Part shown: positions 1 to 64,000 of the stretch, one piece after another
How positions within the stretch are numbered: the stretch's first letter is position 1
Layout of the letters: each line of letters starts with the position of its first letter
NCBI RefSeq assembly: GCF_029392315.1
Contig: NZ_CP113939.1
Location: 682,001 to 746,000, forward strand
From: Bifidobacterium sp. ESL0690
Lineage (GTDB): Bacteria; Actinomycetota; Actinomycetes; Actinomycetales; Bifidobacteriaceae
DNA length: 64,000 bases
Direction of reading: 5' to 3'
Notes under the pieces: model-generated
The model's database searches: none
Told to the model about the DNA's origin: nothing
What the model saw: the letters and a program-made list of their open reading frames with translations, nothing else
Program-made: the position numbers and the translations under genes

Positions 1-1
1 A

Positions 2-91
2 CAACCACTGAACGGTTTGGTTATGGCGCTTTTCTGCAGCTTGGCGATTGTTGCCCGGTTGAATTTTGCTGGCTGTGTGTTTATGCACTGA
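2..91 (+). CDS. Possible 3' end of an upstream membrane-protein gene (partial)
   Basis: An open frame enters the window from the left and ends at a TGA at 89-91. The 29 visible residues are hydrophobic (for example LVMALFCSLAIVARLNFAG), as at the C-terminus of a polytopic membrane protein. The gene cannot be identified from so little. A small hairpin (GTCGCT/AGCGAC, about 104-121) follows it. The frame may also be chance. Confidence 0.3.
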   Translation, partial: QPLNGLVMALFCSLAIVARLNFAGCVFMH

Positions 92-140
92 ACGCGGGGT
101 GGTCGCTGACAGAGCGACGCGCCAACTGTCTGCGGGCGGT

Positions 141-149
141 TGCTATAAT
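141..149 (+). promoter_or_regulatory. Extended -10 promoter element of the tRNA-Ser gene
   Basis: TGCTATAAT is a perfect TATAAT hexamer with the upstream TG of an extended -10 element. It lies about 42 bases before the tRNA. No good -35 hexamer is visible 17 bases further upstream, which is usual for extended -10 promoters. Confidence 0.55.
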
Positions 150-190
150 TTCATACGTTGCGTTTGCGGTGCAAGCCGTTAACGCAACAT

Positions 191-275
191 GGACAGGTGT
201 CTGAGCGGTCTAAAGAGACGGTCTTGAAAACCGTTGTGGGGCAACCCACCGCGAGTTCGAATCTCGCCTTGTCCG
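191..275 (+). tRNA. tRNA-Ser (UGA)
   Basis: An 85-base class II tRNA. The acceptor stem GGACAGG pairs with CTTGTCC with one G-U pair. The anticodon stem ACGGT/ACCGT encloses the loop CTTGAAA with anticodon TGA at 225-227. A long variable arm (GTGGGGCAACCCAC) and the T-loop TTCGAAT are present. CCA is not encoded. The 3' end is duplicated at 3135-3153, marking this gene as the insertion site of a genomic island. Confidence 0.95.
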
Positions 276-276
276 C
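258..276 (+). repeat. Attachment-site direct repeat, left copy (in tRNA-Ser 3' end)
   Basis: The 19 bases CGAATCTCGCCTTGTCCGC, covering the T-arm and acceptor 3' strand of the tRNA, recur exactly at 3135-3153. Identity stops abruptly on both sides. This is the classical footprint of integrase-mediated insertion into a tRNA 3' end that leaves the tRNA intact. Confidence 0.8.
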
Positions 277-281
277 ATTAC

Positions 282-325
282 AAATGGGTTCTGGGCGGTT
301 GGGTCATCCGGAACCCATTTCGTTT
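282..325 (+). terminator. Terminator just after tRNA-Ser, carried by the island
   Basis: AAATGGGTTC (282-291) pairs perfectly with GAACCCATTT (311-320), followed by CGTTTT. It gives the tRNA a new terminator on the island side of the junction. What looks like the original one now lies beyond the right repeat at 3158-3195. Confidence 0.7.
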
Positions 326-626
326 TGCTGATGAATCAGATGCAGGGTTATTGGCCGGAAAACGTGTCTCTAGTCGATGTTGTTGGGGTATCTGGTGGCG
401 GTGTGTAGGTCGTTCCATTCGGGATATAGGCCCAGATACATGTCCAAAAATGACCTACAACCTTTCTGTTGCATATTTCGAGTCCCCTCGGGACGAACTC
501 AAAGCTCGCTCCGGCTCTCAGTCGTAATGTTTAAGGCTCTGATTTCGGACACGCACTTTATTCAACATCCCAACTTGACTATAGTTATCGTTAGATTTCC
601 TGTTTCGGTGACAATGAGGTGAAAAT
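326..626. other. Intergenic stretch inside the island
   Basis: No convincing gene, RNA or repeat is visible between the terminator and the lipoprotein start. Overlapping short frames on both strands lack ribosome binding sites and protein-like composition. The base composition is AT-richer than in the core part of the window. Confidence 0.4.
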
Positions 627-1574
627 ATGAGAGTAACAGTGTTGAAGAAAGTTTTGTCTGTCGTTGTTTCTGCGTCATTTCTGCTTGTTGGGTTGCAGGG
701 TTGCAGCTTATCGACGAGAAATTCGGAAAATGGTTTTAAACCCAATGCAGATGCGGGTACAAGCGAAAGACAGTCCGCACAGGTTCGTGAATACAAGGGC
801 GGGTTATCAGTAAAATCGGTTATCAAAGATTCAGGTTATAAGAATTTGACACAGGCCATCAACAGTGCGCCAGACAAAGTCGAAGAGTACGTTAGAGACT
901 GGCTGATTGAGAAAGGAGGTTACGAGCGCAACCAAACTATGCGTTTCGAAAAAGACGGTAATATCTCAAAGATGAGTGTCGAGGCCGGAACCGGCAATCT
1001 TTTTATCTACATTCCTACTGTCAGCGATAAACAGTGCAAAGAAAATGAATTTTGTTTGGGATTCAGCTCCTTTACGGATTCTCCCCAAGGGCCGGTAGGA
1101 TATAACTATTACACCGAAGTGGCTGGTTCAATCCCGACGAAAGAACAAACAGACCAAGTAATAGCCGATGAGCGTCTGGAAGATTGGGGTGACCCGTATA
1201 AAGCTGGCCTATCCGCTGAAGAGATAGCCCAAGCCACAGGCTATACTTCAATGGAAAAAGCTTCAAAGGGTGACTACAAGAAAGTCACTGATTTTATCAC
1301 AACTTGGATGAACAAACATGGCTACAGCAAAATTCGTTGTGAATTGCACGATGATTATCTTACGGTAGATGCTGATTTTTCTGCAAATGGCCATAGCGGT
1401 TCAATAAGCATCATTGTTTGGTATGAAACCGAAAGGAAAGATTACGATTTGCGGAACTTCAGCCTAGATTATTCTTCAAAAGAAAACAGTTATCGATTTT
1501 ATTCTCATCGATCCGATAGGATCCCAACAGCCGATGATGCAGAGCGGCTGATGCAAGAAAAAATATTAGTATAA
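627..1574 (+). CDS. Island-encoded lipoprotein with an internally duplicated domain
   Basis: A 315-residue protein of unknown function. The N-terminus is a lipoprotein signal: basic MRVTVLKK, a hydrophobic core, and a lipobox LQGC with Cys26, so the product should be anchored outside the membrane. Two segments of about 60 residues resemble each other: one begins GYKNLTQAINSAPDKV and contains WLIEKGGY, the other begins GYTSMEKASKGDYKKV and contains WMNKHGY. This suggests an internal duplication. ATG 627 has GAGGTG six bases upstream. The gene is markedly AT-rich compared with the core genes, consistent with transfer on the tRNA-Ser island. Confidence 0.75.
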   Translation: MRVTVLKKVLSVVVSASFLLVGLQGCSLSTRNSENGFKPNADAGTSERQSAQVREYKGGLSVKSVIKDSGYKNLTQAINSAPDKVEEYVRDWLIEKGGYERNQTMRFEKDGNISKMSVEAGTGNLFIYIPTVSDKQCKENEFCLGFSSFTDSPQGPVGYNYYTEVAGSIPTKEQTDQVIADERLEDWGDPYKAGLSAEEIAQATGYTSMEKASKGDYKKVTDFITTWMNKHGYSKIRCELHDDYLTVDADFSANGHSGSISIIVWYETERKDYDLRNFSLDYSSKENSYRFYSHRSDRIPTADDAERLMQEKILV

Positions 1575-1751
1575 GTTATATTTCTGTGATTTTGGTGTGG
1601 AAAATAAGGTGTGTCTGAGCGGTCCTCGACTGCTACGATGGTCGAATCGTGCCGTTCGCTGACCGTCGGCTTCGGGTTCTTGAACTAAGCTCCCAGTTTT
1701 GTCTTCTTTTTCGCAGCATTTTGTCACTCGCAATCGTATCAGCTCTACTAG

Positions 1752-1802
1752 TTCATCAGGGTTAAATGCCAAAATGAACTTTTGGTATTTAACCCTGATG
1801 AA
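1752..1802. terminator. Long hairpin between convergent genes
   Basis: A 23-bp stem with one G-U pair (TTCATCAGGGTTAAAT.CCAAAA and its complement) closes a 5-base loop TGAAC. It lies between the converging lipoprotein and acetyltransferase genes, so it can end transcription from either side. Runs of A/T inside the stem supply the U-tract. Confidence 0.65.
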
Positions 1803-1838
1803 ATACTATGACAGCAGCAGCTAGACGCATTGAAAAAA

Positions 1839-2300
1839 CTAATCTTGTGCTCGTTTCTCCAACACCATATCAACGTGCGGAATACCATCTTCCAGATACA
1901 CCGCCGAAATGGACTTGAACCCAAATGAAGCGTAGAAATCCTTCAGATAGCTTTGCGCTTGGATTTTGACGCCTTGGCCTGGGTGCCGCTTGGCAATCTC
2001 CTGAAGAGTTGTGCTGACAATCTGTTTGGCATATCCGTGACCGCGATATTCCTGAACTACCAGTACTCGTCCGAAACTGATGTGGACGCCATCGTCATGC
2101 TTGATGATTCGCGTGTAGGCCGCCAGCTTGCCATCGCGCTGCAACATGACATGGGTCGCAGTGAAGTCCTTGTCGTCGACTTCTTGGTATGGGCAGTGCT
2201 GTTCGACGACGAATACCTTCACACGTTCCCGGAAGATTTCCAGAAGTTCCGAAGGGTTAAGTTCGTCGGTGGTCTTGATGGTCAAATCCAGCTCAGACAT
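1839..2300 (-). CDS. GNAT-family N-acetyltransferase (ElaA-like)
   Basis: A 153-residue acetyltransferase. The start at 2300 (MSELDLTIKTTDELNP) has GGAGT eight bases upstream; a longer frame exists but lacks such a site. Family features are the N-terminal FRERVKVFVVEQHCPYQEVD, which matches ElaA-type proteins (RxxVFVvEQxcpYqEvD), then the acetyl-CoA loop (VLVVQEYRGHGYAKQIV, corresponding to R-x-x-G-x-A) and the terminal Y..FGF motif. The substrate is unknown. It is the only intact metabolic enzyme in the island. Confidence 0.85.
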   Translation of the reverse strand: MSELDLTIKTTDELNPSELLEIFRERVKVFVVEQHCPYQEVDDKDFTATHVMLQRDGKLAAYTRIIKHDDGVHISFGRVLVVQEYRGHGYAKQIVSTTLQEIAKRHPGQGVKIQAQSYLKDFYASFGFKSISAVYLEDGIPHVDMVLEKRAQD

Positions 2301-2539
2301 CCGTGGCACTCCTATTTCAGCTATCGCACACTCGTACAAAAAGAAAAATCGGTTGGTGGGTGCGGACGTTTTCTTGTACTGTGCACTCAAAAGTAAGAAT
2401 AACCAGTGGATAGGATTTCTACCTTCTTATCGTTAAGCCTGCGGCTGTTCATTATATTCTTGGTTGATAGTTTTTGGAGTCTCATGATTATTGTGTCGTT
2501 GGGGTTCTCCTCCGCGTAATGTGGCGGGCAGTGCTTGAT

Positions 2540-2813
2540 TCAACGGCGTAGGACATCCTCTTCTTCGTTGTATCTCTTGAGTTTGTGGAGGATGATTGCC
2601 GCCTGTTCGGTGTACCAAGGCATTGGGAATCGTGTTCCAATAAGAATGCAGGACACCGATCGCGATATGTTGATTATCTGAAAGGTTCGGATAATCGTCT
2701 TCAAGGCTGCTCTCTGAGATGGTCGGGTTTGTCAGGTAGTCGAAAGCGTCCTGCTCTAGACAGTCCAAGAGAATCGCACATGTCTGTTTTTGATCTTCAT
2801 CTATTTGACTCAT
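2540..2813 (-). pseudogene. Frameshifted remnant of an unknown gene
   Basis: A good ribosome site (GAGGTG, five bases upstream) precedes ATG 2813. The first half reads as a protein (MSQIDEDQKQ..., then SSLEDDYPNLSDNQHIAIGVL). Afterwards that frame becomes Gln/Arg/Pro-rich and implausible. The +1 frame instead reads PMPWYTEQAAIILHKLKRYN then EEEDVLRR and a TGA at 2540-2542, a convincing protein end. A single frameshift near 2620-2660 would join them. The family is not recognised. It is either a decayed gene or one broken by a sequencing error. Confidence 0.4.
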
Positions 2814-3134
2814 CGGGCACCTCGCTGGCAATGGGATTGAATCCTCGACGGCATATTTTTCATTATATTGCGGTGCCGATATGAGTCTTGATTGACGGGT
2901 AGAGGCCCAAAAATGAAGTAAGGAGTCTTTTGATAGTCAAAGGAGAGCAATTGAAGATTCTTGGTAAGGGTGTCGATAATCTCATTCGAAGATTTATCTC
3001 GTAGTGCTGCGTGTCGTATAGGCCCGTATGTAACCGTGAAGAAACATTTCTAGCGGGGCGAGATGCGGGGCGAAGCACCCGTTAGTAATCAGCAGAATCC
3101 CAATGATTTCAACGAACTAAGCCATGGTTTCGCC
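2814..3134. other. Island right flank without a clear gene
   Basis: No convincing long gene. A 24-codon frame from TTG 2928, behind AAGGAG, encodes an amphipathic peptide (KILGKGVDNLIRRFIS) and may be a gene remnant. No integrase is found here or elsewhere in the island. Confidence 0.3.
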
Positions 3135-3153
3135 CGAATCTCGCCTTGTCCGC
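3135..3153 (+). repeat. Attachment-site direct repeat, right copy
   Basis: An exact copy of the 19-base tRNA-Ser 3' end at 258-276, with unrelated sequence to its left. It marks the right border of the island. Confidence 0.8.
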
Positions 3154-3157
3154 TGTC

Positions 3158-3195
3158 AAAGGGTTTCAGGTTTTGGCCTGAAGCCCTTTTGTTTT
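3158..3195 (+). terminator. Presumed original terminator of tRNA-Ser
   Basis: AAAGGGTTTCAGG pairs with CCTGAAGCCCTTT across a six-base loop, followed by TTTGTTTTG. Immediately after the right repeat, it sits where the tRNA terminator would be before the island inserted. Confidence 0.7.
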
Positions 3196-3537
3196 GTCAA
3201 AAATAAATTGAAAACAAGTTCTTAAGAGAATCGACCGTTGGGCTGGTAGTCGATTGATTCGACCCCAGCCCGCGGCTCAAACAAGGAGGATGCAAAAGAT
3301 ACGCCCTGTCGTGTGACACCGTCCGCTAAAGCTTATTTGCCCGACTTTATGATGCGAACGGGTGATGGAGCCACCCGACATGAACCAGTATAACGCATCC
3401 TCAGAAATTCATCTTTGCGATACAATGAATCCATCGCCAAAATCTTTATGATGGAAGTTTGCGGCGGTCGCGCGGGCTGCCCGGTTCGTGCGCCGTCGCC
3501 GCGTCACCCGTGGCGCGGCCAAACAAGGATGGGTGTT
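3196..3537. other. Intergenic region between the island and the small membrane protein
   Basis: No gene is supported. There are two small hairpins (GGCTGG...CCAGCC near 3240-3270, and CGGGTG/CACCCG near 3358-3376) and an AAGGAGG at about 3283 with no usable start at proper spacing. GATACAAT near 3419 could be a -10 element for the following gene. Confidence 0.3.
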
Positions 3538-3711
3538 ATGCCCAAAACACAGAAAGGACCTGACGGAGACAACTATCTGAGGGAGTCCATCGTGGCGATT
3601 ATCGCCGCCTTGATAGCCAAGGCGGACAACATCGTCACCGATCTCATACTCGTAGCCGTCATCGGCTACCTGCTGGCCATGGACTACCACTGTAGGCATG
3701 GCCGCCGCTAG
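3538..3711 (+). CDS. Small predicted membrane protein (57 residues)
   Basis: ATG 3538 has AAGGA eight bases upstream. The product (MPKTQKGPDGDNYLRES...) has a short charged N-terminus, one long hydrophobic stretch (two blocks around IVAIIAALIA and LILVAVIGYLLAM) and a basic end HCRHGRR. A very strong terminator follows directly, so this is a free-standing transcription unit. No family is recognised. The size and topology are compatible with a small toxin, holin-like or regulatory membrane peptide, but nothing shows which. Confidence 0.5.
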   Translation: MPKTQKGPDGDNYLRESIVAIIAALIAKADNIVTDLILVAVIGYLLAMDYHCRHGRR

Positions 3712-3717
3712 GTAAAA

Positions 3718-3752
3718 GCCCGCCCGGTATCGTTCCGGGCGGGTCCCTTTCT
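3718..3752 (+). terminator. Strong intrinsic terminator
   Basis: GCCCGCCCGG (3718-3727) pairs with CCGGGCGGGT (3735-3744) across TATCGTT, followed by CCCTTTC. It ends the small membrane-protein transcript. Confidence 0.8.
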
Positions 3753-4036
3753 TCGGCTGAGTTAGTTTTTGGCTGTTGCGTTTATGAATAATTTATGTTT
3801 TGCAAGTCGTTTTATAATTTTGGCAATCCAAAGGATTATGCGAACAATGATGTGATCACTGATGTCGCTATATTGATTGTCGTGTTGCTTGCGAGCTTCG
3901 CTGTCCCATTTTTTGATTGCCTCAATGATTGTTCTGAAGTTGCTTCCCAAGATTGGCATCATCTGTTCATCATTGGAATACATCTGAAGCCGGAAGGGAC
4001 CGGATTCGTAGCAAGTGGATGTGGAGTTATGTCCTA
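3753..4036. other. Stretch with only doubtful frames
   Basis: A minus-strand frame at 3762-3983 encodes 73 residues (MYSNDEQMMP..., ending in basic IIKRLAKHKLF). It looks more protein-like than the plus-strand frame overlapping it, but it has no ribosome site. Neither is called as a gene. Confidence 0.3.
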
Positions 4037-4717
4037 ATGGGCAATAATACTGAACCTATGAAGAAAGACGTAGATGTCAAGAAACTGGTCAGTGCTGCTT
4101 TTAACAAGGCGTTGGAGAGCCAGTATCCTGTAGCGAAGAGTATTGTCGCCTCTTATAGGGGTAAAAATCCAGGGAAGACGCCGAAACAGGCAATTGCTTA
4201 TCTTAAGAAGCTGTATTTGAGCTCTGTTGGTGTTTCTGGGTTTGCTTCCGGCGCTTCGGCTGCCATACCTAACGGTGTAGGTCAAGTTACTGTCACCGTC
4301 GCTGATTTATGCAATTATCTTGAGTCTTCTGTGCTTTATGTATTTTCAGTTGCTCATGTTTATGGTTTGGATCTGTCTGATGAGGTGCTCAGGAGATTTC
4401 TTGCTCTTGTTGTTCTTGTCGGGGACAGTTCCGCAACCACTGTCGTCAACGCATTGGGCAAGAAGACGGTTCCGTATTGGAGTGCAAAAATAATCGATAG
4501 GATTCCGATGTCCTCTCTCAATGCAGTCAATAAAATACTTGGAAAGCGATTCATCACTAAATATGGAACCAAGCAGGGTGTTCTGGTTTTGGGCAAACAG
4601 CTGCCTTTCCTGATTGGCGCTGGCGTAGGAGTTGCTGGCAATGAGGTATTTGGTGCCGCTTCCGTAAAGGCAGTTACTAAGTTTCTTGGTCCCGTTCCTG
4701 ACACTTGGAGTGAGTAG
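4037..4717 (+). CDS. EcsC-family protein
   Basis: A 226-residue protein resembling the EcsC family, named after a protein of the Bacillus ecs locus; the biochemical role of the family is unclear. The match rests on the Gly/Ala segment SGFASGASAAIPNGVGQ leading into VTVADLCNYLESSVLYVFSV, the AHVYGLDLSDEVLRRF segment typical of the family, and a C-terminal small-residue stretch (LPFLIGAGVGVAGNEVFGAA). ATG 4037 has GGAG about ten bases upstream; ATG 4019 and TTG 3953 are in-frame alternatives. The coding sequence is AT-rich. It stands immediately upstream of the type VII toxin locus, but a functional link is not shown. Confidence 0.65.
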   Translation: MGNNTEPMKKDVDVKKLVSAAFNKALESQYPVAKSIVASYRGKNPGKTPKQAIAYLKKLYLSSVGVSGFASGASAAIPNGVGQVTVTVADLCNYLESSVLYVFSVAHVYGLDLSDEVLRRFLALVVLVGDSSATTVVNALGKKTVPYWSAKIIDRIPMSSLNAVNKILGKRFITKYGTKQGVLVLGKQLPFLIGAGVGVAGNEVFGAASVKAVTKFLGPVPDTWSE

Positions 4718-4735
4718 CCAAAGCGGGAAAGATGC

Positions 4736-4891
4736 TTATGCAATCAATGACTTGACAATTGTCTTGGTTAAAACTATAGGTTCGATTTCCGCAGAGTTTA
4801 CACTATTCGAGGTTGAGGGTGTACTCCAGAGATGAGGTAGACGACCGCGATGGGCGATGTACAGGCCGTTGGCTTTGAGCCAATCGAGCAC
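4736..4891 (-). pseudogene. Possible fragment of an Lsr2-type DNA-binding domain
   Basis: A 51-codon frame without a ribosome site begins VLDWLKANGLYIAHRGRLPH. This matches the C-terminal domain of actinobacterial Lsr2 proteins (a W-A-K-x-N-G helix followed by an R-G-R-x-P minor-groove hook). The N-terminal half is absent and a stop lies just upstream, so this is most likely a relic. Confidence 0.3.
4752..4780 (+). promoter_or_regulatory. Sigma-70-type promoter before the type VII toxin locus
   Basis: TTGACA (4752-4757) and TATAGG (4775-4780) are separated by exactly 17 bases. Transcription would start near 4787 and run about 320 bases before the first gene at 5112. The leader holds no convincing gene. 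Confidence 0.55.
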
Positions 4892-5111
4892 CTTATGTCC
4901 CGGACATTTAATTCACGTTTAATTTTCATGCTTTTATTGTCTGTGATTCCAAAGTTGGATGGGTGCCAGAAAATGTGTCGAGGATGTGCGGTTCGTCGGA
5001 TCTTTGTGCGTGAGCGGTGTGAAAAGAAGATTAGTTAAAAATATTATTAATAATTACAGTACGATAGTTTGATATAACGTTTGCTCATGTCTATGGACTG
5101 GGAGATATCGC

Positions 5112-5384
5112 ATGGCAAAAAGGGAAATCAAATCGAGCGCTGTTGCGGCCCAAGAAGCAATCGGCGAACTGACCGGTCTCGATGCGTCGGGTTTCGCGAA
5201 CCAGTCCGTGACTATGGGGTCGGCCACGGTCGCATCTATGCAGGCTGGTGCGAGTCTGTGCAACGCGTTGATGATTGACATTTCCAATGTGGTTTCCTGT
5301 GTTCTGCTTCAGGCCAATAAGTTCCCGCGGATCGCGCATGTCATCGAGGAACGAGACGAAGCCGCCTCGCAACGATGGAAGTGA
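5112..5384 (+). CDS. LXG-toxin-associated small helical protein (TIGR04197/DUF3130-like)
   Basis: A 90-residue, mostly helical protein, first in the toxin operon. Its pattern (SSAVAAQEAIGEL, then SVTMGSATVASMQAGASLCN, a second helix, and a terminal IEERDEAAS) resembles the small Esx-like partners encoded upstream of LXG toxins in Gram-positive type VII secretion loci. Those partners bind the LXG domain and are needed for its export. GGGAG lies seven bases before ATG 5112. The next gene begins nine bases after its stop. Confidence 0.6.
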   Translation: MAKREIKSSAVAAQEAIGELTGLDASGFANQSVTMGSATVASMQAGASLCNALMIDISNVVSCVLLQANKFPRIAHVIEERDEAASQRWK

Positions 5385-5392
5385 GATGAATT

Positions 5393-5785
5393 ATGGGATA
5401 CTATTCGGGGAACTCTGTCGCTCATTCGAAGCCTTCCGGTGATGAGGAAGAGGATTTGAAGCGGGCCGAACGTCTTCGTCAAATCACTTCGGAACAAGAG
5501 GATCTGGAAAATCTACGCTGGCATGAAAACGCTTGCGATGAGCAGTTTGTCGAGGAGTTCTCAACGCTAGCAGGGCGAACGCGGCAAATATATGAAGATG
5601 CTGGTGCTGCTCTTTCGCAACGCAAGCAGGAACAATTGGCCATCATAGAGGACGTTGAGAGAAACGTACGTGAGTCGGCGGAACAGCATAGCGATGAGGT
5701 CAACAGATACTGTTTGGACGCTTCGATGCGGCTGGATGAAGAGGCCGACGGACTCAGGAAGAAAAGAAGGGATTCACGATGGTAG
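5393..5785 (+). CDS. Coiled-coil LXG-toxin partner (DUF3958-like)
   Basis: A 130-residue, highly charged and almost wholly helical protein (DEEEDLKRAERLRQITSEQE..., QRKQEQLAIIEDVERNV). The position between the first partner and the LXG toxin, the length and the coiled-coil character match the second small partner of LXG toxins (DUF3958-like). The assignment rests on context and composition rather than a diagnostic motif. Its TAG overlaps the toxin start (ATGGTAG at 5779-5785), which suggests translational coupling and a stoichiometric complex. Confidence 0.55.
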   Translation: MGYYSGNSVAHSKPSGDEEEDLKRAERLRQITSEQEDLENLRWHENACDEQFVEEFSTLAGRTRQIYEDAGAALSQRKQEQLAIIEDVERNVRESAEQHSDEVNRYCLDASMRLDEEADGLRKKRRDSRW

Positions 5786-7251
5786 TCTATGATTCCGGTG
5801 ATTCGGACGCCTTGATGAATGCTCTGCAAGCCAATTTAAAGGGTGCCGGTGAGGTGTTCGGACGGCTTTCAAAAGGCAGTAGTCATCTTGTGGATACTGT
5901 GAACTCTGGGATGCTGAAGGGGGCGGCGTATACGGCCGGCAGGGAAATGTTCGTCATGTATATCGACCCGATGGTGCAAAAACTTAGCGAGGCCGTCGGG
6001 GACATACAGAACGATTTGAACGCATACCGAGCCTCCGACGGAGAGATACGCGCAATTGACAGTCACATCGACGGTGAAGATGTCAAGAAAAAGCTCGACA
6101 ACACGAACCATATGATCGACGTCGTGCAGCAAGAGATCAAAGACCAAAAACGGACGTTGAGCATGCTTGTCACTTCATCGGATGAGATAGGTGCTTCGGA
6201 GGATAACTATAAAATCAGGGATGGGGTGAATTCCTCGATTGATAAGCTGAAAAAGCAGCTTAGCAAACTGGAAAGTCTGAAGGCCGATTACGACGAGGAA
6301 ATCGTTGCCCTTAACACGTTCACCAACGACACTGCATCTCTGTTTAAAGATAGTGCACAAGTATTTAAAGATGCGATGCGGGGCGTGAAGGTCATCAACA
6401 GCACTCGCGCCAATGCAGACGGATCAATCGTCTTCCCGCCTGGCGCCGATATGAGCTGGTTGGCAGCATTAAGGAAAGACAAACTCTCTACCCCGGTTGA
6501 CAAGCGAGACCCGAGTACCCTGCCTGACTCCTACCGCGCCAAAATCAAGGATATCCAAAATGATCCCACCATCACTGATTCAACAGAAAAAGCCAAAAGA
6601 ATCAGAAAGGTTTACGAGGAGTGGTTGCATTCCTTGGCACCTGATGCCTTCGATGATTATGCCAAGGCCAGAAGAGAATATGATAAGAAAAAAGCAGAGT
6701 GGGAAAAGAATCATCCTCACCAAAAGTACGCCATTGGTCCGGACGATGATCCTGATGTTCTCGCTGCCGATAAGAAGCTTACTGAGGTTCTGCATTCCAC
6801 CCACGTCGACATCCGTAAAGTTGTTCGTGGCTTAGGAGACGATGTTGCCAGGATTTCCGGAGCCGATGACTTAGGCGAATTCTACGATATGGTACAAACC
6901 AAACATGCACTCGATCTGAAAAACGCTACGCGTGGCAACGATACCTATTCCATATGGTCGAGGGGATGGGACGGCAATCCCACGGAAAAGAATGGAGCGC
7001 CTCAAGGGGACTTCCTAGGCAACTACTTGTACGGCTATTATGGTGACCAGGTTGGCATCGGCACGGACATGCTCAAGGCTGGTGCCGGTATCCAGCAAAT
7101 GATGCACGATAACGGATTCCATATCAAGGGTGACAAGGACAACATATTTAAAGATTGGGGAGATAATCCTGGCGATCAGCAGGCGATTCAGGAAGGGATG
7201 GATGACTATGGGCGACAAAAGGAAAAAGAGCAGAGTGAAGGCAGTTATTAG
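5779..7251 (+). CDS. LXG-domain type VII secretion toxin with toxin-44-type C-terminus
   Basis: A 490-residue polymorphic toxin. Residues 1 to about 200 are an LXG export domain: helical, with the characteristic SGMLKGAAYTAGREMFVMYI followed by a long helix and a coiled-coil stalk (KKQLSKLESLKADYDEE). The middle is a charged linker. From about residue 410 the sequence GDFLGNYLYGYYGDQVGIG, then LKAGAGIQQMMH, DWGDNPGDQQAIQEGMDDYG corresponds to the bacterial toxin-44 domain (pattern DFGNYHYG...G, AG..Q, GD.P.DQ..I..G...Y). Its activity is not established here. The two preceding genes are the likely export partners and the following gene, which overlaps the 3' end by 50 bases, the likely immunity protein. 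No EssC/EccC-type secretion machinery lies in the window, so the apparatus must be encoded elsewhere. Confidence 0.8.
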   Translation: MVVYDSGDSDALMNALQANLKGAGEVFGRLSKGSSHLVDTVNSGMLKGAAYTAGREMFVMYIDPMVQKLSEAVGDIQNDLNAYRASDGEIRAIDSHIDGEDVKKKLDNTNHMIDVVQQEIKDQKRTLSMLVTSSDEIGASEDNYKIRDGVNSSIDKLKKQLSKLESLKADYDEEIVALNTFTNDTASLFKDSAQVFKDAMRGVKVINSTRANADGSIVFPPGADMSWLAALRKDKLSTPVDKRDPSTLPDSYRAKIKDIQNDPTITDSTEKAKRIRKVYEEWLHSLAPDAFDDYAKARREYDKKKAEWEKNHPHQKYAIGPDDDPDVLAADKKLTEVLHSTHVDIRKVVRGLGDDVARISGADDLGEFYDMVQTKHALDLKNATRGNDTYSIWSRGWDGNPTEKNGAPQGDFLGNYLYGYYGDQVGIGTDMLKAGAGIQQMMHDNGFHIKGDKDNIFKDWGDNPGDQQAIQEGMDDYGRQKEKEQSEGSY

Positions 7252-7639
7252 GCGGCACAGGTCGGGAGCCATTATCATTGGTGTTTTTGCTGGCGTTCCT
7301 CTCGCTGTGATTCTGCTGGTCGTGCTGCTGATTCTTGGGGCGAATCTGAAGATGGAAGTGATTGATCCGACCTACTGGCCGTATCAGGAGAAGACGGTGT
7401 CCAAGGTAGAGAATCGAGGTGACCCAGGTGATGACGGAACATTGACAGCTGTATGTAATGACAGTGCGGATATAAGGATTGCGATTTACAACAACAAAGG
7501 CCGCCAAATCCGGTCTTTCAACAATGTCGGACATTTGCAGGTCGTTGTGCCTCCGGGGGCGACGTATACATTCGTTGCCAAGAATACTACTGGCAATTGG
7601 ACTCATGCTAACGTGCGTGAATGCGACACTTACAGCTGA
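7202..7639 (+). CDS. Putative membrane-anchored immunity protein, copy 1
   Basis: A 145-residue protein: a basic N-terminus (KRKKSRVKAVIRRHR), one transmembrane segment (VPLAVILLVVLLILG), then an extracytoplasmic domain of about 90 residues containing MEVIDPTYWPYQEKTV and ending in KNTTGNW. It starts inside the toxin gene behind GGAAGG (ATG 7208 is the alternative), which guarantees co-translation. The placement directly behind a polymorphic toxin and the tandem duplication argue for an immunity role. Immunity facing outside the membrane would fit a toxin acting on the cell surface or intercepted on entry. The function is inferred from context only. Confidence 0.6.
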   Translation: MTMGDKRKKSRVKAVIRRHRSGAIIIGVFAGVPLAVILLVVLLILGANLKMEVIDPTYWPYQEKTVSKVENRGDPGDDGTLTAVCNDSADIRIAIYNNKGRQIRSFNNVGHLQVVVPPGATYTFVAKNTTGNWTHANVRECDTYS

Positions 7640-7665
7640 AGTATCAACCATAAAGGATGCGCGAT

Positions 7666-8085
7666 ATGGTCAAAAATATGGAAAGGCGTGGGATGCGAGC
7701 TGCTGTTAATCGGCATAAGGTGGCTATTGTGGCTATTGGTATTCCTTTTACGGCAATCCTGTTGGTCGTGCTGCTGGTTCTTGGGTTGAATCTGAAGATG
7801 GAGGTTATTGATCCGACTTACTGGCCGTATCAGGAGAAGACGGTGGATAGCGTTGACACTTCGTACAGTGAGGATGGTGTGCTGATGTGTCTGGCCAATG
7901 AGAGTCCTGATGTCACGGTCACTATCTATGACGGCGGGGGACACAAGGTCGACTCCTCCATTGGCGGGCCCGGGTTCGAATGGCAGCTTAGCGTTCCCGG
8001 TAAGACGAAGTACACGTTCAAGGCGAAGAATACCACTGGTCATTGGGCCCATTCCAATGTGCATGAGTGCGAGCCCTATAGTTGA
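7666..8085 (+). CDS. Putative membrane-anchored immunity protein, copy 2
   Basis: A 139-residue paralogue of the preceding gene, with the same layout: basic N-terminus (GMRAAVNRHK), transmembrane segment (AILLVVLLVLGLNL), the identical block MEVIDPTYWPYQEKTV, and the common ending KNTTG.W.H.NV.EC. The variable middle differs clearly between the copies, as expected of immunity genes diverging against different toxin variants. ATG 7666 has AAGG nine bases upstream; ATG 7657 is in frame. Confidence 0.6.
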   Translation: MVKNMERRGMRAAVNRHKVAIVAIGIPFTAILLVVLLVLGLNLKMEVIDPTYWPYQEKTVDSVDTSYSEDGVLMCLANESPDVTVTIYDGGGHKVDSSIGGPGFEWQLSVPGKTKYTFKAKNTTGHWAHSNVHECEPYS

Positions 8086-8114
8086 CGTGCGGTTTTGGTG
8101 GAGGCGGATACGTC

Positions 8115-8183
8115 GTGTGTCAGAATCGGGGAGACAATCCTGATGATCAGGATGCGATTGAGGAAAGGAATCGATGCGTATGA
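8115..8183 (+). pseudogene. Remnant of a second toxin C-terminus
   Basis: The frame QNRGDNPDDQDAIEERN matches the last part of the toxin upstream (DWGDNPGDQQAIQEGM), and the DNA is also alike (GGGGAGA.AATCCTG.TGATCAG). The fragment stops at a TGA at 8181-8183, overlapping the next start at 8174 just as the intact toxin overlaps its neighbour. This is the tail of a lost or imported toxin tip. Confidence 0.65.
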
Positions 8184-8326
8184 CCGGGAATGCCAAGAGG
8201 CACGGAATGCGGGCGGCCGTTAAACGGCACAAGACGGTCATCATTGCTGTTGGTGTTCCTCTTGCCGTTCCTCTCCTTGTTTGGCAAATCGTCTATAAAA
8301 TTGCTGAAGCGGAAAAATTCGACTGA
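8174..8326 (+). pseudogene. Truncated immunity-protein paralogue, copy 3
   Basis: Fifty codons with an excellent ribosome site (AGGAAAGGAA, 8161-8170). The product has the same basic N-terminus (HGMRAAVKRHKTVIIAVG) and membrane segment as the two intact copies. It then ends in unrelated sequence (WQIVYKIAEAEKFD), having lost the MEVIDPTYWPYQ domain. It could still be expressed as a short membrane peptide, but as an immunity protein it is broken. Confidence 0.6.
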
Positions 8327-8348
8327 TGGTGTGAAGGATGCGTTGTTC

Positions 8349-8963
8349 TTGAAGACTGCAATAACCGACGTGGTGTTTGGACTCGATAATGTGCTGGTTC
8401 AATGGGACGGTCGGCGGCCGATTACCGGACAGTATCCCGAAGGTATCGCGGATATGATGTTTGACCCGGGTGATGAGTGGGGGATGGAGTTTTACTTGGC
8501 GATGCTCGAATGCGGATGGAGCGAGGAACGGGTGCTCGCCTCGTTCGAGTTGCACCATGGGCCGGCTATTGCTTGGGTGCTTAAGATGTACCTCGATCAC
8601 GAAGAGGACGGATTTGTCGGTATGATGCCGGGGATGGGTGATTTATTGCGAGATCTGGACGTTGCTGGGATTCGGTTGTGGGGACTGACGAATACCACGA
8701 AAAAGCATCTGGCCTTAGCGCAGCAGCGTTTCCCGGAACTTGGCTTGCTGCGAGACTTTATGGCTTCGTCTGAAGCAGGGCTCCGTTTGCCTGACCCTGT
8801 TCTGGTACGTCATGCAATTGAACGTTTCAATATTGATTCAAGAACCACTCTGTTCGTCGATAGCAATGAGCCAATCGTCAAGAAGCTTGAAGGCTTTGGC
8901 TTCCAAGCGGTTGTATTCAAAGACGCAAGCAGTTTGCGAAACAAAATTTCAGCGCTCGCTTGA
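8349..8963 (+). CDS. HAD-superfamily protein lacking catalytic residues
   Basis: About 204 residues with the HAD hydrolase fold layout, but the catalytic motifs are altered. Motif I reads DVVFGLDNVLVQWD where active relatives have F-D-x-G-N-V, so the nucleophilic Asp is Gly. Motif II (GLTNTTK) keeps its Thr. Motif III reads EAGLRLPDPVLV where the family has LRKPDP, so the catalytic Lys is Leu. Motif IV reads LFVDSNE instead of F-x-D-D, so one metal-binding Asp is lost. It is probably a non-catalytic member or an inactivated enzyme with an intact frame. The start is uncertain: TTG 8349 lies ten bases after GAAGGA; GTG 8331 and TTG 8343 are alternatives. Confidence 0.75.
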   Translation: MKTAITDVVFGLDNVLVQWDGRRPITGQYPEGIADMMFDPGDEWGMEFYLAMLECGWSEERVLASFELHHGPAIAWVLKMYLDHEEDGFVGMMPGMGDLLRDLDVAGIRLWGLTNTTKKHLALAQQRFPELGLLRDFMASSEAGLRLPDPVLVRHAIERFNIDSRTTLFVDSNEPIVKKLEGFGFQAVVFKDASSLRNKISALA

Positions 8964-8976
8964 ATTTTTTGTGTTC

Positions 8977-9750
8977 TCATACAATCCGACGATCAGCGGC
9001 CCAGCGGGTAAGTTCGGTGCGGTTGGAAAGCTGGAGTTTTTTGAGCACGGCGCTGACGTGGGTTTCCACCGTCTTGATGGAGATGAACAGTTCTGCGGCG
9101 ATTTCCTTGTAAGTGTAGCCGCGCGCGATGAGGCGCATGACTTCCTGCTCGCGGTGGGAGAGTTTGTCGAGTTCGTCGTCATGTTCGGCCTGTCCTGTGC
9201 CTTGGAAGGTGGAGAGCACGAATCCGGCCAGTTTCGGGGAGAAAACGGCGTAGCCTTCGTTCACTTGGATGATTGAGGAAATCAGGTCATCGCCGCTGAT
9301 GGTTTTGGTGACATAGCCGCGTGCCCCGGCTCGGATAACCGCTCCGACATCCTTCGGGGAATCGGAGACAGAAAGCGCGAGGAATGCGGAATCGGGGGAG
9401 AGCGGGTGCGATTTGATGAGGATTTCCGCGCCGCCTCCGCCTTCGCCTCCGGGAACGTGGACGTCGAGCAGCACCACGTCCGGCTTCGTGTCGGCAATCA
9501 TCGCCACCGAGCCTTCGACATCCGGCGCCTGCCCGACGATGGTGAAATGCGGGCTCAGCGTCGCGATGACACCGGCACGAAACATCTCGTGGTCGTCGAC
9601 AACGGCCACGCGGATGGCGCGATGATCGCCGAGCGGTTGATTGCCGTTTCGCGAGTCGGTATTCGCCTGGCCGGACTCGGCCGCGCCGCCGGTAGATACG
9701 CTTTTCATGTTGTTGCCGTCACCTGTCTGTCTCATACTGTTGTCAATCAT
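8977..9750 (-). CDS. NarL/FixJ-family response regulator
   Basis: A 257-residue two-component regulator. After a disordered N-terminal stretch of about 45 residues comes a receiver domain (VAVVDDHEMFRAGV; phosphoacceptor Asp in DVVLLDVHVPGG; Lys in GYVTKTISGDDL). A C-terminal LuxR helix-turn-helix follows (LSHREQEVMRLIARGYTYKEIAAELFISIKTVETHVSAVLKKL). It is encoded 151 bases downstream of the PspC-fused histidine kinase on the same strand, its obvious partner, and may act on the phased boxes at 11487-11535. ATG 9735 or 9708 are alternative starts. It converges with the HAD gene across 13 bases. Confidence 0.9.
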   Translation of the reverse strand: MIDNSMRQTGDGNNMKSVSTGGAAESGQANTDSRNGNQPLGDHRAIRVAVVDDHEMFRAGVIATLSPHFTIVGQAPDVEGSVAMIADTKPDVVLLDVHVPGGEGGGGAEILIKSHPLSPDSAFLALSVSDSPKDVGAVIRAGARGYVTKTISGDDLISSIIQVNEGYAVFSPKLAGFVLSTFQGTGQAEHDDELDKLSHREQEVMRLIARGYTYKEIAAELFISIKTVETHVSAVLKKLQLSNRTELTRWAADRRIV

Positions 9751-9901
9751 ATCTGTTTGGTTCTATCCGTATTGTCTGTGATTTTGGTTTGCCTTAATAG
9801 TCGGTAATTGGTTTATGTCCGGGACGCTGATATTGTGCCGGTTTGTATCGGCGTGGATTGATTGCCAAAACGTAACGATTGCATTGTCCGTGTGCCGTGG
9901 T

Positions 9902-11473
9902 TCATCGTTTGCCTGTTTCTGCTTGAGCGCCTTCTGCCGTTGTGCCATCCGCACTGCCGTTTTCCTTCGGAATCGGCATGGTCATATGGACTTCCGTTCC
10001 CCACTTTGGACGCGAAATGATGTTGACGTTGCCGCCGCGTCTTTCGATACGGCCGATGATGGACTGACGGATACCGAGTCTGTCCGGTGGGATAGCGTCC
10101 TGATCGAATCCGTTGCCGTGATCGCGCACGAAGACCTCGGCCTGCGCGGCGCCTACTTCGCAATAGACCGAAATCGGTTCCGCTCCATGCTGCGCGGCGT
10201 TGAGCATCGCCTGTTCGCTGGCGTTCAACAGTGCGTCGGTCTGGGCGCTGGGCTGCGTATCGCCGACGGTTACCACGTCGATGGGCTCGCCGAACTGGTC
10301 TTCGATGCGTGCCGCAATCTCTTTGAGCCCGCTGCTCACCGATCGGTCAGAAGGTATCCGTTCCTGATACAACCATCGACGCAACTCGCGTTCCTGCTTG
10401 CGCGCCAGTGTAAACACGGTTTTCGGTTCGTCGCTGTGTAGTTGGATGAGTGCGAGGGTTTGCAGTACGCCATCGTGCAAGTGCGCGGTCATGTCGGCTC
10501 GCTCCTCTTCGCGTTCCTTGAGCGCGTGCTCATGGCTCAGTTCGTGGATGAACCGGTTCGCGAGCGGAATGATAGCCAACGCGACCCCTGCCAGAAGCGC
10601 GACGCCGGCGATAGCTGCGGAAAACGGCAGATGATGGCTGAATGTATAGGAGTCGGCGCAAATGAAGTAGCCAATCGCCATCAGCGCCACGCCGATAAGC
10701 AGGTAACGTACCTGCCCGTCCTCAGCGTTGAAGCGGATCCATGCCACACCAATACCGCACAATGCCATGAAAATGCCGAAGGTAAGGTCGCCGGGCAGCG
10801 GACTGGTTTCCAAAACAACCGCCAGCGCAATCAGAGCAATGCCAATCAGTGCGATAATCGACGGTTTCGAAGCGCTTTTGAAGGCCTGCGCAAGGTTTTC
10901 GGGGGCATTGCCTGTTTCGCCGTTTTCTGATCCATTGGCGCCTGCATTGCCGGTTGTAGCAGATGACGATGAAGATGGGTGGGCTGTTTGTTGCCGGGTA
11001 CCAGAGAAATTAGTGGCATTGGTGATATTGCCGGATAGGGGATTGCTGACGTTTCCATATTGTGCGTTTGCGATATTGTCGGCATTGCCATATGACAAAG
11101 GCGCGTTCGCGGCCCTTCGTTCGGCTTCGCGCCGTTCCTGTTCGGCGGTAACCGGGTCTCCGGCCGGAACGAATGCCCACAAGAAGATATAGGCTACGAT
11201 GCCCGCGCCGAAAAGAAACGTTGCAGCGACGAAAGCCAAACGAATCCAGACCACAGGCACGCCCAGGTGCAGGCTCAAACCCCGGCAGACCCCGCAGAAG
11301 ACACGCTTCTTTTTCGGACGCAGCAACGGCAGTCGTTGTTTCGGGGTCACCGGAAACCCGCTCGCCGGCGTATATTGCCGCCAAGCGTACGTTGGCTGGT
11401 TATGCGGGCTTTGGTACGGGCCGCGGCGATTTTCCGGTGCGTTCTTCGATGGCTTCATACTTCCATTGTGCAT
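9902..11473 (-). CDS. PspC-fused sensor histidine kinase
   Basis: About 523 residues. The N-terminal PspC domain (KKRVFCGVCRGLSLHLGVPVVWIRLAF, then membrane segment LFGAGIVAYIFLWAFVPAG) is followed by a Ser/Asn-rich linker and about four more membrane segments. The dimerisation helix contains the phosphoacceptor in TAHLHDGVLQTLALIQLH, and the ATPase domain has N-box EQAMLNAAQHG and G-box VRDHGNGFDQDAIPPDRLGIRQS. This is the layout of LiaS/DesK-type envelope-stress sensors fused to PspC, seen in many Actinobacteria. It probably phosphorylates the regulator encoded next to it. Start 11473 or 11458 (MKPSKN). It is divergent from the PspC protein gene. Confidence 0.88.
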   Translation of the reverse strand: MHNGSMKPSKNAPENRRGPYQSPHNQPTYAWRQYTPASGFPVTPKQRLPLLRPKKKRVFCGVCRGLSLHLGVPVVWIRLAFVAATFLFGAGIVAYIFLWAFVPAGDPVTAEQERREAERRAANAPLSYGNADNIANAQYGNVSNPLSGNITNATNFSGTRQQTAHPSSSSSATTGNAGANGSENGETGNAPENLAQAFKSASKPSIIALIGIALIALAVVLETSPLPGDLTFGIFMALCGIGVAWIRFNAEDGQVRYLLIGVALMAIGYFICADSYTFSHHLPFSAAIAGVALLAGVALAIIPLANRFIHELSHEHALKEREEERADMTAHLHDGVLQTLALIQLHSDEPKTVFTLARKQERELRRWLYQERIPSDRSVSSGLKEIAARIEDQFGEPIDVVTVGDTQPSAQTDALLNASEQAMLNAAQHGAEPISVYCEVGAAQAEVFVRDHGNGFDQDAIPPDRLGIRQSIIGRIERRGGNVNIISRPKWGTEVHMTMPIPKENGSADGTTAEGAQAETGKR

Positions 11474-11486
11474 GATTTTGCGGTTT

Positions 11487-11535
11487 TCAGGGTGCGTTCC
11501 GGCAAAAATCAGGGTTAAATCAGGGTGTTCCCTGA
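11487..11535. promoter_or_regulatory. Helically phased TCAGGG boxes in a divergent promoter
   Basis: TCAGGG occurs at 11487-11492, 11509-11514 and 11520-11525, with steps of 22 and 11 bases (two turns and one turn). An inverted copy, CCCTGA, lies at 11530-11535. The site is between the divergent histidine-kinase and PspC genes, so it probably binds the cognate response regulator. Same-face spacing is typical of such sites. Confidence 0.5.
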
Positions 11536-11570
11536 CCCCTTTCAGCGTTTCCGAGTGCTGTAATGGAACC

Positions 11571-13697
11571 ATGAGCAACAACACATTCGGTCACGGCTAC
11601 CAACAGCCGAACAATATGAGCAACCCTGTTCCGCCGCGGCACGACAAGATCGACCGCTTCTTCGCATGGATTCGCGGTAGCGGCCTGATGCGCGGCAACA
11701 ATCGCTGGATCGCAGGCGTATGCGACGGCATCGCGGTGCGTTACGGGCTCAGTCCTGTTTTCGTGCGTGCGGTGGTCGCGGCTTCCACGCTGATCTGCGG
11801 TTTTGGTGCGGCGTTCTACGCGGCGGCATGGGTGCTGCTGCCGGATTGCCGCGACGGCAGGATTTCCGGCGAGGAGCTGGTTTACGGCCAATGGCAATGG
11901 TCGTTATTGGGCCCGATTATTTTCATGATTATCGCATTCTGTTTCCCCGGTATCGGTGTTCTGCTGTCCATCATCGCCGTGGCGGTATTGCTGATTATGA
12001 TCAACAGCCTTGCGAATAAGGCACAGCAACAGCGCGGAGCCGCTTATGCGAACAACGGACGGCAGGGGCAATATCAAAGCCAGCCTCAAGGCGAATATCA
12101 AGCTCGCTCGCAGCAGCCGCAAGGCCAATACGGTCAATCGCAGCAGCCGCAAGGCCCATACCAGACTGGACCGATGCCGTATGCTCCTTCTGGCAGCGCA
12201 AATCCGACGTTCTACGGGAATACGAATTCCGCGCCGTACGCTGCGCAACCTTGGCAGCAAACACAGGGTAATTCACAGGCCGGAACCCAGAGAACCCAGG
12301 GGATGCAAGGAAACAACGAGGCGACCTTTCGTGAACAGAATGGCGTGAACGCGGACGATCGCGTTGAAAATGCCGATGCGAACGCGAATGTGCGTCAGAC
12401 CGATTCCAATCCGGAGCCGGATGAATTAAAGGATGACCATATCAATAACGTTGATTCCAGCGATACCGGATTCGATCAGAATCGCTTTGGCAATAGTGGC
12501 CAGACCTATGCAGCCGATGCCCGGAACTCGCAAAATGGGACTTGGAACGAGCGTCAAAATGCTTCCCGCTTCAACGGCCAGCCTTCCAGGCAATCTTGGG
12601 CATCGCCGTTTGCCGCGGGTACAACGCAGGCATCCGCCGCTCCTCCCACTTATATGGCCGAACCGACGCAGCCTTACCAACAGAGTCAGGTTCAAAGCGC
12701 AGCGAGGCCGTGGGGACCAAGGCGTGCGCGACGTAAGCCTGCGGGATTCGTGATCGTGCTGCTGGCGCTTGGCGCCATCCTTCTTTCGGGTGCGCTCGTT
12801 GCGATGCATTGTCTCAGCAATGGTGGCTATATCAGCACGTTCTTCCGATACGGAACGTACTGGATCGGCGGGGTGTTGCTGGGCTTGGGCGTGCTCATCG
12901 CCGTCCTTGGCTTGGCCGGGCATCGGGCCGGAGGGTTGCATCCCCTGGTCTGGGTTGCAGCGTTCATGGCGGTCGTGTTCGTCATTGGGGATATCGGCTA
13001 TTCGACTATATTGACCAGCATGGAACAAGCGAATACCACATATCATCATGTTGATCTCAGCGGCTACAAAGCTATTGACGGCAGCGATGATCAACAATTT
13101 AAGAAGCTTGAGCAAGGAATTGCTGTTAAGGGGGAAAGGCTTGATGATCAGGCGCTCAACATTGATATGAGTGATTATGCCAAGACCCATGGCACGCATA
13201 AGGTCACTCTTGTGGACGGCACCACTGTCGAATCTGGCTGCCCAACCGGTACGATTAAGTTGACGGCACAACAGGCCACGGTATTCGTTACATTGCCTGC
13301 AGGCTGTTCATATGGGCTTACTGCCGATTACTCGGATTTGGGGCCAGATGGCCTTAGCGATGCTGAGAGAGACCTCACAAGCGCAGGATATCCGTTGAGT
13401 ACTGGCATCGGTACCAGATCTTTGGGCAATGGCTATGTGGCGTTGATGAGGGGAGAGGCAATCGAGGTTTTCGGTTCCAGTCGTGAGCTCATCGCCTCTG
13501 ACAGCAAGTATAGAAATGAAAAGGAATATCAATGGGCTATAAATATGCAAAAGTTGCCAAAGAACAGTGTCGAGCTTCGCATTGAGGTGTCCTATGTTGT
13601 CGAAGGCCGCGTGACGGTGCAATATCCCGAGGAAAGCATGGTGCCCAGTTACGCGCAATTCGTCAAAGGCAAAACAGCTGGAACATGGGGGCGATGA
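11571..13697 (+). CDS. PspC-domain membrane protein
   Basis: About 708 residues. Residues 25 to 90 are a PspC domain (NNRWIAGVCDGIAVRYGLSPVFVRAVVAA, then FYAAAWVLLPD), followed by two further membrane segments. A long Gln/Pro/Tyr-rich low-complexity linker with near-repeats (SQQPQGQYGQ) comes next. Three more membrane helices (around FVIVLLALGAILLSGALVAM) and an extracytoplasmic C-terminal domain complete it. ATG 11571 (MSNNTFGHGY) follows GGAA; the open frame extends further upstream over the divergent kinase but without support. It probably senses or stabilises the envelope together with the divergent kinase. The next gene overlaps its stop by four bases. Confidence 0.85.
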   Translation: MSNNTFGHGYQQPNNMSNPVPPRHDKIDRFFAWIRGSGLMRGNNRWIAGVCDGIAVRYGLSPVFVRAVVAASTLICGFGAAFYAAAWVLLPDCRDGRISGEELVYGQWQWSLLGPIIFMIIAFCFPGIGVLLSIIAVAVLLIMINSLANKAQQQRGAAYANNGRQGQYQSQPQGEYQARSQQPQGQYGQSQQPQGPYQTGPMPYAPSGSANPTFYGNTNSAPYAAQPWQQTQGNSQAGTQRTQGMQGNNEATFREQNGVNADDRVENADANANVRQTDSNPEPDELKDDHINNVDSSDTGFDQNRFGNSGQTYAADARNSQNGTWNERQNASRFNGQPSRQSWASPFAAGTTQASAAPPTYMAEPTQPYQQSQVQSAARPWGPRRARRKPAGFVIVLLALGAILLSGALVAMHCLSNGGYISTFFRYGTYWIGGVLLGLGVLIAVLGLAGHRAGGLHPLVWVAAFMAVVFVIGDIGYSTILTSMEQANTTYHHVDLSGYKAIDGSDDQQFKKLEQGIAVKGERLDDQALNIDMSDYAKTHGTHKVTLVDGTTVESGCPTGTIKLTAQQATVFVTLPAGCSYGLTADYSDLGPDGLSDAERDLTSAGYPLSTGIGTRSLGNGYVALMRGEAIEVFGSSRELIASDSKYRNEKEYQWAINMQKLPKNSVELRIEVSYVVEGRVTVQYPEESMVPSYAQFVKGKTAGTWGR

Positions 13698-14761
13698 AAA
13701 TGCGTGACGAATCCAATAGGGAGAACGAAATGACGGATCTGACTTCTGATAACGACTTGGTTGAAACCCAGACGATGCCGGCTCAGAACCTTAGTGCTGA
13801 TACCGACGATATCCACGATAACGAAGTTATGCCTGCCCAGAACGGCAATGACGATACTACGGAAACTACACTGGCTCAGCATAGTGCTGCCGATGCCGAC
13901 GATACCGAGGCTATGCCGACTTCGAACGGTAACGACGATACTACTGAGACCATGCCAGTTTGGGAGAGTAGCGCCGATGCCACTGAAACTGAGGCTATAC
14001 CGGCTAACGATGATACTGCTGAGACTATGTCAGTTCAGGATTTCGATACCGATGCTGTTGACTCTGAGGCCGCAGCAGTTCAAAGTAGCGCCGACGATAC
14101 TACTGAGACCTTGCCGGTGCAGGACGCTGATACCGTTACGACTGGCACTGAAGACGAAAAACTTGCACAAAATGATAATGCTGCAAGCGATTCGTCTGAG
14201 GCGGGGGAAGGTGGAAGTGAAGCTGGATCCCGGCCTGGAACTGAAACCGCAGTAGGCACCGAAACCGAGACCGGGATTGAAATGGTGACTGAAACTGAAG
14301 CTGGGGAGGAGACCAAAACCGGAACTAAAATCTGGGATGAAGACGAAACCGGCACTGCTTTCTCCGATGCGTCAAGCCAGATCGGATATGTGCCACCGCA
14401 AGCCGCCAGATATGTACCGCCATCGAATTTCGCCAGCGGGCCAGCTCCTTCCGGTGCCTACGTGCGCGTGCCGCGTGACATGCCGCAGCAGATGCCAAAG
14501 CCGCAGCCGCCGACTGGGCCGAGCAAAGCAACCATCATATTCAGCCTGTTGCCGCTGTGTCTTGGCGCATTGATGTTGATTGTCGGTTCGGCGTTCCCGA
14601 TGGTGTTCATGCCGGTATCGGGAGGTGCCGATGTACGCTCGCTGATTGCTTTGTTCGTCGTTGTGCTGGGGGCATTGCTGATTGGACTGGCTGTGCTGCT
14701 TGGCCTGGCATCGCTGATTCACAAGGGTACTGTGAAATGGAAGGCCAGAAGACGGCAATAA
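13694..14761 (+). CDS. Acidic repeat protein with a C-terminal membrane anchor
   Basis: A 355-residue protein of unknown function. The first two thirds are low-complexity and strongly acidic, with degenerate repeats around DDTTETMPVQ and later TETETG/TETEAG. A Pro-rich segment (PQQMPKPQPPTGPSK) leads into two membrane helices (IIFSLLPLCLGALMLIVG and LIALFVVVLGALLIGLAVLL) and a basic end KWKARRRQ. ATG 13694 overlaps the preceding stop (ATGA), so it is translationally coupled to the PspC protein and probably belongs to the same stress unit. Tandem acidic repeats are prone to length change. Confidence 0.75.
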   Translation: MKMRDESNRENEMTDLTSDNDLVETQTMPAQNLSADTDDIHDNEVMPAQNGNDDTTETTLAQHSAADADDTEAMPTSNGNDDTTETMPVWESSADATETEAIPANDDTAETMSVQDFDTDAVDSEAAAVQSSADDTTETLPVQDADTVTTGTEDEKLAQNDNAASDSSEAGEGGSEAGSRPGTETAVGTETETGIEMVTETEAGEETKTGTKIWDEDETGTAFSDASSQIGYVPPQAARYVPPSNFASGPAPSGAYVRVPRDMPQQMPKPQPPTGPSKATIIFSLLPLCLGALMLIVGSAFPMVFMPVSGGADVRSLIALFVVVLGALLIGLAVLLGLASLIHKGTVKWKARRRQ

Positions 14762-14789
14762 GCTGCTTCTGGGATAATGGCGGTTTATC

Positions 14790-14837
14790 AACGATGTCTG
14801 CGCGACGATCATGACGTTGCGCAGACATCGTTTGGTT
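14790..14837 (+). terminator. Terminator after the PspC unit
   Basis: AACGATGTCTGCGC (14790-14803) pairs perfectly with GCGCAGACATCGTT (14819-14832), followed by TGGTTTGTT. Confidence 0.75.
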
Positions 14838-14950
14838 TGTTAAGCATTGCATTAAGCAAGCAGAACAGTGGCAGGACATTCCGGTTGATGAATATGGGGA
14901 TATCGGAACGTTATTGCTTCGTTACTTTGGTTTCGGTCATTTTACGAGCT

Positions 14951-16594
14951 CTATAAAAGAGCGTAAAGGCCGAAGAAAGCCATCATTACCAGTGAAATCA
15001 TCGCTGCGATGACGCACAGTGCGGCGACGATAAAGTGCGCGGGAGTCCAGAAGCCTTGGAACTGCTTGCCGCGTGAGCGCCAAAGTTCCATGATTAGCCA
15101 AGTGAACAGAGCGACGTTGGCCAGCGCGATGACCTGCATCAGCATCCAGCCCCAGGTGAGCAGCGTGCCTTGCGAAGTCAGTGTCAGCGCCGATGTGGCT
15201 GCGATAACGACATAAGCGAAGAACATTGCAATGCTCAGCACTGCGCAACAGCTGTTTAAGACCAACGCTGTTGTGAGACGACGAGGGAACCGGCTATGAG
15301 CACTATCCCCCCAAGAGAGTCGAACTCTTGTTGTTTTTGTCGAAGTTTGGATTGCAAGATTCTTGTCGGTCGGACTTGAAGAATCTTGTTTGGAACGTTG
15401 CCTTACATGTCCAATCGCAATACAAATGCCGACTATTCCTGCCATTGCGGCGCACAAAACTATCGCGGCCAACAATACCAATATCGTGTTTAACGATTCA
15501 ATGAGTCCAGGTTTGACGCTGGCGGGGACGGCGAGACGTTGGTGTGGCTGGTCTCCGGCAATTTGCGGTGTGATCCATCCGTCGGCTTTCGTGCCTACGG
15601 CAATGGCGTTGGTCCAGTCCTCGAGGTCATGCGTATAGTGCGTATCGAGGGGCAGGCCGGGCACGGATGTGTGCGCACCGACGCGCATCTGGTGGTTGGC
15701 GCGGTAATAGCGTACGAGCACGTTGCGATTGCCGACCGTCTTCGTCGCTTCAACAATATCCGTCGCGCCTTGCTCAATGGGCATGGAAAGATCGTTGGTG
15801 CCGAAGCTGATTAGCAGCGGCATCGTGAGATCCTTTAGATAACGTTCGGCTGGGAAATCTGCATATTGCAGCCCTAGCGGGGCAAAGTCCAAACCGATGA
15901 ATTTGTTGACATCACGATTGAGGCCTTTAGGTGCACCGACGGCATCAACGTAGGTGTTGGCAGCCATAGCCATCTGTCGCCGTCCGGAAACCGCCGGCGG
16001 AGAGGTCAACATCATGAAAGAAATCACGCTTGGGTGACGATGCGCCATTGCCTCAGCGATCCATGTACCTTCGGATTCCGCGTAGATGCCAGCTTGCGTG
16101 GGGTCGACGTCAGGTTGCGCTTGCAAAGTCCGTAGCGAAGTCATATAGTCTTCGGCCATCACGTAATAATCGCGGTGGAATGTGGTGTAGGTGTCAAGCC
16201 GTTTGTCGGGCACGAGCGTGACGATGCCGGCCGAACTCATAGCCGAAGCGATGTCGCCGTAGACTTCGCTGGCCTTGCCGGTGCCTGCACCATGAATAAA
16301 CAGGGTCGCCGGCCGCTTGCCCGGAGCACCAACGGGTGAGCGGAGAATGGCGTTGATGGTGACGTTCGGGGCGAGCTTGATGCGCAGGTTCGTGGTCTTA
16401 ACTTGGTAGGTACCTTCCTGGGCAGTTTTTGTGTTGCGCGCCTGAATTGCGGAATCCGGCGAAGCGACCTTGATATGTTGTGTCAGTGGCTCCACGTTCC
16501 ACCCCGGCATCATTGCAGCGCTGAGCGTCGCCAGGACGGCCACAAGTATCACGAATATGGCCATTGAAGGAAGGAATCGTTTCAGCAATCGCAT
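14951..16594 (-). CDS. Membrane-anchored alpha/beta hydrolase
   Basis: About 547 residues. An N-terminal membrane anchor (FLPSMAIFVILVAVLATLSA) precedes an extracellular alpha/beta hydrolase domain: oxyanion strand ATLFIHGAGTGKAS, nucleophile elbow AGIYAESEGTWIA (an A-x-S-x-G variant), an Asp in ISFGTNDLS and the His in YYRANHQMR. After the domain come four or five membrane helices (for example TILVLLAAIVLCAAMAGIVGI). Proteins of this kind hydrolyse esters or peptides at the cell surface; the substrate is unknown. ATG 16594 is chosen; GTG 16603 is in frame. Confidence 0.8.
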   Translation of the reverse strand: MRLLKRFLPSMAIFVILVAVLATLSAAMMPGWNVEPLTQHIKVASPDSAIQARNTKTAQEGTYQVKTTNLRIKLAPNVTINAILRSPVGAPGKRPATLFIHGAGTGKASEVYGDIASAMSSAGIVTLVPDKRLDTYTTFHRDYYVMAEDYMTSLRTLQAQPDVDPTQAGIYAESEGTWIAEAMAHRHPSVISFMMLTSPPAVSGRRQMAMAANTYVDAVGAPKGLNRDVNKFIGLDFAPLGLQYADFPAERYLKDLTMPLLISFGTNDLSMPIEQGATDIVEATKTVGNRNVLVRYYRANHQMRVGAHTSVPGLPLDTHYTHDLEDWTNAIAVGTKADGWITPQIAGDQPHQRLAVPASVKPGLIESLNTILVLLAAIVLCAAMAGIVGICIAIGHVRQRSKQDSSSPTDKNLAIQTSTKTTRVRLSWGDSAHSRFPRRLTTALVLNSCCAVLSIAMFFAYVVIAATSALTLTSQGTLLTWGWMLMQVIALANVALFTWLIMELWRSRGKQFQGFWTPAHFIVAALCVIAAMISLVMMAFFGLYALL

Positions 16595-16929
16595 GCGTGC
16601 CACTCTATCTCATTCTGGATATTTCGCGGTTATCTTTACGCTTGATAGCACGGAACAAAAATTTCCGAGAAAATGTGTGATAGTGCTATGAATACGTAGC
16701 AGGGAGCAGATTTGACATGACTTTTGTGCTTCCGTGCTGCGCGATTGACATTAGTAGATACCGGAAATGGCTTGTTTCCGCAGATACTTTCTTGGGCCGG
16801 CCGTCACTCGCAGCACGGAACATGAAATTTCCCATTCAGCGTGTTCGGTGCTGTGTTGGAGCAATCCGGTATTGGCATTTTGTGATTTTCGTTATCAAGT
16901 TCACAAAATGAAAAGAGAAGGAGATCGAT
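16595..16929. other. Intergenic region with a possible structured RNA
   Basis: A perfect 12-bp inverted repeat (TTCCGTGCTGCG at 16730-16741, CGCAGCACGGAA at 16809-16820) encloses a smaller hairpin (CGGAAA/TTTCCG) and a GGCCGGCC element, as in a branched RNA. It lies in the 5' region of the hydrolase gene. No reading frame here is convincing. Confidence 0.4.
16876..16912 (-). terminator. Terminator after the DUF4125 gene
   Basis: CATTTTGTGA pairs with TCACAAAATG across a 15-17-base loop, 20 bases past the DUF4125 stop. A/T-rich on both flanks, so it may act in both directions. Confidence 0.5.
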
Positions 16930-17601
16930 TCATTGTTGCAATGTCTCGGCCTCGTCGAGTGATTTGAATCCTCCGAGCAGCACGGTGTTGCGGATGGTCT
17001 CTTCGGTGAGATTGCGATTGGCGGCGGCGAGGCTTGCGATGAAATCACTATAAAGCCCGAACGTCTTGTCGGAATACGTACCGAGTTCGCCGCGAAGGTA
17101 GGTTTCGAACGACGTTTTTTCGTGGGTGTCCTCCGAGGTGTGCAGCACACGCATCTCGCGGCCGAGTTTGGGGTAGCGGGTGCGGAAATCGTCGGCCCAT
17201 GTCACTTGCTGGGCGATGATCTTCTCCTGCTCGGCGACGCGTTCGGCGGAATGCTTGGGGATATACGGTTCGATATTGGCGTGATATTCTTCCGGCCAGG
17301 TCGAAATCATCATTCGCCCGTACTTCTCGGTGATGAGGTTGCGCCCGACGCGGTCCGCCTCGTCAAGGTCATTGGCATAGCTTTTGAGCAGTGGCACGGG
17401 CCAGGTCATGAACTGGCTGGCCCGCATCTGATGGAACGTCGGCCAATTGCCTTGGCATGCCGCGCGTCCGCCCTCGTTGTCGGTCTTCTGAAACTGATCC
17501 CACTCATGCTTGATCACGCGCTCCAACAGGTCGAGCCGCGCTTGGTCTGCTGAGGTCGCAGTGTTTTCCTGTTCCGTTTGCTTCGTTGCGTTTTCGCTCA
17601 T
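16930..17601 (-). CDS. DUF4125-family protein
   Basis: A 223-residue cytoplasmic protein without signal or membrane segments. Recognised as DUF4125 by RVIKHEWDQFQKTDNEGGRA, then CQGNWPTFHQMRASQF and YGRMMISTWPEEY. The function is unknown. In bifidobacteria and clostridia this family is typically encoded beside a DUF4037 protein, as here: the next gene on the same strand, 274 bases upstream, is the TPR-DUF4037 protein. The pair probably works together. Confidence 0.8.
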   Translation of the reverse strand: MSENATKQTEQENTATSADQARLDLLERVIKHEWDQFQKTDNEGGRAACQGNWPTFHQMRASQFMTWPVPLLKSYANDLDEADRVGRNLITEKYGRMMISTWPEEYHANIEPYIPKHSAERVAEQEKIIAQQVTWADDFRTRYPKLGREMRVLHTSEDTHEKTSFETYLRGELGTYSDKTFGLYSDFIASLAAANRNLTEETIRNTVLLGGFKSLDEAETLQQ

Positions 17602-17875
17602 CGTTGCTCTTTCCTTGTCGCCGCTTTATCGCGGAGCTTTTTCTAATGTCAGTATAGGTTTTGATATCACTGAAAAGTATTTATTTTTGATATTGGTTCC
17701 GTTGCTCACTGTACATTTGCGGTTTTGCTTCTAGTATCATTCGTTGATATCGAAGTGACATTATTGTCAACGGATGCGGAACCGCAGCTGAATCTACTAT
17801 TGCATTGGTCTTATGGATCGCTGGACGTTGGCGTTGCGGCCGATTGCCGTGGTTCCAAATCATCATTGCACTGTC

Positions 17876-20278
17876 TTAGAGGCTGTGCAGCACCGGATTA
17901 TCGCTGCCGATATGCGCCTCGACGTACGGCCGTTGCCACTCAAGGAATTCCTCGTCGCTGTTGGTAAGTCCTTCGTTCTTGAGCTCCGCGACGATTTCAC
18001 TGCAGATATGCTCGACGGTCGATTGAATTTGTCCCTGCGCGGGGGCGGAGCCCTTGCCGCCCTCGCCGAATCCGGCGCCGCCGAAGCAGGCTGCCGACGA
18101 AAGCCGCAGAATCGTTTCGAGCTGTTCGCAGACATCCGGCAAGACGGTCGACATTCGCCCCGAAAGTCGTCGAAGCGCCGCGAACTGCCACTTGTAATAG
18201 GGCATGTATCCGGCCCGAATCGGTTCGTTGATCAGGAAAACAAACGAGCAGACGTTGGTGGTGAACTCGCGGATCGAAAGCCATGCCGCCGCCCCGTCTC
18301 CGCGCTTGAGCATCCGTGGCAGGTTGTATTGGCCGGCCTGCGCGATCATCCCAAGTCGGCGTGAAATCAGCGAAAGCCGCACGTCGTCGGGCATCAGCTT
18401 GAAGCCCTGACGTGTTTTGGAAATAGCTCCGAGCGGATCGGCGAAAATCTCACCGTTGGTTGCGGCAGCGAGCGTCGGTTCGTCGAGCAGCAGCCATTCG
18501 TGTGGCTTGTCGTCGCTGGGGGCGGCTGGATATCCGGTGATTCCGGCGAAGAAATCGCCGATACGGAAGATGCCGGTGCGACGGGCGCCGCCTTGAGCCC
18601 GCGCTGTGGATTCGCGTGGACCGAAGCCCATGAATTCCTGCGGCAGAGCCTCGTAGTCGGCCTGTAGTTTTTCGCCGATTGCCGCGTAATCCTCGTCTGT
18701 GAGCCACAGGCAGAAACCGGGCCCGAAATCATGGTCCTGCGAATATTGGTCATCGAAGCCATAGCATTCCGAACCGTGGCCGATCAGTCCGGCAGCGATG
18801 CGTCCCTGATAGTCGGGGTATTTCTCCGCAATCATTGGCTTGCCATACTGCTCCCAGTAAGCGCGTGCAAGCTTGAGCCCTGAGATGGCGGGTTTGATTT
18901 CGACGCCCGCGTTATTGGCAGCAGAAGGAGACTCATTATTGTTCGAAGTTGCAAGGGTATCGTTTTTGGCTTGTTTGCCCGAGTCTGGGCCAGTATGGCT
19001 GTTGCCGGTTCTATTGGCGTTTCGGCCTTGATAGGTGCTGTTGTCCGATTCTGATGTCTTTGCGTTTTCATCCTGAATGATATCGGCATCATTATTTGAT
19101 TCCGATTTTCCCGTATTGCCGACTGCTCCCCGTGCTGCCCGTGCGGTCTCTTCGACCTGGGCAAGATTCCCCGCCGTGATGCGGTAATAGTCGGTGTCGG
19201 TGCCATAGCATTCTTCGATGACTTTGAGTGCCTGACGATAGGATTCGATGGCCTTGTCGAACAGTCCGGCCGCGAAGCAGGTTTGTGCGTATCCGGCCAA
19301 CGCCGAAGCGAAATGAGCGCTGTGCTCGAGATGTCCGTTCTTATAGATTTCCAGTGTTTTCGAGGAATGTTTCATCGCTTGCTTAAGCAGCGAATCGACA
19401 GTTTCGGATGATGCCGAATTGTCGGATTCTGGCTGATTCTGCCATTGTTCAGAGATGGATGCCGATTGCGTCGATTGCGGTGCTGAATCCGCAGGTTTCT
19501 CAGCTTTTGCAGATACAGAATCTGAGGTGTTCTGGAACGACGATGTTGAAGTCCGTTGTCCGCCCTGCGCCGCCTCGGTCGCCCGCTGCAACAGCACAAG
19601 CGCAAGATTGGTATGCGTGGAGGCCACGTCAATATCTGTTTCTGGGTCGGTGCTGGAATCTTCGAGGATAGAAAGCGCCTTTTCAAGCTCTGCCTGTGCC
19701 TCCTTGAGTTTCCCAGTTTCGCTGTAGAGCATGGAAATGTTGTTGTGCAACGCTGCCATCCGTCGGTCGGTGGGTGCCAGCGTTTTCTGTGCCGATGCCA
19801 ACGCCTGCTTATACAAATCCTCGGCCTGGTCGTAGTGCTTGGCTGCACGCATCCCGGTCGCCGCGTTGATGAGCGTGGTGGTCCACGCCTCGGTGCCTTC
19901 GATGCCCATCTTCAAGCCCAGTTCCAGCGCCCGCTGAATGACCCATTGATTGTCTTCGTGCCGTCCGTGCGAACGGTAGAAGCCCATGGTCTCGTTAAGC
20001 ACGGTCAAGAGCCCTGCATCGTCACCGGCGTTTTCGGCGTCCACCATAGCCTGTTTGAGGTACGGTTCGGCCTTGTCTCTGGCCTCGTGCGCGTCGAACA
20101 AGGCATCGAGTCCCTTCAAGAATTCGTCGGTGTCGAACGTAGCATTGACCGACGGCGTTGGTGCAGCCGCGTTGTTCGGGTCACTGGCGTCGTCGGGCTG
20201 ACCTGAAAGCGAGGCATGTTCCTCGCTGAAAGCTCGTAAAAGTTCCTCAGGCGTTTTGTCTTGCGCGTTGTCGTCCAT
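17876..20278 (-). CDS. TPR and DUF4037 protein (nucleotidyltransferase-like)
   Basis: An 800-residue two-part protein. The N-terminal half is tetratricopeptide-like (LYKQALASAQKTLAPTDRRM, AHFASALAGYAQTCFAAG and similar), interrupted by Ser/Asn/Gln-rich linkers. The C-terminal half is DUF4037, starting near residue 480. It includes GLIGHGSECYGFDDQYSQDH then DFGPGFCLWL, which resembles the G-S...D-x-D active site of minimal nucleotidyltransferases. ATG 20278 has a strong AAAGGAGC site; an upstream extension in the open frame has none. With the neighbouring DUF4125 gene this may be a nucleotide-transfer system, but the target is unknown. Confidence 0.8.
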   Translation of the reverse strand: MDDNAQDKTPEELLRAFSEEHASLSGQPDDASDPNNAAAPTPSVNATFDTDEFLKGLDALFDAHEARDKAEPYLKQAMVDAENAGDDAGLLTVLNETMGFYRSHGRHEDNQWVIQRALELGLKMGIEGTEAWTTTLINAATGMRAAKHYDQAEDLYKQALASAQKTLAPTDRRMAALHNNISMLYSETGKLKEAQAELEKALSILEDSSTDPETDIDVASTHTNLALVLLQRATEAAQGGQRTSTSSFQNTSDSVSAKAEKPADSAPQSTQSASISEQWQNQPESDNSASSETVDSLLKQAMKHSSKTLEIYKNGHLEHSAHFASALAGYAQTCFAAGLFDKAIESYRQALKVIEECYGTDTDYYRITAGNLAQVEETARAARGAVGNTGKSESNNDADIIQDENAKTSESDNSTYQGRNANRTGNSHTGPDSGKQAKNDTLATSNNNESPSAANNAGVEIKPAISGLKLARAYWEQYGKPMIAEKYPDYQGRIAAGLIGHGSECYGFDDQYSQDHDFGPGFCLWLTDEDYAAIGEKLQADYEALPQEFMGFGPRESTARAQGGARRTGIFRIGDFFAGITGYPAAPSDDKPHEWLLLDEPTLAAATNGEIFADPLGAISKTRQGFKLMPDDVRLSLISRRLGMIAQAGQYNLPRMLKRGDGAAAWLSIREFTTNVCSFVFLINEPIRAGYMPYYKWQFAALRRLSGRMSTVLPDVCEQLETILRLSSAACFGGAGFGEGGKGSAPAQGQIQSTVEHICSEIVAELKNEGLTNSDEEFLEWQRPYVEAHIGSDNPVLHSL

Positions 20279-20505
20279 GACTGCTCCTTTGTCGTATCCT
20301 GCCTCAAGTCTATTGCCGGATATGATATTCAGTGGCTTCATTTCGGTGTGAGCTATGTCACAGGTAGAAGGTTTGGTATTGGAATCGTGCGAAAAGAAGT
20401 GCGCGGAACGAAATCTGTATTTCGACAAACCGGCACGCTAGACTGACCATAGATATATGGAACAGGTTTGATACGGCGGTGGCCGGCAATCCCAGGGGAG
20501 CAGCG

Positions 20506-22860
20506 GTGAAGGATAAGAGAATTGGCCAATCCGGCGATATGCTGGCGGTTCCGGGAGTAGCTACTGATTTCGTGGCTGATTGGCGTGGCAGCAATCCGGG
20601 TGATAACGGTACTCACCAACGCTTACAGGCCTCATCGGAATCGGGCAGTGGCAGTATCTGGTCAAGGTTCATCAAATTCCTGCGGCCTTCGAAAATCGGT
20701 TGGCTGATTCCTGCTGTGCTTGGTTTTATGGTCGCCTGTTCAAGCCAGGCCGCGCAGTTCGGCTGGGTTCCTTTCGACCACGTTTACCTTTATTTGCAGG
20801 CGGTCTGCTATGCGGTGCTGTTCGCCGTGCTTTATATGGTTGCGTTTCGAGGCGTGGAATTTGCCAGAATGCATGCATTCGATAATTCCAAGCCTAATGA
20901 CGGCAATAATGCGGCATCGCCGAAAAATATTTCGAACGACGGCGATAACCGTAACGATTCGAAGCTTGTGGTGTCGCAAAAATCTACATTTGCTCGTAAA
21001 GGTATTTCCGATAAAGACGGGCTTCAGGATACCTCCAAGATTTCAGATGATCGGAATGCTGTAGCATCTTCTTCCGTCGTCGTGCCTCCCAGGCGTTTCG
21101 CTGCTATCCGTCGCTATTTCCATTTCCGCTACGCCGAACGTCCTGCCTCGATTGCCGCCGATGCCTCGATACTGCTGTGCTGCTGGTTGCCGTATATCAT
21201 CCTGCTCTTCCCGGGCGTCATCCATTTCGATACCGGAGACCAGATCGCGGAATACTACGGCATGCCGCTTTACGGGATGAACGCGGGAAAAATCTGGGAT
21301 CATCACCCCTTCCTCGACACCTATCTATATGGCTGGTTCGCCTCGCTCGGGAAGGCACTTTTCGATAATTACAACATTGGCATGTATATATACGCGCTGT
21401 TGCAGGCCGTTGGCTTTGCCTTTGGCATCGCTTGGCTGCTGGCCTACATAAGCAAAACCAACCTCAATCGTAGACTTCTCCACGCGTTTGCTGCGTTCTT
21501 CTGTTTCTTCCCGGTCGTGCCGATGTGCGTGATGTCAATCGCCAAAGACACGACCAGCGCGATGCTTTTCGTTCCATGGGCGGTGATGTATTGCAAGTTG
21601 ATCGACAGCAAACTTAAATTGACACGCAACCCGTGGTTCATCGCCGCCTTCGCACTTGACGGGTTGCTGGTCGCGTTGACTAAAAAGCTTGGACTCTATA
21701 TCGTGGTACTGTGCTTGCTCGCGCTGATTATCGGCAAGTTTGCGGCGAAATTCAAAGCGGCTGCTGTCACGCTTGCGGTGGTGCTGTTCGTCATTGTGGA
21801 TATGGCGATACCGAAATTTGCCTACCAGCACATCAACGTTGTTCCCGGCACGCCGGAAGCCGCGCTCGCCCTGCCGATTCAGATGATGGCACGAGCCGCC
21901 CACGACCATCCCGGCGATATCAGCGACGCAGACCGCGATGCCGTCGACAGCTACATCGAGTATTCGTGGGACCAGATTGGCCGGGACTACGACCCGTGGC
22001 TTGCCGTGCCGGCCATCGGTTGGACGGTGAAGGGCAAGGTGCCGATTTCCCGCTTCGCCAAGGCTTGGCTTGACGTTGGTCTGCGCCATCCTGATTCGTA
22101 CCTGCAGGGTTTCTTCTGCTTGGAGGCCGGCTGGATGACCTTCGATGCCTTCAGCGTCAAGGACCAGCCGATTCCCAAGCCGGTTTCGGTAGTGATGTTG
22201 CCGATGACCACCTCCGACACCGCTTCTTATACTTATGGCGTGCTCCAGCCGCACACCCCGCCCACGGAGGCTAGCGAGACGGTGAAACAGCTTTATCGCA
22301 CCATCGTTGACACGCCGGGCGTCAACATCCCGTTCTTCATGGCGCTCTGGACGTCGGTTTTGCCGGGATTTGTGCTGTATTATCTTTGGCGACGTCGAAA
22401 AGAACGTCGGCGAGATATTCTCGCGATTGGTCGGAATGATGAAATTGGAATTGACTATCGGGTTGGCCGGACTGACCGATTCGATATGGCCGATCGAATC
22501 AACCAATCAGATTCAGGCGACCAGACAAGCCGGTTAGTCCAAGCCAATAACAAGGTAAGTCAGACGAGCCGTTCTCACAATATTGATGCCGATGGTCTTA
22601 TCGAGAATGAGGTTGGCGACAATCTCATGTCTCGTGCCACTGCCACCGGTCGAAGCCTCCTGCTCAAATGCCTGCCCTGGTTGCTGACTGCCGCCAGCCT
22701 CTACGTCTGCGCCGAAAGCATGTCGCGCCCCGGCCGTCCCTCGCCCACGAGGTTCGTTTTCCAGCTGGTGCTGCTCACCCCGATGGTGATCGGTTTCCTG
22801 TGTTCAGGCCGTGAATCGCAAACGGCAACTGAGACTGAGCCTGCTAATTCCAGCCAATAA
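20506..22860 (+). CDS. Large polytopic membrane protein (DUF6020-like)
   Basis: About 784 residues with roughly a dozen membrane helices, resembling the DUF6020 family of bifidobacterial envelope proteins, which look like GT-C-type glycosyltransferases or polymer-assembly proteins. A conserved periplasmic segment, HFDTGDQIAEYYGMPLYGMN followed by WDHHPFLDTYLYGW, sits after an early helix, the position of catalytic loops in GT-C enzymes. Two polar low-complexity insertions interrupt the chain (about residues 120-190 and 640-700). GTG 20506 has AGGGGAG five bases upstream; GTG 20479 is an alternative. The substrate is unknown. Confidence 0.7.
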   Translation: MKDKRIGQSGDMLAVPGVATDFVADWRGSNPGDNGTHQRLQASSESGSGSIWSRFIKFLRPSKIGWLIPAVLGFMVACSSQAAQFGWVPFDHVYLYLQAVCYAVLFAVLYMVAFRGVEFARMHAFDNSKPNDGNNAASPKNISNDGDNRNDSKLVVSQKSTFARKGISDKDGLQDTSKISDDRNAVASSSVVVPPRRFAAIRRYFHFRYAERPASIAADASILLCCWLPYIILLFPGVIHFDTGDQIAEYYGMPLYGMNAGKIWDHHPFLDTYLYGWFASLGKALFDNYNIGMYIYALLQAVGFAFGIAWLLAYISKTNLNRRLLHAFAAFFCFFPVVPMCVMSIAKDTTSAMLFVPWAVMYCKLIDSKLKLTRNPWFIAAFALDGLLVALTKKLGLYIVVLCLLALIIGKFAAKFKAAAVTLAVVLFVIVDMAIPKFAYQHINVVPGTPEAALALPIQMMARAAHDHPGDISDADRDAVDSYIEYSWDQIGRDYDPWLAVPAIGWTVKGKVPISRFAKAWLDVGLRHPDSYLQGFFCLEAGWMTFDAFSVKDQPIPKPVSVVMLPMTTSDTASYTYGVLQPHTPPTEASETVKQLYRTIVDTPGVNIPFFMALWTSVLPGFVLYYLWRRRKERRRDILAIGRNDEIGIDYRVGRTDRFDMADRINQSDSGDQTSRLVQANNKVSQTSRSHNIDADGLIENEVGDNLMSRATATGRSLLLKCLPWLLTAASLYVCAESMSRPGRPSPTRFVFQLVLLTPMVIGFLCSGRESQTATETEPANSSQ

Positions 22861-22965
22861 TTTCTATGTAACAGTAGTTGTGAACTTCAGGCATGATAAT
22901 CGCGCGTCAGTTTTACGAGTGTTTGATTGCAGACGAATCCAGACTGCGAATTTGAGTCGATAAAC

Positions 22966-24153
22966 TCACACGTCGATTGGCTGCAAGCGCTCGTAAGCGT
23001 CGGTGTCGGTCTCGTAGCGCAGCGAATAAACCGCAAGCAAAATCGTGGCCGTCAGGGCGAAGGGGATGCCACCCAAAGCCGTGAAATGATAGTTCATATG
23101 CGACATGTTGAGCATGCCTCCGCCGACCGCCGAACCGACCGCATTGCCGAAATTGAACGCGACCTGCACCGCGGCTCCGCCGATGAGTTCACCGCCGCCT
23201 TTGCCCGCTTCGGCAAGCAGGAGCTGCTGTGGGGTGGAGATGAAGAACAGCGCGAACGCAATGATGAACGTGAAGATGGCGGTGTCGAGTTTGTTGCCGG
23301 GTACGAAAAAGACCAGAACCAAGCCGATGACACTGAGGCACTGTCCGAGTCCTGCTGTTCCCGCGCTGCGCCAATGATCGGTCAGATGCCCACCGACGAG
23401 TCCGCCGACTACCATCGCGAAGCCTGCAAGCATCATCAGGAGCGGCACCGTGCCGGAAGAATAACCGCCGACTTTCTGCAGCCATGGGGAAACGTAGCTC
23501 CACCAACTGAAAATGCCGGTATTGCCGGTGAATACCGCGATAAGAACAAGCCACGGGCCTGGCTTGGTCAGGAACTTGAACTGGCCGAGAATCCCGGCGT
23601 CCTTCACCGGCTCGACACGTGGCACCCAAACGGCCACCAATAGCACGGTCAGTGCCGCGACGCCTGCGAGAATGAGGAAGGCGAGACGCCAGGAAAGGTG
23701 CTCGGCGATGAACGTTCCGGCCGGCACGCCAAGCATATTGGCCACGGTCTGGCCGGTGATGGTCAGGCTGACCGCTTTGGCTTCTTTCCCAGGTTCGGCG
23801 AGTGTTTTTGCCACGAGCGCAGAAGTGCCGAAGAACGCGCCGTGGGGGAGGCCGGAGATGAAGCGTCCGATTACCAGCAGTGTGGCGTTCGGGGCGAACG
23901 AGCTGAACAGGTCGCCTGCAAGTGCGATGACCATGAAGATAAGAATCAGCTTTTTCGGCCCCATTTTGCGCCCGAAAATCAGCATCAAAGTGCCGACACA
24001 CACGCCGATGGCGTAGGCAGAGATGAAGTTGCCCGCTGTGGGGATGCTCACGTGCATGTCGCGCGCGGCTTGGGGCAGGATGCCCATCATCACGAATTCC
24101 GCGGCTCCGTACGCGAACGCACCGCAGGCCAGTGCGAGCAGGCTTTTCTTCAA
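22966..24153 (-). CDS. MFS transporter, AraJ/drug-efflux type
   Basis: A 395-residue, 12-helix major facilitator of the DHA1 family (sugar-efflux or drug-efflux type). The N-terminus LLALACGAFAYGAAEFVMMGILPQAARDMH is typical, with motif A-like loop LMLIFGRKMGPKKLIL and motif C-like GQTVANMLGVPAGTFI. It starts at TTG 24153 with AAGGAG six bases upstream. It probably exports sugars, arabinose analogues or small toxic compounds. It converges with the DUF6020-like gene. Confidence 0.85.
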   Translation of the reverse strand: MKKSLLALACGAFAYGAAEFVMMGILPQAARDMHVSIPTAGNFISAYAIGVCVGTLMLIFGRKMGPKKLILIFMVIALAGDLFSSFAPNATLLVIGRFISGLPHGAFFGTSALVAKTLAEPGKEAKAVSLTITGQTVANMLGVPAGTFIAEHLSWRLAFLILAGVAALTVLLVAVWVPRVEPVKDAGILGQFKFLTKPGPWLVLIAVFTGNTGIFSWWSYVSPWLQKVGGYSSGTVPLLMMLAGFAMVVGGLVGGHLTDHWRSAGTAGLGQCLSVIGLVLVFFVPGNKLDTAIFTFIIAFALFFISTPQQLLLAEAGKGGGELIGGAAVQVAFNFGNAVGSAVGGGMLNMSHMNYHFTALGGIPFALTATILLAVYSLRYETDTDAYERLQPIDV

Positions 24154-24348
24154 CTTGACTCCTTATATGCGGTGTCCCAGATATCCCCGTATCTTCGTTT
24201 TCGTCAACCTTTATGATGCCGCGTTACTCCGGCGATGCCTACTGGAAGCAGGCGCACGAAACAAGTATGGATGATGCCAAGAACCCAATTTGCTTAATAT
24301 CATAGTAATAAAGTGAATTGACGTATCTGCTACGTCTTAGACATGACG

Positions 24349-24373
24349 AAACCCCTTGAAAATCAAGGGGTTT
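24349..24373 (-). terminator. Terminator after tRNA-Pro
   Basis: AAACCCCTTG pairs with CAAGGGGTTT over a five-base loop, directly behind the tRNA 3' end on the minus strand. Confidence 0.65.
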
Positions 24374-24381
24374 CTAGTTGG

Positions 24382-24455
<74 letters not shown>

Positions 24456-24594
24456 ATGAACAACAGCAATCATGATACAACGACCCCGCGGACGAGTCCA
24501 CCATGCGTGTCGAACTCGGTTTTGTGTGATACGTCGGTTTGTCGTCATCTTTGATCTGTTCACCTATGTTTTTGTAAAAAAGTTCGCATAGTAG

Positions 24595-24784
24595 TGCTGT
24601 AAAACAGCATCTCACTGGGGATTGCGTGCAGTTTGTATGCACTAAAGTGTGATTGCTTGTGTTGGTGCTGGTAAACGGCATTTAGCAGGGTGGTATATGC
24701 GGTTTACATGCAGCAAAACTTGAATTATATGTGTTGATGCTGGTAAACGGCATTTCAATCGTAATAAGATGACGTTTACCAGCA
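24595..24784. repeat. Array of six 15-bp near-palindromes upstream of lysS
   Basis: Related sites begin at 24595 (TGCTGTAAAACAGCA), 24627 (TGCAGTTTGTATGCA), 24666 and 24738 (both TGCTGGTAAACGGCA), 24698 (TGCGGTTTACATGCA) and 24770 (TGACGTTTACCAGCA). The steps are 32, 39, 32, 40 and 32 bases. Alternate sites are approximate reverse complements, so the array is three tandem units of about 71 bp. The last pair contains a perfect 13-bp inverted repeat (24737-24749 and 24773-24785). It ends 50 bases before lysS. It could be a cooperative repressor site or a set of hairpins in the lysS leader; nothing else occupies 24456-24833. Confidence 0.65.
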
Positions 24785-24833
24785 TGGGGATGTTTGAATC
24801 GTGTGTATCGGCTGCTCGGTACACTCGGGAATT

Positions 24834-26498
24834 ATGAGCGAAACGAATGAAACCGGCGAAAACCGGAACGAAGAAGAGGCACAAGCCCCGGTAATGTCCA
24901 CTGTCGAGCGTGCGGAGCTGCGCCTCAAGCAGGACGAGGCCATCGCGGAAAACATCAACGAAGGCAAGTCCTTCGACGAGTCCATCGACCCGACCAACAA
25001 GGAATTCGGTCCTGAAGGTCAGCCCGAACAGGTGCAGATGCGCGTGGCCAAGCGCGCCCAGATGCTCAAAGACGGCGTCGCGCCCTACCCGGTTGTGGTT
25101 GAGGTCAGCGACACGATTCCGCAGGTCCGTGCCAAGTACGATGGCAAGTTGGCAGCGGGTGACGAGACCCAGGATGTGGTCTCCATCGCCGGTCGTGTGC
25201 TCTTCCTGCGCAACGGCGGCGGTCTCTGCTTCGTGCAGCTTGCGGCGGGCGACGGCACCAAGATCCAGGGCATGATTTCCAAGAAGGAGATCGGCGCGGA
25301 TTCGCTGAAGGCGTTCAAACAGTTTGTCGATTTGGGCGATCATCTTTATCTCAAGGGCCGCGTGATTGCGTCCAAGACCGGCGAGCTTTCCGTTTTCGCC
25401 AGCGAGTGGAAAATTGCCGCCAAGGCGTTGCAACCGCTTCCGGCGTTGCACAAGGAGCTTACGGAGGATACCCGTACGCGCAAGCCGTATATCGCCATGA
25501 TCGCCGACGAGAAGATTCGCGACATGGTCCGCAAACGTTCCAAGGTCGTCACCTCTTTGCGTAATACGTTTGCCAAGGACGACTTCCTTGAGGTCGAGAC
25601 CCCGATGCTGCAGACGGTGCACGGGGGAGCGGCCGCCCGTCCGTTCATCACCCATATGAATGCCTTCGACATCGATCTTTACCTGCGTATCGCGCCGGAA
25701 CTCTTCCTCAAGCGTTGCCTGGTCGGCGGCATCGAGCGCGTTTTCGAGATCAACCGTGACTTCCGCAACGAGGGCGTCGACGGCACGCACGCACCCGAAT
25801 TCACTATGCTTGAAGCCTATCAGGCCTATGGCAACTATGACACCATCGCGGCCCTCACGAAGAAGCTCATCCAGCAGTCCGCCATCGATGCGTTCGGCTC
25901 CACCAAGGTCACCCTGCTCGACGGCAGCGAATACGACTTCGGCGGTGAATGGAAAGAGATTTCCATGTACGAGTCGCTTTCCGAGTCGCTGGGCGAGGAG
26001 ATCACGCCGGAAACGTCCGTGGAACACCTGGGCGCTATCGCCGACAAGCTTGGTGTCGAGCGCGACGAGGTCGAGAACCATGGCAAGTTGGTCGAGCATC
26101 TTTGGGAGCACTTCTATGAAGCCGGCCTGGGTGCCGAGGTCCCGACCTTCGTGCGCGACTTCCCGGTCGAGACGAGCCCGCTGGTCAAGGCCCACCGCTC
26201 CAAGAAGGGCGTCGTGGAGAAGTGGGACCTCTATGTGCGCGGCTTCGAGCTGGCGACCGGCTATTCCGAGCTCAACGATCCGGTGGTCCAGCGTCAGCGT
26301 TTGGTCGACCAGGCCAAGGACGCGCTCGCGGGCGACGTCGAGGCGATGGACATCGATGAGGACTTCCTCGAGGCGCTTGGCGTCGGTATGCCGCCGGCTG
26401 GTGGCATGGGCATGGGCATCGACCGCCTGCTGATCGCCCTCACGGGTGCCACGATCCGCGAGACCATCACCTTCCCGCTGGTCAAGCCGCTGAACTAA
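24834..26498 (+). CDS. lysS: Lysyl-tRNA synthetase (class II)
   Basis: A 554-residue class II synthetase that charges tRNA-Lys in the cytoplasm. An acidic N-terminal tail of about 35 residues precedes the OB-fold anticodon-binding domain (VVSIAGRVLFLRNGGGLCFVQL). The catalytic domain shows motif 1 (FLEVETPMLQTVHGGAAARPF), motif 2 (RVFEINRDFRNEGVDGTHAPEFTMLE) and motif 3 (GMGMGIDRLLIALT). ATG 24834 (MSETNE) is the conserved start; an in-frame ATG 24801 overlaps the end of the palindrome region. It is a single gene ended by the hairpin at 26590-26655. Confidence 0.97.
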   Translation: MSETNETGENRNEEEAQAPVMSTVERAELRLKQDEAIAENINEGKSFDESIDPTNKEFGPEGQPEQVQMRVAKRAQMLKDGVAPYPVVVEVSDTIPQVRAKYDGKLAAGDETQDVVSIAGRVLFLRNGGGLCFVQLAAGDGTKIQGMISKKEIGADSLKAFKQFVDLGDHLYLKGRVIASKTGELSVFASEWKIAAKALQPLPALHKELTEDTRTRKPYIAMIADEKIRDMVRKRSKVVTSLRNTFAKDDFLEVETPMLQTVHGGAAARPFITHMNAFDIDLYLRIAPELFLKRCLVGGIERVFEINRDFRNEGVDGTHAPEFTMLEAYQAYGNYDTIAALTKKLIQQSAIDAFGSTKVTLLDGSEYDFGGEWKEISMYESLSESLGEEITPETSVEHLGAIADKLGVERDEVENHGKLVEHLWEHFYEAGLGAEVPTFVRDFPVETSPLVKAHRSKKGVVEKWDLYVRGFELATGYSELNDPVVQRQRLVDQAKDALAGDVEAMDIDEDFLEALGVGMPPAGGMGMGIDRLLIALTGATIRETITFPLVKPLN

Positions 26499-26887
26499 AA
26501 ACCGGACGATAAAAAGCGGACAGAAGCCACCGAAAGCTAATTGAAGTAGACCGAAATACGCCAAAGTTCGGGAAATCTGAGTCAGATTAAAAAGCAGACA
26601 GATGCAGGCCAAACCAGCCCAATCGAGCAGTTTTGCGCAGTAACTGTCTGCTTTTCTCACAATATGGCCAAGCAACGGACGAATGATGGTTAAATGTCAA
26701 GTGATGTCGGCTTGATAATGTCTGTTTAATCCATCGTTTGATGTGAACAAGTAATTAGCCTTATAACAGGTCGGCAACGTTTGCGCAAAAGGTAATGTAG
26801 TCAAATTCTGCTATCATTTTTACTGATTCAAAACAATTGTGCCGTCGCAATAGAAACGCCGGTTTTCCTTTAAGGAAGTTGGTTGCA
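26499..26887. other. Intergenic region after lysS
   Basis: Apart from the hairpin at 26590-26655, this purine-rich stretch with near-repeats (GCGGACAGAAG, GCAGACAGATG) shows no gene or RNA that can be supported. A clear promoter for the following menA is not visible. Confidence 0.35.
26590..26655 (+). terminator. Terminator after lysS
   Basis: AAAAGCAGACAG (26590-26601) pairs with CTGTCTGCTTTT (26644-26655). The loop is long (42 bases), but the stem is perfect and ends in TTTT. Confidence 0.55.
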
Positions 26888-27925
26888 TTGAAGAACTTGG
26901 GTTTGTGGGTCAATGGGTTGCGTCCGAAGACGTTGCCTGCGTCCATCGCGCCGGTACTGGTCGGCGTCGCCGCGGGCTATCGTCTGCTGAAATCGCAGCC
27001 GGCGAGTTGCGGGGCACCTGCAAAAGCGGTAGAAAGCTGCGTGGCCGAGCCGAGCGGTTTCAGCGCCCTGGCCCCCGGCATGCCGTGGGGAAAGTTCGTC
27101 GGGCTGGCCGTTCTTTGCGTCGTTGTCGCGTTTTTCATCCAGATCGCCGCGAATTTCTCCAATGACTATTCCGACGGCATCCGTGGTACGGATGAGGGCC
27201 GAGGTGATGCGGAAGTCAAAACCGCGAAACCCCAGCGCCTCACCGTTTCCGGGCGAGTGAAGCCCGGTCAGGTGCTCGCCGCAGCCGGTGTCAACGCCTT
27301 TATCGCCTGCGTTGCGGGCCTTGCGCTCACCATTATCACCGGCCACTGGTGGCTCATCGCCCTCGGCGTGCTTTGTCTGCTCGCCGGCTGGTTCTACGTC
27401 GGCGGCAAACATCCCTACGGTTACGCAGGTTTTGGCGAAGTCGGCGTCTTCATCTTCTTCGGCCTGGTCGCGGTGCTCGGCACCCAATACGTGCTCACTG
27501 GGCGTGTCAACGCCGAAGGTGTCCTGGGCGCCGTGCTCTGTGGCCTCTTCTCCTGCGCCATACTTATGGTCAACAACCTCCGTGACGTCGAAGAAGACAA
27601 AGTCAGCGGCAAGATGACCTTGGGCGTGCGTCTCGGCCAGAAAAACGCGCAGACCGTCCTGTTTGTCACCTATCTGGTGCCTCTGGTGGTCACGGTCGTC
27701 GGTGCTTTTGTTCCGCTGGTCATGCTCTTCCGTCACTTCAGCGTCGGCGGCGTCGTTCTCGCGGTCCTTGCCATCCTCTTTGCGCTGGTCTGTATCAAGG
27801 CGGCGATGGGCTTGGTCAAGAGTGTCAACGCTGGCAACTTTGTCAAGGCCCTGCCGATGTGCAGCATGACGGTTCTGCTGTTCTCAATCGTTTTCATCGT
27901 TGTGGAGATCGCCCTGACTCTCTAA
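26888..27925 (+). CDS. menA: 1,4-dihydroxy-2-naphthoate polyprenyltransferase
   Basis: About 345 residues, a UbiA-superfamily integral membrane prenyltransferase that attaches the isoprenoid tail to dihydroxynaphthoate in menaquinone synthesis. The two Asp-rich motifs are NFSNDYSDGIRGTDEGR and VNNLRDVEEDK, and the N-terminal GLRPKTLPASIAPVLVG is typical of MenA. The start is uncertain: TTG 26888 lies 11 bases after AAGGA, and no ATG fits. An insertion of about 30 residues (CGAPAKAVESCVAEPSGFSA) follows the first helix. No other men gene is in the window. It can supply quinone to the NDH-2 and cytochrome bd encoded at 41.4-50.8 kb. Confidence 0.9.
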   Translation: MKNLGLWVNGLRPKTLPASIAPVLVGVAAGYRLLKSQPASCGAPAKAVESCVAEPSGFSALAPGMPWGKFVGLAVLCVVVAFFIQIAANFSNDYSDGIRGTDEGRGDAEVKTAKPQRLTVSGRVKPGQVLAAAGVNAFIACVAGLALTIITGHWWLIALGVLCLLAGWFYVGGKHPYGYAGFGEVGVFIFFGLVAVLGTQYVLTGRVNAEGVLGAVLCGLFSCAILMVNNLRDVEEDKVSGKMTLGVRLGQKNAQTVLFVTYLVPLVVTVVGAFVPLVMLFRHFSVGGVVLAVLAILFALVCIKAAMGLVKSVNAGNFVKALPMCSMTVLLFSIVFIVVEIALTL

Positions 27926-27995
27926 AGTGTCATCGGTATGGCTTCGGTGTGGCAATAGGTTCACAGGGGATTTGAGCGTGCGCGGCAAACAGTAC

Positions 27996-28009
27996 TGTTA
28001 ACGCTAACA
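27996..28009. promoter_or_regulatory. LacI-type operator upstream of gpmA
   Basis: TGTTAACGCTAACA is a palindrome with central CG, the form of LacI-family operators. It sits 44 bases before gpmA. The same pattern (TGTTANCGNTAACA) occurs before the butanediol dehydrogenase at 53973-53986. LacI-type global regulators of glycolysis (AraQ, MalR1) are known in bifidobacteria; assigning this site to one of them is inference. Confidence 0.55.
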
Positions 28010-28052
28010 ATTTTGTCGCCATACCGTCCCATTCATCGCCTACCATTGAACT

Positions 28053-28799
28053 ATGTCTTATAAATTAGTATTGCTCCGGCACGGCCAGAGCGCATGGAAT
28101 AAAACAAACCAGTTCACCGGCTGGGTCGATGTTCCGCTCACCGAGCAGGGCGTCGAGGAAGCCAAGCACGGTGGCCAGCTGCTTAAAGAGAAGAACGTCC
28201 TTCCCGACATCGTCTTCACTTCACTGTTGCGTCGCGCGATCAACACCGCCAACTACGCACTGGACGAGGCCGATCGCCTCTGGATTCCAGTTAAGCGCAG
28301 CTGGAGGCTTAACGAGCGTCATTACGGCGCGCTGCAAGGCAAGAACAAGTCCGAAATCCGCGAGAAGTACGGCGACGAGAAGTTCATGATTTGGCGTCGT
28401 TCCTACGGCACCCCGCCGCCAGAGATCGATCCGAGCGACGAGTTCTCGCAGAACAGCGACCCGCGTTACGCCGGCGATCCGGTTCCTGAGACCGAGGCCC
28501 TGGCCAACGTCGTCACCCGCGTGACCCCGTACTGGGAATCCGAAATCGTCCCTGAGCTCAAGAGTGGCAAGACCGTTCTTATCGCCGCGCACGGCAACTC
28601 CCTGCGCGCCATCGTCAAGATGCTTGACGGCTTGAGCGAAGAGGAAATCTCCAAGGTCAACATTCCGACCGCCATCCCGCTGGTCTATGAGCTTGACGAG
28701 AACATGAAGCCGATCAAGCCTCGTGGCGAGTATCTCGATCCTGAAGCTGCTGCTGCCGGCGCTGCTGCCGTGGCTGCACAGGGTCAGGCCAAGAAGTAA
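28053..28799 (+). CDS. gpmA: 2,3-bisphosphoglycerate-dependent phosphoglycerate mutase
   Basis: A 248-residue glycolytic enzyme interconverting 3- and 2-phosphoglycerate. The phosphohistidine motif is [10 protein letters not shown] (His10), followed by [16 protein letters not shown], the catalytic Glu in [15 protein letters not shown], and the second His in [10 protein letters not shown]. An Ala-rich tail ([18 protein letters not shown]) is longer than usual. It is a monocistronic gene between a LacI-type operator and a strong terminator. Confidence 0.96.
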
Positions 28800-28823
28800 G
28801 TTTCGACTTTACTTTTAACAAGC

Positions 28824-28861
28824 AAAAGGCGAATCGCATAGATATTGCGATTCGCCTTTTT
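28824..28861. terminator. Bidirectional terminator between gpmA and phoU
   Basis: AAAAGGCGAATCGCA pairs with TGCGATTCGCCTTTT across TAGATAT, with A and T runs on the two sides. It serves the convergent genes gpmA and phoU. Confidence 0.85.
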
Positions 28862-28924
28862 ACTATATCCAAGCGGAAACGACTGGAATTTCAGTCTTTA
28901 CCCCGATTGCGGAATTTGTTGTTT

Positions 28925-29602
28925 TCAGTCCTCGTCGAGGTCCTGAGGCTCCTTGCTGGGGTCGAAGCCGGAAACGATATAGACCACCTGACGGGCGGTG
29001 GAGACGGCGTGGTCGCCGAGCCGCTCCATGAAACGTGCGGTCAGTACCACGTCGATGAGCTGCTGCTTCGTACCCTTCCACGAGTCGTCGAGCACGAGTT
29101 CGAAGGATTCCTGATGCAGCTCGTCGAGCTTGTTGTCGTCGGCGATCACCTGCTGGGCGAGCGTCGTGTCGCGGTCGGCAAGCATTTCCGGCAGCCGGTC
29201 TGCGGTGATGTCAAGCAGATTGCGCATCAACGTGAAAATGTGCCGCGTCTTCTCATCGTCTGGCAGCGCCGAAGCAGGGTAGGCCCGATGCGCGGTTTGC
29301 GCGATATGCTGTGCCAGGTCACCCATGCGCTCGATGGTGGAGGCCAGCCGCAGCGTAGCGACAACCACACGCAGGTCAGTAGCCACAGGGCTCTGCTGGG
29401 CCAAAAGCTTCACGCACTGGTCGAGAATCTGCTTTTCCAGCGCATCAATGGCTGCATCGCCGTCAATCACGGATTTGGCGGCGTCCATATCGCCGTCCAT
29501 CAGCGCTTTTCCGGCCCCGTGCATTGCGGCGCAGACCCCGTTGGCCATGCTTTCCAGATCGTCGGCGACCGCCTTGAGTTCTTCGTTGTAGATGACGCGC
29601 AT
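28925..29602 (-). CDS. phoU: Phosphate transport regulator PhoU
   Basis: A 225-residue all-helical protein with two PhoU repeats, each carrying the metal-binding E-R-x-x-D signature (TIERMGDLAQHIAQTA and FMERLGDHAVSTARQVVYIV). PhoU links the Pst phosphate transporter to its sensor kinase and represses the Pho response when phosphate is plentiful. No pst or pho genes are adjacent, so it is a stand-alone copy. The N-terminus MRVIYNEELKAVADDLESMA is typical of actinobacterial PhoU. Confidence 0.93.
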   Translation of the reverse strand: MRVIYNEELKAVADDLESMANGVCAAMHGAGKALMDGDMDAAKSVIDGDAAIDALEKQILDQCVKLLAQQSPVATDLRVVVATLRLASTIERMGDLAQHIAQTAHRAYPASALPDDEKTRHIFTLMRNLLDITADRLPEMLADRDTTLAQQVIADDNKLDELHQESFELVLDDSWKGTKQQLIDVVLTARFMERLGDHAVSTARQVVYIVSGFDPSKEPQDLDED

Positions 29603-29762
29603 ATAAGCTTCTTTCGTAGTGGTTGGATACGCCGGTTATGCGTTCGTAGTTTTAATTATTGCTAAGTAATGATGAATGATATGTTGTCGGATAAAGAATT
29701 ATTGGGATTGGCGGAAAGTTCAGTAGGGGAAGGGATAGGGATATAAAGGTGTTCCGTTGGCT

Positions 29763-30020
29763 TCAGTTCGCGCCAAGCCTGCGATAATCCCAGCGGTCGA
29801 AATGCTCCCAAATCAACATCAGCACGCCGATGAGGACGCCCGACGAGCACAGAATGATCGCCTCGATGACGTGGAATCCGCATGCGAGTAAAATCACGCT
29901 GACCACGAGGGCGATAACCCACCAGCTTGTGATAATCAGGAACGTCTTGCGCAAATCGACCTGAACGGGCTTCGGCGCGGGCTTACAGACGTCGGGGTTG
30001 AAAATCGGGGCAAACTTCAT
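29763..30020 (-). CDS. DUF2530-family membrane protein
   Basis: An 85-residue protein with two membrane helices (FLIITSWWVIALVVSVILLACGF and AIILCSSGVLIGVLMLIWEH). The Pro-rich PAPKPVQVDLRK just before the first helix and the ending WDYRRLG match actinobacterial DUF2530 proteins. The function is unknown. ATG 30020 (MKFAPIF) is chosen; the open frame continues upstream over the manA promoter without support. It is divergent from manA. Confidence 0.7.
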   Translation of the reverse strand: MKFAPIFNPDVCKPAPKPVQVDLRKTFLIITSWWVIALVVSVILLACGFHVIEAIILCSSGVLIGVLMLIWEHFDRWDYRRLGAN

Positions 30021-30137
30021 GCACCCAATTTTAGTATCGGGGGTTAACCTTAAGTTGGCTATACGCTGATTGTGTATGCAAATCGGTATGAGAGCCATGA
30101 GAGCATAGAGGAAACGTCAGTACGAGGAGCCTTGCAC

Positions 30138-31817
30138 GTGTATTCGATTCACCCGGTCATCAAGCGGTATGCCTGGGGCTCCTATACCCATTTACAGGCG
30201 ATGTTTGCTTCCCGGCTGGCCTCGAAACTGCCGATGCAGGGTGCGCCTTTGTCTGCCGATAGCGAGAATCAGGTATCTCGAGGCGAGCGTAAGCCGTTCG
30301 TAGGCGAAACTCAGCAGTCTCAACGGCAACCTCAAATCCAAGCGGAAACCGGCGATAGTCCGTTGGCCGAAATGTGGTTCAGCGGTCATGCACAGTGGCC
30401 TTCGCGGGTGGATCTCAATGCGCAGGAAGCCTTGGAAGAGCTCTCGCAGGAGAAGCGGCACAAACGAAACAAGGCGCTGGCAAGGCTGCGAAATTCACGG
30501 GTGCGTAGCGTCGAAACGTCCGATGATTCCAATATTTCCATGGCTCTGACCGACCTCATCCACGCTGATCCCGAAGCCATGCTTGGCGTTCGCTGTTCCG
30601 ATAAATTCGGTCCGGTTCTGCCGTATCTTCTTAAAGTCATTTCCGCGCGTATCCCACTTTCCCTGCAGGTCCATCCCATCGATTTCCAGGCGCGTGCCGG
30701 TTTCAACGCCGAAAACGCGCAGCACATAGCGATGGACGCGCCCGAGCGTTCCTTCAAGGACGCGGTGGCGAAAAACGAGATGGTTGTCGCACTGGAGCCG
30801 TTCGAGGCATCCGTCGGTTTCGCGACGCCGACGTTCATGCTTGCCAACCTGACGTTGGTGGACCATCCGCTTGCCCGGCGCATGGTGGAGGCACTTACAC
30901 CGCAATCACATAACGATATGTCTGGAATGCATAGCATGTCTGTGATACATGGTGTCCATGGAATGCATGGTATGTTCGGCACCCCGCAGCATGCCTTGGC
31001 CTCGGAGCCTGGGAATGACGATTTCGCCGAAGCTGATGCGATGATGCCTATAGCTTCTGCGGTCTGGCAGCCGTCGCACAAGCGGATTTTCCGTGCGTTC
31101 CACACTGCCGTTGTCGCCGGACCGGTTAGCGGCTTACGCGAGGCGTTGGCGGATGCAGCTGCCGAGGTTTCCGACGAGCGCTCGCAGCTGGCTTTCCACC
31201 ATGCCCTCGCCGCCGAAAAGGCGTTTCCGGGCGATCCCAGCGTACTCGCGTTGCTGATGATGAATCCGCTTGCGTTGCAGGAGGGCGAGTCCGTTTTCAT
31301 TCCCGCCGGTACCCCGCACGCCTATTTACATGGCACGGGCGTGGAAATCATGACCAATTCGGATAACGTACTGCGTGCTGGTATGACGGTCAAGCACAAG
31401 GATATTTCCGACTTCCTGCAAACCCTCGATTGCGGCCCGTCTTCGCCCATCGACCCGAGCGTCAGTTGGATGACTGACTGGGGTGGAATGTTCGGCAACC
31501 GGGTGATTTACCGGCCGAAAATCGACGAGTTCATGCTCAGTTTTGGCCGTGTCGGCACACAGCAGCGCCCCTGGCCGATGATGGAGCGGCTTTCTCGCCG
31601 TTACGGCCGGCTCATGACCAAGGTTTCGCTTACCAACCGGCATTTCGGCCCGCGAATCGTGGTGTGCCTCGAAGGATCGGTAAAGGTGGTCAGCTCGCAC
31701 GAATCCAAGGTTTTGCGGCAAGGCGAGGCAGTTTTCGTGCCCGCTGACGATGGCCGTGTGCAGTTGGATTCGGATAGTGAGGTCGGCACATTCATCATGG
31801 CTTCGACGCAGGTTTGA
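30138..31817 (+). CDS. manA: Mannose-6-phosphate isomerase, class I, with insertions
   Basis: 559 residues against about 400 for the usual enzyme, which interconverts mannose- and fructose-6-phosphate using zinc. Family motifs are HPVIKRYAWGS at the N-terminus, LPYLLKVISARIPLSLQVHP (zinc ligands in QVHP), EGESVFIPAGTPHAYLHGTGVEIMTNSDNVLRAG, and the C-terminal cupin. Extra length comes from a Gln/Ser-rich stretch near residues 35-75, a basic segment near 100-130, and a Met/His-rich block (MSGMHSMSVIHGVHGMHGMF) near 260-290. GTG 30138 has GAGGAG eight bases upstream. It stands alone, divergent from the DUF2530 gene. Confidence 0.92.
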   Translation: MYSIHPVIKRYAWGSYTHLQAMFASRLASKLPMQGAPLSADSENQVSRGERKPFVGETQQSQRQPQIQAETGDSPLAEMWFSGHAQWPSRVDLNAQEALEELSQEKRHKRNKALARLRNSRVRSVETSDDSNISMALTDLIHADPEAMLGVRCSDKFGPVLPYLLKVISARIPLSLQVHPIDFQARAGFNAENAQHIAMDAPERSFKDAVAKNEMVVALEPFEASVGFATPTFMLANLTLVDHPLARRMVEALTPQSHNDMSGMHSMSVIHGVHGMHGMFGTPQHALASEPGNDDFAEADAMMPIASAVWQPSHKRIFRAFHTAVVAGPVSGLREALADAAAEVSDERSQLAFHHALAAEKAFPGDPSVLALLMMNPLALQEGESVFIPAGTPHAYLHGTGVEIMTNSDNVLRAGMTVKHKDISDFLQTLDCGPSSPIDPSVSWMTDWGGMFGNRVIYRPKIDEFMLSFGRVGTQQRPWPMMERLSRRYGRLMTKVSLTNRHFGPRIVVCLEGSVKVVSSHESKVLRQGEAVFVPADDGRVQLDSDSEVGTFIMASTQV

Positions 31818-32086
31818 GCGTGCCTCGGCAACGTCGTTTATAGGTGTATTGATAAGCGTAAATATTGTGAAGGAAGTGTGACACGCCGATGGACCGACTG
31901 GATTCTGCGGTTTTTGGAAAGCGGTAATCGAATTGTGTTTCGAAAAAATCATGGTGTGAAAGTAATCTGGTAGCAGAAAACAGGAAGTGGCAGATGCGCT
32001 TTATGGTGTCTTATTGATACGCTGTTGTACCGGTAAAGCTCATCTAGACATTTTCTATTGAAATGTTGTCCGCAAGGAGTTGGTTT

Positions 32087-33010
32087 ATGGTTCACGGTGC
32101 GCACAAAGCGCGGAGAGCAGCGAAACGGTCTAGTGCCGTCTCCTCACTCTTTTCTCCTGCAAAGGGGACGCATTCGCTTAAAGCGGTGCGGCAGGTGCAG
32201 GCCCAGGCCACCAATGGCGCTACTGTCGGCTTGACCCCTGAGGTCGTCGACAAGCTCAACGAAATCGCACCTGAAACTCGTCGTTCCATCCGTTTGGCCC
32301 GTGAGTCCGAAAACCGCCGCCATGCAGTCGTCGTTTCTGCTTCGTTGGCCGCGTTGGTCGGCGCCGCCGCCACCGCTGCGATGGCAGGCAATCCCACCAA
32401 ACCTACTTTCGATGCAGCTGGAGAAGCCACCACTACTTCCACACTCAAACCGATCAATGCCGCTTCGCGTTCTGAAGACCGAATTCCGTTGCAATCCAAC
32501 GGCACGCAAGGCACGTGGAGCTTGGGGGAGTCCAACACCTCGCTCGATGTTTCTGCAATGTCGAAATCAATTGCCAATAATCCGCAGATCGCAAGTCTGA
32601 TGGATCAGGATTACAAGGTTTTGCCCGCAGGCTTCAACCCGAACCATGCCACCGGCGATTTCGGCAACAACTATGAGTTCAGCCAGTGCACGTGGTGGGT
32701 CTATGTCCGCCGCCATCAGCTTGGGCTTCCTGCCGGTTCCCAGATGGGTAACGGCGCTCAGTGGGCCGATTCCGCGCGTTCCTTGGGTTACTGGGTCGAT
32801 CGCTCGGCCCGTCACGTTGGCGATATCATGGTCTTTGCGCCCGGTCAGGACGGTTCCGATCCGTCTTATGGCCACGTCGCCATCATTGAGAAGATTAATT
32901 CCGACGGTTCCGTCACCACTTCCGAGTGTGGCGCCGCGTTCCAAGGCAAGACCTTCTCGAAGACATACACCGCCGCGCAGGTTGCTGCACATCAGATTAT
33001 TCATTACTGA
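32087..33010 (+). CDS. CHAP-domain cell-wall hydrolase
   Basis: A 307-residue secreted or membrane-anchored peptidoglycan amidase/endopeptidase. A long cytoplasmic N-terminus of about 80 residues precedes a membrane segment (AVVVSASLAALVGAAATAAMAG). A disordered linker follows, then the CHAP domain: catalytic Cys201 in FSQCTWWVYVRR, the AQWADSARSLGYWVD core, and His263 in SYGHVAIIEKI. AAGGAG lies seven bases before ATG 32087. Such proteins split daughter cells or remodel the wall. The next gene is a second wall hydrolase on the same strand, but 255 bases away and probably separately transcribed. Confidence 0.9.
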   Translation: MVHGAHKARRAAKRSSAVSSLFSPAKGTHSLKAVRQVQAQATNGATVGLTPEVVDKLNEIAPETRRSIRLARESENRRHAVVVSASLAALVGAAATAAMAGNPTKPTFDAAGEATTTSTLKPINAASRSEDRIPLQSNGTQGTWSLGESNTSLDVSAMSKSIANNPQIASLMDQDYKVLPAGFNPNHATGDFGNNYEFSQCTWWVYVRRHQLGLPAGSQMGNGAQWADSARSLGYWVDRSARHVGDIMVFAPGQDGSDPSYGHVAIIEKINSDGSVTTSECGAAFQGKTFSKTYTAAQVAAHQIIHY

Positions 33011-33265
33011 GGTTGTGTAGGCTGCCGAAGACGCTCAGACCATGCTGAGGCAGTGGTTTCCTTTTTGTTTCTTTTTATTACTTTTTGCTTTCACTGAAAT
33101 TTGTGAAGGTTGTATTTTCTCGGGCCTGCATTCTGGCAGACTCTATTTCGCTTGATATTCAGGGAATCTGGACTTCCGAAAGTATTGCAATTACCGGCCA
33201 AAATCAACGTTTTGGGAGGTCTTCGCCGCTCAATTTTGTTGTGGCTCCATGATAGCCTGAGTTAC

Positions 33266-34000
33266 ATGATGAAAGCTTCGAAGATCTGTGCATCCTTGGC
33301 CGCGCTTGCACTTAGCGCCTCAGCCGTCATTGCATTCTCTCCAACCGCCTTTGCTGCCAACGAGGACAACGACCCGGTCACTTCCTCCCGTTCCTTCCGC
33401 AAGGTCAATACCGTGCGTAAAGACCTCCTGAAGGAGTCGACGTCCACCGATGTCGATGCCCAATCGAACTGGGGAGGCATCGAATCCCTCGATGTACCGC
33501 AGACCGAGTCCCAGGCCGAAAAGGACGCCGCTGCCGCCAAGCAACGTGCGGATGCCGCCGCTGCAAGTGCAGCTGCCGCCTCACGTTCCGCAGCAAGAGA
33601 TTCCCTTTCCGCAACTCCGCAGAATTTCAACATCACGCCTCCCAATGGGCAGTCTGTTGCCAGCTTGCTGGCTTTCGCCAATCAATTCGTTGGCGTGGTT
33701 CCTTACAAGTACGGCGGTAATACACCGGCCGGTTGGGATTGCTCGGGAATGGTTCAATATCTCTATGCCAATATGGGTATTTCGTTGCCGCACGGTTCCG
33801 GCGCACAGGCTACTGTCGGCACTGCAGTGCCCGATATTGCCCACGCGATGCCCGGCGATATTCTCGCCAATTCCGAACACGCGGCGATTTATGTCGGCAA
33901 TGGCATGGTGGTCAATGCGTTGAATCCTGGTGCGGGTACTGCTTATACGCCTCTGTGCTATGCCTTTGGCAGCGCGTATTCCATTCGCAGGCTGCTGTAG
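33266..34000 (+). CDS. NlpC/P60-family secreted peptidase
   Basis: A 244-residue secreted wall hydrolase. The signal peptide MMKASKICASLAALALSASA then VIAFSPTAFA is probably cut at AFA-AN. An Ala-rich helical linker (AAAAKQRADAAAASAAAASRSAA) leads to the NlpC/P60 domain: Cys159 in GWDCSGMVQYLYANMG and His in SEHAAIYVGNGMV. The usual third catalytic residue falls in VNALNPG. It cleaves gamma-D-glutamyl-diamino acid bonds in stem peptides by family analogy. No strong ribosome site precedes the tandem ATGs at 33266/33269. The promoter region 33011-33265 holds no other gene. Confidence 0.9.
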   Translation: MMKASKICASLAALALSASAVIAFSPTAFAANEDNDPVTSSRSFRKVNTVRKDLLKESTSTDVDAQSNWGGIESLDVPQTESQAEKDAAAAKQRADAAAASAAAASRSAARDSLSATPQNFNITPPNGQSVASLLAFANQFVGVVPYKYGGNTPAGWDCSGMVQYLYANMGISLPHGSGAQATVGTAVPDIAHAMPGDILANSEHAAIYVGNGMVVNALNPGAGTAYTPLCYAFGSAYSIRRLL

Positions 34001-34024
34001 TTTTCGGCAATGTTTAATATTAAA

Positions 34025-34057
34025 AATAAAGCGCGTTCCTTCGGGGGCGCGTTTATT
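34025..34057 (+). terminator. Terminator after the NlpC/P60 gene
   Basis: AATAAAGCGCG pairs with CGCGTTTATT (one bulge) around a TTCCTTCGGGGG loop, ending in T-rich sequence. Confidence 0.6.
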
Positions 34058-34148
34058 TATATGCGCATAATTGGTTCCTCCGCGTCAAGGCTGGTATTCT
34101 AAGAGTAGAGCCGTTATGAGCGGTGTTACGTATGTCAAGGAGGTAGTC

Positions 34149-35156
34149 ATGGTAAACGACAAGGCTATTCTGGTAGGTGTGGATGGTTCGCAAGCCAGCT
34201 ACAAGGCAACTTGGTGGGCGGCGAACTACGCCAAGCACGCAGGGTTGATGCTACAGATCGTCTGCGCGTATTCGCTACCGAGCTATGCTGCGGTTTCGTT
34301 TGATTCCACATACACTTCGATGGGCGACGACAACGCCGCACACATCGATGCGCAGGAGATTCTTTCCAAGGCCAAGGCCATTGCCGACGAGCAGGGCGTT
34401 GAGGCACAGACGTTGATTGTCACCGGCGACCCCTCTTCGGTCTTCGTCGAGCTTTCTCGCAACTACAACCTCATTGTCATTGGCAACCGCGGCAAGGGCG
34501 GCCTGGCCGAGCGACTGCTCGGAACCACCAGCTCGTCGCTGCCGGCTTATGCCTATTGCCCGATTATCGTCGTTCCCTATACCGACGATGATGGCAAGAC
34601 CATGCATTTGAACAACACCATCAAGCGTGTGGCCGTCGGCATCGACGCCAGCGCATGGGGTTTGAAAGCGTTGCAGATCGCGGCGGACCTTTCCGCTGAT
34701 CGTGGCGCCGAACTTGACGTCATCGACGCGGTGGCAGGTCTGCAAGGTGTCAGCGACGAGGATGGTGTTTACGATTCCTATATGGAAGACCTGGAGACCC
34801 AGATTGCGCCGGTCCGCAAAGCTCATCCGGAGCTTAAGATCACCAAGACCATCGTTCCGGAATCCGCTGTCAGCGCCCTGACCAAGGCCAGCTATGACCA
34901 CGACATCGTGGTGGTCGGTTCCCGTGGCAAGGGCGGGTTCACCGGTCTTCTGGTTGGCTCCACCAGCCAGGGGCTCATCCAGCATGCGGCCGGTCCGGTT
35001 TACGTGGTGCCGCGCAAGTATGTCGAAGCCGAGAAGTCCCGCTCTGACGGCGCCATCGAGGGTATCGAAGGTGTCGAGCAGGTTTCGGTGAAGACCGCCG
35101 ACAGCTCCGCAGCCGAAGCCATCGAGTCTTCCATCGATCCGCAGCACAAGGGCTGA
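34149..35156 (+). CDS. Tandem universal stress protein
   Basis: 335 residues made of two Usp domains. Each has the Rossmann-like start (ILVGVDGSQASYKATWWAA; RVAVGIDASAWGLKALQIAADLS) and the ATP-binding G-x2-G-x9-G-S/T signature (VIGNRGKGGLAERLLGTTSS; VVGSRGKGGFTGLLVGSTSQ). A tail of about 40 acidic and Ser-rich residues follows. Such proteins bind ATP and accumulate under stress. ATG 34149 has AAGGAGG about five bases upstream. It is ended by a very strong terminator shared with osmC. Confidence 0.93.
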   Translation: MVNDKAILVGVDGSQASYKATWWAANYAKHAGLMLQIVCAYSLPSYAAVSFDSTYTSMGDDNAAHIDAQEILSKAKAIADEQGVEAQTLIVTGDPSSVFVELSRNYNLIVIGNRGKGGLAERLLGTTSSSLPAYAYCPIIVVPYTDDDGKTMHLNNTIKRVAVGIDASAWGLKALQIAADLSADRGAELDVIDAVAGLQGVSDEDGVYDSYMEDLETQIAPVRKAHPELKITKTIVPESAVSALTKASYDHDIVVVGSRGKGGFTGLLVGSTSQGLIQHAAGPVYVVPRKYVEAEKSRSDGAIEGIEGVEQVSVKTADSSAAEAIESSIDPQHKG

Positions 35157-35183
35157 TTTCGGTTCGATTGCCGATAAGCGCAT

Positions 35184-35247
35184 AACGATATAAAAGGGTG
35201 GTGCCGATCATCCATTGAGGAGATCGGCACCACCCTTTTATATCGTT
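35184..35247. terminator. Bidirectional terminator with a 26-bp perfect stem
   Basis: AACGATATAAAAGGGTGG... (35184-35209) and its exact complement (35222-35247) flank a 12-base loop. Internal AAAA and TTTT runs give it a U-tract in both directions, ending the stress-protein and osmC transcripts. Confidence 0.9.
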
Positions 35248-35276
35248 ATATTGGGATTGTCGGTAAGCGATAGGAC

Positions 35277-35693
35277 TTACTTGGTGAGCACCTTGACTTC
35301 CATGCTCACAGGCGTGGCGCGCTCATAAGTGTGCATCACGGTGCAGGACTTCTCGATGTGCTTTTCGACGCGGTCTTTGAGCTTCTCGACGTCTTCGCCG
35401 TGGATACCGGCGCTTTGGGCGTCAACGACCACCTGCTCGCGGAAGGCGGTGTAGCCGTCGGCCTCGCGGTCGTAATCGCCATCGACGGTGATCTTCGCGC
35501 CCTTGCCTTCGCCCAGCGAATTCTCGATGGTCATTTGGCTGGAAAGTGCGCCGCAGCCCGCCAGTGCCACCTTCATCAGGTCACCGGGGTTGAACAGGCC
35601 CTTGCCGTGCCCGAACTTGATGTGTGCGCCGTCGTCGCTGAACGCGTCCCAGGAACCGTCCTTGTTGCGCTCCACCCACAGTTTCTTTGCCAT
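35277..35693 (-). CDS. OsmC-family peroxiredoxin-like protein
   Basis: A 138-residue OsmC/Ohr-type protein. Features are the N-terminal dimerisation strands (AKKLWVERNKDGSWDAFSDD), GLFNPGDLMKVALAGCGALSS with one conserved Cys of the pair, and VEKSCTVMHTYERATP with the second. The two Cys positions form the thiol centre that reduces organic hydroperoxides. The start has GAGGAGGTAG. Peroxide defence fits with the respiratory genes in this genome. Confidence 0.88.
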   Translation of the reverse strand: MAKKLWVERNKDGSWDAFSDDGAHIKFGHGKGLFNPGDLMKVALAGCGALSSQMTIENSLGEGKGAKITVDGDYDREADGYTAFREQVVVDAQSAGIHGEDVEKLKDRVEKHIEKSCTVMHTYERATPVSMEVKVLTK

Positions 35694-35929
35694 TGCTACC
35701 TCCTCGCGGTTGTGCCTCGTTTTCGCAGAGGCGTTTCCCTACCAATCTAACCCCAAGCCCCGTCGTTATACGCATGTGTTTCGGCACGAAACTTGGTGGA
35801 CAAAAAGGATACATCCGAATCCCTGTATTTTCTGGCAGTGAAATGAATGCGGTGTGTCAAGGTTTGCATAAGAAAATGGTCACTTTGTTATAAGCACAAG
35901 GCCGATACTGGTTGCTAGAATGAATAATT

Positions 35930-36799
35930 ATGTTGACTCAAGAACAGCTCGAAGAAATTCGTCATAAGATTCCCGCGCGTCCGGTAACCGATATTCCCAT
36001 GCCGTACGAGGATTTGGTACGCGACATTTTGGCCAACGGGACGCTCAAGACCGATCGTACGGGCACGGGCACGATTTCATTGTTCGGCCGCCAGATGCGC
36101 TTCGACCTTTCCAAAGGCTTCCCGTTGCTGACCACCAAAACGGTCTATTTCAAGGGCATCGCCTACGAGCTGCTGTGGTTCCTTAAAGGCTCGAGCAACG
36201 TGCGCTGGCTGCAGGAGCACAACGTACACATCTGGGACGAGTGGGCCGACGAGAACGGCGATCTGGGCCCGGTTTACGGCGTACAGTGGCGCAGTTGGCC
36301 GGCGCCGACCAAGGACGATCCCAACCGCACCATCGACCAGATTTCCAATGTGCTGAATCTTATCAAGACTCATCCGGATTCCCGCCGTATGATTGTCACC
36401 GCGTGGAATCCGGCTGAGGTCGAGCAGATGGCATTGCCGCCCTGCCATGCGCTCTTCCAGTTCTACGTGGCCGACGGCAAGCTCTCCTGCCAACTCTACC
36501 AGCGTTCCTGCGACATGTTCCTCGGCGTACCGTTTAACATCGCCTCATATTCTCTGCTCACGTTGATGATGGCGCAGCAGACTGGCCTTGAACCAGGGGA
36601 GTTTGTCTGGACCGGCGGCGATTGCCATGTCTACGATAACCACATCGAGCAGGTCTTGACCCAGCTTGGCCGTGAGCCTTACCCGTACCCGCAAATTGAG
36701 ATTCGCAAGGCCGATTCCATTTTCGACTACCAGTACGAGGACTTCAAGATTGTCAATTACCAGCATCATCCGGCCATCAAGGCGCCGGTTGCTGTCTGA
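35930..36799 (+). CDS. thyA: Thymidylate synthase
   Basis: A 289-residue enzyme making dTMP from dUMP with methylene-tetrahydrofolate. Catalytic Cys172 lies in [15 protein letters not shown]. The family motifs are [19 protein letters not shown] at the N-terminus, [19 protein letters not shown] for dUMP binding, and [18 protein letters not shown]. The dihydrofolate it produces is recycled by the dihydrofolate reductase encoded 195 bases downstream. An upstream ATG at about 35921 is out of frame. Confidence 0.97.
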
Positions 36800-36994
36800 G
36801 ACGAGATTGGCTGATCAAGAGGCCGGGTTTTAAAGAGGCTGGATTCAGGTTCGGTCGCGAGATGTCTGAGATCAAGCTAAGGCCCAGTTAAACGCATGAT
36901 TAAGGCCGGGTTTGAGCCCGTTTCAATCCGCGTGAAATTGCGTCTGAGCCGTTGGTTAGACTAGAAATACTGCCTAATTCAAGGAGTACATGAA

Positions 36995-37651
36995 ATGGAG
37001 CATGACAGTAGCCGAACTGGCTATCACGAACCCGAGCCCGGACTTGCCGGGCAAAAAGTCACCGAGGACTGGGGAGACGATGTCGTCAAGACGTTCTCGG
37101 TCAATCTCATCTGGGCGTGCGCGCAGGATTTGCAGGGCCGTCCCGATGCGATGGGGTTCAAGGGCGGGATGCCGTGGCATCTTGCCGAAGACATGAAGCG
37201 TTTCAAGGAGCTGACCGTTTCGCATCCGGTGATTATGGGTCGCAAGACCTGGGATTCGCTTGATCCGAAATACCGTCCGTTGCCGAATCGCGACAATATC
37301 GTCGTCTCTCACGACCCGAACTGGCGTGCCGCCGGGGCAACCACGGCCAACGATATCGACGCGGCACTCGATTTCGCGCGTCAGGAAGCCATTCCCGATG
37401 ATGGCTTGGACCGCAGCGAGATTTGGGTGATCGGGGGAGCGCAGCTGTTCCGTTCCATTATGCCCTTTGCCAACAAAGCCTATGTCACCTATATCCGTGG
37501 CCGTTTCAATGCGGACACGTATGGGCCGGACATGGACGAATTGGTGCGTGATGGGGCCTGGAGCCTGCAGGATGACGGTCCGTGGATGACTCCCCGGAAG
37601 CCGGAAGGCGCCGTCGAAGCGTATCGTTTCGTCACTTATCACAAGAATTAG
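36995..37651 (+). CDS. folA: Dihydrofolate reductase
   Basis: 218 residues; the usual bacterial enzyme has about 160. It reduces dihydrofolate to tetrahydrofolate with NADPH. Seen are NLIWACAQDLQ, KGGMPWHLAEDMKRFKELTV with the catalytic Asp/Glu helix, HPVIMGRKTWDSL (NADPH arm), IVVSHDPNW and IWVIGGAQLFRSIMP. The extra length is an N-terminal extension of about 30 residues and loops typical of bifidobacterial DfrA. AAGGAG lies nine bases before ATG 36995. It is probably cotranscribed with thyA. Confidence 0.93.
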   Translation: MEHDSSRTGYHEPEPGLAGQKVTEDWGDDVVKTFSVNLIWACAQDLQGRPDAMGFKGGMPWHLAEDMKRFKELTVSHPVIMGRKTWDSLDPKYRPLPNRDNIVVSHDPNWRAAGATTANDIDAALDFARQEAIPDDGLDRSEIWVIGGAQLFRSIMPFANKAYVTYIRGRFNADTYGPDMDELVRDGAWSLQDDGPWMTPRKPEGAVEAYRFVTYHKN

Positions 37652-37796
37652 TGAAATCATTTTTGAACATTGACGCAGATATGGCTGCCGTTGCGGCTGT
37701 GTCTGCGTCGTTGCTATTACGCTCTATTACGGCCGATTCGTTATGATGGCTGTAGCAATGTCATCCAGACTCCGATAAACGAAAGACAGTCCAGCT

Positions 37797-38306
37797 ATGT
37801 CAAATCATCCATACACCGTCATGACCGTCTGCACCGGCAACATCTGCCGTTCCCCGATGGCCGAAATCATCCTGCGCGCCAACTTTGAGGAGCGCGGGCT
37901 GGGGGACAAGGTACGCGTGATGTCCAGCGGCGTCAGCGATGAGGAACATAGCCATCCGATTGACCCGCGTGCCGTGCGTGTGCTGCGTCAGCGCGGCTAC
38001 GAGATTCCCAAACACCATTTTGCGCACCGCATTACTCCGGAGGAAATCGACGAAAGCGATCTGTTCCTGCCGATGACGGCTTCGCATGAAAGGGGACTGC
38101 TGCATCTGCTGCCGGCCGACAAGAAGCCAGAAGTGCACCTTTACCGCAGCTTTGATCCGAACCTGCCCAAGCCTGCGCATGGCCACGAAAGTGACATTGA
38201 CCTGGTCGACCCTTGGTACGGCGGCCCGAGAGATTTTGAAATCGCCATCGACCAGATCGACGGTGTCGCTCCCTACATCGTCGATTGGGTGGCCAAACAG
38301 CTCTGA
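37797..38306 (+). CDS. Low-molecular-weight protein-tyrosine phosphatase
   Basis: A 169-residue cytoplasmic phosphatase. The P-loop VCTGNICRSPMAE carries Cys12 and Arg18, and the general acid Asp is in VDPWYGGPRDFEIAIDQI near residue 138. Both are intact, so the enzyme should be active. Relatives act on tyrosine-phosphorylated proteins, including polysaccharide-export kinases, or on small arsenate-like substrates; no kinase lies nearby. Confidence 0.93.
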   Translation: MSNHPYTVMTVCTGNICRSPMAEIILRANFEERGLGDKVRVMSSGVSDEEHSHPIDPRAVRVLRQRGYEIPKHHFAHRITPEEIDESDLFLPMTASHERGLLHLLPADKKPEVHLYRSFDPNLPKPAHGHESDIDLVDPWYGGPRDFEIAIDQIDGVAPYIVDWVAKQL

Positions 38307-38374
38307 GCGGTTGTTCGTTCGGACTGTAGACAAGCGACGGCAGCTATAATTCCGCTGCGTTGAATGAAAGAATA

Positions 38375-38420
38375 AAAAACTTCTGGCAACCGGTGAGAAC
38401 ATCGGATGCCAGAAGTTTTT
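38375..38420. terminator. Bidirectional terminator
   Basis: AAAAACTTCTGGCA (38375-38388) pairs perfectly with TGCCAGAAGTTTTT (38407-38420). It serves the phosphatase gene from the left and the 26-codon gene from the right. Confidence 0.85.
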
Positions 38421-38441
38421 CTTCAGCTTCTGAAATTTATA

Positions 38442-38522
38442 TCAGAACAGCGTCGGAATCGGGAAATAGGTGAAGAAATCAGCCGCCCACTTCGCGAGAT
38501 TAGTAACAATCTGCCAGAACAT
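38442..38522 (-). CDS. Unannotated 26-residue microprotein
   Basis: ATG 38522 has a perfect AAGGAGG five bases upstream and encodes MFWQIVTNLAKWAADFFTYF then PIPTLF and a TGA. A consensus promoter lies 40-70 bases upstream and a strong terminator 22 bases downstream, so this is a complete transcription unit. The peptide is hydrophobic and aromatic-rich with one Lys and one Asp, able to form an amphipathic helix of about 20 residues. It resembles in size and character phenol-soluble-modulin or small membrane peptides, but no family is recognised. It is too short for normal gene finding. Confidence 0.65.
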   Translation of the reverse strand: MFWQIVTNLAKWAADFFTYFPIPTLF

Positions 38523-38560
38523 AAGCACCTCCTTGATTGCTTCTTTTTAAATGCATTTCT

Positions 38561-38589
38561 ATTATAAAACGATAATATTTATCTAACAA
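38561..38589 (-). promoter_or_regulatory. Consensus promoter of the 26-codon gene
   Basis: On the minus strand TTGTTA (38584-38589) and TATAAT (38561-38566) are exactly 17 bases apart in a strongly AT-rich stretch. This is the best promoter seen in the window. Confidence 0.75.
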
Positions 38590-38675
38590 GAATTGCTTTG
38601 AGCGTAATGCTTAACGATAGTTCATTCCCGCAATCGACAAAGCAATGGCGTCTTGCCGTGTGTGGGTGAGAAATG

Positions 38676-38713
38676 GAAAAGCCTCGAAACCTTTGGGATT
38701 GCTTGGTTTCGAG
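38676..38713 (-). terminator. Terminator after tRNA-Phe
   Basis: CTCGAAACC pairs with GGTTTCGAG, followed on the minus strand by GCTTTTCC. Confidence 0.7.
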
Positions 38714-38723
38714 ACCTGAGTGG

Positions 38724-38796
38724 TGGCTCCGAGCGGCATCGATCCGCTGACCTAACGATTTTCAGTCGTTCGCTCTACCAACTGAGCTACAGAGCC
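38724..38796 (-). tRNA. tRNA-Phe (GAA)
   Basis: A 73-base tRNA. Acceptor GGCTCTG/CGGAGCC, anticodon stem AACGA/TCGTT with loop CTGAAAA and anticodon GAA, T-loop of the tRNA-Phe type. No encoded CCA. It lies 46 bases downstream of tRNA-Asp on the same strand. Confidence 0.95.
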
Positions 38797-38810
38797 ATGA
38801 ATAAATCAAA

Positions 38811-38828
38811 AACCCGGCGAACCGGGCT
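38811..38828 (-). terminator. Terminator-like hairpin between tRNA-Asp and tRNA-Phe
   Basis: On the minus strand GCCCGG-TTCG-CCGGGT is followed by TTTT. It would reduce read-through from tRNA-Asp into tRNA-Phe, or act as a processing signal. The 46-base spacer leaves little room for a separate tRNA-Phe promoter. Confidence 0.6.
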
Positions 38829-38842
38829 TAAGACCATTCGAG

Positions 38843-38916
38843 CGACTCCGGCCAGACTTGAACTGGTGACCTCCGCCGTGACAGGGCGGCGCTCTAACCA
38901 ACTGAGCTACGGAGCC
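38843..38916 (-). tRNA. tRNA-Asp (GTC)
   Basis: A 74-base tRNA. Acceptor GGCTCCG/CGGAGTC, anticodon stem CCGCC/GGCGG with loop CTGTCAC and anticodon GTC, T-loop TTCAAGT, discriminator G. A promoter-like TTGCGT, 16 bases, TAATAT lies upstream on the minus strand. Confidence 0.95.
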
Positions 38917-39090
38917 GTGGCTTGCTTTCATCAAGCAGCCGAGTGTTAATATTACTCAGAATCAGGCTAAACGCAACCCCGGAGCTGTTTCAGCGTGTCG
39001 CCTATGATGCCAATGATTTATACGGGATTGCCGGACGCTTGTAATGCAAAATAACCGCTGCAATAAACGATTTCTGATTCATAAGCGGAT

Positions 39091-39747
39091 TCAAGCGGCG
39101 TTTGACAAGGCGGTCACGTCCGCGACGTTGCCCTCTTGCGCAAAGTCGTAGAGATAATAAGCGTAGTCCGTGTTCTCGTTATCATCGTCGGGATCGTCGC
39201 CCTCGTCATCGTAGGGATCGGACTGGCAGTCCGAACCGTAACAATCGGAATCGTCAGTATCCAAATGGTGAGCTGCATAGCCGAGCGCCGAAAAGAAGAC
39301 AATGACGAGGACGATGCTCAGGATTGTTGAAATCGCGCCGATGACGAGCCCGGCGATGGCCATGGGCTTGCTTTTCTCGCCGGTGTGGTTGATCTGGATG
39401 AGCGCGACCACAGAAAGTACCAGCCCGATAAGCGGCATAAAGAAGGAAAGTATGAAACCGACGATGCACATGGTGTTCCATTTTTGCTCCGGTGCCGGGG
39501 CATAGTAGCCCTGCAGCGTCACCGGAGGCACCGCGCCAGGTCCCGTCGGACCGGTAGGCGGCATCGTGGGGACGGCAGGTGGCACTTGGCCGTATGCCTG
39601 ATAATCGGGCATCTGCGGGTTCATGTCAGCATTTTGGAACTGGGGCTGGGTTGGTTGCGGGTTTGCCTGCTGGCCTGCGTCGCCGTATTGATAGTTGAAC
39701 TGATCCGGCTGCGTGGGTGGGTTTGCGTTGAAATCGTCGTTGTTCAT
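39091..39747 (-). CDS. DUF4190-domain membrane protein
   Basis: A 218-residue protein. A long Pro/Gln/Asn-rich cytoplasmic N-terminus (QPTQPQFQNADMNPQMPDYQ and on) leads to two membrane helices with the DUF4190 pattern (MCIVGFILSFFMPLIGLVLSVVALIQI, then KPMAIAGLVIGAISTILSIVLVIVFF). A very acidic tail (DDSDCYGSDCQSDPYDDEGD) follows. The function is unknown. ATG 39747 (MNNDDF) is chosen; the in-frame ATG 39816 is unlikely. Confidence 0.75.
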   Translation of the reverse strand: MNNDDFNANPPTQPDQFNYQYGDAGQQANPQPTQPQFQNADMNPQMPDYQAYGQVPPAVPTMPPTGPTGPGAVPPVTLQGYYAPAPEQKWNTMCIVGFILSFFMPLIGLVLSVVALIQINHTGEKSKPMAIAGLVIGAISTILSIVLVIVFFSALGYAAHHLDTDDSDCYGSDCQSDPYDDEGDDPDDDNENTDYAYYLYDFAQEGNVADVTALSNAA

Positions 39748-39982
39748 AGCCAACAGTCTACGCTCGCGTGGTGAATTTGCAGAACAGGTCGCCATTACTT
39801 GGGCCAAGCTCGACAACGTCTATAGATATGTTGAATTATATGGAATTATTATCGTTTTCGCGTCATTGAATTGATTGTTTCGATGCGAATGTCAAAGTCT
39901 GATATGTGAGTGGAAGGGAAGCACACAGCTTACGCACGCACGTCGAAGTCACGGGGTCTGCCTTCCGTTAAACTAGTGGTTC

Positions 39983-40780
39983 GTGCAGGAAAACGACAAA
40001 AGAATTCATCACGTGCTCTCATACGTCCGTCGAACGGGACGTCTCGACGACCGCCTCAAGCGGGCCCGGCAGCGCTATTCGCCCGATTTCCTGCTCGACA
40101 TCAACGCGGGGGAGGGCCTGCTCGACGTGAGGCCGGGATTTGTGTTCGACCGCGATTTCGTGCGTAACGCCTGGGGCAACGACCACCCGCTGGTTGTCGA
40201 AATCGGCACGGGCCAGGGCGAGAACATCATCGCTGCCGCGCAATCTCGTCCCGAAACCAATTTCCTTGCTGTGGAAGTCTACGACCCGGGCGTCGCCCAC
40301 ACGATGCTACGCGCCGGCAAGCTTGGATTGACCAATCTTCGTATCGCTCAGATCAACGCCCCGGAGCTCTTCAAGGTCTGCGAGCCGGGTGTGGCTGATG
40401 AAGTGTGGACGTTTTTCCCCGACCCTTGGCCCAAAATGCGTCACCACAAGCGTCGCATCGTCCAGCCGGCACTCGCGACGGATATCCGTAAGGCGCTGGG
40501 CGCGGGGAACGTGTGGAGGCTTGCCACTGACATCGAGGATTACGCTCTGCACGTCCATGAAGTGATGGACGGTCGTCCCGATTTCGCCAACGCCGGCACC
40601 CTCACCGTTTCGCTGCCTACCGAGCACGTCGGCAAGGGGACGGCGGACAAGGCCGCGTCTCTGCCTCACGCTGATTTCAAAGAATCAGAACGCTACGAGG
40701 GCCGTGTGCTCACCAATTTCGAGAAGAAGGGTTTGGCGGCTGGCCGCGTGATTCACGATTTCACGTACCGTGCCGCTTGA
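39983..40780 (+). CDS. trmB: tRNA (guanine-N7)-methyltransferase
   Basis: A 265-residue SAM-dependent enzyme that forms 7-methylguanosine at position 46 of tRNAs. SAM motif I is [13 protein letters not shown], followed by [17 protein letters not shown] and the family signature [25 protein letters not shown] 39983 is the start, and a weak site precedes it. The gene is followed after 97 bases by tRNA-Glu. Confidence 0.94.
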
Positions 40781-40835
40781 GACCGCAGATAGCAAAAGTA
40801 TTGCAATTGTGTGACGGTTGACAACACGCCGGGAC

Positions 40836-40864
40836 TTGCCGTAATCGCGTTCGTATTTTACACT
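40836..40864 (+). promoter_or_regulatory. Promoter of tRNA-Glu
   Basis: TTGCCG (40836-40841), a 17-base spacer and TACACT (40859-40864) place the start of transcription about seven bases before the tRNA. Confidence 0.5.
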
Positions 40865-40877
40865 GAATAGGTTGTTA

Positions 40878-40949
40878 GCCCCCCTCGTCTAACGGTTAGG
40901 ACACCAGACTTTCAATCTGACAACAAGAGTTCGACTCTCTTGGGGGGTA
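40878..40949 (+). tRNA. tRNA-Glu (TTC)
   Basis: A 72-base tRNA. Acceptor GCCCCCC/GGGGGGT, anticodon stem CAGA/TCTG with loop CTTTCAA and anticodon TTC, T-loop TTCGACT. No encoded CCA. Confidence 0.95.
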
Positions 40950-41398
40950 CTTTTTCTGGGGTTTCCAAGTTTTCTTAATTATCATTTTTATCGGTTTTTT
41001 GATTACTCTTTCCATTTCTGCTTACAGCCTGTCTCTTTGGTTGCTCTTTCAGCATCGCGCTGGACTCGAGTTCGAGAGTGCAGTCATCGGTCTCCTTTCG
41101 AATCAACCTTGGTATGTACCTTATATAAGGTCGAGGAAACAAAATGGTATTACTATGCAAAACCAAGTAATCCATATGATTGCGGCTGTCGCTTTCCTGT
41201 GAAAGTGTCTGCTCGGTATATTTTGTGAAATATGTCATATTGGGTAGCCGAATCGTGCATAAATGTATCTGATTCTGCAATTTAAATCGTTTTTCTTATC
41301 GGGAAAAGATACTTTAAAACTGTAAGTAATTAGGCAAGTGCGAATACAGGATGAATTGGTATTCGCTTTTATACAATTCCCAATGAAGGGGGTTTGTG
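40950..41398. other. Gene-free region before the first ndh
   Basis: T-rich after the tRNA, then low-complexity mixed sequence. Frames on both strands of up to about 100 codons look unlike proteins and lack ribosome sites. The last 100 bases are AT-rich and should contain the ndh promoter, but no clear hexamers can be assigned. Confidence 0.4.
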
Positions 41399-42571
41399 AT
41401 GACTGCAATCGTTATTCTTGGCGCGGGTTACGGCGGTATGCGAGCCGCGAAGCAACTGGCCAAAGCCAATGTCGAAGCCGACATCGTCCTGGTCAACAAG
41501 AATCCGTATCATTACCAGTCCACTGAGCTGCATGAAGTGGCCGCAGGAACTAAGGAACCTGATCAGATCACGTTCGACGTGCGCAAGGCCGTGGATCCGA
41601 AAGTCAAAGTGGTCATTGATGAGGTCACCAAAGTCGACCAGGACGCCAAGAAGGTGGAGCTTAAGAATGGTGAACCGCTTTCTTACGATTACCTCGTCAA
41701 TGCGCTGGGTTTTGAGTCCGAGACGTTCGGCATCAAAGGCGCCGAGGAGAACGGTTGGCCGCTGATCGACATCGACACGGCCGTGGCCGCGCGCAAGCAT
41801 CTTGAAGACACGTTGAAGAACTACAAGACCAGCCAGGACGAAAACGACCTGCACATCGTGGTCTGCGGAGCCGGCTTCACGTCCATCGAGTATCTGGGCG
41901 AGCTGGTCTATCGCATGCCCGACCTCGCCAAGGAATATGACTTCCCGATCGACAAAGTGAAGATCGACTGCATCGAAGCCACTCCGAAGATTCTGCCGAT
42001 GTTCGATCCGAAACTGGCGGATTGGGGTGTGAAGTACCTCGAAGACCATGGCGTCACTTTCCATGCCGGTACGCCGATCACCGAGGTCAAGCCGAACGCC
42101 GTGATGAGCAACGACACCGCCTTCCCGGCGAACACCATCATATGGACCACCGGCGTGCGTGGCAGCAGCGTGATCGCCGACTCGGGTTATGACCAGAAGC
42201 GCAACCGCGTGGTGGTTCAGGATGATCTGTCGGTGAAAGGCCATCCTGAGGAGTTCCTTGTCGGCGACGTTTCCGCCGTCCCTAATCCCGCCAACGGGCG
42301 CCTTTACCCGACCACGGCGCAGATTTCCATCGCTGAGGCCGACACCGCCGCGGACAATATCGTCGCCCGCATTCAAGGCAAGGATCCGAAGAAGTTCGTC
42401 TTCAAGTCCCTTGGCACCCTCTGCTCGCTTGGACCCAAGACGGGCATCGCCGAAGTCGATATGGGCGGCCATTGGAAGCTCAAAGGCGCGAAGGCGTCGG
42501 TGGCGAAGAAGGCCGTGGCCGACCGTTCCGTCACCGAGCTGACGGACGTCTCCGGGATTATGAAGGAGTAG
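41399..42571 (+). CDS. ndh: Type II NADH dehydrogenase, copy 1
   Basis: A 390-residue single-subunit NADH:quinone oxidoreductase bound to the membrane surface, passing electrons from NADH to quinone without pumping protons. The FAD fold begins AIVILGAGYGGMRAAKQL, the NADH fold is IVVCGAGFTSIEYLGELV, and the FAD/quinone region reads FLVGDVSAVP and YPTTAQISIAEA. NKNPYHYQSTELHEVAAGT is typical of Gram-positive NDH-2. ATG 41399 follows GAAGGGGG; GTG 41396 is adjacent. A close paralogue follows after 357 bases. Confidence 0.88.
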   Translation: MTAIVILGAGYGGMRAAKQLAKANVEADIVLVNKNPYHYQSTELHEVAAGTKEPDQITFDVRKAVDPKVKVVIDEVTKVDQDAKKVELKNGEPLSYDYLVNALGFESETFGIKGAEENGWPLIDIDTAVAARKHLEDTLKNYKTSQDENDLHIVVCGAGFTSIEYLGELVYRMPDLAKEYDFPIDKVKIDCIEATPKILPMFDPKLADWGVKYLEDHGVTFHAGTPITEVKPNAVMSNDTAFPANTIIWTTGVRGSSVIADSGYDQKRNRVVVQDDLSVKGHPEEFLVGDVSAVPNPANGRLYPTTAQISIAEADTAADNIVARIQGKDPKKFVFKSLGTLCSLGPKTGIAEVDMGGHWKLKGAKASVAKKAVADRSVTELTDVSGIMKE

Positions 42572-42928
42572 CGGGACCCTGGAATTATTCAAAGTCTTGG
42601 GGGCGTATTTGGAGGTGCCAATCTTCCGGATGCGTCCTCATTATAATTTGCTTATAATTATCGATTGATGTTTATTCGACTTTTGTCTCGTCGCCGTTTG
42701 ATGCTTAGCCGCGATCCCTCGGCTTTTCGGCTTTAGGACGGGAAGAACGGTCCCTTACGTGAGATATGCCATAAAAGAATCAGAATTTCGGTTCTCCTCG
42801 GTTTTTTGCTTAGTTTTAATCGTTTTTTGTTCAGCTTGCCATATATTGTTGGAAGGTGTTGGCAGTGATGGCGCCTGTCTTTTTTGAAGCCATCGTTCGT
42901 GTTTAAGCTATAAGGAAAAGTGATTGGA
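42572..42928. other. Intergenic region between the two ndh genes
   Basis: AT-rich, with no reading frame that looks like a gene. It contains GC-rich inverted elements around 42700-42760 (CGGCTTTTCGGCTTT and GGGAAGAACGGTCCC) that could end the first ndh transcript or regulate the second. No known riboswitch fold is recognised. Confidence 0.35.
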
Positions 42929-44110
42929 ATGAAGAGAATCGTAGTTCTTGGCGCGGGTTACGCCGGCATGCGTACGGTTAAGAAATTAGCCGGTATGAAT
43001 GTCGACGCCCAAATCGTACTCATCAACAAGAATCCGTACCATTACCAGACCACCGAGCTGCACGAGGTGGCCGCCGGAACGAAAGAACCGGCAGATATTA
43101 CCTTTGACATTGCGAATACATTCGCCAAAAAGAAAAACGTTCAAGTACTCATCGACGAGGTCATCCGCGTCGATCAGAACGCCAAAATCGTCGTGCTGAA
43201 GAACAATGCCCCGATTCAATACGATTATCTGGTCAACGCGTTGGGCTTCGAATCCGAGACCTTCGGCATCCCCGGCGCCAGTGAGAACGGCTGGCCGTTG
43301 ATCGATATCGACACCGCGCTGGCGGCACGCACCCATCTTGAAAACACGCTCAAGCGTTACAAGAGGAGTCACGACCCCAACGACCTGCGCATCATCGTGT
43401 GCGGCGCCGGCTTCACCAGCATCGAATACCTGGGCGAAATCGTCTACCGCATGCCCAAGCTTGCCAAGAAGTATGGTTTCCCGCGCAATCAGGTCAAGAT
43501 CGACTGCATCGAGGCCGGACCTAAGATTCTCGGCATGTTCAACCAGAATCTTGCCCAGTGGGCAGTCCGGTATCTCGAGAAGAGGGGAGTGACCTTCCAC
43601 GTCTCCACTCCGATCACCGAGGTCAGGCCGAACTCCGTGATGAGCAATGACCAGGAATTCCCGGCCAACACCATCATCTGGACCACCGGCGTGCACGGCA
43701 GCCATGTGATCGCCGACTCCGGTTACGACCAGAAGCGTAACCGTGTGGTCGTCGCCGACGACCTGCGAGTCGCCGGTCAGCCCAACCAGTTCCTCATCGG
43801 AGACGTTTCCGGCGTACCGAACCCGGAAAATGGCCGTCTTTATCCGACCACTGCTCAGATTTCCATCGCCCAGGCCGACTGTGTGGCGGAAAACCTTGTC
43901 GCACTGATGAACGGGCAACCCACCAAGAAGTTCGTCTTCAAAGCGCTCGGCACGGTTTGCTCGCTGGGGCCGAAAGCGGGGATTGCATCGATTGACATGT
44001 TTGGCCACTGGAATCTGAAGGGATGGATTGCCAGCGTCGCCAAAAAGTTCATCGCAGACCGTGCGGTGTTGGAATTGGGCAACATTCGTACTATGCTAGA
44101 AAGCGATTAA
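42929..44110 (+). CDS. ndh: Type II NADH dehydrogenase, copy 2 (cyd-linked)
   Basis: A 393-residue paralogue of the preceding gene, similar along its whole length (RIVVLGAGYAGMRTVKKL; IIVCGAGFTSIEYLGEIV; FLIGDVSGVP; YPTTAQISIAQADCVAEN). It lies only 46 bases before cydA on the same strand, so this copy probably feeds the bd oxidase directly from a shared transcript. ATG 42929 aligns with the start of copy 1; GTG 42920 is closer to AAGGA. Confidence 0.88.
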   Translation: MKRIVVLGAGYAGMRTVKKLAGMNVDAQIVLINKNPYHYQTTELHEVAAGTKEPADITFDIANTFAKKKNVQVLIDEVIRVDQNAKIVVLKNNAPIQYDYLVNALGFESETFGIPGASENGWPLIDIDTALAARTHLENTLKRYKRSHDPNDLRIIVCGAGFTSIEYLGEIVYRMPKLAKKYGFPRNQVKIDCIEAGPKILGMFNQNLAQWAVRYLEKRGVTFHVSTPITEVRPNSVMSNDQEFPANTIIWTTGVHGSHVIADSGYDQKRNRVVVADDLRVAGQPNQFLIGDVSGVPNPENGRLYPTTAQISIAQADCVAENLVALMNGQPTKKFVFKALGTVCSLGPKAGIASIDMFGHWNLKGWIASVAKKFIADRAVLELGNIRTMLESD

Positions 44111-44156
44111 TTCCACGCCTTTATAAGCAAGGAATAGTTGGGAAGAAAGGAATAAA

Positions 44157-45626
44157 ATGACTGTTTTAGGGTTATCGCGATTCCAGTTCGCGATGACGAC
44201 GGTCTTCCACTTCTTCTTCGTACCGTTATCCATTGGCCTGGCGTTTACCGTGGCCGTTATGGAAACGATATACGTAGTGAAGAGGAAATACATTTATAAG
44301 CGTATGGCGATGTTCTGGGGGAAGATTTTCCTTCTTGGCTTCGCTGTTGGCGTAGTGACCGGCATCATTCAGGAATTCCAGTTCGGTATGAACTGGTCGA
44401 ACTACTCGCGTTTCATGGGCGACATCTTCGGAGCGCCGCTGGCCATTGAGGCCCTTTTGGCGTTCTTCATGGAGTCCACCTTCATCGGTGTCTGGATGTT
44501 CACTTGGAACCGCTTCAAGCCGGGCCTGCACGTCGTCTTCATCTGGCTGACCTGGTTCGGCTCCACGTGCTCCGCCATTTGGATTCTCGCTGCGAACAGC
44601 TTCATGCAGAACCCCGTTGGCTATGGCATCAACAAGAAGACCGGCCACGCCGAAATGACGAATTTCGCCGCGGTTATCGGCAATCCCCAGCTTTGGCGTG
44701 AATTCCCGCACGTCGCCACCGGCGCATTGATGCTTGGCGGCATGGTCGTTGTGGGCATGAGCGCTTTCGGCTTCATGCACAAGAATGCGGACAGGGCCTT
44801 CTTCACCCGTTCGATTCGTGTCGGCGCCATCATCGCGCTGATCGGCTCCATTCTCGTCATCATCACCGGCGATCTGCAGACCCTCGAGATCATCAAGGAT
44901 CAGCCGATGAAGTTCGCTGCTACCGAAGGCATTTACGAGGACCTCAAGAGCCCGGCGCCATGGATGGTCGTCGGCCTCATCAACGAAGGCGCACACAAGT
45001 CCGCCGGTATCGAGATTCCCGGCATGCTCTCCCTGCTTGCGTTCCACAAGCTTTACGGTGGAACCATCCAAGGCATGAACACTTTGAACGAGCAGTTCAA
45101 GGGTGAAGGCGGCAAGATCATCAAGAATGGCATCGCCCATCCTGAGATTTCCGATTACTATGTGCCCACCAACGTGCTGTTCTGGAGCTTCCGCTTCATG
45201 GCCGCCGTCGGTTTCGCCGTGCTGATTCTCGCAATCTGCACGCTCTGGTTCACCCGCAAGTCCAAGAACACCTTGGCCGACAGCCGCTGGAAGCTTTGGA
45301 TTCTGGGTATCTGCACCTATCTGCCGTTCATCGGTACCACCGGTGGCTGGCTCATCACCGAGCTCGGTCGCTATCCGTGGATCGTCTATGGCCTGCAGAC
45401 CATCGCCGATGCCGTCTCGCCGACGGCAACCGTGCCAAGCCTGCTGTTCACCAATATCGTGTACTTCCTGCTCTTCTGCCTCATGGGCGGCGTGATGATC
45501 TTCTACTCCCGCCGTGTGCTTTGGCAAGGTCCGGAGCCGGAAACGGAAGGTGCTGATACCAAGACTGCTCCGAAGGCAGCGCATGTCGGTGCCCACGCAG
45601 CCAATAGAAAGGTGGCGTTGGCATGA
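44157..45626 (+). CDS. cydA: Cytochrome bd oxidase subunit I
   Basis: A 489-residue polytopic membrane protein carrying the three haems of cytochrome bd, which oxidises quinol and reduces oxygen to water with high affinity. His18 (TTVFHFFFVPLSIG) is the haem b595 ligand. Glu in LAIEALLAFFMESTF, His in REFPHVATGALMLGG and Met in SFRFMAAVGFAV are the other expected ligands. The quinol-binding Q-loop is of the short type. A GAAAGGAATAA site precedes ATG 44157. It overlaps cydB by four bases. Confidence 0.96.
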   Translation: MTVLGLSRFQFAMTTVFHFFFVPLSIGLAFTVAVMETIYVVKRKYIYKRMAMFWGKIFLLGFAVGVVTGIIQEFQFGMNWSNYSRFMGDIFGAPLAIEALLAFFMESTFIGVWMFTWNRFKPGLHVVFIWLTWFGSTCSAIWILAANSFMQNPVGYGINKKTGHAEMTNFAAVIGNPQLWREFPHVATGALMLGGMVVVGMSAFGFMHKNADRAFFTRSIRVGAIIALIGSILVIITGDLQTLEIIKDQPMKFAATEGIYEDLKSPAPWMVVGLINEGAHKSAGIEIPGMLSLLAFHKLYGGTIQGMNTLNEQFKGEGGKIIKNGIAHPEISDYYVPTNVLFWSFRFMAAVGFAVLILAICTLWFTRKSKNTLADSRWKLWILGICTYLPFIGTTGGWLITELGRYPWIVYGLQTIADAVSPTATVPSLLFTNIVYFLLFCLMGGVMIFYSRRVLWQGPEPETEGADTKTAPKAAHVGAHAANRKVALA

Positions 45627-46693
45627 CTCATTTCCTTTCTCAGCAATTGATCGATGGCAACAACCTGCTGCAGCTGCTGTGGTTCTTTGTGATTGCATTG
45701 GTATTCGCCATCTTCCTCTTCCTTGACGGCATCGATTTCGGTGTCGGCATGGCCACCCGTGTGCTCGCGCACAACGGCGACGAACGTGCGCTCTACATGC
45801 GTGCGGTCGGCCCCCACTGGGACGGTAACGAGGTCTGGCTCATCACCGGCGGCGGCGCGATGTTCGCGTCCTTCCCGCTGTGGTATGCAAGCCTCTTCTC
45901 CGGCTACTACCTGCTGCTCTTCATCGTGCTTGTCGGCCTCATTCTGCGTGGCGTCTCCTTCGAGTTCGCCGCACACTCGGTCACCGATCGTGAACGCAGC
46001 GTCTGGCAGTGGGCCAACTTCGCCGGCAGCGTCATCGCGCCGTTCGGCCTGGGCATGATGCTCACCAGCGTCATCCAGGGCGTTCCGATGGATGCCCAGG
46101 GCAACGTTCATGCCGGTTTCTTCGACGTGGTCAACCTGCTCTCCATCGTCGGCGGTGTAGCTGTAGTGTTCTTCAGCTTCCTGCACGGTCTTCACTTCCT
46201 GAGCCTCAAGCTCGACGAGAAGACGTCCGAGAGGATGCTCAACACCTCCAAGAAGGTCTACTGGATCGCTTACCCGGCCCTTGTGATCTTCGTCATCCTG
46301 GCGTTCATTTTCACTGATTTCTATCAGCGTCGCACCAAGTCGACACTTCTGATCACCGTGGTCATCCTGGCCGCGACGATCTGCGGGCATATCGCAGCCT
46401 ACAAGAAGCGTGGCGGTTTCGCCTTCATTTCCTCGGGCGTCACCCTTGCCGGCATCATCGCCTTCATCTTCAACGGGCTTTTCCCGAACGTGATGATCGC
46501 GACCGATCCGGCCAAGAGCATCGCTGTGAATGCGGCTTCAGCTTCGCAGTACACGCTGGAAATCATGACCATCGTGCTTTGCTGCTTGCTGCCGATTGTC
46601 CTGATCTACTTCATCTGGTCCTACTTCATCCAGAGGAAGCGTCTGCTCACAGACAATACGCCGGAAGCCATCAAGGCGGCTTTGGCCCAATAA
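45623..46693 (+). CDS. cydB: Cytochrome bd oxidase subunit II
   Basis: A 356-residue membrane subunit paired with CydA. The N-terminal LLQLLWFFVIALVFAIFLFLDGIDFGVG is typical, as are HWDGNEVWLITGGGAMFASFPLWYA and LILRGVSFEFAAH. ATG 45623 overlaps the cydA stop (ATGA), so translation is coupled. A strong hairpin separates it from cydD. Confidence 0.96.
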   Translation: MTHFLSQQLIDGNNLLQLLWFFVIALVFAIFLFLDGIDFGVGMATRVLAHNGDERALYMRAVGPHWDGNEVWLITGGGAMFASFPLWYASLFSGYYLLLFIVLVGLILRGVSFEFAAHSVTDRERSVWQWANFAGSVIAPFGLGMMLTSVIQGVPMDAQGNVHAGFFDVVNLLSIVGGVAVVFFSFLHGLHFLSLKLDEKTSERMLNTSKKVYWIAYPALVIFVILAFIFTDFYQRRTKSTLLITVVILAATICGHIAAYKKRGGFAFISSGVTLAGIIAFIFNGLFPNVMIATDPAKSIAVNAASASQYTLEIMTIVLCCLLPIVLIYFIWSYFIQRKRLLTDNTPEAIKAALAQ

Positions 46694-46736
46694 CGAACGA
46701 AAGTTCGTCTTTGATGATTGAACAATGAAATCAAGG

Positions 46737-46810
46737 CCCGATGTCCTTTCCGTGCACCAGTGAATGTGCAATAATATTCACTGGTGCGGCGGAAAGCATC
46801 GGGTTTTCTT
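46737..46810 (+). terminator. Long hairpin between cydB and cydD
   Basis: CCCGATG.CCTTTCCG.GCACCAGTGAAT pairs with ATTCACTGGTGC..CGGAAAG.ATCGGG, about 25 pairs in all, followed by TTTTCTTTG. It has the form of an efficient terminator placed 52 bases before the next gene of the pathway. It can keep CydDC lower than CydAB, or act as an attenuator. Confidence 0.8.
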
Positions 46811-46861
46811 TGTCTAAAAAATTATCCGTTTTAAAGTATCCGTTAATAGTTGGGACTGGCC

Positions 46862-48823
46862 GTGATCGATAAAAGTCTATTCAGGTTCGACGGGGTGCGG
46901 CAACGCATGGGGCTTCTCGCCTTGCTTTCGCTGCTTCAGGCGCTGTGCATCGTCGGGCAGGCACACGGCTTGGCCCGAGGGCTGGTGGAGATCTGGAAGC
47001 AGCATGCCGTCTCTACGTTGGTTGGACCGGTCATCGAATTCCTTATTTTCTACGCAGCTCGTCACCTCTGCGATGTGGCCAAGCAGCGAATCTCAAGTAA
47101 ATACGGCAAATACGTGGCCGGCCAGATTCGTCCGCAACTGCAGGAAAAGATCTTTCGTTTGGGTCCGCAGGCACTGGCCTCGCGCGGCACCGGCTCTACG
47201 GTGACGATGCTGATTGACGGACTCGACCAGGTCAAAAGCTATATCGAAATCCTCCTGCCGAAAATGACCGACATGATGATCATTTCACTGGTCATCCTCG
47301 TGGGTGTGTGGTGGCAGGACTGGGTCAGCGGGCTGATTCTTCTGCTGATGTACCCGCTCATCATTTTCTTTATGGTTATTCTGGGACTTGCCGCACGTGA
47401 CCGTTCCAACAAGCAATACGCCCAGTTCAATATTCTCAATACCAAATTCGTCGACAGCATTCTGGGCCTGCCGACCTTGAAGATGCTCGGCATCGACAAG
47501 GAATACGAAGGCGAGATTTACAGCGTCAGCGAACGCTTCCGCAAACGCACCATCGACGTGCTCAAAGTCGCCATGACCTCCACTTTCGCGTTGGATTGGT
47601 TTACGACGCTGGGTATCGCCATTATGGCCGTATTCCTCGGCCTGCGACTGGTTAACGGCACGATGCCGCTGTTCCCGGCCATGTTCGCGCTGATCATGGC
47701 CCCTGATTACTTCCTGCCCGTGCGCCAGTTCGGCGACAACTACCATGCCACGCTCGACGGTAAGAACGCTTTGCATGACATCATGAGCTTCATCGACAGC
47801 CCTGAAACACCTGAGGATACCGAGACCAAGTGGGACGGTTGGAAGGCCGATAGCGAGCTCAAGCTCGAAGATGTCGACTTTGCTTACCCGGCCGGGAGCA
47901 GACCGGCGGGTGAGGACGAAAGCCAAGCCATGGCAAGTCATAATGTGGCCATGAACGCGGTGGAACAACAGCGTGAGGGCGAGGACGATAATAAGGCTAA
48001 ACGCACTGCCGAGGCCGGTTCTAAAGCCAAGAGGCGGCGTGGGCATGGAAAGAAGAGCGCTAAAGCTGCTAAAACCGAAGCCGACAGCAAAGCCGTCGCG
48101 GCTCAAACCCCAGCCCAACCTGATGCCTTGCATCATATTTCGATGGACTTCAAGGGCTACGGCAAAATCGCCGTCATCGGCAAATCAGGGGCCGGCAAGT
48201 CGACATTGGTCAATCTGCTCGCGGGCTTCAACATCCCGCACGCTGGTTCCATCAAACTTGACGGTCACAAACTCGCTAGTTTCAACGTCGAGGCTTGGCA
48301 GCGCCATATCAGCTACATTCCGCAGACCCCATACATTTTCAGCGGTTCCATCGCCGACAACATCCGTTTCTATGTCACGGACGCCAACGATGAAGACGTC
48401 AAAGCCGCTGCCCACGAAGCCGGACTCGACGAATGGTTGACGGAACTGGCTGATGGGCTTGACACGCTGATAGGGGAGGGCAACCGCGGCATCAGTGGCG
48501 GACAAGCACAGCGCATCGCACTTGCCCGAGTCCTACTCGACAAGTCCCGTGAAGTGCTGCTTTTCGATGAACCGACCGCGCACCTCGATATCGAAACCGA
48601 ATACGACCTCAAAAAGACGCTGCTGCCGATCATGGAAAACCATCTGGTCATCCTTGCCACGCACCGTCTGCACTGGCTGGCGAACGTCGACCAGGTGCTC
48701 GTGCTCGACGAAGGCCGGGTGGTGGAATCCGGTGCGCCCAAGGAACTGATTGGCGCGGGCGGTCCGTTGGACTACCTCATCGGTGAGATGGGAGGTAACC
48801 AGATTGACCAATACCTCGACTGA
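46862..48823 (+). CDS. cydD: Cysteine/glutathione exporter subunit CydD
   Basis: A 653-residue ABC transporter half with an N-terminal six-helix domain and a C-terminal ATPase. CydDC exports thiols or haem-related cargo and is required to assemble cytochrome bd. The ATPase has Walker A IGKSGAGKST near residue 440, signature RGISGGQAQRIALARVLL, Walker B EVLLFDEPTAHLD and the H-loop ATHRLHW. About 80 Lys/Arg/Ala/Glu-rich residues (345-425; KAKRRRGHGKKSAKAAKTEA) are inserted between the first ATPase strand and Walker A. GTG 46862 is the likely start. cydC overlaps it by 20 bases. Confidence 0.92.
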   Translation: MIDKSLFRFDGVRQRMGLLALLSLLQALCIVGQAHGLARGLVEIWKQHAVSTLVGPVIEFLIFYAARHLCDVAKQRISSKYGKYVAGQIRPQLQEKIFRLGPQALASRGTGSTVTMLIDGLDQVKSYIEILLPKMTDMMIISLVILVGVWWQDWVSGLILLLMYPLIIFFMVILGLAARDRSNKQYAQFNILNTKFVDSILGLPTLKMLGIDKEYEGEIYSVSERFRKRTIDVLKVAMTSTFALDWFTTLGIAIMAVFLGLRLVNGTMPLFPAMFALIMAPDYFLPVRQFGDNYHATLDGKNALHDIMSFIDSPETPEDTETKWDGWKADSELKLEDVDFAYPAGSRPAGEDESQAMASHNVAMNAVEQQREGEDDNKAKRTAEAGSKAKRRRGHGKKSAKAAKTEADSKAVAAQTPAQPDALHHISMDFKGYGKIAVIGKSGAGKSTLVNLLAGFNIPHAGSIKLDGHKLASFNVEAWQRHISYIPQTPYIFSGSIADNIRFYVTDANDEDVKAAAHEAGLDEWLTELADGLDTLIGEGNRGISGGQAQRIALARVLLDKSREVLLFDEPTAHLDIETEYDLKKTLLPIMENHLVILATHRLHWLANVDQVLVLDEGRVVESGAPKELIGAGGPLDYLIGEMGGNQIDQYLD

Positions 48824-50771
48824 ATCACCAAGCAATCTGAACGCGAACGTATCCAAGGCAACCATGAACCCAACGAATATCAATAACGGCGGTAATTCGG
48901 CGGTCTCGACCGGCGTAAAAGGCGTGAACGGACTGAACGACCGGGATGGCAAGAACGAATCCGCTGCTGTTTCGTCTTCATCATCAATGCAGAGCAAACC
49001 GAAACTGCGCGACTATCTTAAGATTTGGGACAACGACCACTGGTTCTGGCCATATTTAAAGGAAAACAAGCGTACACTCGCTTTGATCTTCTTCCTCGGC
49101 TCCATGACCTTCGTCTGCGCCGCCGCCTTGATGTTCACTGCAGGCTACCTCATCAATCGCTCGGCGCGTATGCCCTATAACATCCTCATGGTCTACGTGC
49201 CCATCGTGCTCACGCGCGCTTTCGGCATCGGCCGGCCTGTGTTCAAATACGTTGAACAGCTCAAAAGCCATGACTGGGTGCTCCACGTCATCTCCAAGCT
49301 GCGCGTGCAGCTTTACCGCACCCTTTCCAAGGACGCAGCCTTCTTGAATGAGCATGAGCGTACCGGCAGCGTGCTGAGCCTTTTGGCGGTCGATCTCGAC
49401 CACCTCGAGAACTTCTACCTGCGCACCATTTTCCCGACCGTGGTGGCCTATATCCTTTGGATTATCGTCACTATCGCCATGGGCGTCTTTTCCTGGACCT
49501 CCTCGTTGTTGCTCTTCCTGATGCTGGCGCTGGTGCTGATTCTCATCCCGCTGGTCTCGCTGAGCTTCTCGACCGGCCACTTCGCGTTGGAAAAGCAGCA
49601 GCAGGCGCAGGAATACACCAAGGTCACCGAGAGCTACCTCGGCCTGAGCGACTGGGTCATCACCCACAAAGACAAGGATTTCGTCTCCATCGGGGCCGAT
49701 GAATACCGCCGCATCCAGGAGAGTAAGGACCAGCAGAAAACTTTCGAGCGTTGGCGCAACTTCGCCATCCAGCTCGTTTTCGGCGTCATCGCCATCGGTC
49801 TGATGGTGGGGGCGGGGCTCACGATGACCGGTTCCAAGTCCATCGCCGACTGGTCCGCCTCCATCGTGCTCGCGGTCTTCCCGCTGGTCGATTGCTTCAT
49901 CAACGTGGCGCAGGCGGCCGCAGAAGTGCCGCTCTACAGCGATTCGCTCGGACACCTGAACGACCTGACCAACCGTGTCGAGGCGCGTCAGCAGGCGCCT
50001 GTTGCGCAGCAAAAGCTTGATGGAGCGATAGAAAGTATTGATTTCAATCATGTCACCTTTGCCTACGGCCCCGGCCAGCCAACGTTGCTCGACGACTTCA
50101 CCCTGCATATCAAGGCAGGCGAAAAGGTTGCGCTGCTCGGCCCAAGCGGCGAAGGCAAGACCACGATTCTCCAGTTGCTGCTCGGCGACCTGATCCCGCA
50201 AAAAGGGACCATCACCATTAACGGCATTCCCGTGGCGGCGCTGCAGGACGAACGACCACGCATCTTCGGTTATCTGAACCAGCAGGCCTTCCTCTTCAAC
50301 TCCACCATCGCTGAAAACGTGCGTCTGGGCGCTCCTGACGCCACCGACGACGACGTGTGGGCGGCGCTTAAGGCTGTGCAGCTTGATGAAGCCGTGCGTG
50401 TGCTTCCCGACGGCATCGACACTTCCGTTTCGGAGGCAGGGCAGCGCTTCTCCGGCGGCCAGCGTCAGCGTATCGCATTGGCTCGTATCGTCTTGAAGGA
50501 CACCCCGGTAATCTTGCTGGACGAGCCGACAATCGGCCTCGATCCGATCACCGAACGTGAGCTGATGTCGATGATCTTCTCCGCTGCCGGCGACCGCACG
50601 ATGCTCTGGGTCACCCACCATCTGCAGGGGCTAGAGCAATCCGATCAGGTCATCTTCCTCGATAACGGCAAGATCGCCATGCAGGGTGCGCCCACTGATC
50701 TCTACCGCACCAATGAACGCTTCCGTGAGCTCTACCGCCTCGACGTCGGCGAGCTGGAAACGGCGCGGTGA
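48804..50771 (+). CDS. cydC: Cysteine/glutathione exporter subunit CydC
   Basis: A 655-residue partner half-transporter. After a disordered Asn/Ser/Thr-rich extension of about 75 residues come six membrane helices and the ATPase: Walker A LLGPSGEGKTTIL, signature QRFSGGQRQRIALARIVL, Walker B PVILLDEPTIGLD, H-loop WVTHHLQG. The start is TTG 48804 with GGAGG eight bases upstream, inside the cydD 3' end; this coupling suits a heterodimer. A hairpin ends the unit. Confidence 0.92.
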   Translation: MTNTSTESPSNLNANVSKATMNPTNINNGGNSAVSTGVKGVNGLNDRDGKNESAAVSSSSSMQSKPKLRDYLKIWDNDHWFWPYLKENKRTLALIFFLGSMTFVCAAALMFTAGYLINRSARMPYNILMVYVPIVLTRAFGIGRPVFKYVEQLKSHDWVLHVISKLRVQLYRTLSKDAAFLNEHERTGSVLSLLAVDLDHLENFYLRTIFPTVVAYILWIIVTIAMGVFSWTSSLLLFLMLALVLILIPLVSLSFSTGHFALEKQQQAQEYTKVTESYLGLSDWVITHKDKDFVSIGADEYRRIQESKDQQKTFERWRNFAIQLVFGVIAIGLMVGAGLTMTGSKSIADWSASIVLAVFPLVDCFINVAQAAAEVPLYSDSLGHLNDLTNRVEARQQAPVAQQKLDGAIESIDFNHVTFAYGPGQPTLLDDFTLHIKAGEKVALLGPSGEGKTTILQLLLGDLIPQKGTITINGIPVAALQDERPRIFGYLNQQAFLFNSTIAENVRLGAPDATDDDVWAALKAVQLDEAVRVLPDGIDTSVSEAGQRFSGGQRQRIALARIVLKDTPVILLDEPTIGLDPITERELMSMIFSAAGDRTMLWVTHHLQGLEQSDQVIFLDNGKIAMQGAPTDLYRTNERFRELYRLDVGELETAR

Positions 50772-50830
50772 ACGGGTGTAGAAATCACAACGAAAAGCCT
50801 GGTTTCAGCAATATAACTTAGTGATATAAA

Positions 50831-50880
50831 ATCGACGGATGAAGGGCTCTGGTTGAGCATTCATCCGTCGATTATTTTGT
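50831..50880. terminator. Terminator after cydC
   Basis: ATCGACGGATGAA pairs with TTCATCCGTCGAT around a 17-base loop, followed by TATTTTGTTG. It lies between cydC and the convergent polyprenyl synthase. Confidence 0.75.
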
Positions 50881-50938
50881 TGTGGCTTATTTGATGTCGA
50901 TATGACCGGGATTCCGTCGATTTCGACGTTTCCGAGAT

Positions 50939-51910
50939 TTAGAGCGTGGCGATGTATTTGTCGATGACATCGACCAGAGCTTTCACGGTGCCGGCGTTGA
51001 CCGGTGGGTACGCTGTGTCGGTGATGACGTCTTTGGCCGCTTCAAGATGCTGCAGTGCTTCGTTTTTGGCACCGTCGATGAACTGGGGATTGGCCTTGAA
51101 GTAGTCGAGCACTTTGAGCGGATCGTCAAGTTTGACGATGTCGACGAACGACGGGTCGGCCGCAACCGCAAGGATGACCGGCAGGGTATAGATGCCGTCG
51201 CGAATGTCTTCAAGCTTCGGCTTGCCGGTGTCGTGCGCGACGTTGAAATCCTCCACATCGTCCAGAATCTGGAAAGCGATGCCCAAGTGCTCGCCGAATT
51301 TTGACCCTTGCTCAAGTGTTTTCGCATCGGGGGAGTCCGTGGTCAGCTTGATGCCGGTGATGGCGGCCAGGCGGAAAAGCGCAGCCGTCTTGCCGGTGAT
51401 GGCGCGTTCGTAGTATTCCTTGGTGGTGCTGAGGTTGTGCCGGGCGGATTCCTGCAGGAGGTCTCCGGAAACGATTTCGTTGACGGTATGCGCCTGTTCG
51501 GCGATGAATGCCGTGCTGGGTGCGATGGTCGCGATGATTTCCATATAACGCGAAAGAATGAGATCGCCCAGGTAAATCGCGGCCTTGTTGCCACGGATGG
51601 TTTGAATGGTCGGCTGATTGCGGCGTACGGAAGCGTTGTCGAGTACGTCGTCGTGTACCAAAGTGGCCAGATGCAGCATTTCGATGGCCGCCGCGCCGGT
51701 GATGACCTTGTCATCGACGTGATGGGTTTTGCCGTTTTGGACGACGTAGGAGAAAAGCAATACCAGAGAGGCACGGATCATCTTGCCGTGGTTGTCGAGC
51801 AGATGGCGGTAGTCCTCTCGGTAGGGAGTGACATGATCCTCTTCTGCGTGCATCGTTTGCACCACGCGCTTTAGATCATCGCGCAACAGGAGTTCCTGTT
51901 GATTTGGCAT
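50939..51910 (-). CDS. Long-chain polyprenyl diphosphate synthase
   Basis: A 323-residue trans-prenyltransferase that lengthens isoprenoid diphosphates. The two Asp-rich motifs are LVHDDVLDNASVRRNQP and FQILDDVEDFNVAHD, with GGK-like NHGKMIRASL at the N-terminus. These are intact, so it should be active. Located convergent to cydC, it plausibly makes the menaquinone side chain used by MenA; use in other isoprenoid lipids is also possible. ATG 51910 (MPNQQELLL) follows GAGGTCAGG. Confidence 0.88.
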   Translation of the reverse strand: MPNQQELLLRDDLKRVVQTMHAEEDHVTPYREDYRHLLDNHGKMIRASLVLLFSYVVQNGKTHHVDDKVITGAAAIEMLHLATLVHDDVLDNASVRRNQPTIQTIRGNKAAIYLGDLILSRYMEIIATIAPSTAFIAEQAHTVNEIVSGDLLQESARHNLSTTKEYYERAITGKTAALFRLAAITGIKLTTDSPDAKTLEQGSKFGEHLGIAFQILDDVEDFNVAHDTGKPKLEDIRDGIYTLPVILAVAADPSFVDIVKLDDPLKVLDYFKANPQFIDGAKNEALQHLEAAKDVITDTAYPPVNAGTVKALVDVIDKYIATL

Positions 51911-52043
51911 GCGTACCTGACCTCTCGAAAGTCTTGAATAATCAGACGAACGTACCCAATATAGCATGATGGTCGATATAAATGTGCCGAAAAAGCAAAA
52001 GCGTTCCACTCAGCTGTAACGATGGGCTTAGATTCACGTTATG

Positions 52044-52763
52044 TCAATCGTTATTATTGATTCGTGTGATGGAAATCACTCCATCGATGTCGCTCAGGTC
52101 TCCGATCAGCTCCTTGCTATCGCGCCCGCGCACCTCAAGATCGGCGGAAACAACGTGCCCGCGGCTGCCGGGTTCTTCATCCTCATCATCTTTGGATTTT
52201 CTGGTCGAAAAGCCTTCGACGGAGACCCCATGCTGGGCGCAGACTGAAAGGATTGAACGCAGGATGCCGTGGCCGTCGCGATAGCGCAAACGCAGCATGT
52301 CGTCGCTGCCGACGCCGGGGGCGATGAGTTTGGTGAGGAAGGGCAGAAGCATGACGGCCAGGAAGTAGAGGGCCGTGCATGCCAGGGCCGGTACGAAGAG
52401 GCCGGCGCCGCAGGCCGAACCGATGGCCGCAGTCATCCAGATGGAAGCGGCTGTGGTCAGGCCGCGCACATGGTTGCGTTGGGTGAAGACGACGCCAGCG
52501 CCGATGAAGCCGATGCCCGAAACGATCTGCGCGGCCACACGTGCCGCATCCACCCTGATATTGGGGGAGGCCGTGAGCATGTCGATGAAGCCGTACTTGC
52601 TGATGATCACGAAAAGCGCCGAACCGACGCCGACCAAGGCGTGCGTACGTGTGCCGGCATCCTTGTGCCTGGCTTGCCGTTCCAGGCCGATAAGAGTGGA
52701 GAGAACCAACGCCTCAAAAAGATAAAGGGCCTGCCAGCCCCACGTCACCAGCTGTGCTTCCAT
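52044..52763 (-). CDS. MgtC/SapB-family membrane protein
   Basis: 239 residues. The N-terminal half is the four- to five-helix MgtC domain (LFEALVLSTLIGLERQARHKDAGTRTHALVGVGSAL; IVSGIGFIGAGVVF; VRGLTTAASIWMTAAIGSACG). The C-terminal half is a soluble ACT-like domain broken by an acidic insertion (KSKDDEDEEPGSRGH). MgtC proteins influence magnesium or phosphate homeostasis and ATP synthase. No magnesium transporter is adjacent. Confidence 0.9.
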   Translation of the reverse strand: MEAQLVTWGWQALYLFEALVLSTLIGLERQARHKDAGTRTHALVGVGSALFVIISKYGFIDMLTASPNIRVDAARVAAQIVSGIGFIGAGVVFTQRNHVRGLTTAASIWMTAAIGSACGAGLFVPALACTALYFLAVMLLPFLTKLIAPGVGSDDMLRLRYRDGHGILRSILSVCAQHGVSVEGFSTRKSKDDEDEEPGSRGHVVSADLEVRGRDSKELIGDLSDIDGVISITRINNND

Positions 52764-53121
52764 TCCGTTCCCTTCTCTTGTATTGTTCGATATGGCCGCT
52801 GGCCTATTTTACGACAGTGACATCATCGGCCTTGTCTGGACAATTCATCTACCATGGTAATACCGTTGGTGGTTCTTCCGGCGTGTGTCGTTGTTTTCGT
52901 TAATTTTGAATCTAATAGGCTATATATCGTAACACGCGGACGTGGATCGTGCGGATTTGGGGATTTGCAATCATCGTCGAAATGCAAAGTGGCGATAACG
53001 AAAACAACCATAACAAAGGAATGTGGATAGCAGAGAAAAACGACCATTATAGAAATAAAAAATGTGGATGCCGCATTGAAGCGGGCATCCACATCGTATG
53101 TTCAGTTGAGCGAGATCAGAC
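52764..53121. other. Intergenic region with terminator
   Basis: Apart from the terminator at 53057-53094, only a mixed AT-rich sequence is visible. A minus-strand frame of 89 codons runs through the terminator and is not credible. Confidence 0.4.
53057..53094 (-). terminator. Terminator after the butanediol dehydrogenase gene
   Basis: On the minus strand ATGTGGATGCCCGC pairs with GCGGCATCCACAT, followed by TTTTTTATT. Confidence 0.8.
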
Positions 53122-53943
<822 letters not shown>

Positions 53944-53972
53944 CTATATTCTGCCTAAATTCACCCATTAGA

Positions 53973-53986
53973 TGTTACCGTTAACA
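53973..53986. promoter_or_regulatory. LacI-type operator upstream of the butanediol dehydrogenase
   Basis: TGTTACCGTTAACA has the same TGTTANCGNTAACA pattern as the site before gpmA. It lies 81 bases before budC. It also abuts the 3' end of the converging-side glycosyltransferase gene, but that gene reads away from it. Confidence 0.5.
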
Positions 53987-53987
53987 A

Positions 53988-54854
53988 TCAATGGGTCTGG
54001 ATTTGGCTCTGTTCCTTGCGCCAGATGCGTCGGGCCGGATCGATGTGTCTAAAACGCAGGTAATTCTGGTAAATCGGATAAAAGGCACGCAACAAAGGGT
54101 AAAGCGCGTAAAGCGTGCGTTCGGTATCGTGCGCCCGGGTGTGGTTCGGGTGGGCGTCGAACGTGTTCTTGAATCGTTCCATATATTTGCGGAACGAGGC
54201 GAGCGGGGTGTCCATGCGGCGCGCAGAGACCCCGGTGATCATATGCTCGCAATACACCGTTTTGAGCCCCTGGTCGAGCAGGTGCAGCGAAATATCGATG
54301 TCCTCATGCATGATGTCGGCCTTGTCGCGGCACACCTTGTCTTTGATTTTTCCCCAAGCACTGGAACGCACCGCCATGTTCGAGCCGAACAGCAGCACCT
54401 TGTCGTCGTCCGCTCGGTAGGTGACCTTGCGCACCTTGTTGTCGCCTTCCAAGCCAAGGTGTTTGGCGGGCATGTCGTAATAAACCGCTGGGCCGGTGGC
54501 GCCCATGGCATTCGGGTCGCGATCGAAGATGCGGGTGACGACCTCGACCCAGTCGGGCTTGAGCATGCAATCCGCGTCTATGCGGCCGAATACATCGCCT
54601 TTGGCGACGGAAAAACCAAAATTACGTGTGGGAATAAGCCCTTGCTCGTTATCCTGATGGACTAATCTGACGCAAGACGAACCGGAATGACGGTCAATGA
54701 ATCGCTTGACGAGTTCGCAGGTCCTGTCGTTCGACTTGTTGTCGACAACGATAACCTCGTAAGGGGCCACCGACTGGCAGACGGCGTTCCTCAAACAGTC
54801 GACGATGCGGTCCTGCTCGTTGTAAGCAGGTATCACGATAGAAACATTGACCAT
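53988..54854 (-). CDS. Family 2 glycosyltransferase
   Basis: A 288-residue GT-A-fold enzyme. It has the nucleotide-binding start NVSIVIPAYNEQDRIVDCL, then EVIVVDNKSNDRTCELV, the metal-binding D-x-D in FGRIDADCMLKPDWV, and the acceptor-side MHEDIDISLHLL. The C-terminus has a short hydrophobic stretch (LYALYPLLRAFYPIYQNYL) that may touch the membrane. The sugar and acceptor are unknown. ATG 54854 is chosen. It is divergent from the AI-2E family gene. Confidence 0.87.
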   Translation of the reverse strand: MVNVSIVIPAYNEQDRIVDCLRNAVCQSVAPYEVIVVDNKSNDRTCELVKRFIDRHSGSSCVRLVHQDNEQGLIPTRNFGFSVAKGDVFGRIDADCMLKPDWVEVVTRIFDRDPNAMGATGPAVYYDMPAKHLGLEGDNKVRKVTYRADDDKVLLFGSNMAVRSSAWGKIKDKVCRDKADIMHEDIDISLHLLDQGLKTVYCEHMITGVSARRMDTPLASFRKYMERFKNTFDAHPNHTRAHDTERTLYALYPLLRAFYPIYQNYLRFRHIDPARRIWRKEQSQIQTH

Positions 54855-54910
54855 GATATACGAGGATATTCCTAGTTGTCTACACATGGGACGGGGTAGG
54901 ATTGGAAATC

Positions 54911-56635
54911 ATGAAGAAACGTGGACAGGAAGATGGCGGCAGCGAGAGCCAAAAGATCGATTTCGCGTCGGTTTTTCCGCAGAAGGGGGATTCCCGCCGT
55001 CCGCCGGATTGGTGGGGCCGGGCCCTGCTTTATACCGCGATAGCCGTTTTCGTCTGTATCTTCCTCTTCAGGTCCTGGAGCAAGGTCTCGTTCATCGTCC
55101 TTGACATCGTCATTTCCGTTTTTGTGGCACTCGCCATGGAACCGTTGGTGGTGCGTCTGGTCCGTCATGGTTGGAAACGTGGGGCGGCTGCGGCAGTGAC
55201 GTTGGTTGGTCTTATCGTCGTGGTCGTGGCGCTGCTGGGGATGTTCGGCAACATGTTCGTGACTCAGATGATTTCGATGATCAAGGGGATTCCCGACCTC
55301 TACGAACAGGCGCGTGGTCTGGTGAGCCAATATACCGATTTCAAGCTCCCGGAAATCTCCAATCTCGGCAGCGAAATCGCCAAAAACGTACAGACCTCGT
55401 GGGTCACCGATTTCGCCGGTCAAGCGTTGAGCACCACCATGGGGCTTTTCAGTGCGTTGATCAATATTCTGACCATCGTCATGGTAACGTATTATGTTTC
55501 GGCCGCCGGCCCGAAAATGCGCAGAAGCCTGTGCCAATGGCTCGGCCCGGTCACCCAGCGCCGCTTCCTTCTGGCTTGGACCATCGTGCAGGACCAGATT
55601 TCCGGTTTCCTCTTCTCGCGTACCATTCTCGCCGCCTTTAACGCCTTCTTCACCTCGATATTCCTGATGATTATCAAGGTGCCCAACTGGTTGCCGTTGG
55701 CACTTTTCTGCGGCATCGTCTCCCAGTTCGTCCCGACCATCGGCACCTATATCGGTGGCGCGCTGCCGGTCATCTTCGCTTGGTCTTCGCGAGGTTTCAT
55801 CTATGGGGTTGCCGTGGTTGTCTTCATCGTCATCTACCAGCAGATCGAAAACCTCATCATCTCGCCGAAGGTCTCCCAGCGCACGATGGACCTGAACCCG
55901 GCCATCGCCTTCCTGTCGGTGCTCGTTTTGGGAGCCGTGTTCGGTGCGCTCGGCGCGTTCCTTGCTTTGCCCATCACCGCCAGCCTGCAGGCCCTCTTCA
56001 AGGTGTATACCAAGCGCTATGAGCTTGTGGAGTCGCCGCTGATGAGCGATCCGGTGCCCGTCAAGAAGTCGAAGGTGGTCGCCGGGGCCGAGGCGTTCAA
56101 CGAACACGTGGTCCAGCCGGTCGCCCAGCGTATGCCACGTGCCGCGAAAGGTTCGAGCGCCAGGGTTCCCGTCGACGACAACCTGCGCAATATTCGCGAC
56201 GAGGTCTATCGACTTTCCGCCGAATCGAACGGGAAAACCACGAGCCATGACCTCGATGAATCCGAGACCATGGCCATTCCCAAGGGTGTGCTTTCGGATT
56301 CCGGAAAAGCGATGCGTAAGAAAACGCTCAAAGGCACCGGGGACGAGGATAGTGATGAGCTTGATACCCAGGAATTGAAGCAGGGCAAGATTAGGGGTGG
56401 TGCCGGCGGCAGTGCCTCAGCTGGTGCTCGTAATGGCAATACTGCAAGTAGTGCCGTTGCCGGTGGCACCGGTAATGGGAAAGGCGGGAAATCCGGGGCG
56501 AAAGCCAAGGGTGCCAGTCAAGGTAAAGTAGTCAATGACAAAGCGGACGAGGCCGACAAAGCCGGGCGCAACAAAGCGGTGAACGACAACACCGACAACG
56601 AAGCTGCGGACAACCCAAGGAGCAGGTGGCACTGA
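54911..56635 (+). CDS. AI-2E/PerM-family membrane transporter
   Basis: 574 residues. The first 380 are the eight-helix AI-2E exporter domain. Recognisable parts are VFVALAMEPLVVRLVRHGWKR, the large extracellular loop before VTYYVSAAGPKMRR, and FVPTIGTYIGGALPVIFAW with ISPKVSQRTMDLNPAIAFLS. Members export autoinducer-2 or act as sodium/proton antiporters, so the cargo is not certain. A long disordered Gly/Ala/Lys/Asp-rich tail of about 190 residues is extra. ATG 54911. The next gene starts one base after its stop. Confidence 0.85.
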   Translation: MKKRGQEDGGSESQKIDFASVFPQKGDSRRPPDWWGRALLYTAIAVFVCIFLFRSWSKVSFIVLDIVISVFVALAMEPLVVRLVRHGWKRGAAAAVTLVGLIVVVVALLGMFGNMFVTQMISMIKGIPDLYEQARGLVSQYTDFKLPEISNLGSEIAKNVQTSWVTDFAGQALSTTMGLFSALINILTIVMVTYYVSAAGPKMRRSLCQWLGPVTQRRFLLAWTIVQDQISGFLFSRTILAAFNAFFTSIFLMIIKVPNWLPLALFCGIVSQFVPTIGTYIGGALPVIFAWSSRGFIYGVAVVVFIVIYQQIENLIISPKVSQRTMDLNPAIAFLSVLVLGAVFGALGAFLALPITASLQALFKVYTKRYELVESPLMSDPVPVKKSKVVAGAEAFNEHVVQPVAQRMPRAAKGSSARVPVDDNLRNIRDEVYRLSAESNGKTTSHDLDESETMAIPKGVLSDSGKAMRKKTLKGTGDEDSDELDTQELKQGKIRGGAGGSASAGARNGNTASSAVAGGTGNGKGGKSGAKAKGASQGKVVNDKADEADKAGRNKAVNDNTDNEAADNPRSRWH

Positions 56636-56636
56636 G

Positions 56637-57860
56637 ATGGTATTGCTGAATATCCTTGACATCCTGATGTTCATTCTGGGTGCCGTAAGCCTCGGCTACC
56701 AGGCGGTCTGCATTGTCGCGTCGCTCTTCCACCACCGTATTACATTTCCTGCAGCACCGATGGACAAGCGCTATGCCGTCCTGATTTCGGCACGCAACGA
56801 GGAAAACGTCGTGCCGAACCTCATCGATTCCATCCGGGCGCAGACCTACCCTTCCAAGCTTGTCGACATCTGGCTGGTGGCCGACAACTGCACCGACAAC
56901 ACCGCTGAAGTGGTGCGTTCCATGGGATGCAACGTCGTCGAACGGCACAATATGGAGCAGGTCGGCAAAGGCTACGCGCTGACCTACCTGCTCGACGCCA
57001 TGATCGAGAAGGGCGTGGCCAACGACTACGACGCCTTCTTCGTTTTCGACGCCGACAACCGGCTTGACAAGCACTATATCGAGGAAATGAACAAGGCCTT
57101 CCAATCCGGCTTCAAGATCCTGACCAGCTATCGCAACTCCACCAACCTTTCCGACAACTGGGTTTCCTCCGGCTCGGCGCTGTGGTTCATCCGTGAATCC
57201 CGCTTCCTCAACAACTCGCGTATGCTTTTCGGCTCCAGCTGCCACGTCGGCGGCACCGGGTTCATGTTCTCCCGCGAGGTGATGCAGCGCAACAACGGCT
57301 GGAAATTCCACCTGTTGACCGAAGACCTCGAATTCACGATGGACTCCGTCCTGCACGGCGACCGCATCGGCTACTGCGGCACGGCCATCCTTTACGACGA
57401 ACAGCCCGATTCCTTCGGCCAGAGCTGGCGGCAGAGGCTGCGTTGGAGCAAGGGATTCCTGCAGGTTTTCCGCTATTACGGGCCGCAGCTGATCAAGCGG
57501 GCGGTGCGCGAGCGCGATTTCTCGGCCGTCGATTTCACTATGCTCATCTGCCCGTTCACCGTGCTTGGTGTATTGCGTGTGGTATTCGGGCTTCTTTTCG
57601 CGGCTTTCGGCTTCGTTTCATGGTCGAGCCAGGTCACCTCGCTGGCCAGTTGGGTGGTCGGCGGCGGCCTTGGCCTCTTGGGCATGATGTTCCTGGCGGC
57701 TCTCACCGTCTTTGCGGAACGCGGCCAGATCGGCGCTTCCAACAAGGAGCTACTGGCTTACGTGCTGAGTTTCCCGATTTATATGGCCAGCTACGTGCCG
57801 ATTTCCTTCCAGGCCATCTTCTCGAAGGCCCAGTGGAAGCCAATCGAGCACAAGGGTTAG
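56637..57860 (+). CDS. Membrane family 2 glycosyltransferase (processive type)
   Basis: 407 residues with an N-terminal membrane helix, a cytosolic GT-A domain and C-terminal helices. It shows YAVLISARNEENVVPNLIDS, LVADNCTDNT, D-x-D in FFVFDADNRLD, the catalytic LTEDLEFTMDSV and QRLRWSKGF. The last is the Q-x-x-R-W of polysaccharide synthases of the cellulose/hyaluronan/poly-N-acetylglucosamine type. It probably builds a surface polysaccharide. Tight coupling to the AI-2E family gene suggests that the two are linked. Confidence 0.88.
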   Translation: MVLLNILDILMFILGAVSLGYQAVCIVASLFHHRITFPAAPMDKRYAVLISARNEENVVPNLIDSIRAQTYPSKLVDIWLVADNCTDNTAEVVRSMGCNVVERHNMEQVGKGYALTYLLDAMIEKGVANDYDAFFVFDADNRLDKHYIEEMNKAFQSGFKILTSYRNSTNLSDNWVSSGSALWFIRESRFLNNSRMLFGSSCHVGGTGFMFSREVMQRNNGWKFHLLTEDLEFTMDSVLHGDRIGYCGTAILYDEQPDSFGQSWRQRLRWSKGFLQVFRYYGPQLIKRAVRERDFSAVDFTMLICPFTVLGVLRVVFGLLFAAFGFVSWSSQVTSLASWVVGGGLGLLGMMFLAALTVFAERGQIGASNKELLAYVLSFPIYMASYVPISFQAIFSKAQWKPIEHKG

Positions 57861-57911
57861 TTCCGGGTACGTTAGGGGCTGGTTTTCTTTGTTGAATATC
57901 GAGGAGTGGTT

Positions 57912-59426
57912 GTGAATAGATCGGGATCATCGCATTCCGGGCACGGGGCGCACGCGCGTAAGACGGTGAATGTCACACGCGGCCGTGCATGGCGCATCGT
58001 CGTCTCCGTTTTGGTAACTTTGCTGCTCGTGGCGGGCTATTTCGTGGCCGATATCAACGGGGTGATGCCAGGGCCCTTGACGATACTTCCCGCAGGGAAA
58101 ACGGCATCCACGCTTTCCGGTTCCGTGCGTAGTGCCAAATCCATAGCAGGTTCGGCGGACCTCAACAAGCCGATAGACAAAAACGCGGCCGAAGCGGTGA
58201 TCAATGCCTTTGCCGCGACACCCGGATTGGGCAGTGATTTTTCGCTTGCCATCGCCGACGCCGACGGCAAGATCGTCGATTCGCATGCTGCAGATACACC
58301 GCGTGAACCGGCTTCGACCATGAAGACGTTGACTGCGCTGGCTTCTTCTTCGATGCTTGATATGGGCTCGAGCTTCCATACCGATGCTTTGCTGGATTCT
58401 GTGCCTGCCGGTGCCGGCGTTGCCGGCGGTGACGCCTTGGGAGGCCAAACGCAACCAGCGGGCCTGACGCTCAAATCGGACGGGGACATGCTGCTCGGGG
58501 CAGGGCAGAGCGATCCCAACCATATCAATGGTAGAGCGGGACTGGCCACATTGGCCGATGAAACCGCGACGGCGCTTAAAAAGCGCAACATCACTCAGGT
58601 CCGCCTCAAATACGACGACACGCTTTTCGGTTCCGTGCGTTCCCCGGCCGACATCGCTTCCAACAACCCCGGCAACACCAATTTCACCGGTATCTCCTCG
58701 ATGGCCGTGGACGGGGGACGGCAGTGGGGAGGCGCGGACCACGACCCCGACCTCTACACGGAATATCCGGAACTTTCCACCACCCCGGCGCACGACGCAG
58801 TGGCGACGTTCGGTTCCCTGCTTGTCCAACGCGGCATCGGTGTGGACGGCGATATTGCCAGTGACAAGCCCGCGAAGAATGCCAAACGTGTCGCGACGGT
58901 CACCTCGGCGACGCTTTCCGAGATCATGGCCTTCACCTTGCGCCATTCCGACAACACTCTGATCGAGGAGTTCGGCCGGCTTCTGGCGCTGAAAACCGGG
59001 GCCGCCGACAGTCCGGAAGGTGCGACCCAGGCCGTCAAGTCGAGGCTAGACAAGCTTGGCGTCGACACGACAAACCTTCACATGGCCGATTGCTCCGGGC
59101 TTTCGGAAGGCTCGACGCTGGAGGTCAAAACGCTCGTCGAAGTGCAGAGCCACAACCTCAAAACCGGCCCGGGCGCGGCCGCAGCCGAGGGGCTGTCCAT
59201 TCCCGGCTTGGTGGGCACCGCCAGGAACCGACTGGAGGATCCGAGCGCGGCAGGGCTGCTGCGCGTCAAATCCGGTTCGCTCGATCAGGTGACTTCGATG
59301 GCCGGCAACGTCTCGCGCAAGAACGGCGGAGTGCTCGCCTTTGCGGTCGTCGTCAACAATCCTCAGGACTACGGGGCCGCCAAAAGCGCGGTCGATACCT
59401 TCATTTCGGCGCTCGCCGGGCTGTGA
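57912..59426 (+). CDS. dacB: D-alanyl-D-alanine carboxypeptidase (peptidase S13)
   Basis: A 504-residue class C penicillin-binding protein. An N-terminal anchor (AWRIVVSVLVTLLLVAGYFVA) precedes the extracellular domain with active site Ser135-x-x-Lys138 in EPASTMKTLTAL, the S-D-N motif at 346-348 (HSDNTLIEEFGRLLA) and K-S-G at 453-455. It trims the terminal D-Ala of peptidoglycan stem peptides. GTG 57912 with GAGGAG five bases upstream is preferred over GTG 57906. It heads the cluster with tilS, hpt and ftsH. Confidence 0.92.
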   Translation: MNRSGSSHSGHGAHARKTVNVTRGRAWRIVVSVLVTLLLVAGYFVADINGVMPGPLTILPAGKTASTLSGSVRSAKSIAGSADLNKPIDKNAAEAVINAFAATPGLGSDFSLAIADADGKIVDSHAADTPREPASTMKTLTALASSSMLDMGSSFHTDALLDSVPAGAGVAGGDALGGQTQPAGLTLKSDGDMLLGAGQSDPNHINGRAGLATLADETATALKKRNITQVRLKYDDTLFGSVRSPADIASNNPGNTNFTGISSMAVDGGRQWGGADHDPDLYTEYPELSTTPAHDAVATFGSLLVQRGIGVDGDIASDKPAKNAKRVATVTSATLSEIMAFTLRHSDNTLIEEFGRLLALKTGAADSPEGATQAVKSRLDKLGVDTTNLHMADCSGLSEGSTLEVKTLVEVQSHNLKTGPGAAAAEGLSIPGLVGTARNRLEDPSAAGLLRVKSGSLDQVTSMAGNVSRKNGGVLAFAVVVNNPQDYGAAKSAVDTFISALAGL

Positions 59427-59435
59427 GGGCGCGAT

Positions 59436-60524
59436 ATGGCATATTCGGCGACGATGAAAAAGGCGATTGGCGACGTGCGCAGCGCCCTTGCAGCAGTGGG
59501 GATTTCACGGCAAAGCAATCGTTTCGCCGAGCACGGCGAGCATGCTCCCGAAGCCGATGCTCCCACGATTCTGGTGGCCTGCTCCGGCGGCAGGGACTCG
59601 CTGGCACTTGCCGCCGTGAGCCATATCGTCGCCGGCTTGCTAGGGGTTCATTGCGGAGCGGTCATCGTCGACCACCAGCTCCAGGCTGGTTCCGACAAAG
59701 TCGCGCTCGCCGCCGCACAACGTTGCAATGGCTTGGGTTTGGATCCCGTCATCGTACGAACCATCGAGGTCGAAGGTAGCGAAAGCGGCCGGAGCGGGGA
59801 AGACGCGGCGCGGCAGGCGCGATACGATGCCATCGTCGAAACCGCGCGGGATACGGTTGCCGCGGCGGTCTTGCTGGCGCATACCCGCGACGACCAGGCG
59901 GAAACCGTTGTGATGGATGTCTTGACCCGCTCGGCCGGTATCGACGCGTTGGCAGGCATGCCCCCGACTTTCGTCCGCGACGGTGTCCGTTTCGTCCGTC
60001 CGTTTCTTGACTTGAGCCGTGCCCAAACCACTGCAATCTGCCGGGAACGGGATATGAGTTGGTGGGACGATCCGACGAACGGCGACGATGTGCCGGCCGA
60101 TCAGCCGTTACCGCAGAACTATCCGCTGCGTTCCCGCGTGCGACACACCCTGATGCCCTATCTGTCTAATTTTTTCAATGGCGATGTTTCCGTCCATCTG
60201 GCGCAAGGAACCACCATCTGCCAAGAAGACAAAGACTTTCTTGAGACCGCCACGAATGAAGTGTATTGTAAATCCGTTTCATGGAATATGCAAGGTGCCG
60301 CAGCCGTTATGCTCGTGAAACCGCTTGCGCAAGCCCATCCGGCCATTCGTCGCCGCGCCATTGCCCGGGTGCTCGCCGAACTTGGCATACCGTTGAGCAA
60401 GCGGCATGTCCTCTCCATCGAAGCGTTGGTGATCGATTGGCATGGCCAGGGCACGCTTTCGCTTCCCAGCGGATATTCAGTCAATAGGCAGAAACACGTC
60501 ATTCGCGTGTGTAAAAATGGGTGA
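59436..60524 (+). CDS. tilS: tRNA(Ile)-lysidine synthase
   Basis: A 362-residue N-type ATP pyrophosphatase that converts C34 of tRNA-Ile2 to lysidine so that it reads AUA. The P-loop is ILVACSGGRDSLALAAV, followed by VDHQLQAGSD and LLAHTRDDQAETVVMDVLTRSAG. The C-terminal region is short. It begins ten bases after dacB, and hpt starts at its stop. Confidence 0.93.
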   Translation: MAYSATMKKAIGDVRSALAAVGISRQSNRFAEHGEHAPEADAPTILVACSGGRDSLALAAVSHIVAGLLGVHCGAVIVDHQLQAGSDKVALAAAQRCNGLGLDPVIVRTIEVEGSESGRSGEDAARQARYDAIVETARDTVAAAVLLAHTRDDQAETVVMDVLTRSAGIDALAGMPPTFVRDGVRFVRPFLDLSRAQTTAICRERDMSWWDDPTNGDDVPADQPLPQNYPLRSRVRHTLMPYLSNFFNGDVSVHLAQGTTICQEDKDFLETATNEVYCKSVSWNMQGAAAVMLVKPLAQAHPAIRRRAIARVLAELGIPLSKRHVLSIEALVIDWHGQGTLSLPSGYSVNRQKHVIRVCKNG

Positions 60525-60525
60525 T

Positions 60526-61089
60526 ATGCAAATTGCGGATGTACAGGACGAGATTGACCATGAATTGGTGTCGAAAGCACAGATTGAGCGCAAGATCGAA
60601 GAGGTGGCAGCGCAGGTAAGCAAGGATTACGCGGGTAAGGATCTCTTGCTTGTGGCCGTGCTCAAGGGGGCCATTAACACGCTGGCCGCTTTTTCACAGG
60701 CGTTGAGCATCAATGTGCAGATGGATTTCATGAGTCTTTCAAGCTACGGTGAAGGCTTTGAAAGCAGCGGCAAGATTACCATTCGTCAGGATCTTTCCTG
60801 CGACGTCAAGGGCCGCGACATCCTGATCGTCGAAGACATCATCGATTCCGGATATACCCTCGACTGGCTTACCCACGAACTGAAAAAGCGAGGTGCCGCG
60901 AGCGTCGAGGTGTTTGCGCTGCTGGAGAAACCTTCCCGGCGCGAGGTCGAGGTACCGCTGAAATATAAGGGTTACGAAGTACCCGATGAATTCGTGGTCG
61001 GTTTCGGGCTTGACTATAAAGAGCATTTCCGCAATCTTGATTCCATTGCGGTTTTGAAGCCGTCAGTCTACCAAGGAGAAGCAGCATGA
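60526..61089 (+). CDS. hpt: Hypoxanthine phosphoribosyltransferase
   Basis: A 187-residue purine-salvage enzyme making IMP and GMP. The PRPP motif is [18 protein letters not shown], with [18 protein letters not shown] and the base-specificity loop [22 protein letters not shown] 60526 ([11 protein letters not shown]) gives the usual length; ATG 60517 in frame overlaps the tilS end. It overlaps ftsH by four bases (ATGA). Confidence 0.93.
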
Positions 61090-63251
61090 GCTATCCTCAG
61101 AATCCCCGTAACCCCATGGGACCGATGGGTAACCCGAACGGACCGAACAACAATAACAACAATCCTTTCAACCCCTTCAACCAGGGCAACAATCCCAATA
61201 ACCGCAACAACCGGAATAATGGCAACAACGGCAACAACCGTCGTAACAACAACAGCAACAAGGGCGACCGGAACCCCAATGACAAGCGGCCGTTCTGGCA
61301 GTCGCCCATACTTTGGATCGTCGTTCTGGTCCTGCTGGTCTTCGCCGGTTTCGAACTGTTCAATTCCAACGGCACGCAGACCATTGATACCCAGGATGGC
61401 ATGACGCTGGTTGAAAAAAACGGAGCCAGCCGTATCCAGATCATCGACAACAAACAGATGGTCAAGCTCAAGCTTCACAAGAACTTCAAAAAAGTCGACC
61501 CGAATACGAAGAACAATCACGATTACGGTCGCGACGTCCAGTTCTACTACACCCAAGCCGAAGGGCCCGAGGTGTTGAGCGCCGTCAAGAAGGCCAAACC
61601 GAAAGACGGCTGGACTGCGGACATGCAGTCCGATTCCATGGTGGCCTACCTGCTTTCCACGCTGCTGCCGTTCGCCATTCTTCTGCTGCTGTGCTGGTGG
61701 CTTTTCCGCAGCATGAGCGGCGGTATGAACGGCATGCTCGGCATGGGCGGCAAGAAGGACAACGGCAAGCTTCTGGATGGGCAGACCCCGACCACCAAGT
61801 TCTCCGACGTGGCCGGCGAGGAAGCCGCCGTAGCCGAAGTCGAGGAGATCAAGGACTTCTTGAAGGATCCTTCCAAGTACAAGGCACTTGGCGCTCGTAT
61901 CCCGCGTGGTGTGCTGCTTTATGGCCCTCCTGGAACCGGCAAGACGCTGCTTGCACGAGCCGTGGCGGGCGAGGCTGGCGTGCCGTTCTATTCCATGGCG
62001 GGTTCCGACTTCGTCGAGATGTTCGTCGGTCTCGGTGCCTCGCGTGTGCGTGACCTCTTCGACGAGGCCAAGAAGAATGCGCCGGCCATCATCTTCATCG
62101 ATGAGATCGATGCCGTCGGCCGCAAGCGTGGCTCCGGCATGAGCGGCGGGCATGATGAACGCGAGCAGACCCTGAACCAGCTGCTCGTTGAGATGGATGG
62201 TTTCGACAACGACACCAACCTCATTATCATCGCCGCCACCAACCGTCCGGACGTTTTGGACGAGGCGCTGTTACGTCCCGGCCGTTTCGACCGTCAGGTG
62301 GCCGTTGAGGCCCCGGATCTGGAAGGCCGCGAGGAGATCCTCAAGGTCCACGCCAAGGGCAAGCCTTTCGTACCCAACGTCGATTTGCATACCGTAGCTG
62401 TGCGTACGCCCGGCTTTACCGGTGCCGATCTGGCCAACGTGTTGAACGAGGCTGCGTTGCTTTGCGCCCGTGTGGGAGCCCAGCTGATCGACAACCGCGC
62501 CATCGACGAGGCCATTGACCGCGTCCAGTCCGGACCGAAGCGCCAGTCGCGCGGTATGGCTTTGGACGAGATGCGCAACACCGCCTATCACGAGGGTGGT
62601 CATGCGCTGGTCGCCGCCGCGCTGCACCACACCGACCCGGTGACCAAGGTGACGATTCTGCCGCGAGGCCGCGCCTTGGGCTACACCGCCGTCATGCCCA
62701 CGCAGGATCGCTACTCCCAGTCCCGCAACGAGCTTTTGGACCAGATGGCTTACGCCATGGGCGGGCGCACCGCCGAAGAGGTCGTTTTCCACGATCCGAC
62801 CACCGGTGCCTCCAACGATATCGAGAAGGCGACGCAGATCGCCCGCAAGATGGTCATTGAATTCGGTCTGTCTTCCAAGCTTGGTGCCGTTAAATGGGGC
62901 GATTCCGAGCACGGCGAAGATTCCGCCAACAACTTCATCCATGATTACTCCGAGCGTACGCAGGATGTCATCGATGAAGAGGTGCACGGCATGATCGAGA
63001 CCGCGCACACCGAAGCGTGGCAGATCATCACCGAGAACCGCGACGTGCTCGATGAGCTTGTACGTCAGCTCTTGGTCAAGGAAACCCTGAACGAGAAGGA
63101 GCTGAAGGTCATCTTCGCCAACCTCAAGATGGCTCCGGAACGCAAGCTTTGGCTCTCCGATTCGGCTCGCCCGGATTCCGAGATTCCGCCGGTGCCGATT
63201 CCCGAATCGCTGAAGCGTTCGGTCGGCATGAAGCCGGAAGATTCCGAGTGA
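61086..63251 (+). CDS. ftsH: ATP-dependent zinc metalloprotease FtsH
   Basis: A 721-residue membrane AAA protease degrading misfolded membrane and regulatory proteins. An Asn-rich cytosolic N-terminus of about 70 residues ([19 protein letters not shown] and following) comes before two membrane helices and the short extracellular domain. The ATPase has [32 protein letters not shown] and the second region of homology [19 protein letters not shown]. The zinc site is HEGGH near residue 502, an accepted HExxH form. CAAGGAGAAG precedes ATG 61086. Confidence 0.96.
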
Positions 63252-63254
63252 TTT

Positions 63255-64000
63255 ATGTCGAATCCATTGATTGATGATTCGCAAGATTCGAGGGGCGTGA
63301 CAGCTGATGGCACGCCCCTCGGCGTTCAAGCGCAGCTTTCGCTCTCGTTCGACGAGACGTTGAGTGAGGACGTCGCTGCCGGTGCCGAAATATGGCAGCG
63401 AATGCTTCAAGCCATTGCCAGCGGAAAGATACGTGCTGATGTCACGGTGAGGTTCGAGGATACCGGCGATGGTGGCCAGAATACTGATGGCGGAAGTGCC
63501 GGTGCTGAAGGGCCTGACAGCAGCGTTATAGCTGCTATTACACTTTCTGATGTTCCGGTAACGCTTGGTGCAGGCAGGATTGCCGACGAAAACGGCAGCG
63601 GAACGTCAAATATGGCTGAAAGAGTCGCTCCCACCAAGGCTTCGCTGGCCGGGGCGACGATAGCCGAGCAGCAGCGTCGGGACGAGGCCGATAAAAAGCA
63701 GGCCCGGCAGCAGGACAATGCCGATGACGTCTATACGGTTCCACGCCGCGCCATTATCGCCATGCGCAGCAAGACCAATGACGCCGCCAAGCGTTTCCGT
63801 TCCGTTATCGTTTCACTTGACGCGGTGCCAGGCAACCAGGTCGAGGGTATTTCCCCGCTCTACCAAGTTATGGGCATCGACAGTTCCGATGCCAGCGCCG
63901 CCGTCATCCAACTCACCACGAAACTGAAGCCACAGGCCATCGTCGCGTTGCTCGATTCCCTCTCGGCCTCGCACGAAGGTGCCGTCAAGTTGCGCCTGGT
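63255..64000 (+). CDS. FolK-like pterin pyrophosphokinase (partial, runs past window end)
   Basis: At least 248 codons with no stop before the end. The first 150 residues are low-complexity and acidic without a recognised domain. From about residue 165 the sequence RRAIIAMRSKTNDAAKRFRS then VIVSLDAVPGNQVEGISPLYQVMGIDSSD resembles the start of 6-hydroxymethyl-dihydropterin pyrophosphokinase (S-L-G-S-N...A...L......V...S-x-x-Y). The usual GSN is replaced by RSKTND. In relatives a FolB-FolK fusion lies near ftsH with folE and folP in between; here it follows ftsH by three bases. The N-terminal half could be a degenerate FolB. It is possibly non-functional. Confidence 0.6.
   Translation, partial: MSNPLIDDSQDSRGVTADGTPLGVQAQLSLSFDETLSEDVAAGAEIWQRMLQAIASGKIRADVTVRFEDTGDGGQNTDGGSAGAEGPDSSVIAAITLSDVPVTLGAGRIADENGSGTSNMAERVAPTKASLAGATIAEQQRRDEADKKQARQQDNADDVYTVPRRAIIAMRSKTNDAAKRFRSVIVSLDAVPGNQVEGISPLYQVMGIDSSDASAAVIQLTTKLKPQAIVALLDSLSASHEGAVKLRL

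Follow-up and report, generated by a model that had tools for sequence, protein, structure and literature searches.

Lrp/AsnC operators consist of 15-bp near-dyads placed three to four helical turns apart. In the REP/BIME repeats and their RAYT proteins (REPIN–RAYT), a solitary gene is paired with its own family of dispersed extragenic repeats in alternating arrays; several families can share a genome, and families without a gene occur as well. AbiEi and Rv2827c (type IV AbiE) bind 23-bp inverted repeats as monomers, the repeats forming tandem pairs for Rv2827c, and AbiEi bends its DNA (PMC7319586).

The window, a stretch of 64,000 nucleotides from Bifidobacterium sp. ESL0690 (genome G000, 2.64 Mb in one contig), harbors an alternating array upstream of lysS. 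The first-pass annotation placed six sites at 24595, 24627, 24666, 24698, 24738, and 24770 (range 24595–24784) with spacings of 32, 39, 32, 40, and 32 bp, and all of these values are correct. Sites 24666 and 24738 do share all 15 bases, and the final site pair forms the 13-bp perfect inverted repeat described, inside a 17-nt one that is 94% complementary. The alternating sites resolve into a 47-bp inverted pair present three times (sites 1–2, 3–4, and 5–6), with starts at 24595, 24666, and 24738; each pair consists of two ~24-bp half-sites at a distance of 32 bp. Degeneracy is greatest in the first pair, which has 8 mismatches over both arms. The dispersed family that includes this lysS-proximal array is referred to as F1 (motif TGCTGGTAAACGG). 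The features of the locus are as follows:

24379..24455, minus strand: tRNA-Pro(CGG), divergent neighbor of the lysS-proximal array
24595..24641: F1 unit 1, half-sites 24595–24609 (+) and 24627–24641 (−), PWM scores 21.8 and 12.1 bits
24666..24712: F1 unit 2, half-sites 24666–24680 (+, TGCTGGTAAACGGCA) and 24698–24712 (−), PWM scores 34.6 and 22.9 bits
24738..24784: F1 unit 3, half-sites 24738–24752 (+, same as at 24666) and 24770–24784 (−), PWM scores 33.2 and 23.0 bits
24803..24825, plus strand: promoter-like block GTGTATCGGCTGCTCGGTACACT, adjoining lysS, kept with changes in ten sequences compared
24834..26498, plus strand: lysS (lysine–tRNA ligase), neighbor of the array

The block at 24803..24825 is promoter-like by inference only and is not called by a sigma-70 scan. 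Ending in TACACT (or TAAACT), it is retained beside the lysS start in 10/10 sequences whether or not an array is present. In the window region 24820–24834, the promoter-like TACACT is followed at a distance of 8 bases by the ATG of lysS, whose leader may therefore be very short. One promoter-like site is found near tRNA-Pro(CGG), at 24500–24472 (−), where 0.7 are expected by chance.

The genome-wide motif search that the annotation proposed finds F1 far beyond lysS. With TGCNGGTAAACNGCA and up to 2 mismatches, 102 + 98 matches are obtained, compared to 31 + 34 when the pattern is reversed. Paired 47-bp units with at most 3 mismatches number 58 in G000 and 0 in the control. A relaxed search yields 67 units at 25 loci in G000 and 34 units at 13 loci in the relative G029, whose array list includes single matches falling on arrays of a related motif, F2. 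The 202 half-sites define a ~24-bp consensus, TTRnTGCTGGnAAACnG(CA or AC)TnTnA, in which the CA/AC positions form two coupled variants. A distance of 32 bp between the two 15-mers is a requirement of the unit searches; in scans of single half-sites free of this requirement, 32 bp still separates most +/− neighbors, and one decayed unit in G002 has 33 instead of 32.

The distances between units are restricted as well. In G000, 41/42 lie within 2 bp of 61, 72, 82, or 92 (the exception is 64), as do 15/18 in G029 (exceptions 96, 143, and 170). Distances below 130 follow a 10.4-bp period with R of 0.90 (n = 58), or 0.87 for the 45 distinct values per locus, compared to a 99.9th percentile of 0.41 and 0.47, respectively, for uniform draws. 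The F1 half-sites thus lie on approximately one face of the helix, as the annotation had proposed from the lysS array.

The 58 units of G000 form 22 arrays of 1–6 units each, a count that excludes three weak single in-gene matches (L068:5051, L072:5957, and L087:524). All 22 are intergenic, between 15 tandem, 5 convergent, and 2 divergent gene pairs, mostly behind the 3′ end of a gene. Gene orientation was taken from a codon-usage caller, since several ORFs near the arrays that lack a Pfam match resembled, by eye, antisense shadow ORFs. The Pfam-named neighbors are mutually unrelated and include trpA, rho, HMG-CoA reductase and synthase, murG–murC, araA, an ammonium transporter and ftsY, tgt, ABC transporters, and others. 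F1 units are absent over about 470 kb (G000:C1, about 1.11–1.58 Mb), a gap whose position is roughly opposite that of a DnaA-like frame, recognized by eye, with which the contig begins. This hints only weakly at depletion around the terminus, and by a rough estimate such a gap among 22 arrays is unsurprising. No exact F1 pattern match occurs in viral contigs, and the two matches outside Bifidobacterium are both single, in fetched stretches that hold no further strong half-site.

Selective retention of the half-site core is evident between G000 and G029, in which eight G000 arrays were aligned with their orthologs. The core differs at 51/464 positions (11%), the degenerate positions at 145/372 (39%), the unit centers at 90/169 (53%), and the flanking, mostly coding, DNA at 1346/7304 (18%); since unit numbers differ, gaps take up about a fifth of the unit positions. 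The same tendency is seen at one locus of a MAG (core 5/44, degenerate positions 18/37) and one locus of G004 (1/20 and 7/16). At two loci of G002, the core (9/100) is no better kept than the center (3/35), suggesting that constraint there may be relaxed.

Comparison of the lysS upstream region in related species, also proposed in the annotation, spoke against a conserved F1 array: G002, G015, and G029 carry F2 arrays there, and the 400 bp before lysS contain neither F1 nor F2 in G004, G025, G008, G034, G028, and G035. The reverse replacement is found at infB–truB, with F2 in G000 and F1 in G002. F2 itself varies at position 3, where G predominates in G000 and G002 and T in G029 and G015. All four half-sites of the orthologous lysS arrays of G002 and G029 differ at this position, and so do those of the orthologous G000 and G029 arrays at the U32 peptidase gene. 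A further F2 array stands between two genes at L062:4854–4965 (G000:C1, about 368553–368664), with an orthologous F2 array in G015 (L113).

In G002, a gene for a 387-residue protein, Pfam-negative at E ≤ 1, sits between two F2 arrays. By fold similarity, its family combines an AbiEi-like DNA-binding half with a Vsr-like nuclease half. The proteins linked to the sister families of F1 have the two-domain fold of AbiEi and, in the C-terminal half, the Vsr fold with its conserved acidic and lysine residues (invariant E, D, E, D, and K); this half presumably resembles DUF559. The proteins differ from AbiEi in being fused to a nuclease-like domain and in having arrayed sites to either side of the gene plus many copies elsewhere, and from Vsr/DUF559 proteins in that the nuclease-like domain is joined to an AbiEi-like half. 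A 12-protein profile finds homologs in 48/59 genomes, with 0–11 matches per Bifidobacterium genome and two in G000. The family protein was not found in phages, and plasmid records gave two distant matches, from Collinsella and Tsukamurella.

A repeat search near other homologs reveals different motifs, likewise in inverted arrays. At least 5 copies of one 11-mer flank 27/33 genes (800-bp flanks), 25 of them on both sides, compared to 0/39 control positions in the window; 20 shuffles per flank gave a maximum of 5 copies, and the 5-copy cut was chosen after these shuffle results were known. Among a further 14 loci, from which one match (L138, a run of A that is probably masked N read as A) was dropped and in which L131 is the same gene as L187 of the 33-gene set, 5 pass on both sides. 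The passing loci include a gene of Collinsella aerofaciens (12 copies) and one from another family of the order (6 copies). At the former (L190, NZ_OY725717.1), outside Bifidobacterium, the 12 copies in all of CTCAATCTGTA flank the family gene on both sides and mostly alternate in orientation. Typical spacings of gene-linked arrays are 33/28, 25/36, 23/28, 21/30, and 37/37; their periodicity is close to 10.3 bp (R 0.66 for 54 distinct values from 25 loci; 0/2000 uniform draws). At L111, one of the neighboring genes, where an AbiE system would have its partner toxin AbiEii (DUF1814), encodes a Hydrolase_4 protein.

Both gene-linked motifs tested are dispersed genome-wide. The motif of the G025 gene forms 137 units in G025, 5 in G029, and 0 in the other 57 genomes (control 0). 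The motif beside the AbiEi–Vsr gene at G000:C1:120335, termed F3 (AAAGTGCAnnTT), is found 28/21 times in G000 and 29/24 times in G029 (control 0–2), 6/8 times in G015, 5/8 in G004, 2/2 in G002, and 0–2 times per strand elsewhere. The G029 ortholog of the 120335 gene (64% identical) is also flanked by F3. In G015 and G004 the gene was not found; thus, families occur in some species without their gene. F3 arrays are present at L073:2325–2609 (G000:C1, about 2438424–2438708), a fetched stretch that also contains an F1 array nearby, and at L077:4267–4399. At G029:C1:402501–402788 and 2005783–2006222, an F3-like unit is repeated in tandem as near-identical 51-bp copies, which suggests recent expansion by tandem duplication.

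Motif and protein appear to change together. The F2 genes of G002 and G029 are 82% identical, and F2-type arrays flank each of them. In G029 these arrays are of the AAACAACG type, as at the dispersed G029 arrays, while G and T are mixed at position 3 in the G002 set. The L178 and L171 proteins are 66% identical and have GAGATAATC in common. Across 25 genes, protein identity correlates with motif similarity (Mantel r 0.38, 0/5000 permutations), a value that includes the contribution of species relatedness, and surroundings are syntenic in 8/8 gene pairs compared. A cognate gene stands beside arrays of its own motif for F2 (G002 and G029), F3 (G000 and G029), F4 (G000), and others.

F1 has the dispersed, phased, inverted ~24-bp half-sites of these families. 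Its assignment to the AbiEi–Vsr class is based on the identical architecture, a moderate half-site kinship with F2, and the interchange of F1 and F2 at orthologous loci; among gene-linked motifs, the one belonging to a G008 gene comes closest. No F1-linked gene was found in G000, G029, G002, or the MAG (one genome per species), leaving F1 either as an orphan set or as one that has passed to another protein. Judging from sequence, F1 was or is probably read by an AbiEi–Vsr-type protein, an affiliation short of formal membership in the class. Taken as a whole, the best explanation (probability roughly 0.7) is that F1 represents dispersed binding-site arrays of the AbiEi–Vsr-array build and not lysS regulators. 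The arrays would then be a REP/REPIN-like population spread or maintained via an AbiEi–Vsr protein. The annotation offered an operator array, RNA switch, or nucleoid-protein site controlling lysS; the anatomy of a protein-binding array agrees with the first part of this proposal, and neither the RNA switch nor ownership by lysS is upheld.

It is hypothesized that one protein monomer would read each ~24-bp half-site, with two half-sites in inverted orientation making up the unit, and that units about 6, 7, 8, or 9 helical turns apart would place the bound monomers on one DNA face. AbiEi–Vsr proteins are likely to bind their own arrays, and the half-site size and inverted geometry agree with the AbiEi sites of PMC7319586. 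Several families of the F1 build exist within this Bifidobacterium clade; for the others, the protein is identified by position as the solitary AbiEi-like and Vsr/DUF559-like fusion, with most genes sitting between arrays of their own motif and diverging together with it.

The strongest alternative, albeit an unlikely one, is that a host nucleoid or chromosome-organization protein unrelated to AbiEi–Vsr binds F1 cooperatively on one DNA face, the AbiEi–Vsr arrays being a parallel phenomenon. The failure to find an F1-linked gene in the F1-carrying genomes searched, and the conservation of the F1 core between G000 and G029 without it, are compatible with such a protein, and the gap at about 1.11–1.58 Mb together with the DnaA-like frame at the contig start adds weak evidence. 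However, F1 is confined to few species, unlike a housekeeping nucleoid protein, F1 and F2 replace each other at orthologous loci, and F1 geometry is that of the gene-linked arrays.

A conventional transcription factor with an operator at lysS, or at a regulon that contains lysS, is very improbable. Although the array ends about 50 bp ahead of the lysS start and its 15-mers are near-dyads, arrays next to unrelated genes in 22 intergenic regions, 5 of which separate convergent genes, indicate that it is not lysS-specific; with G004 and five outgroup genomes lacking both F1 and F2 at lysS, and relatives lacking an F1 array there, the operator is set aside.

RAYT-type REP/BIME hairpins, or other RNA or ssDNA hairpins, have still less to commend them. 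F1 resembles REP/BIME in its alternating, extragenic, dispersed arrays, and three arm positions (9, 10, and 12) do covary (z 5–6). Over whole arms, in contrast, the identity of 1372 does not exceed that of arms shuffled across units (1363 ± 16, p 0.29), and positions 3 and 11 of the 15-mer, which vary freely and would pair, show no covariation (z −1). The Y1 transposase of RAYT (Y1_Tnp, PF01797) has 0 matches in G000 (control positive in 5/14 genomes), the protein here being AbiEi-like and Vsr-like instead, and ~24-bp half-sites phased with the DNA helix are a further difference from REPIN–RAYT; this reading is likewise set aside. An RNA switch is disfavored by the arms not covarying as a whole and by the position of the array upstream of the promoter-like block. 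Consistent with the annotation, which recognized no riboswitch or T-box, Rfam matches in the window at the gathering threshold comprise only five tRNAs.

Lrp/AsnC-type phased boxes, which the 15-bp near-dyads of F1 at three to four turns recall in spacing and site length, have next to no probability, as the arrays are not tied to one gene and PF01037 has 0 matches in G000, G002, G004, and G015 (control positive in 11/14 genomes).

With F1 read as arrays of the AbiEi–Vsr build, the evidence points to a repeat-and-protein system of an undescribed kind. A search of the open-access literature found no description of the arrays or of the gene–array pairing, and PMC3733652 and PMC2267715 gave no match to bifidobacteria or actinobacteria. 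It is likely that Bifidobacteria and at least one Collinsella harbor such a class, in which each AbiEi–Vsr protein has private, fast-diverging, phased sites that flank its gene, colonize intergenic DNA (in one case with more than 100 units per genome), coevolve with the protein, and persist as orphans, the lysS array included. If so, REP–RAYT would not be alone among bacterial systems in joining a solitary gene to a dispersed repeat population of its own. Its counterpart would pair a fusion of DNA-binding and nuclease-like domains with phased putative binding sites, and the sample would thereby hold some two dozen natural protein–DNA specificity pairs. Repeat spread, orphan repeats, and protein–DNA coevolution would become directly testable in harmless gut bacteria, and the puzzling array upstream of lysS would be accounted for. 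The arrays may reflect selfish REP-like spread, or they may serve chromosome organization or another host use.

Elsewhere in the window, short tandem repeats with periods of 18 and 9 bp are found at 14671–14719 and 61186–61240, respectively.
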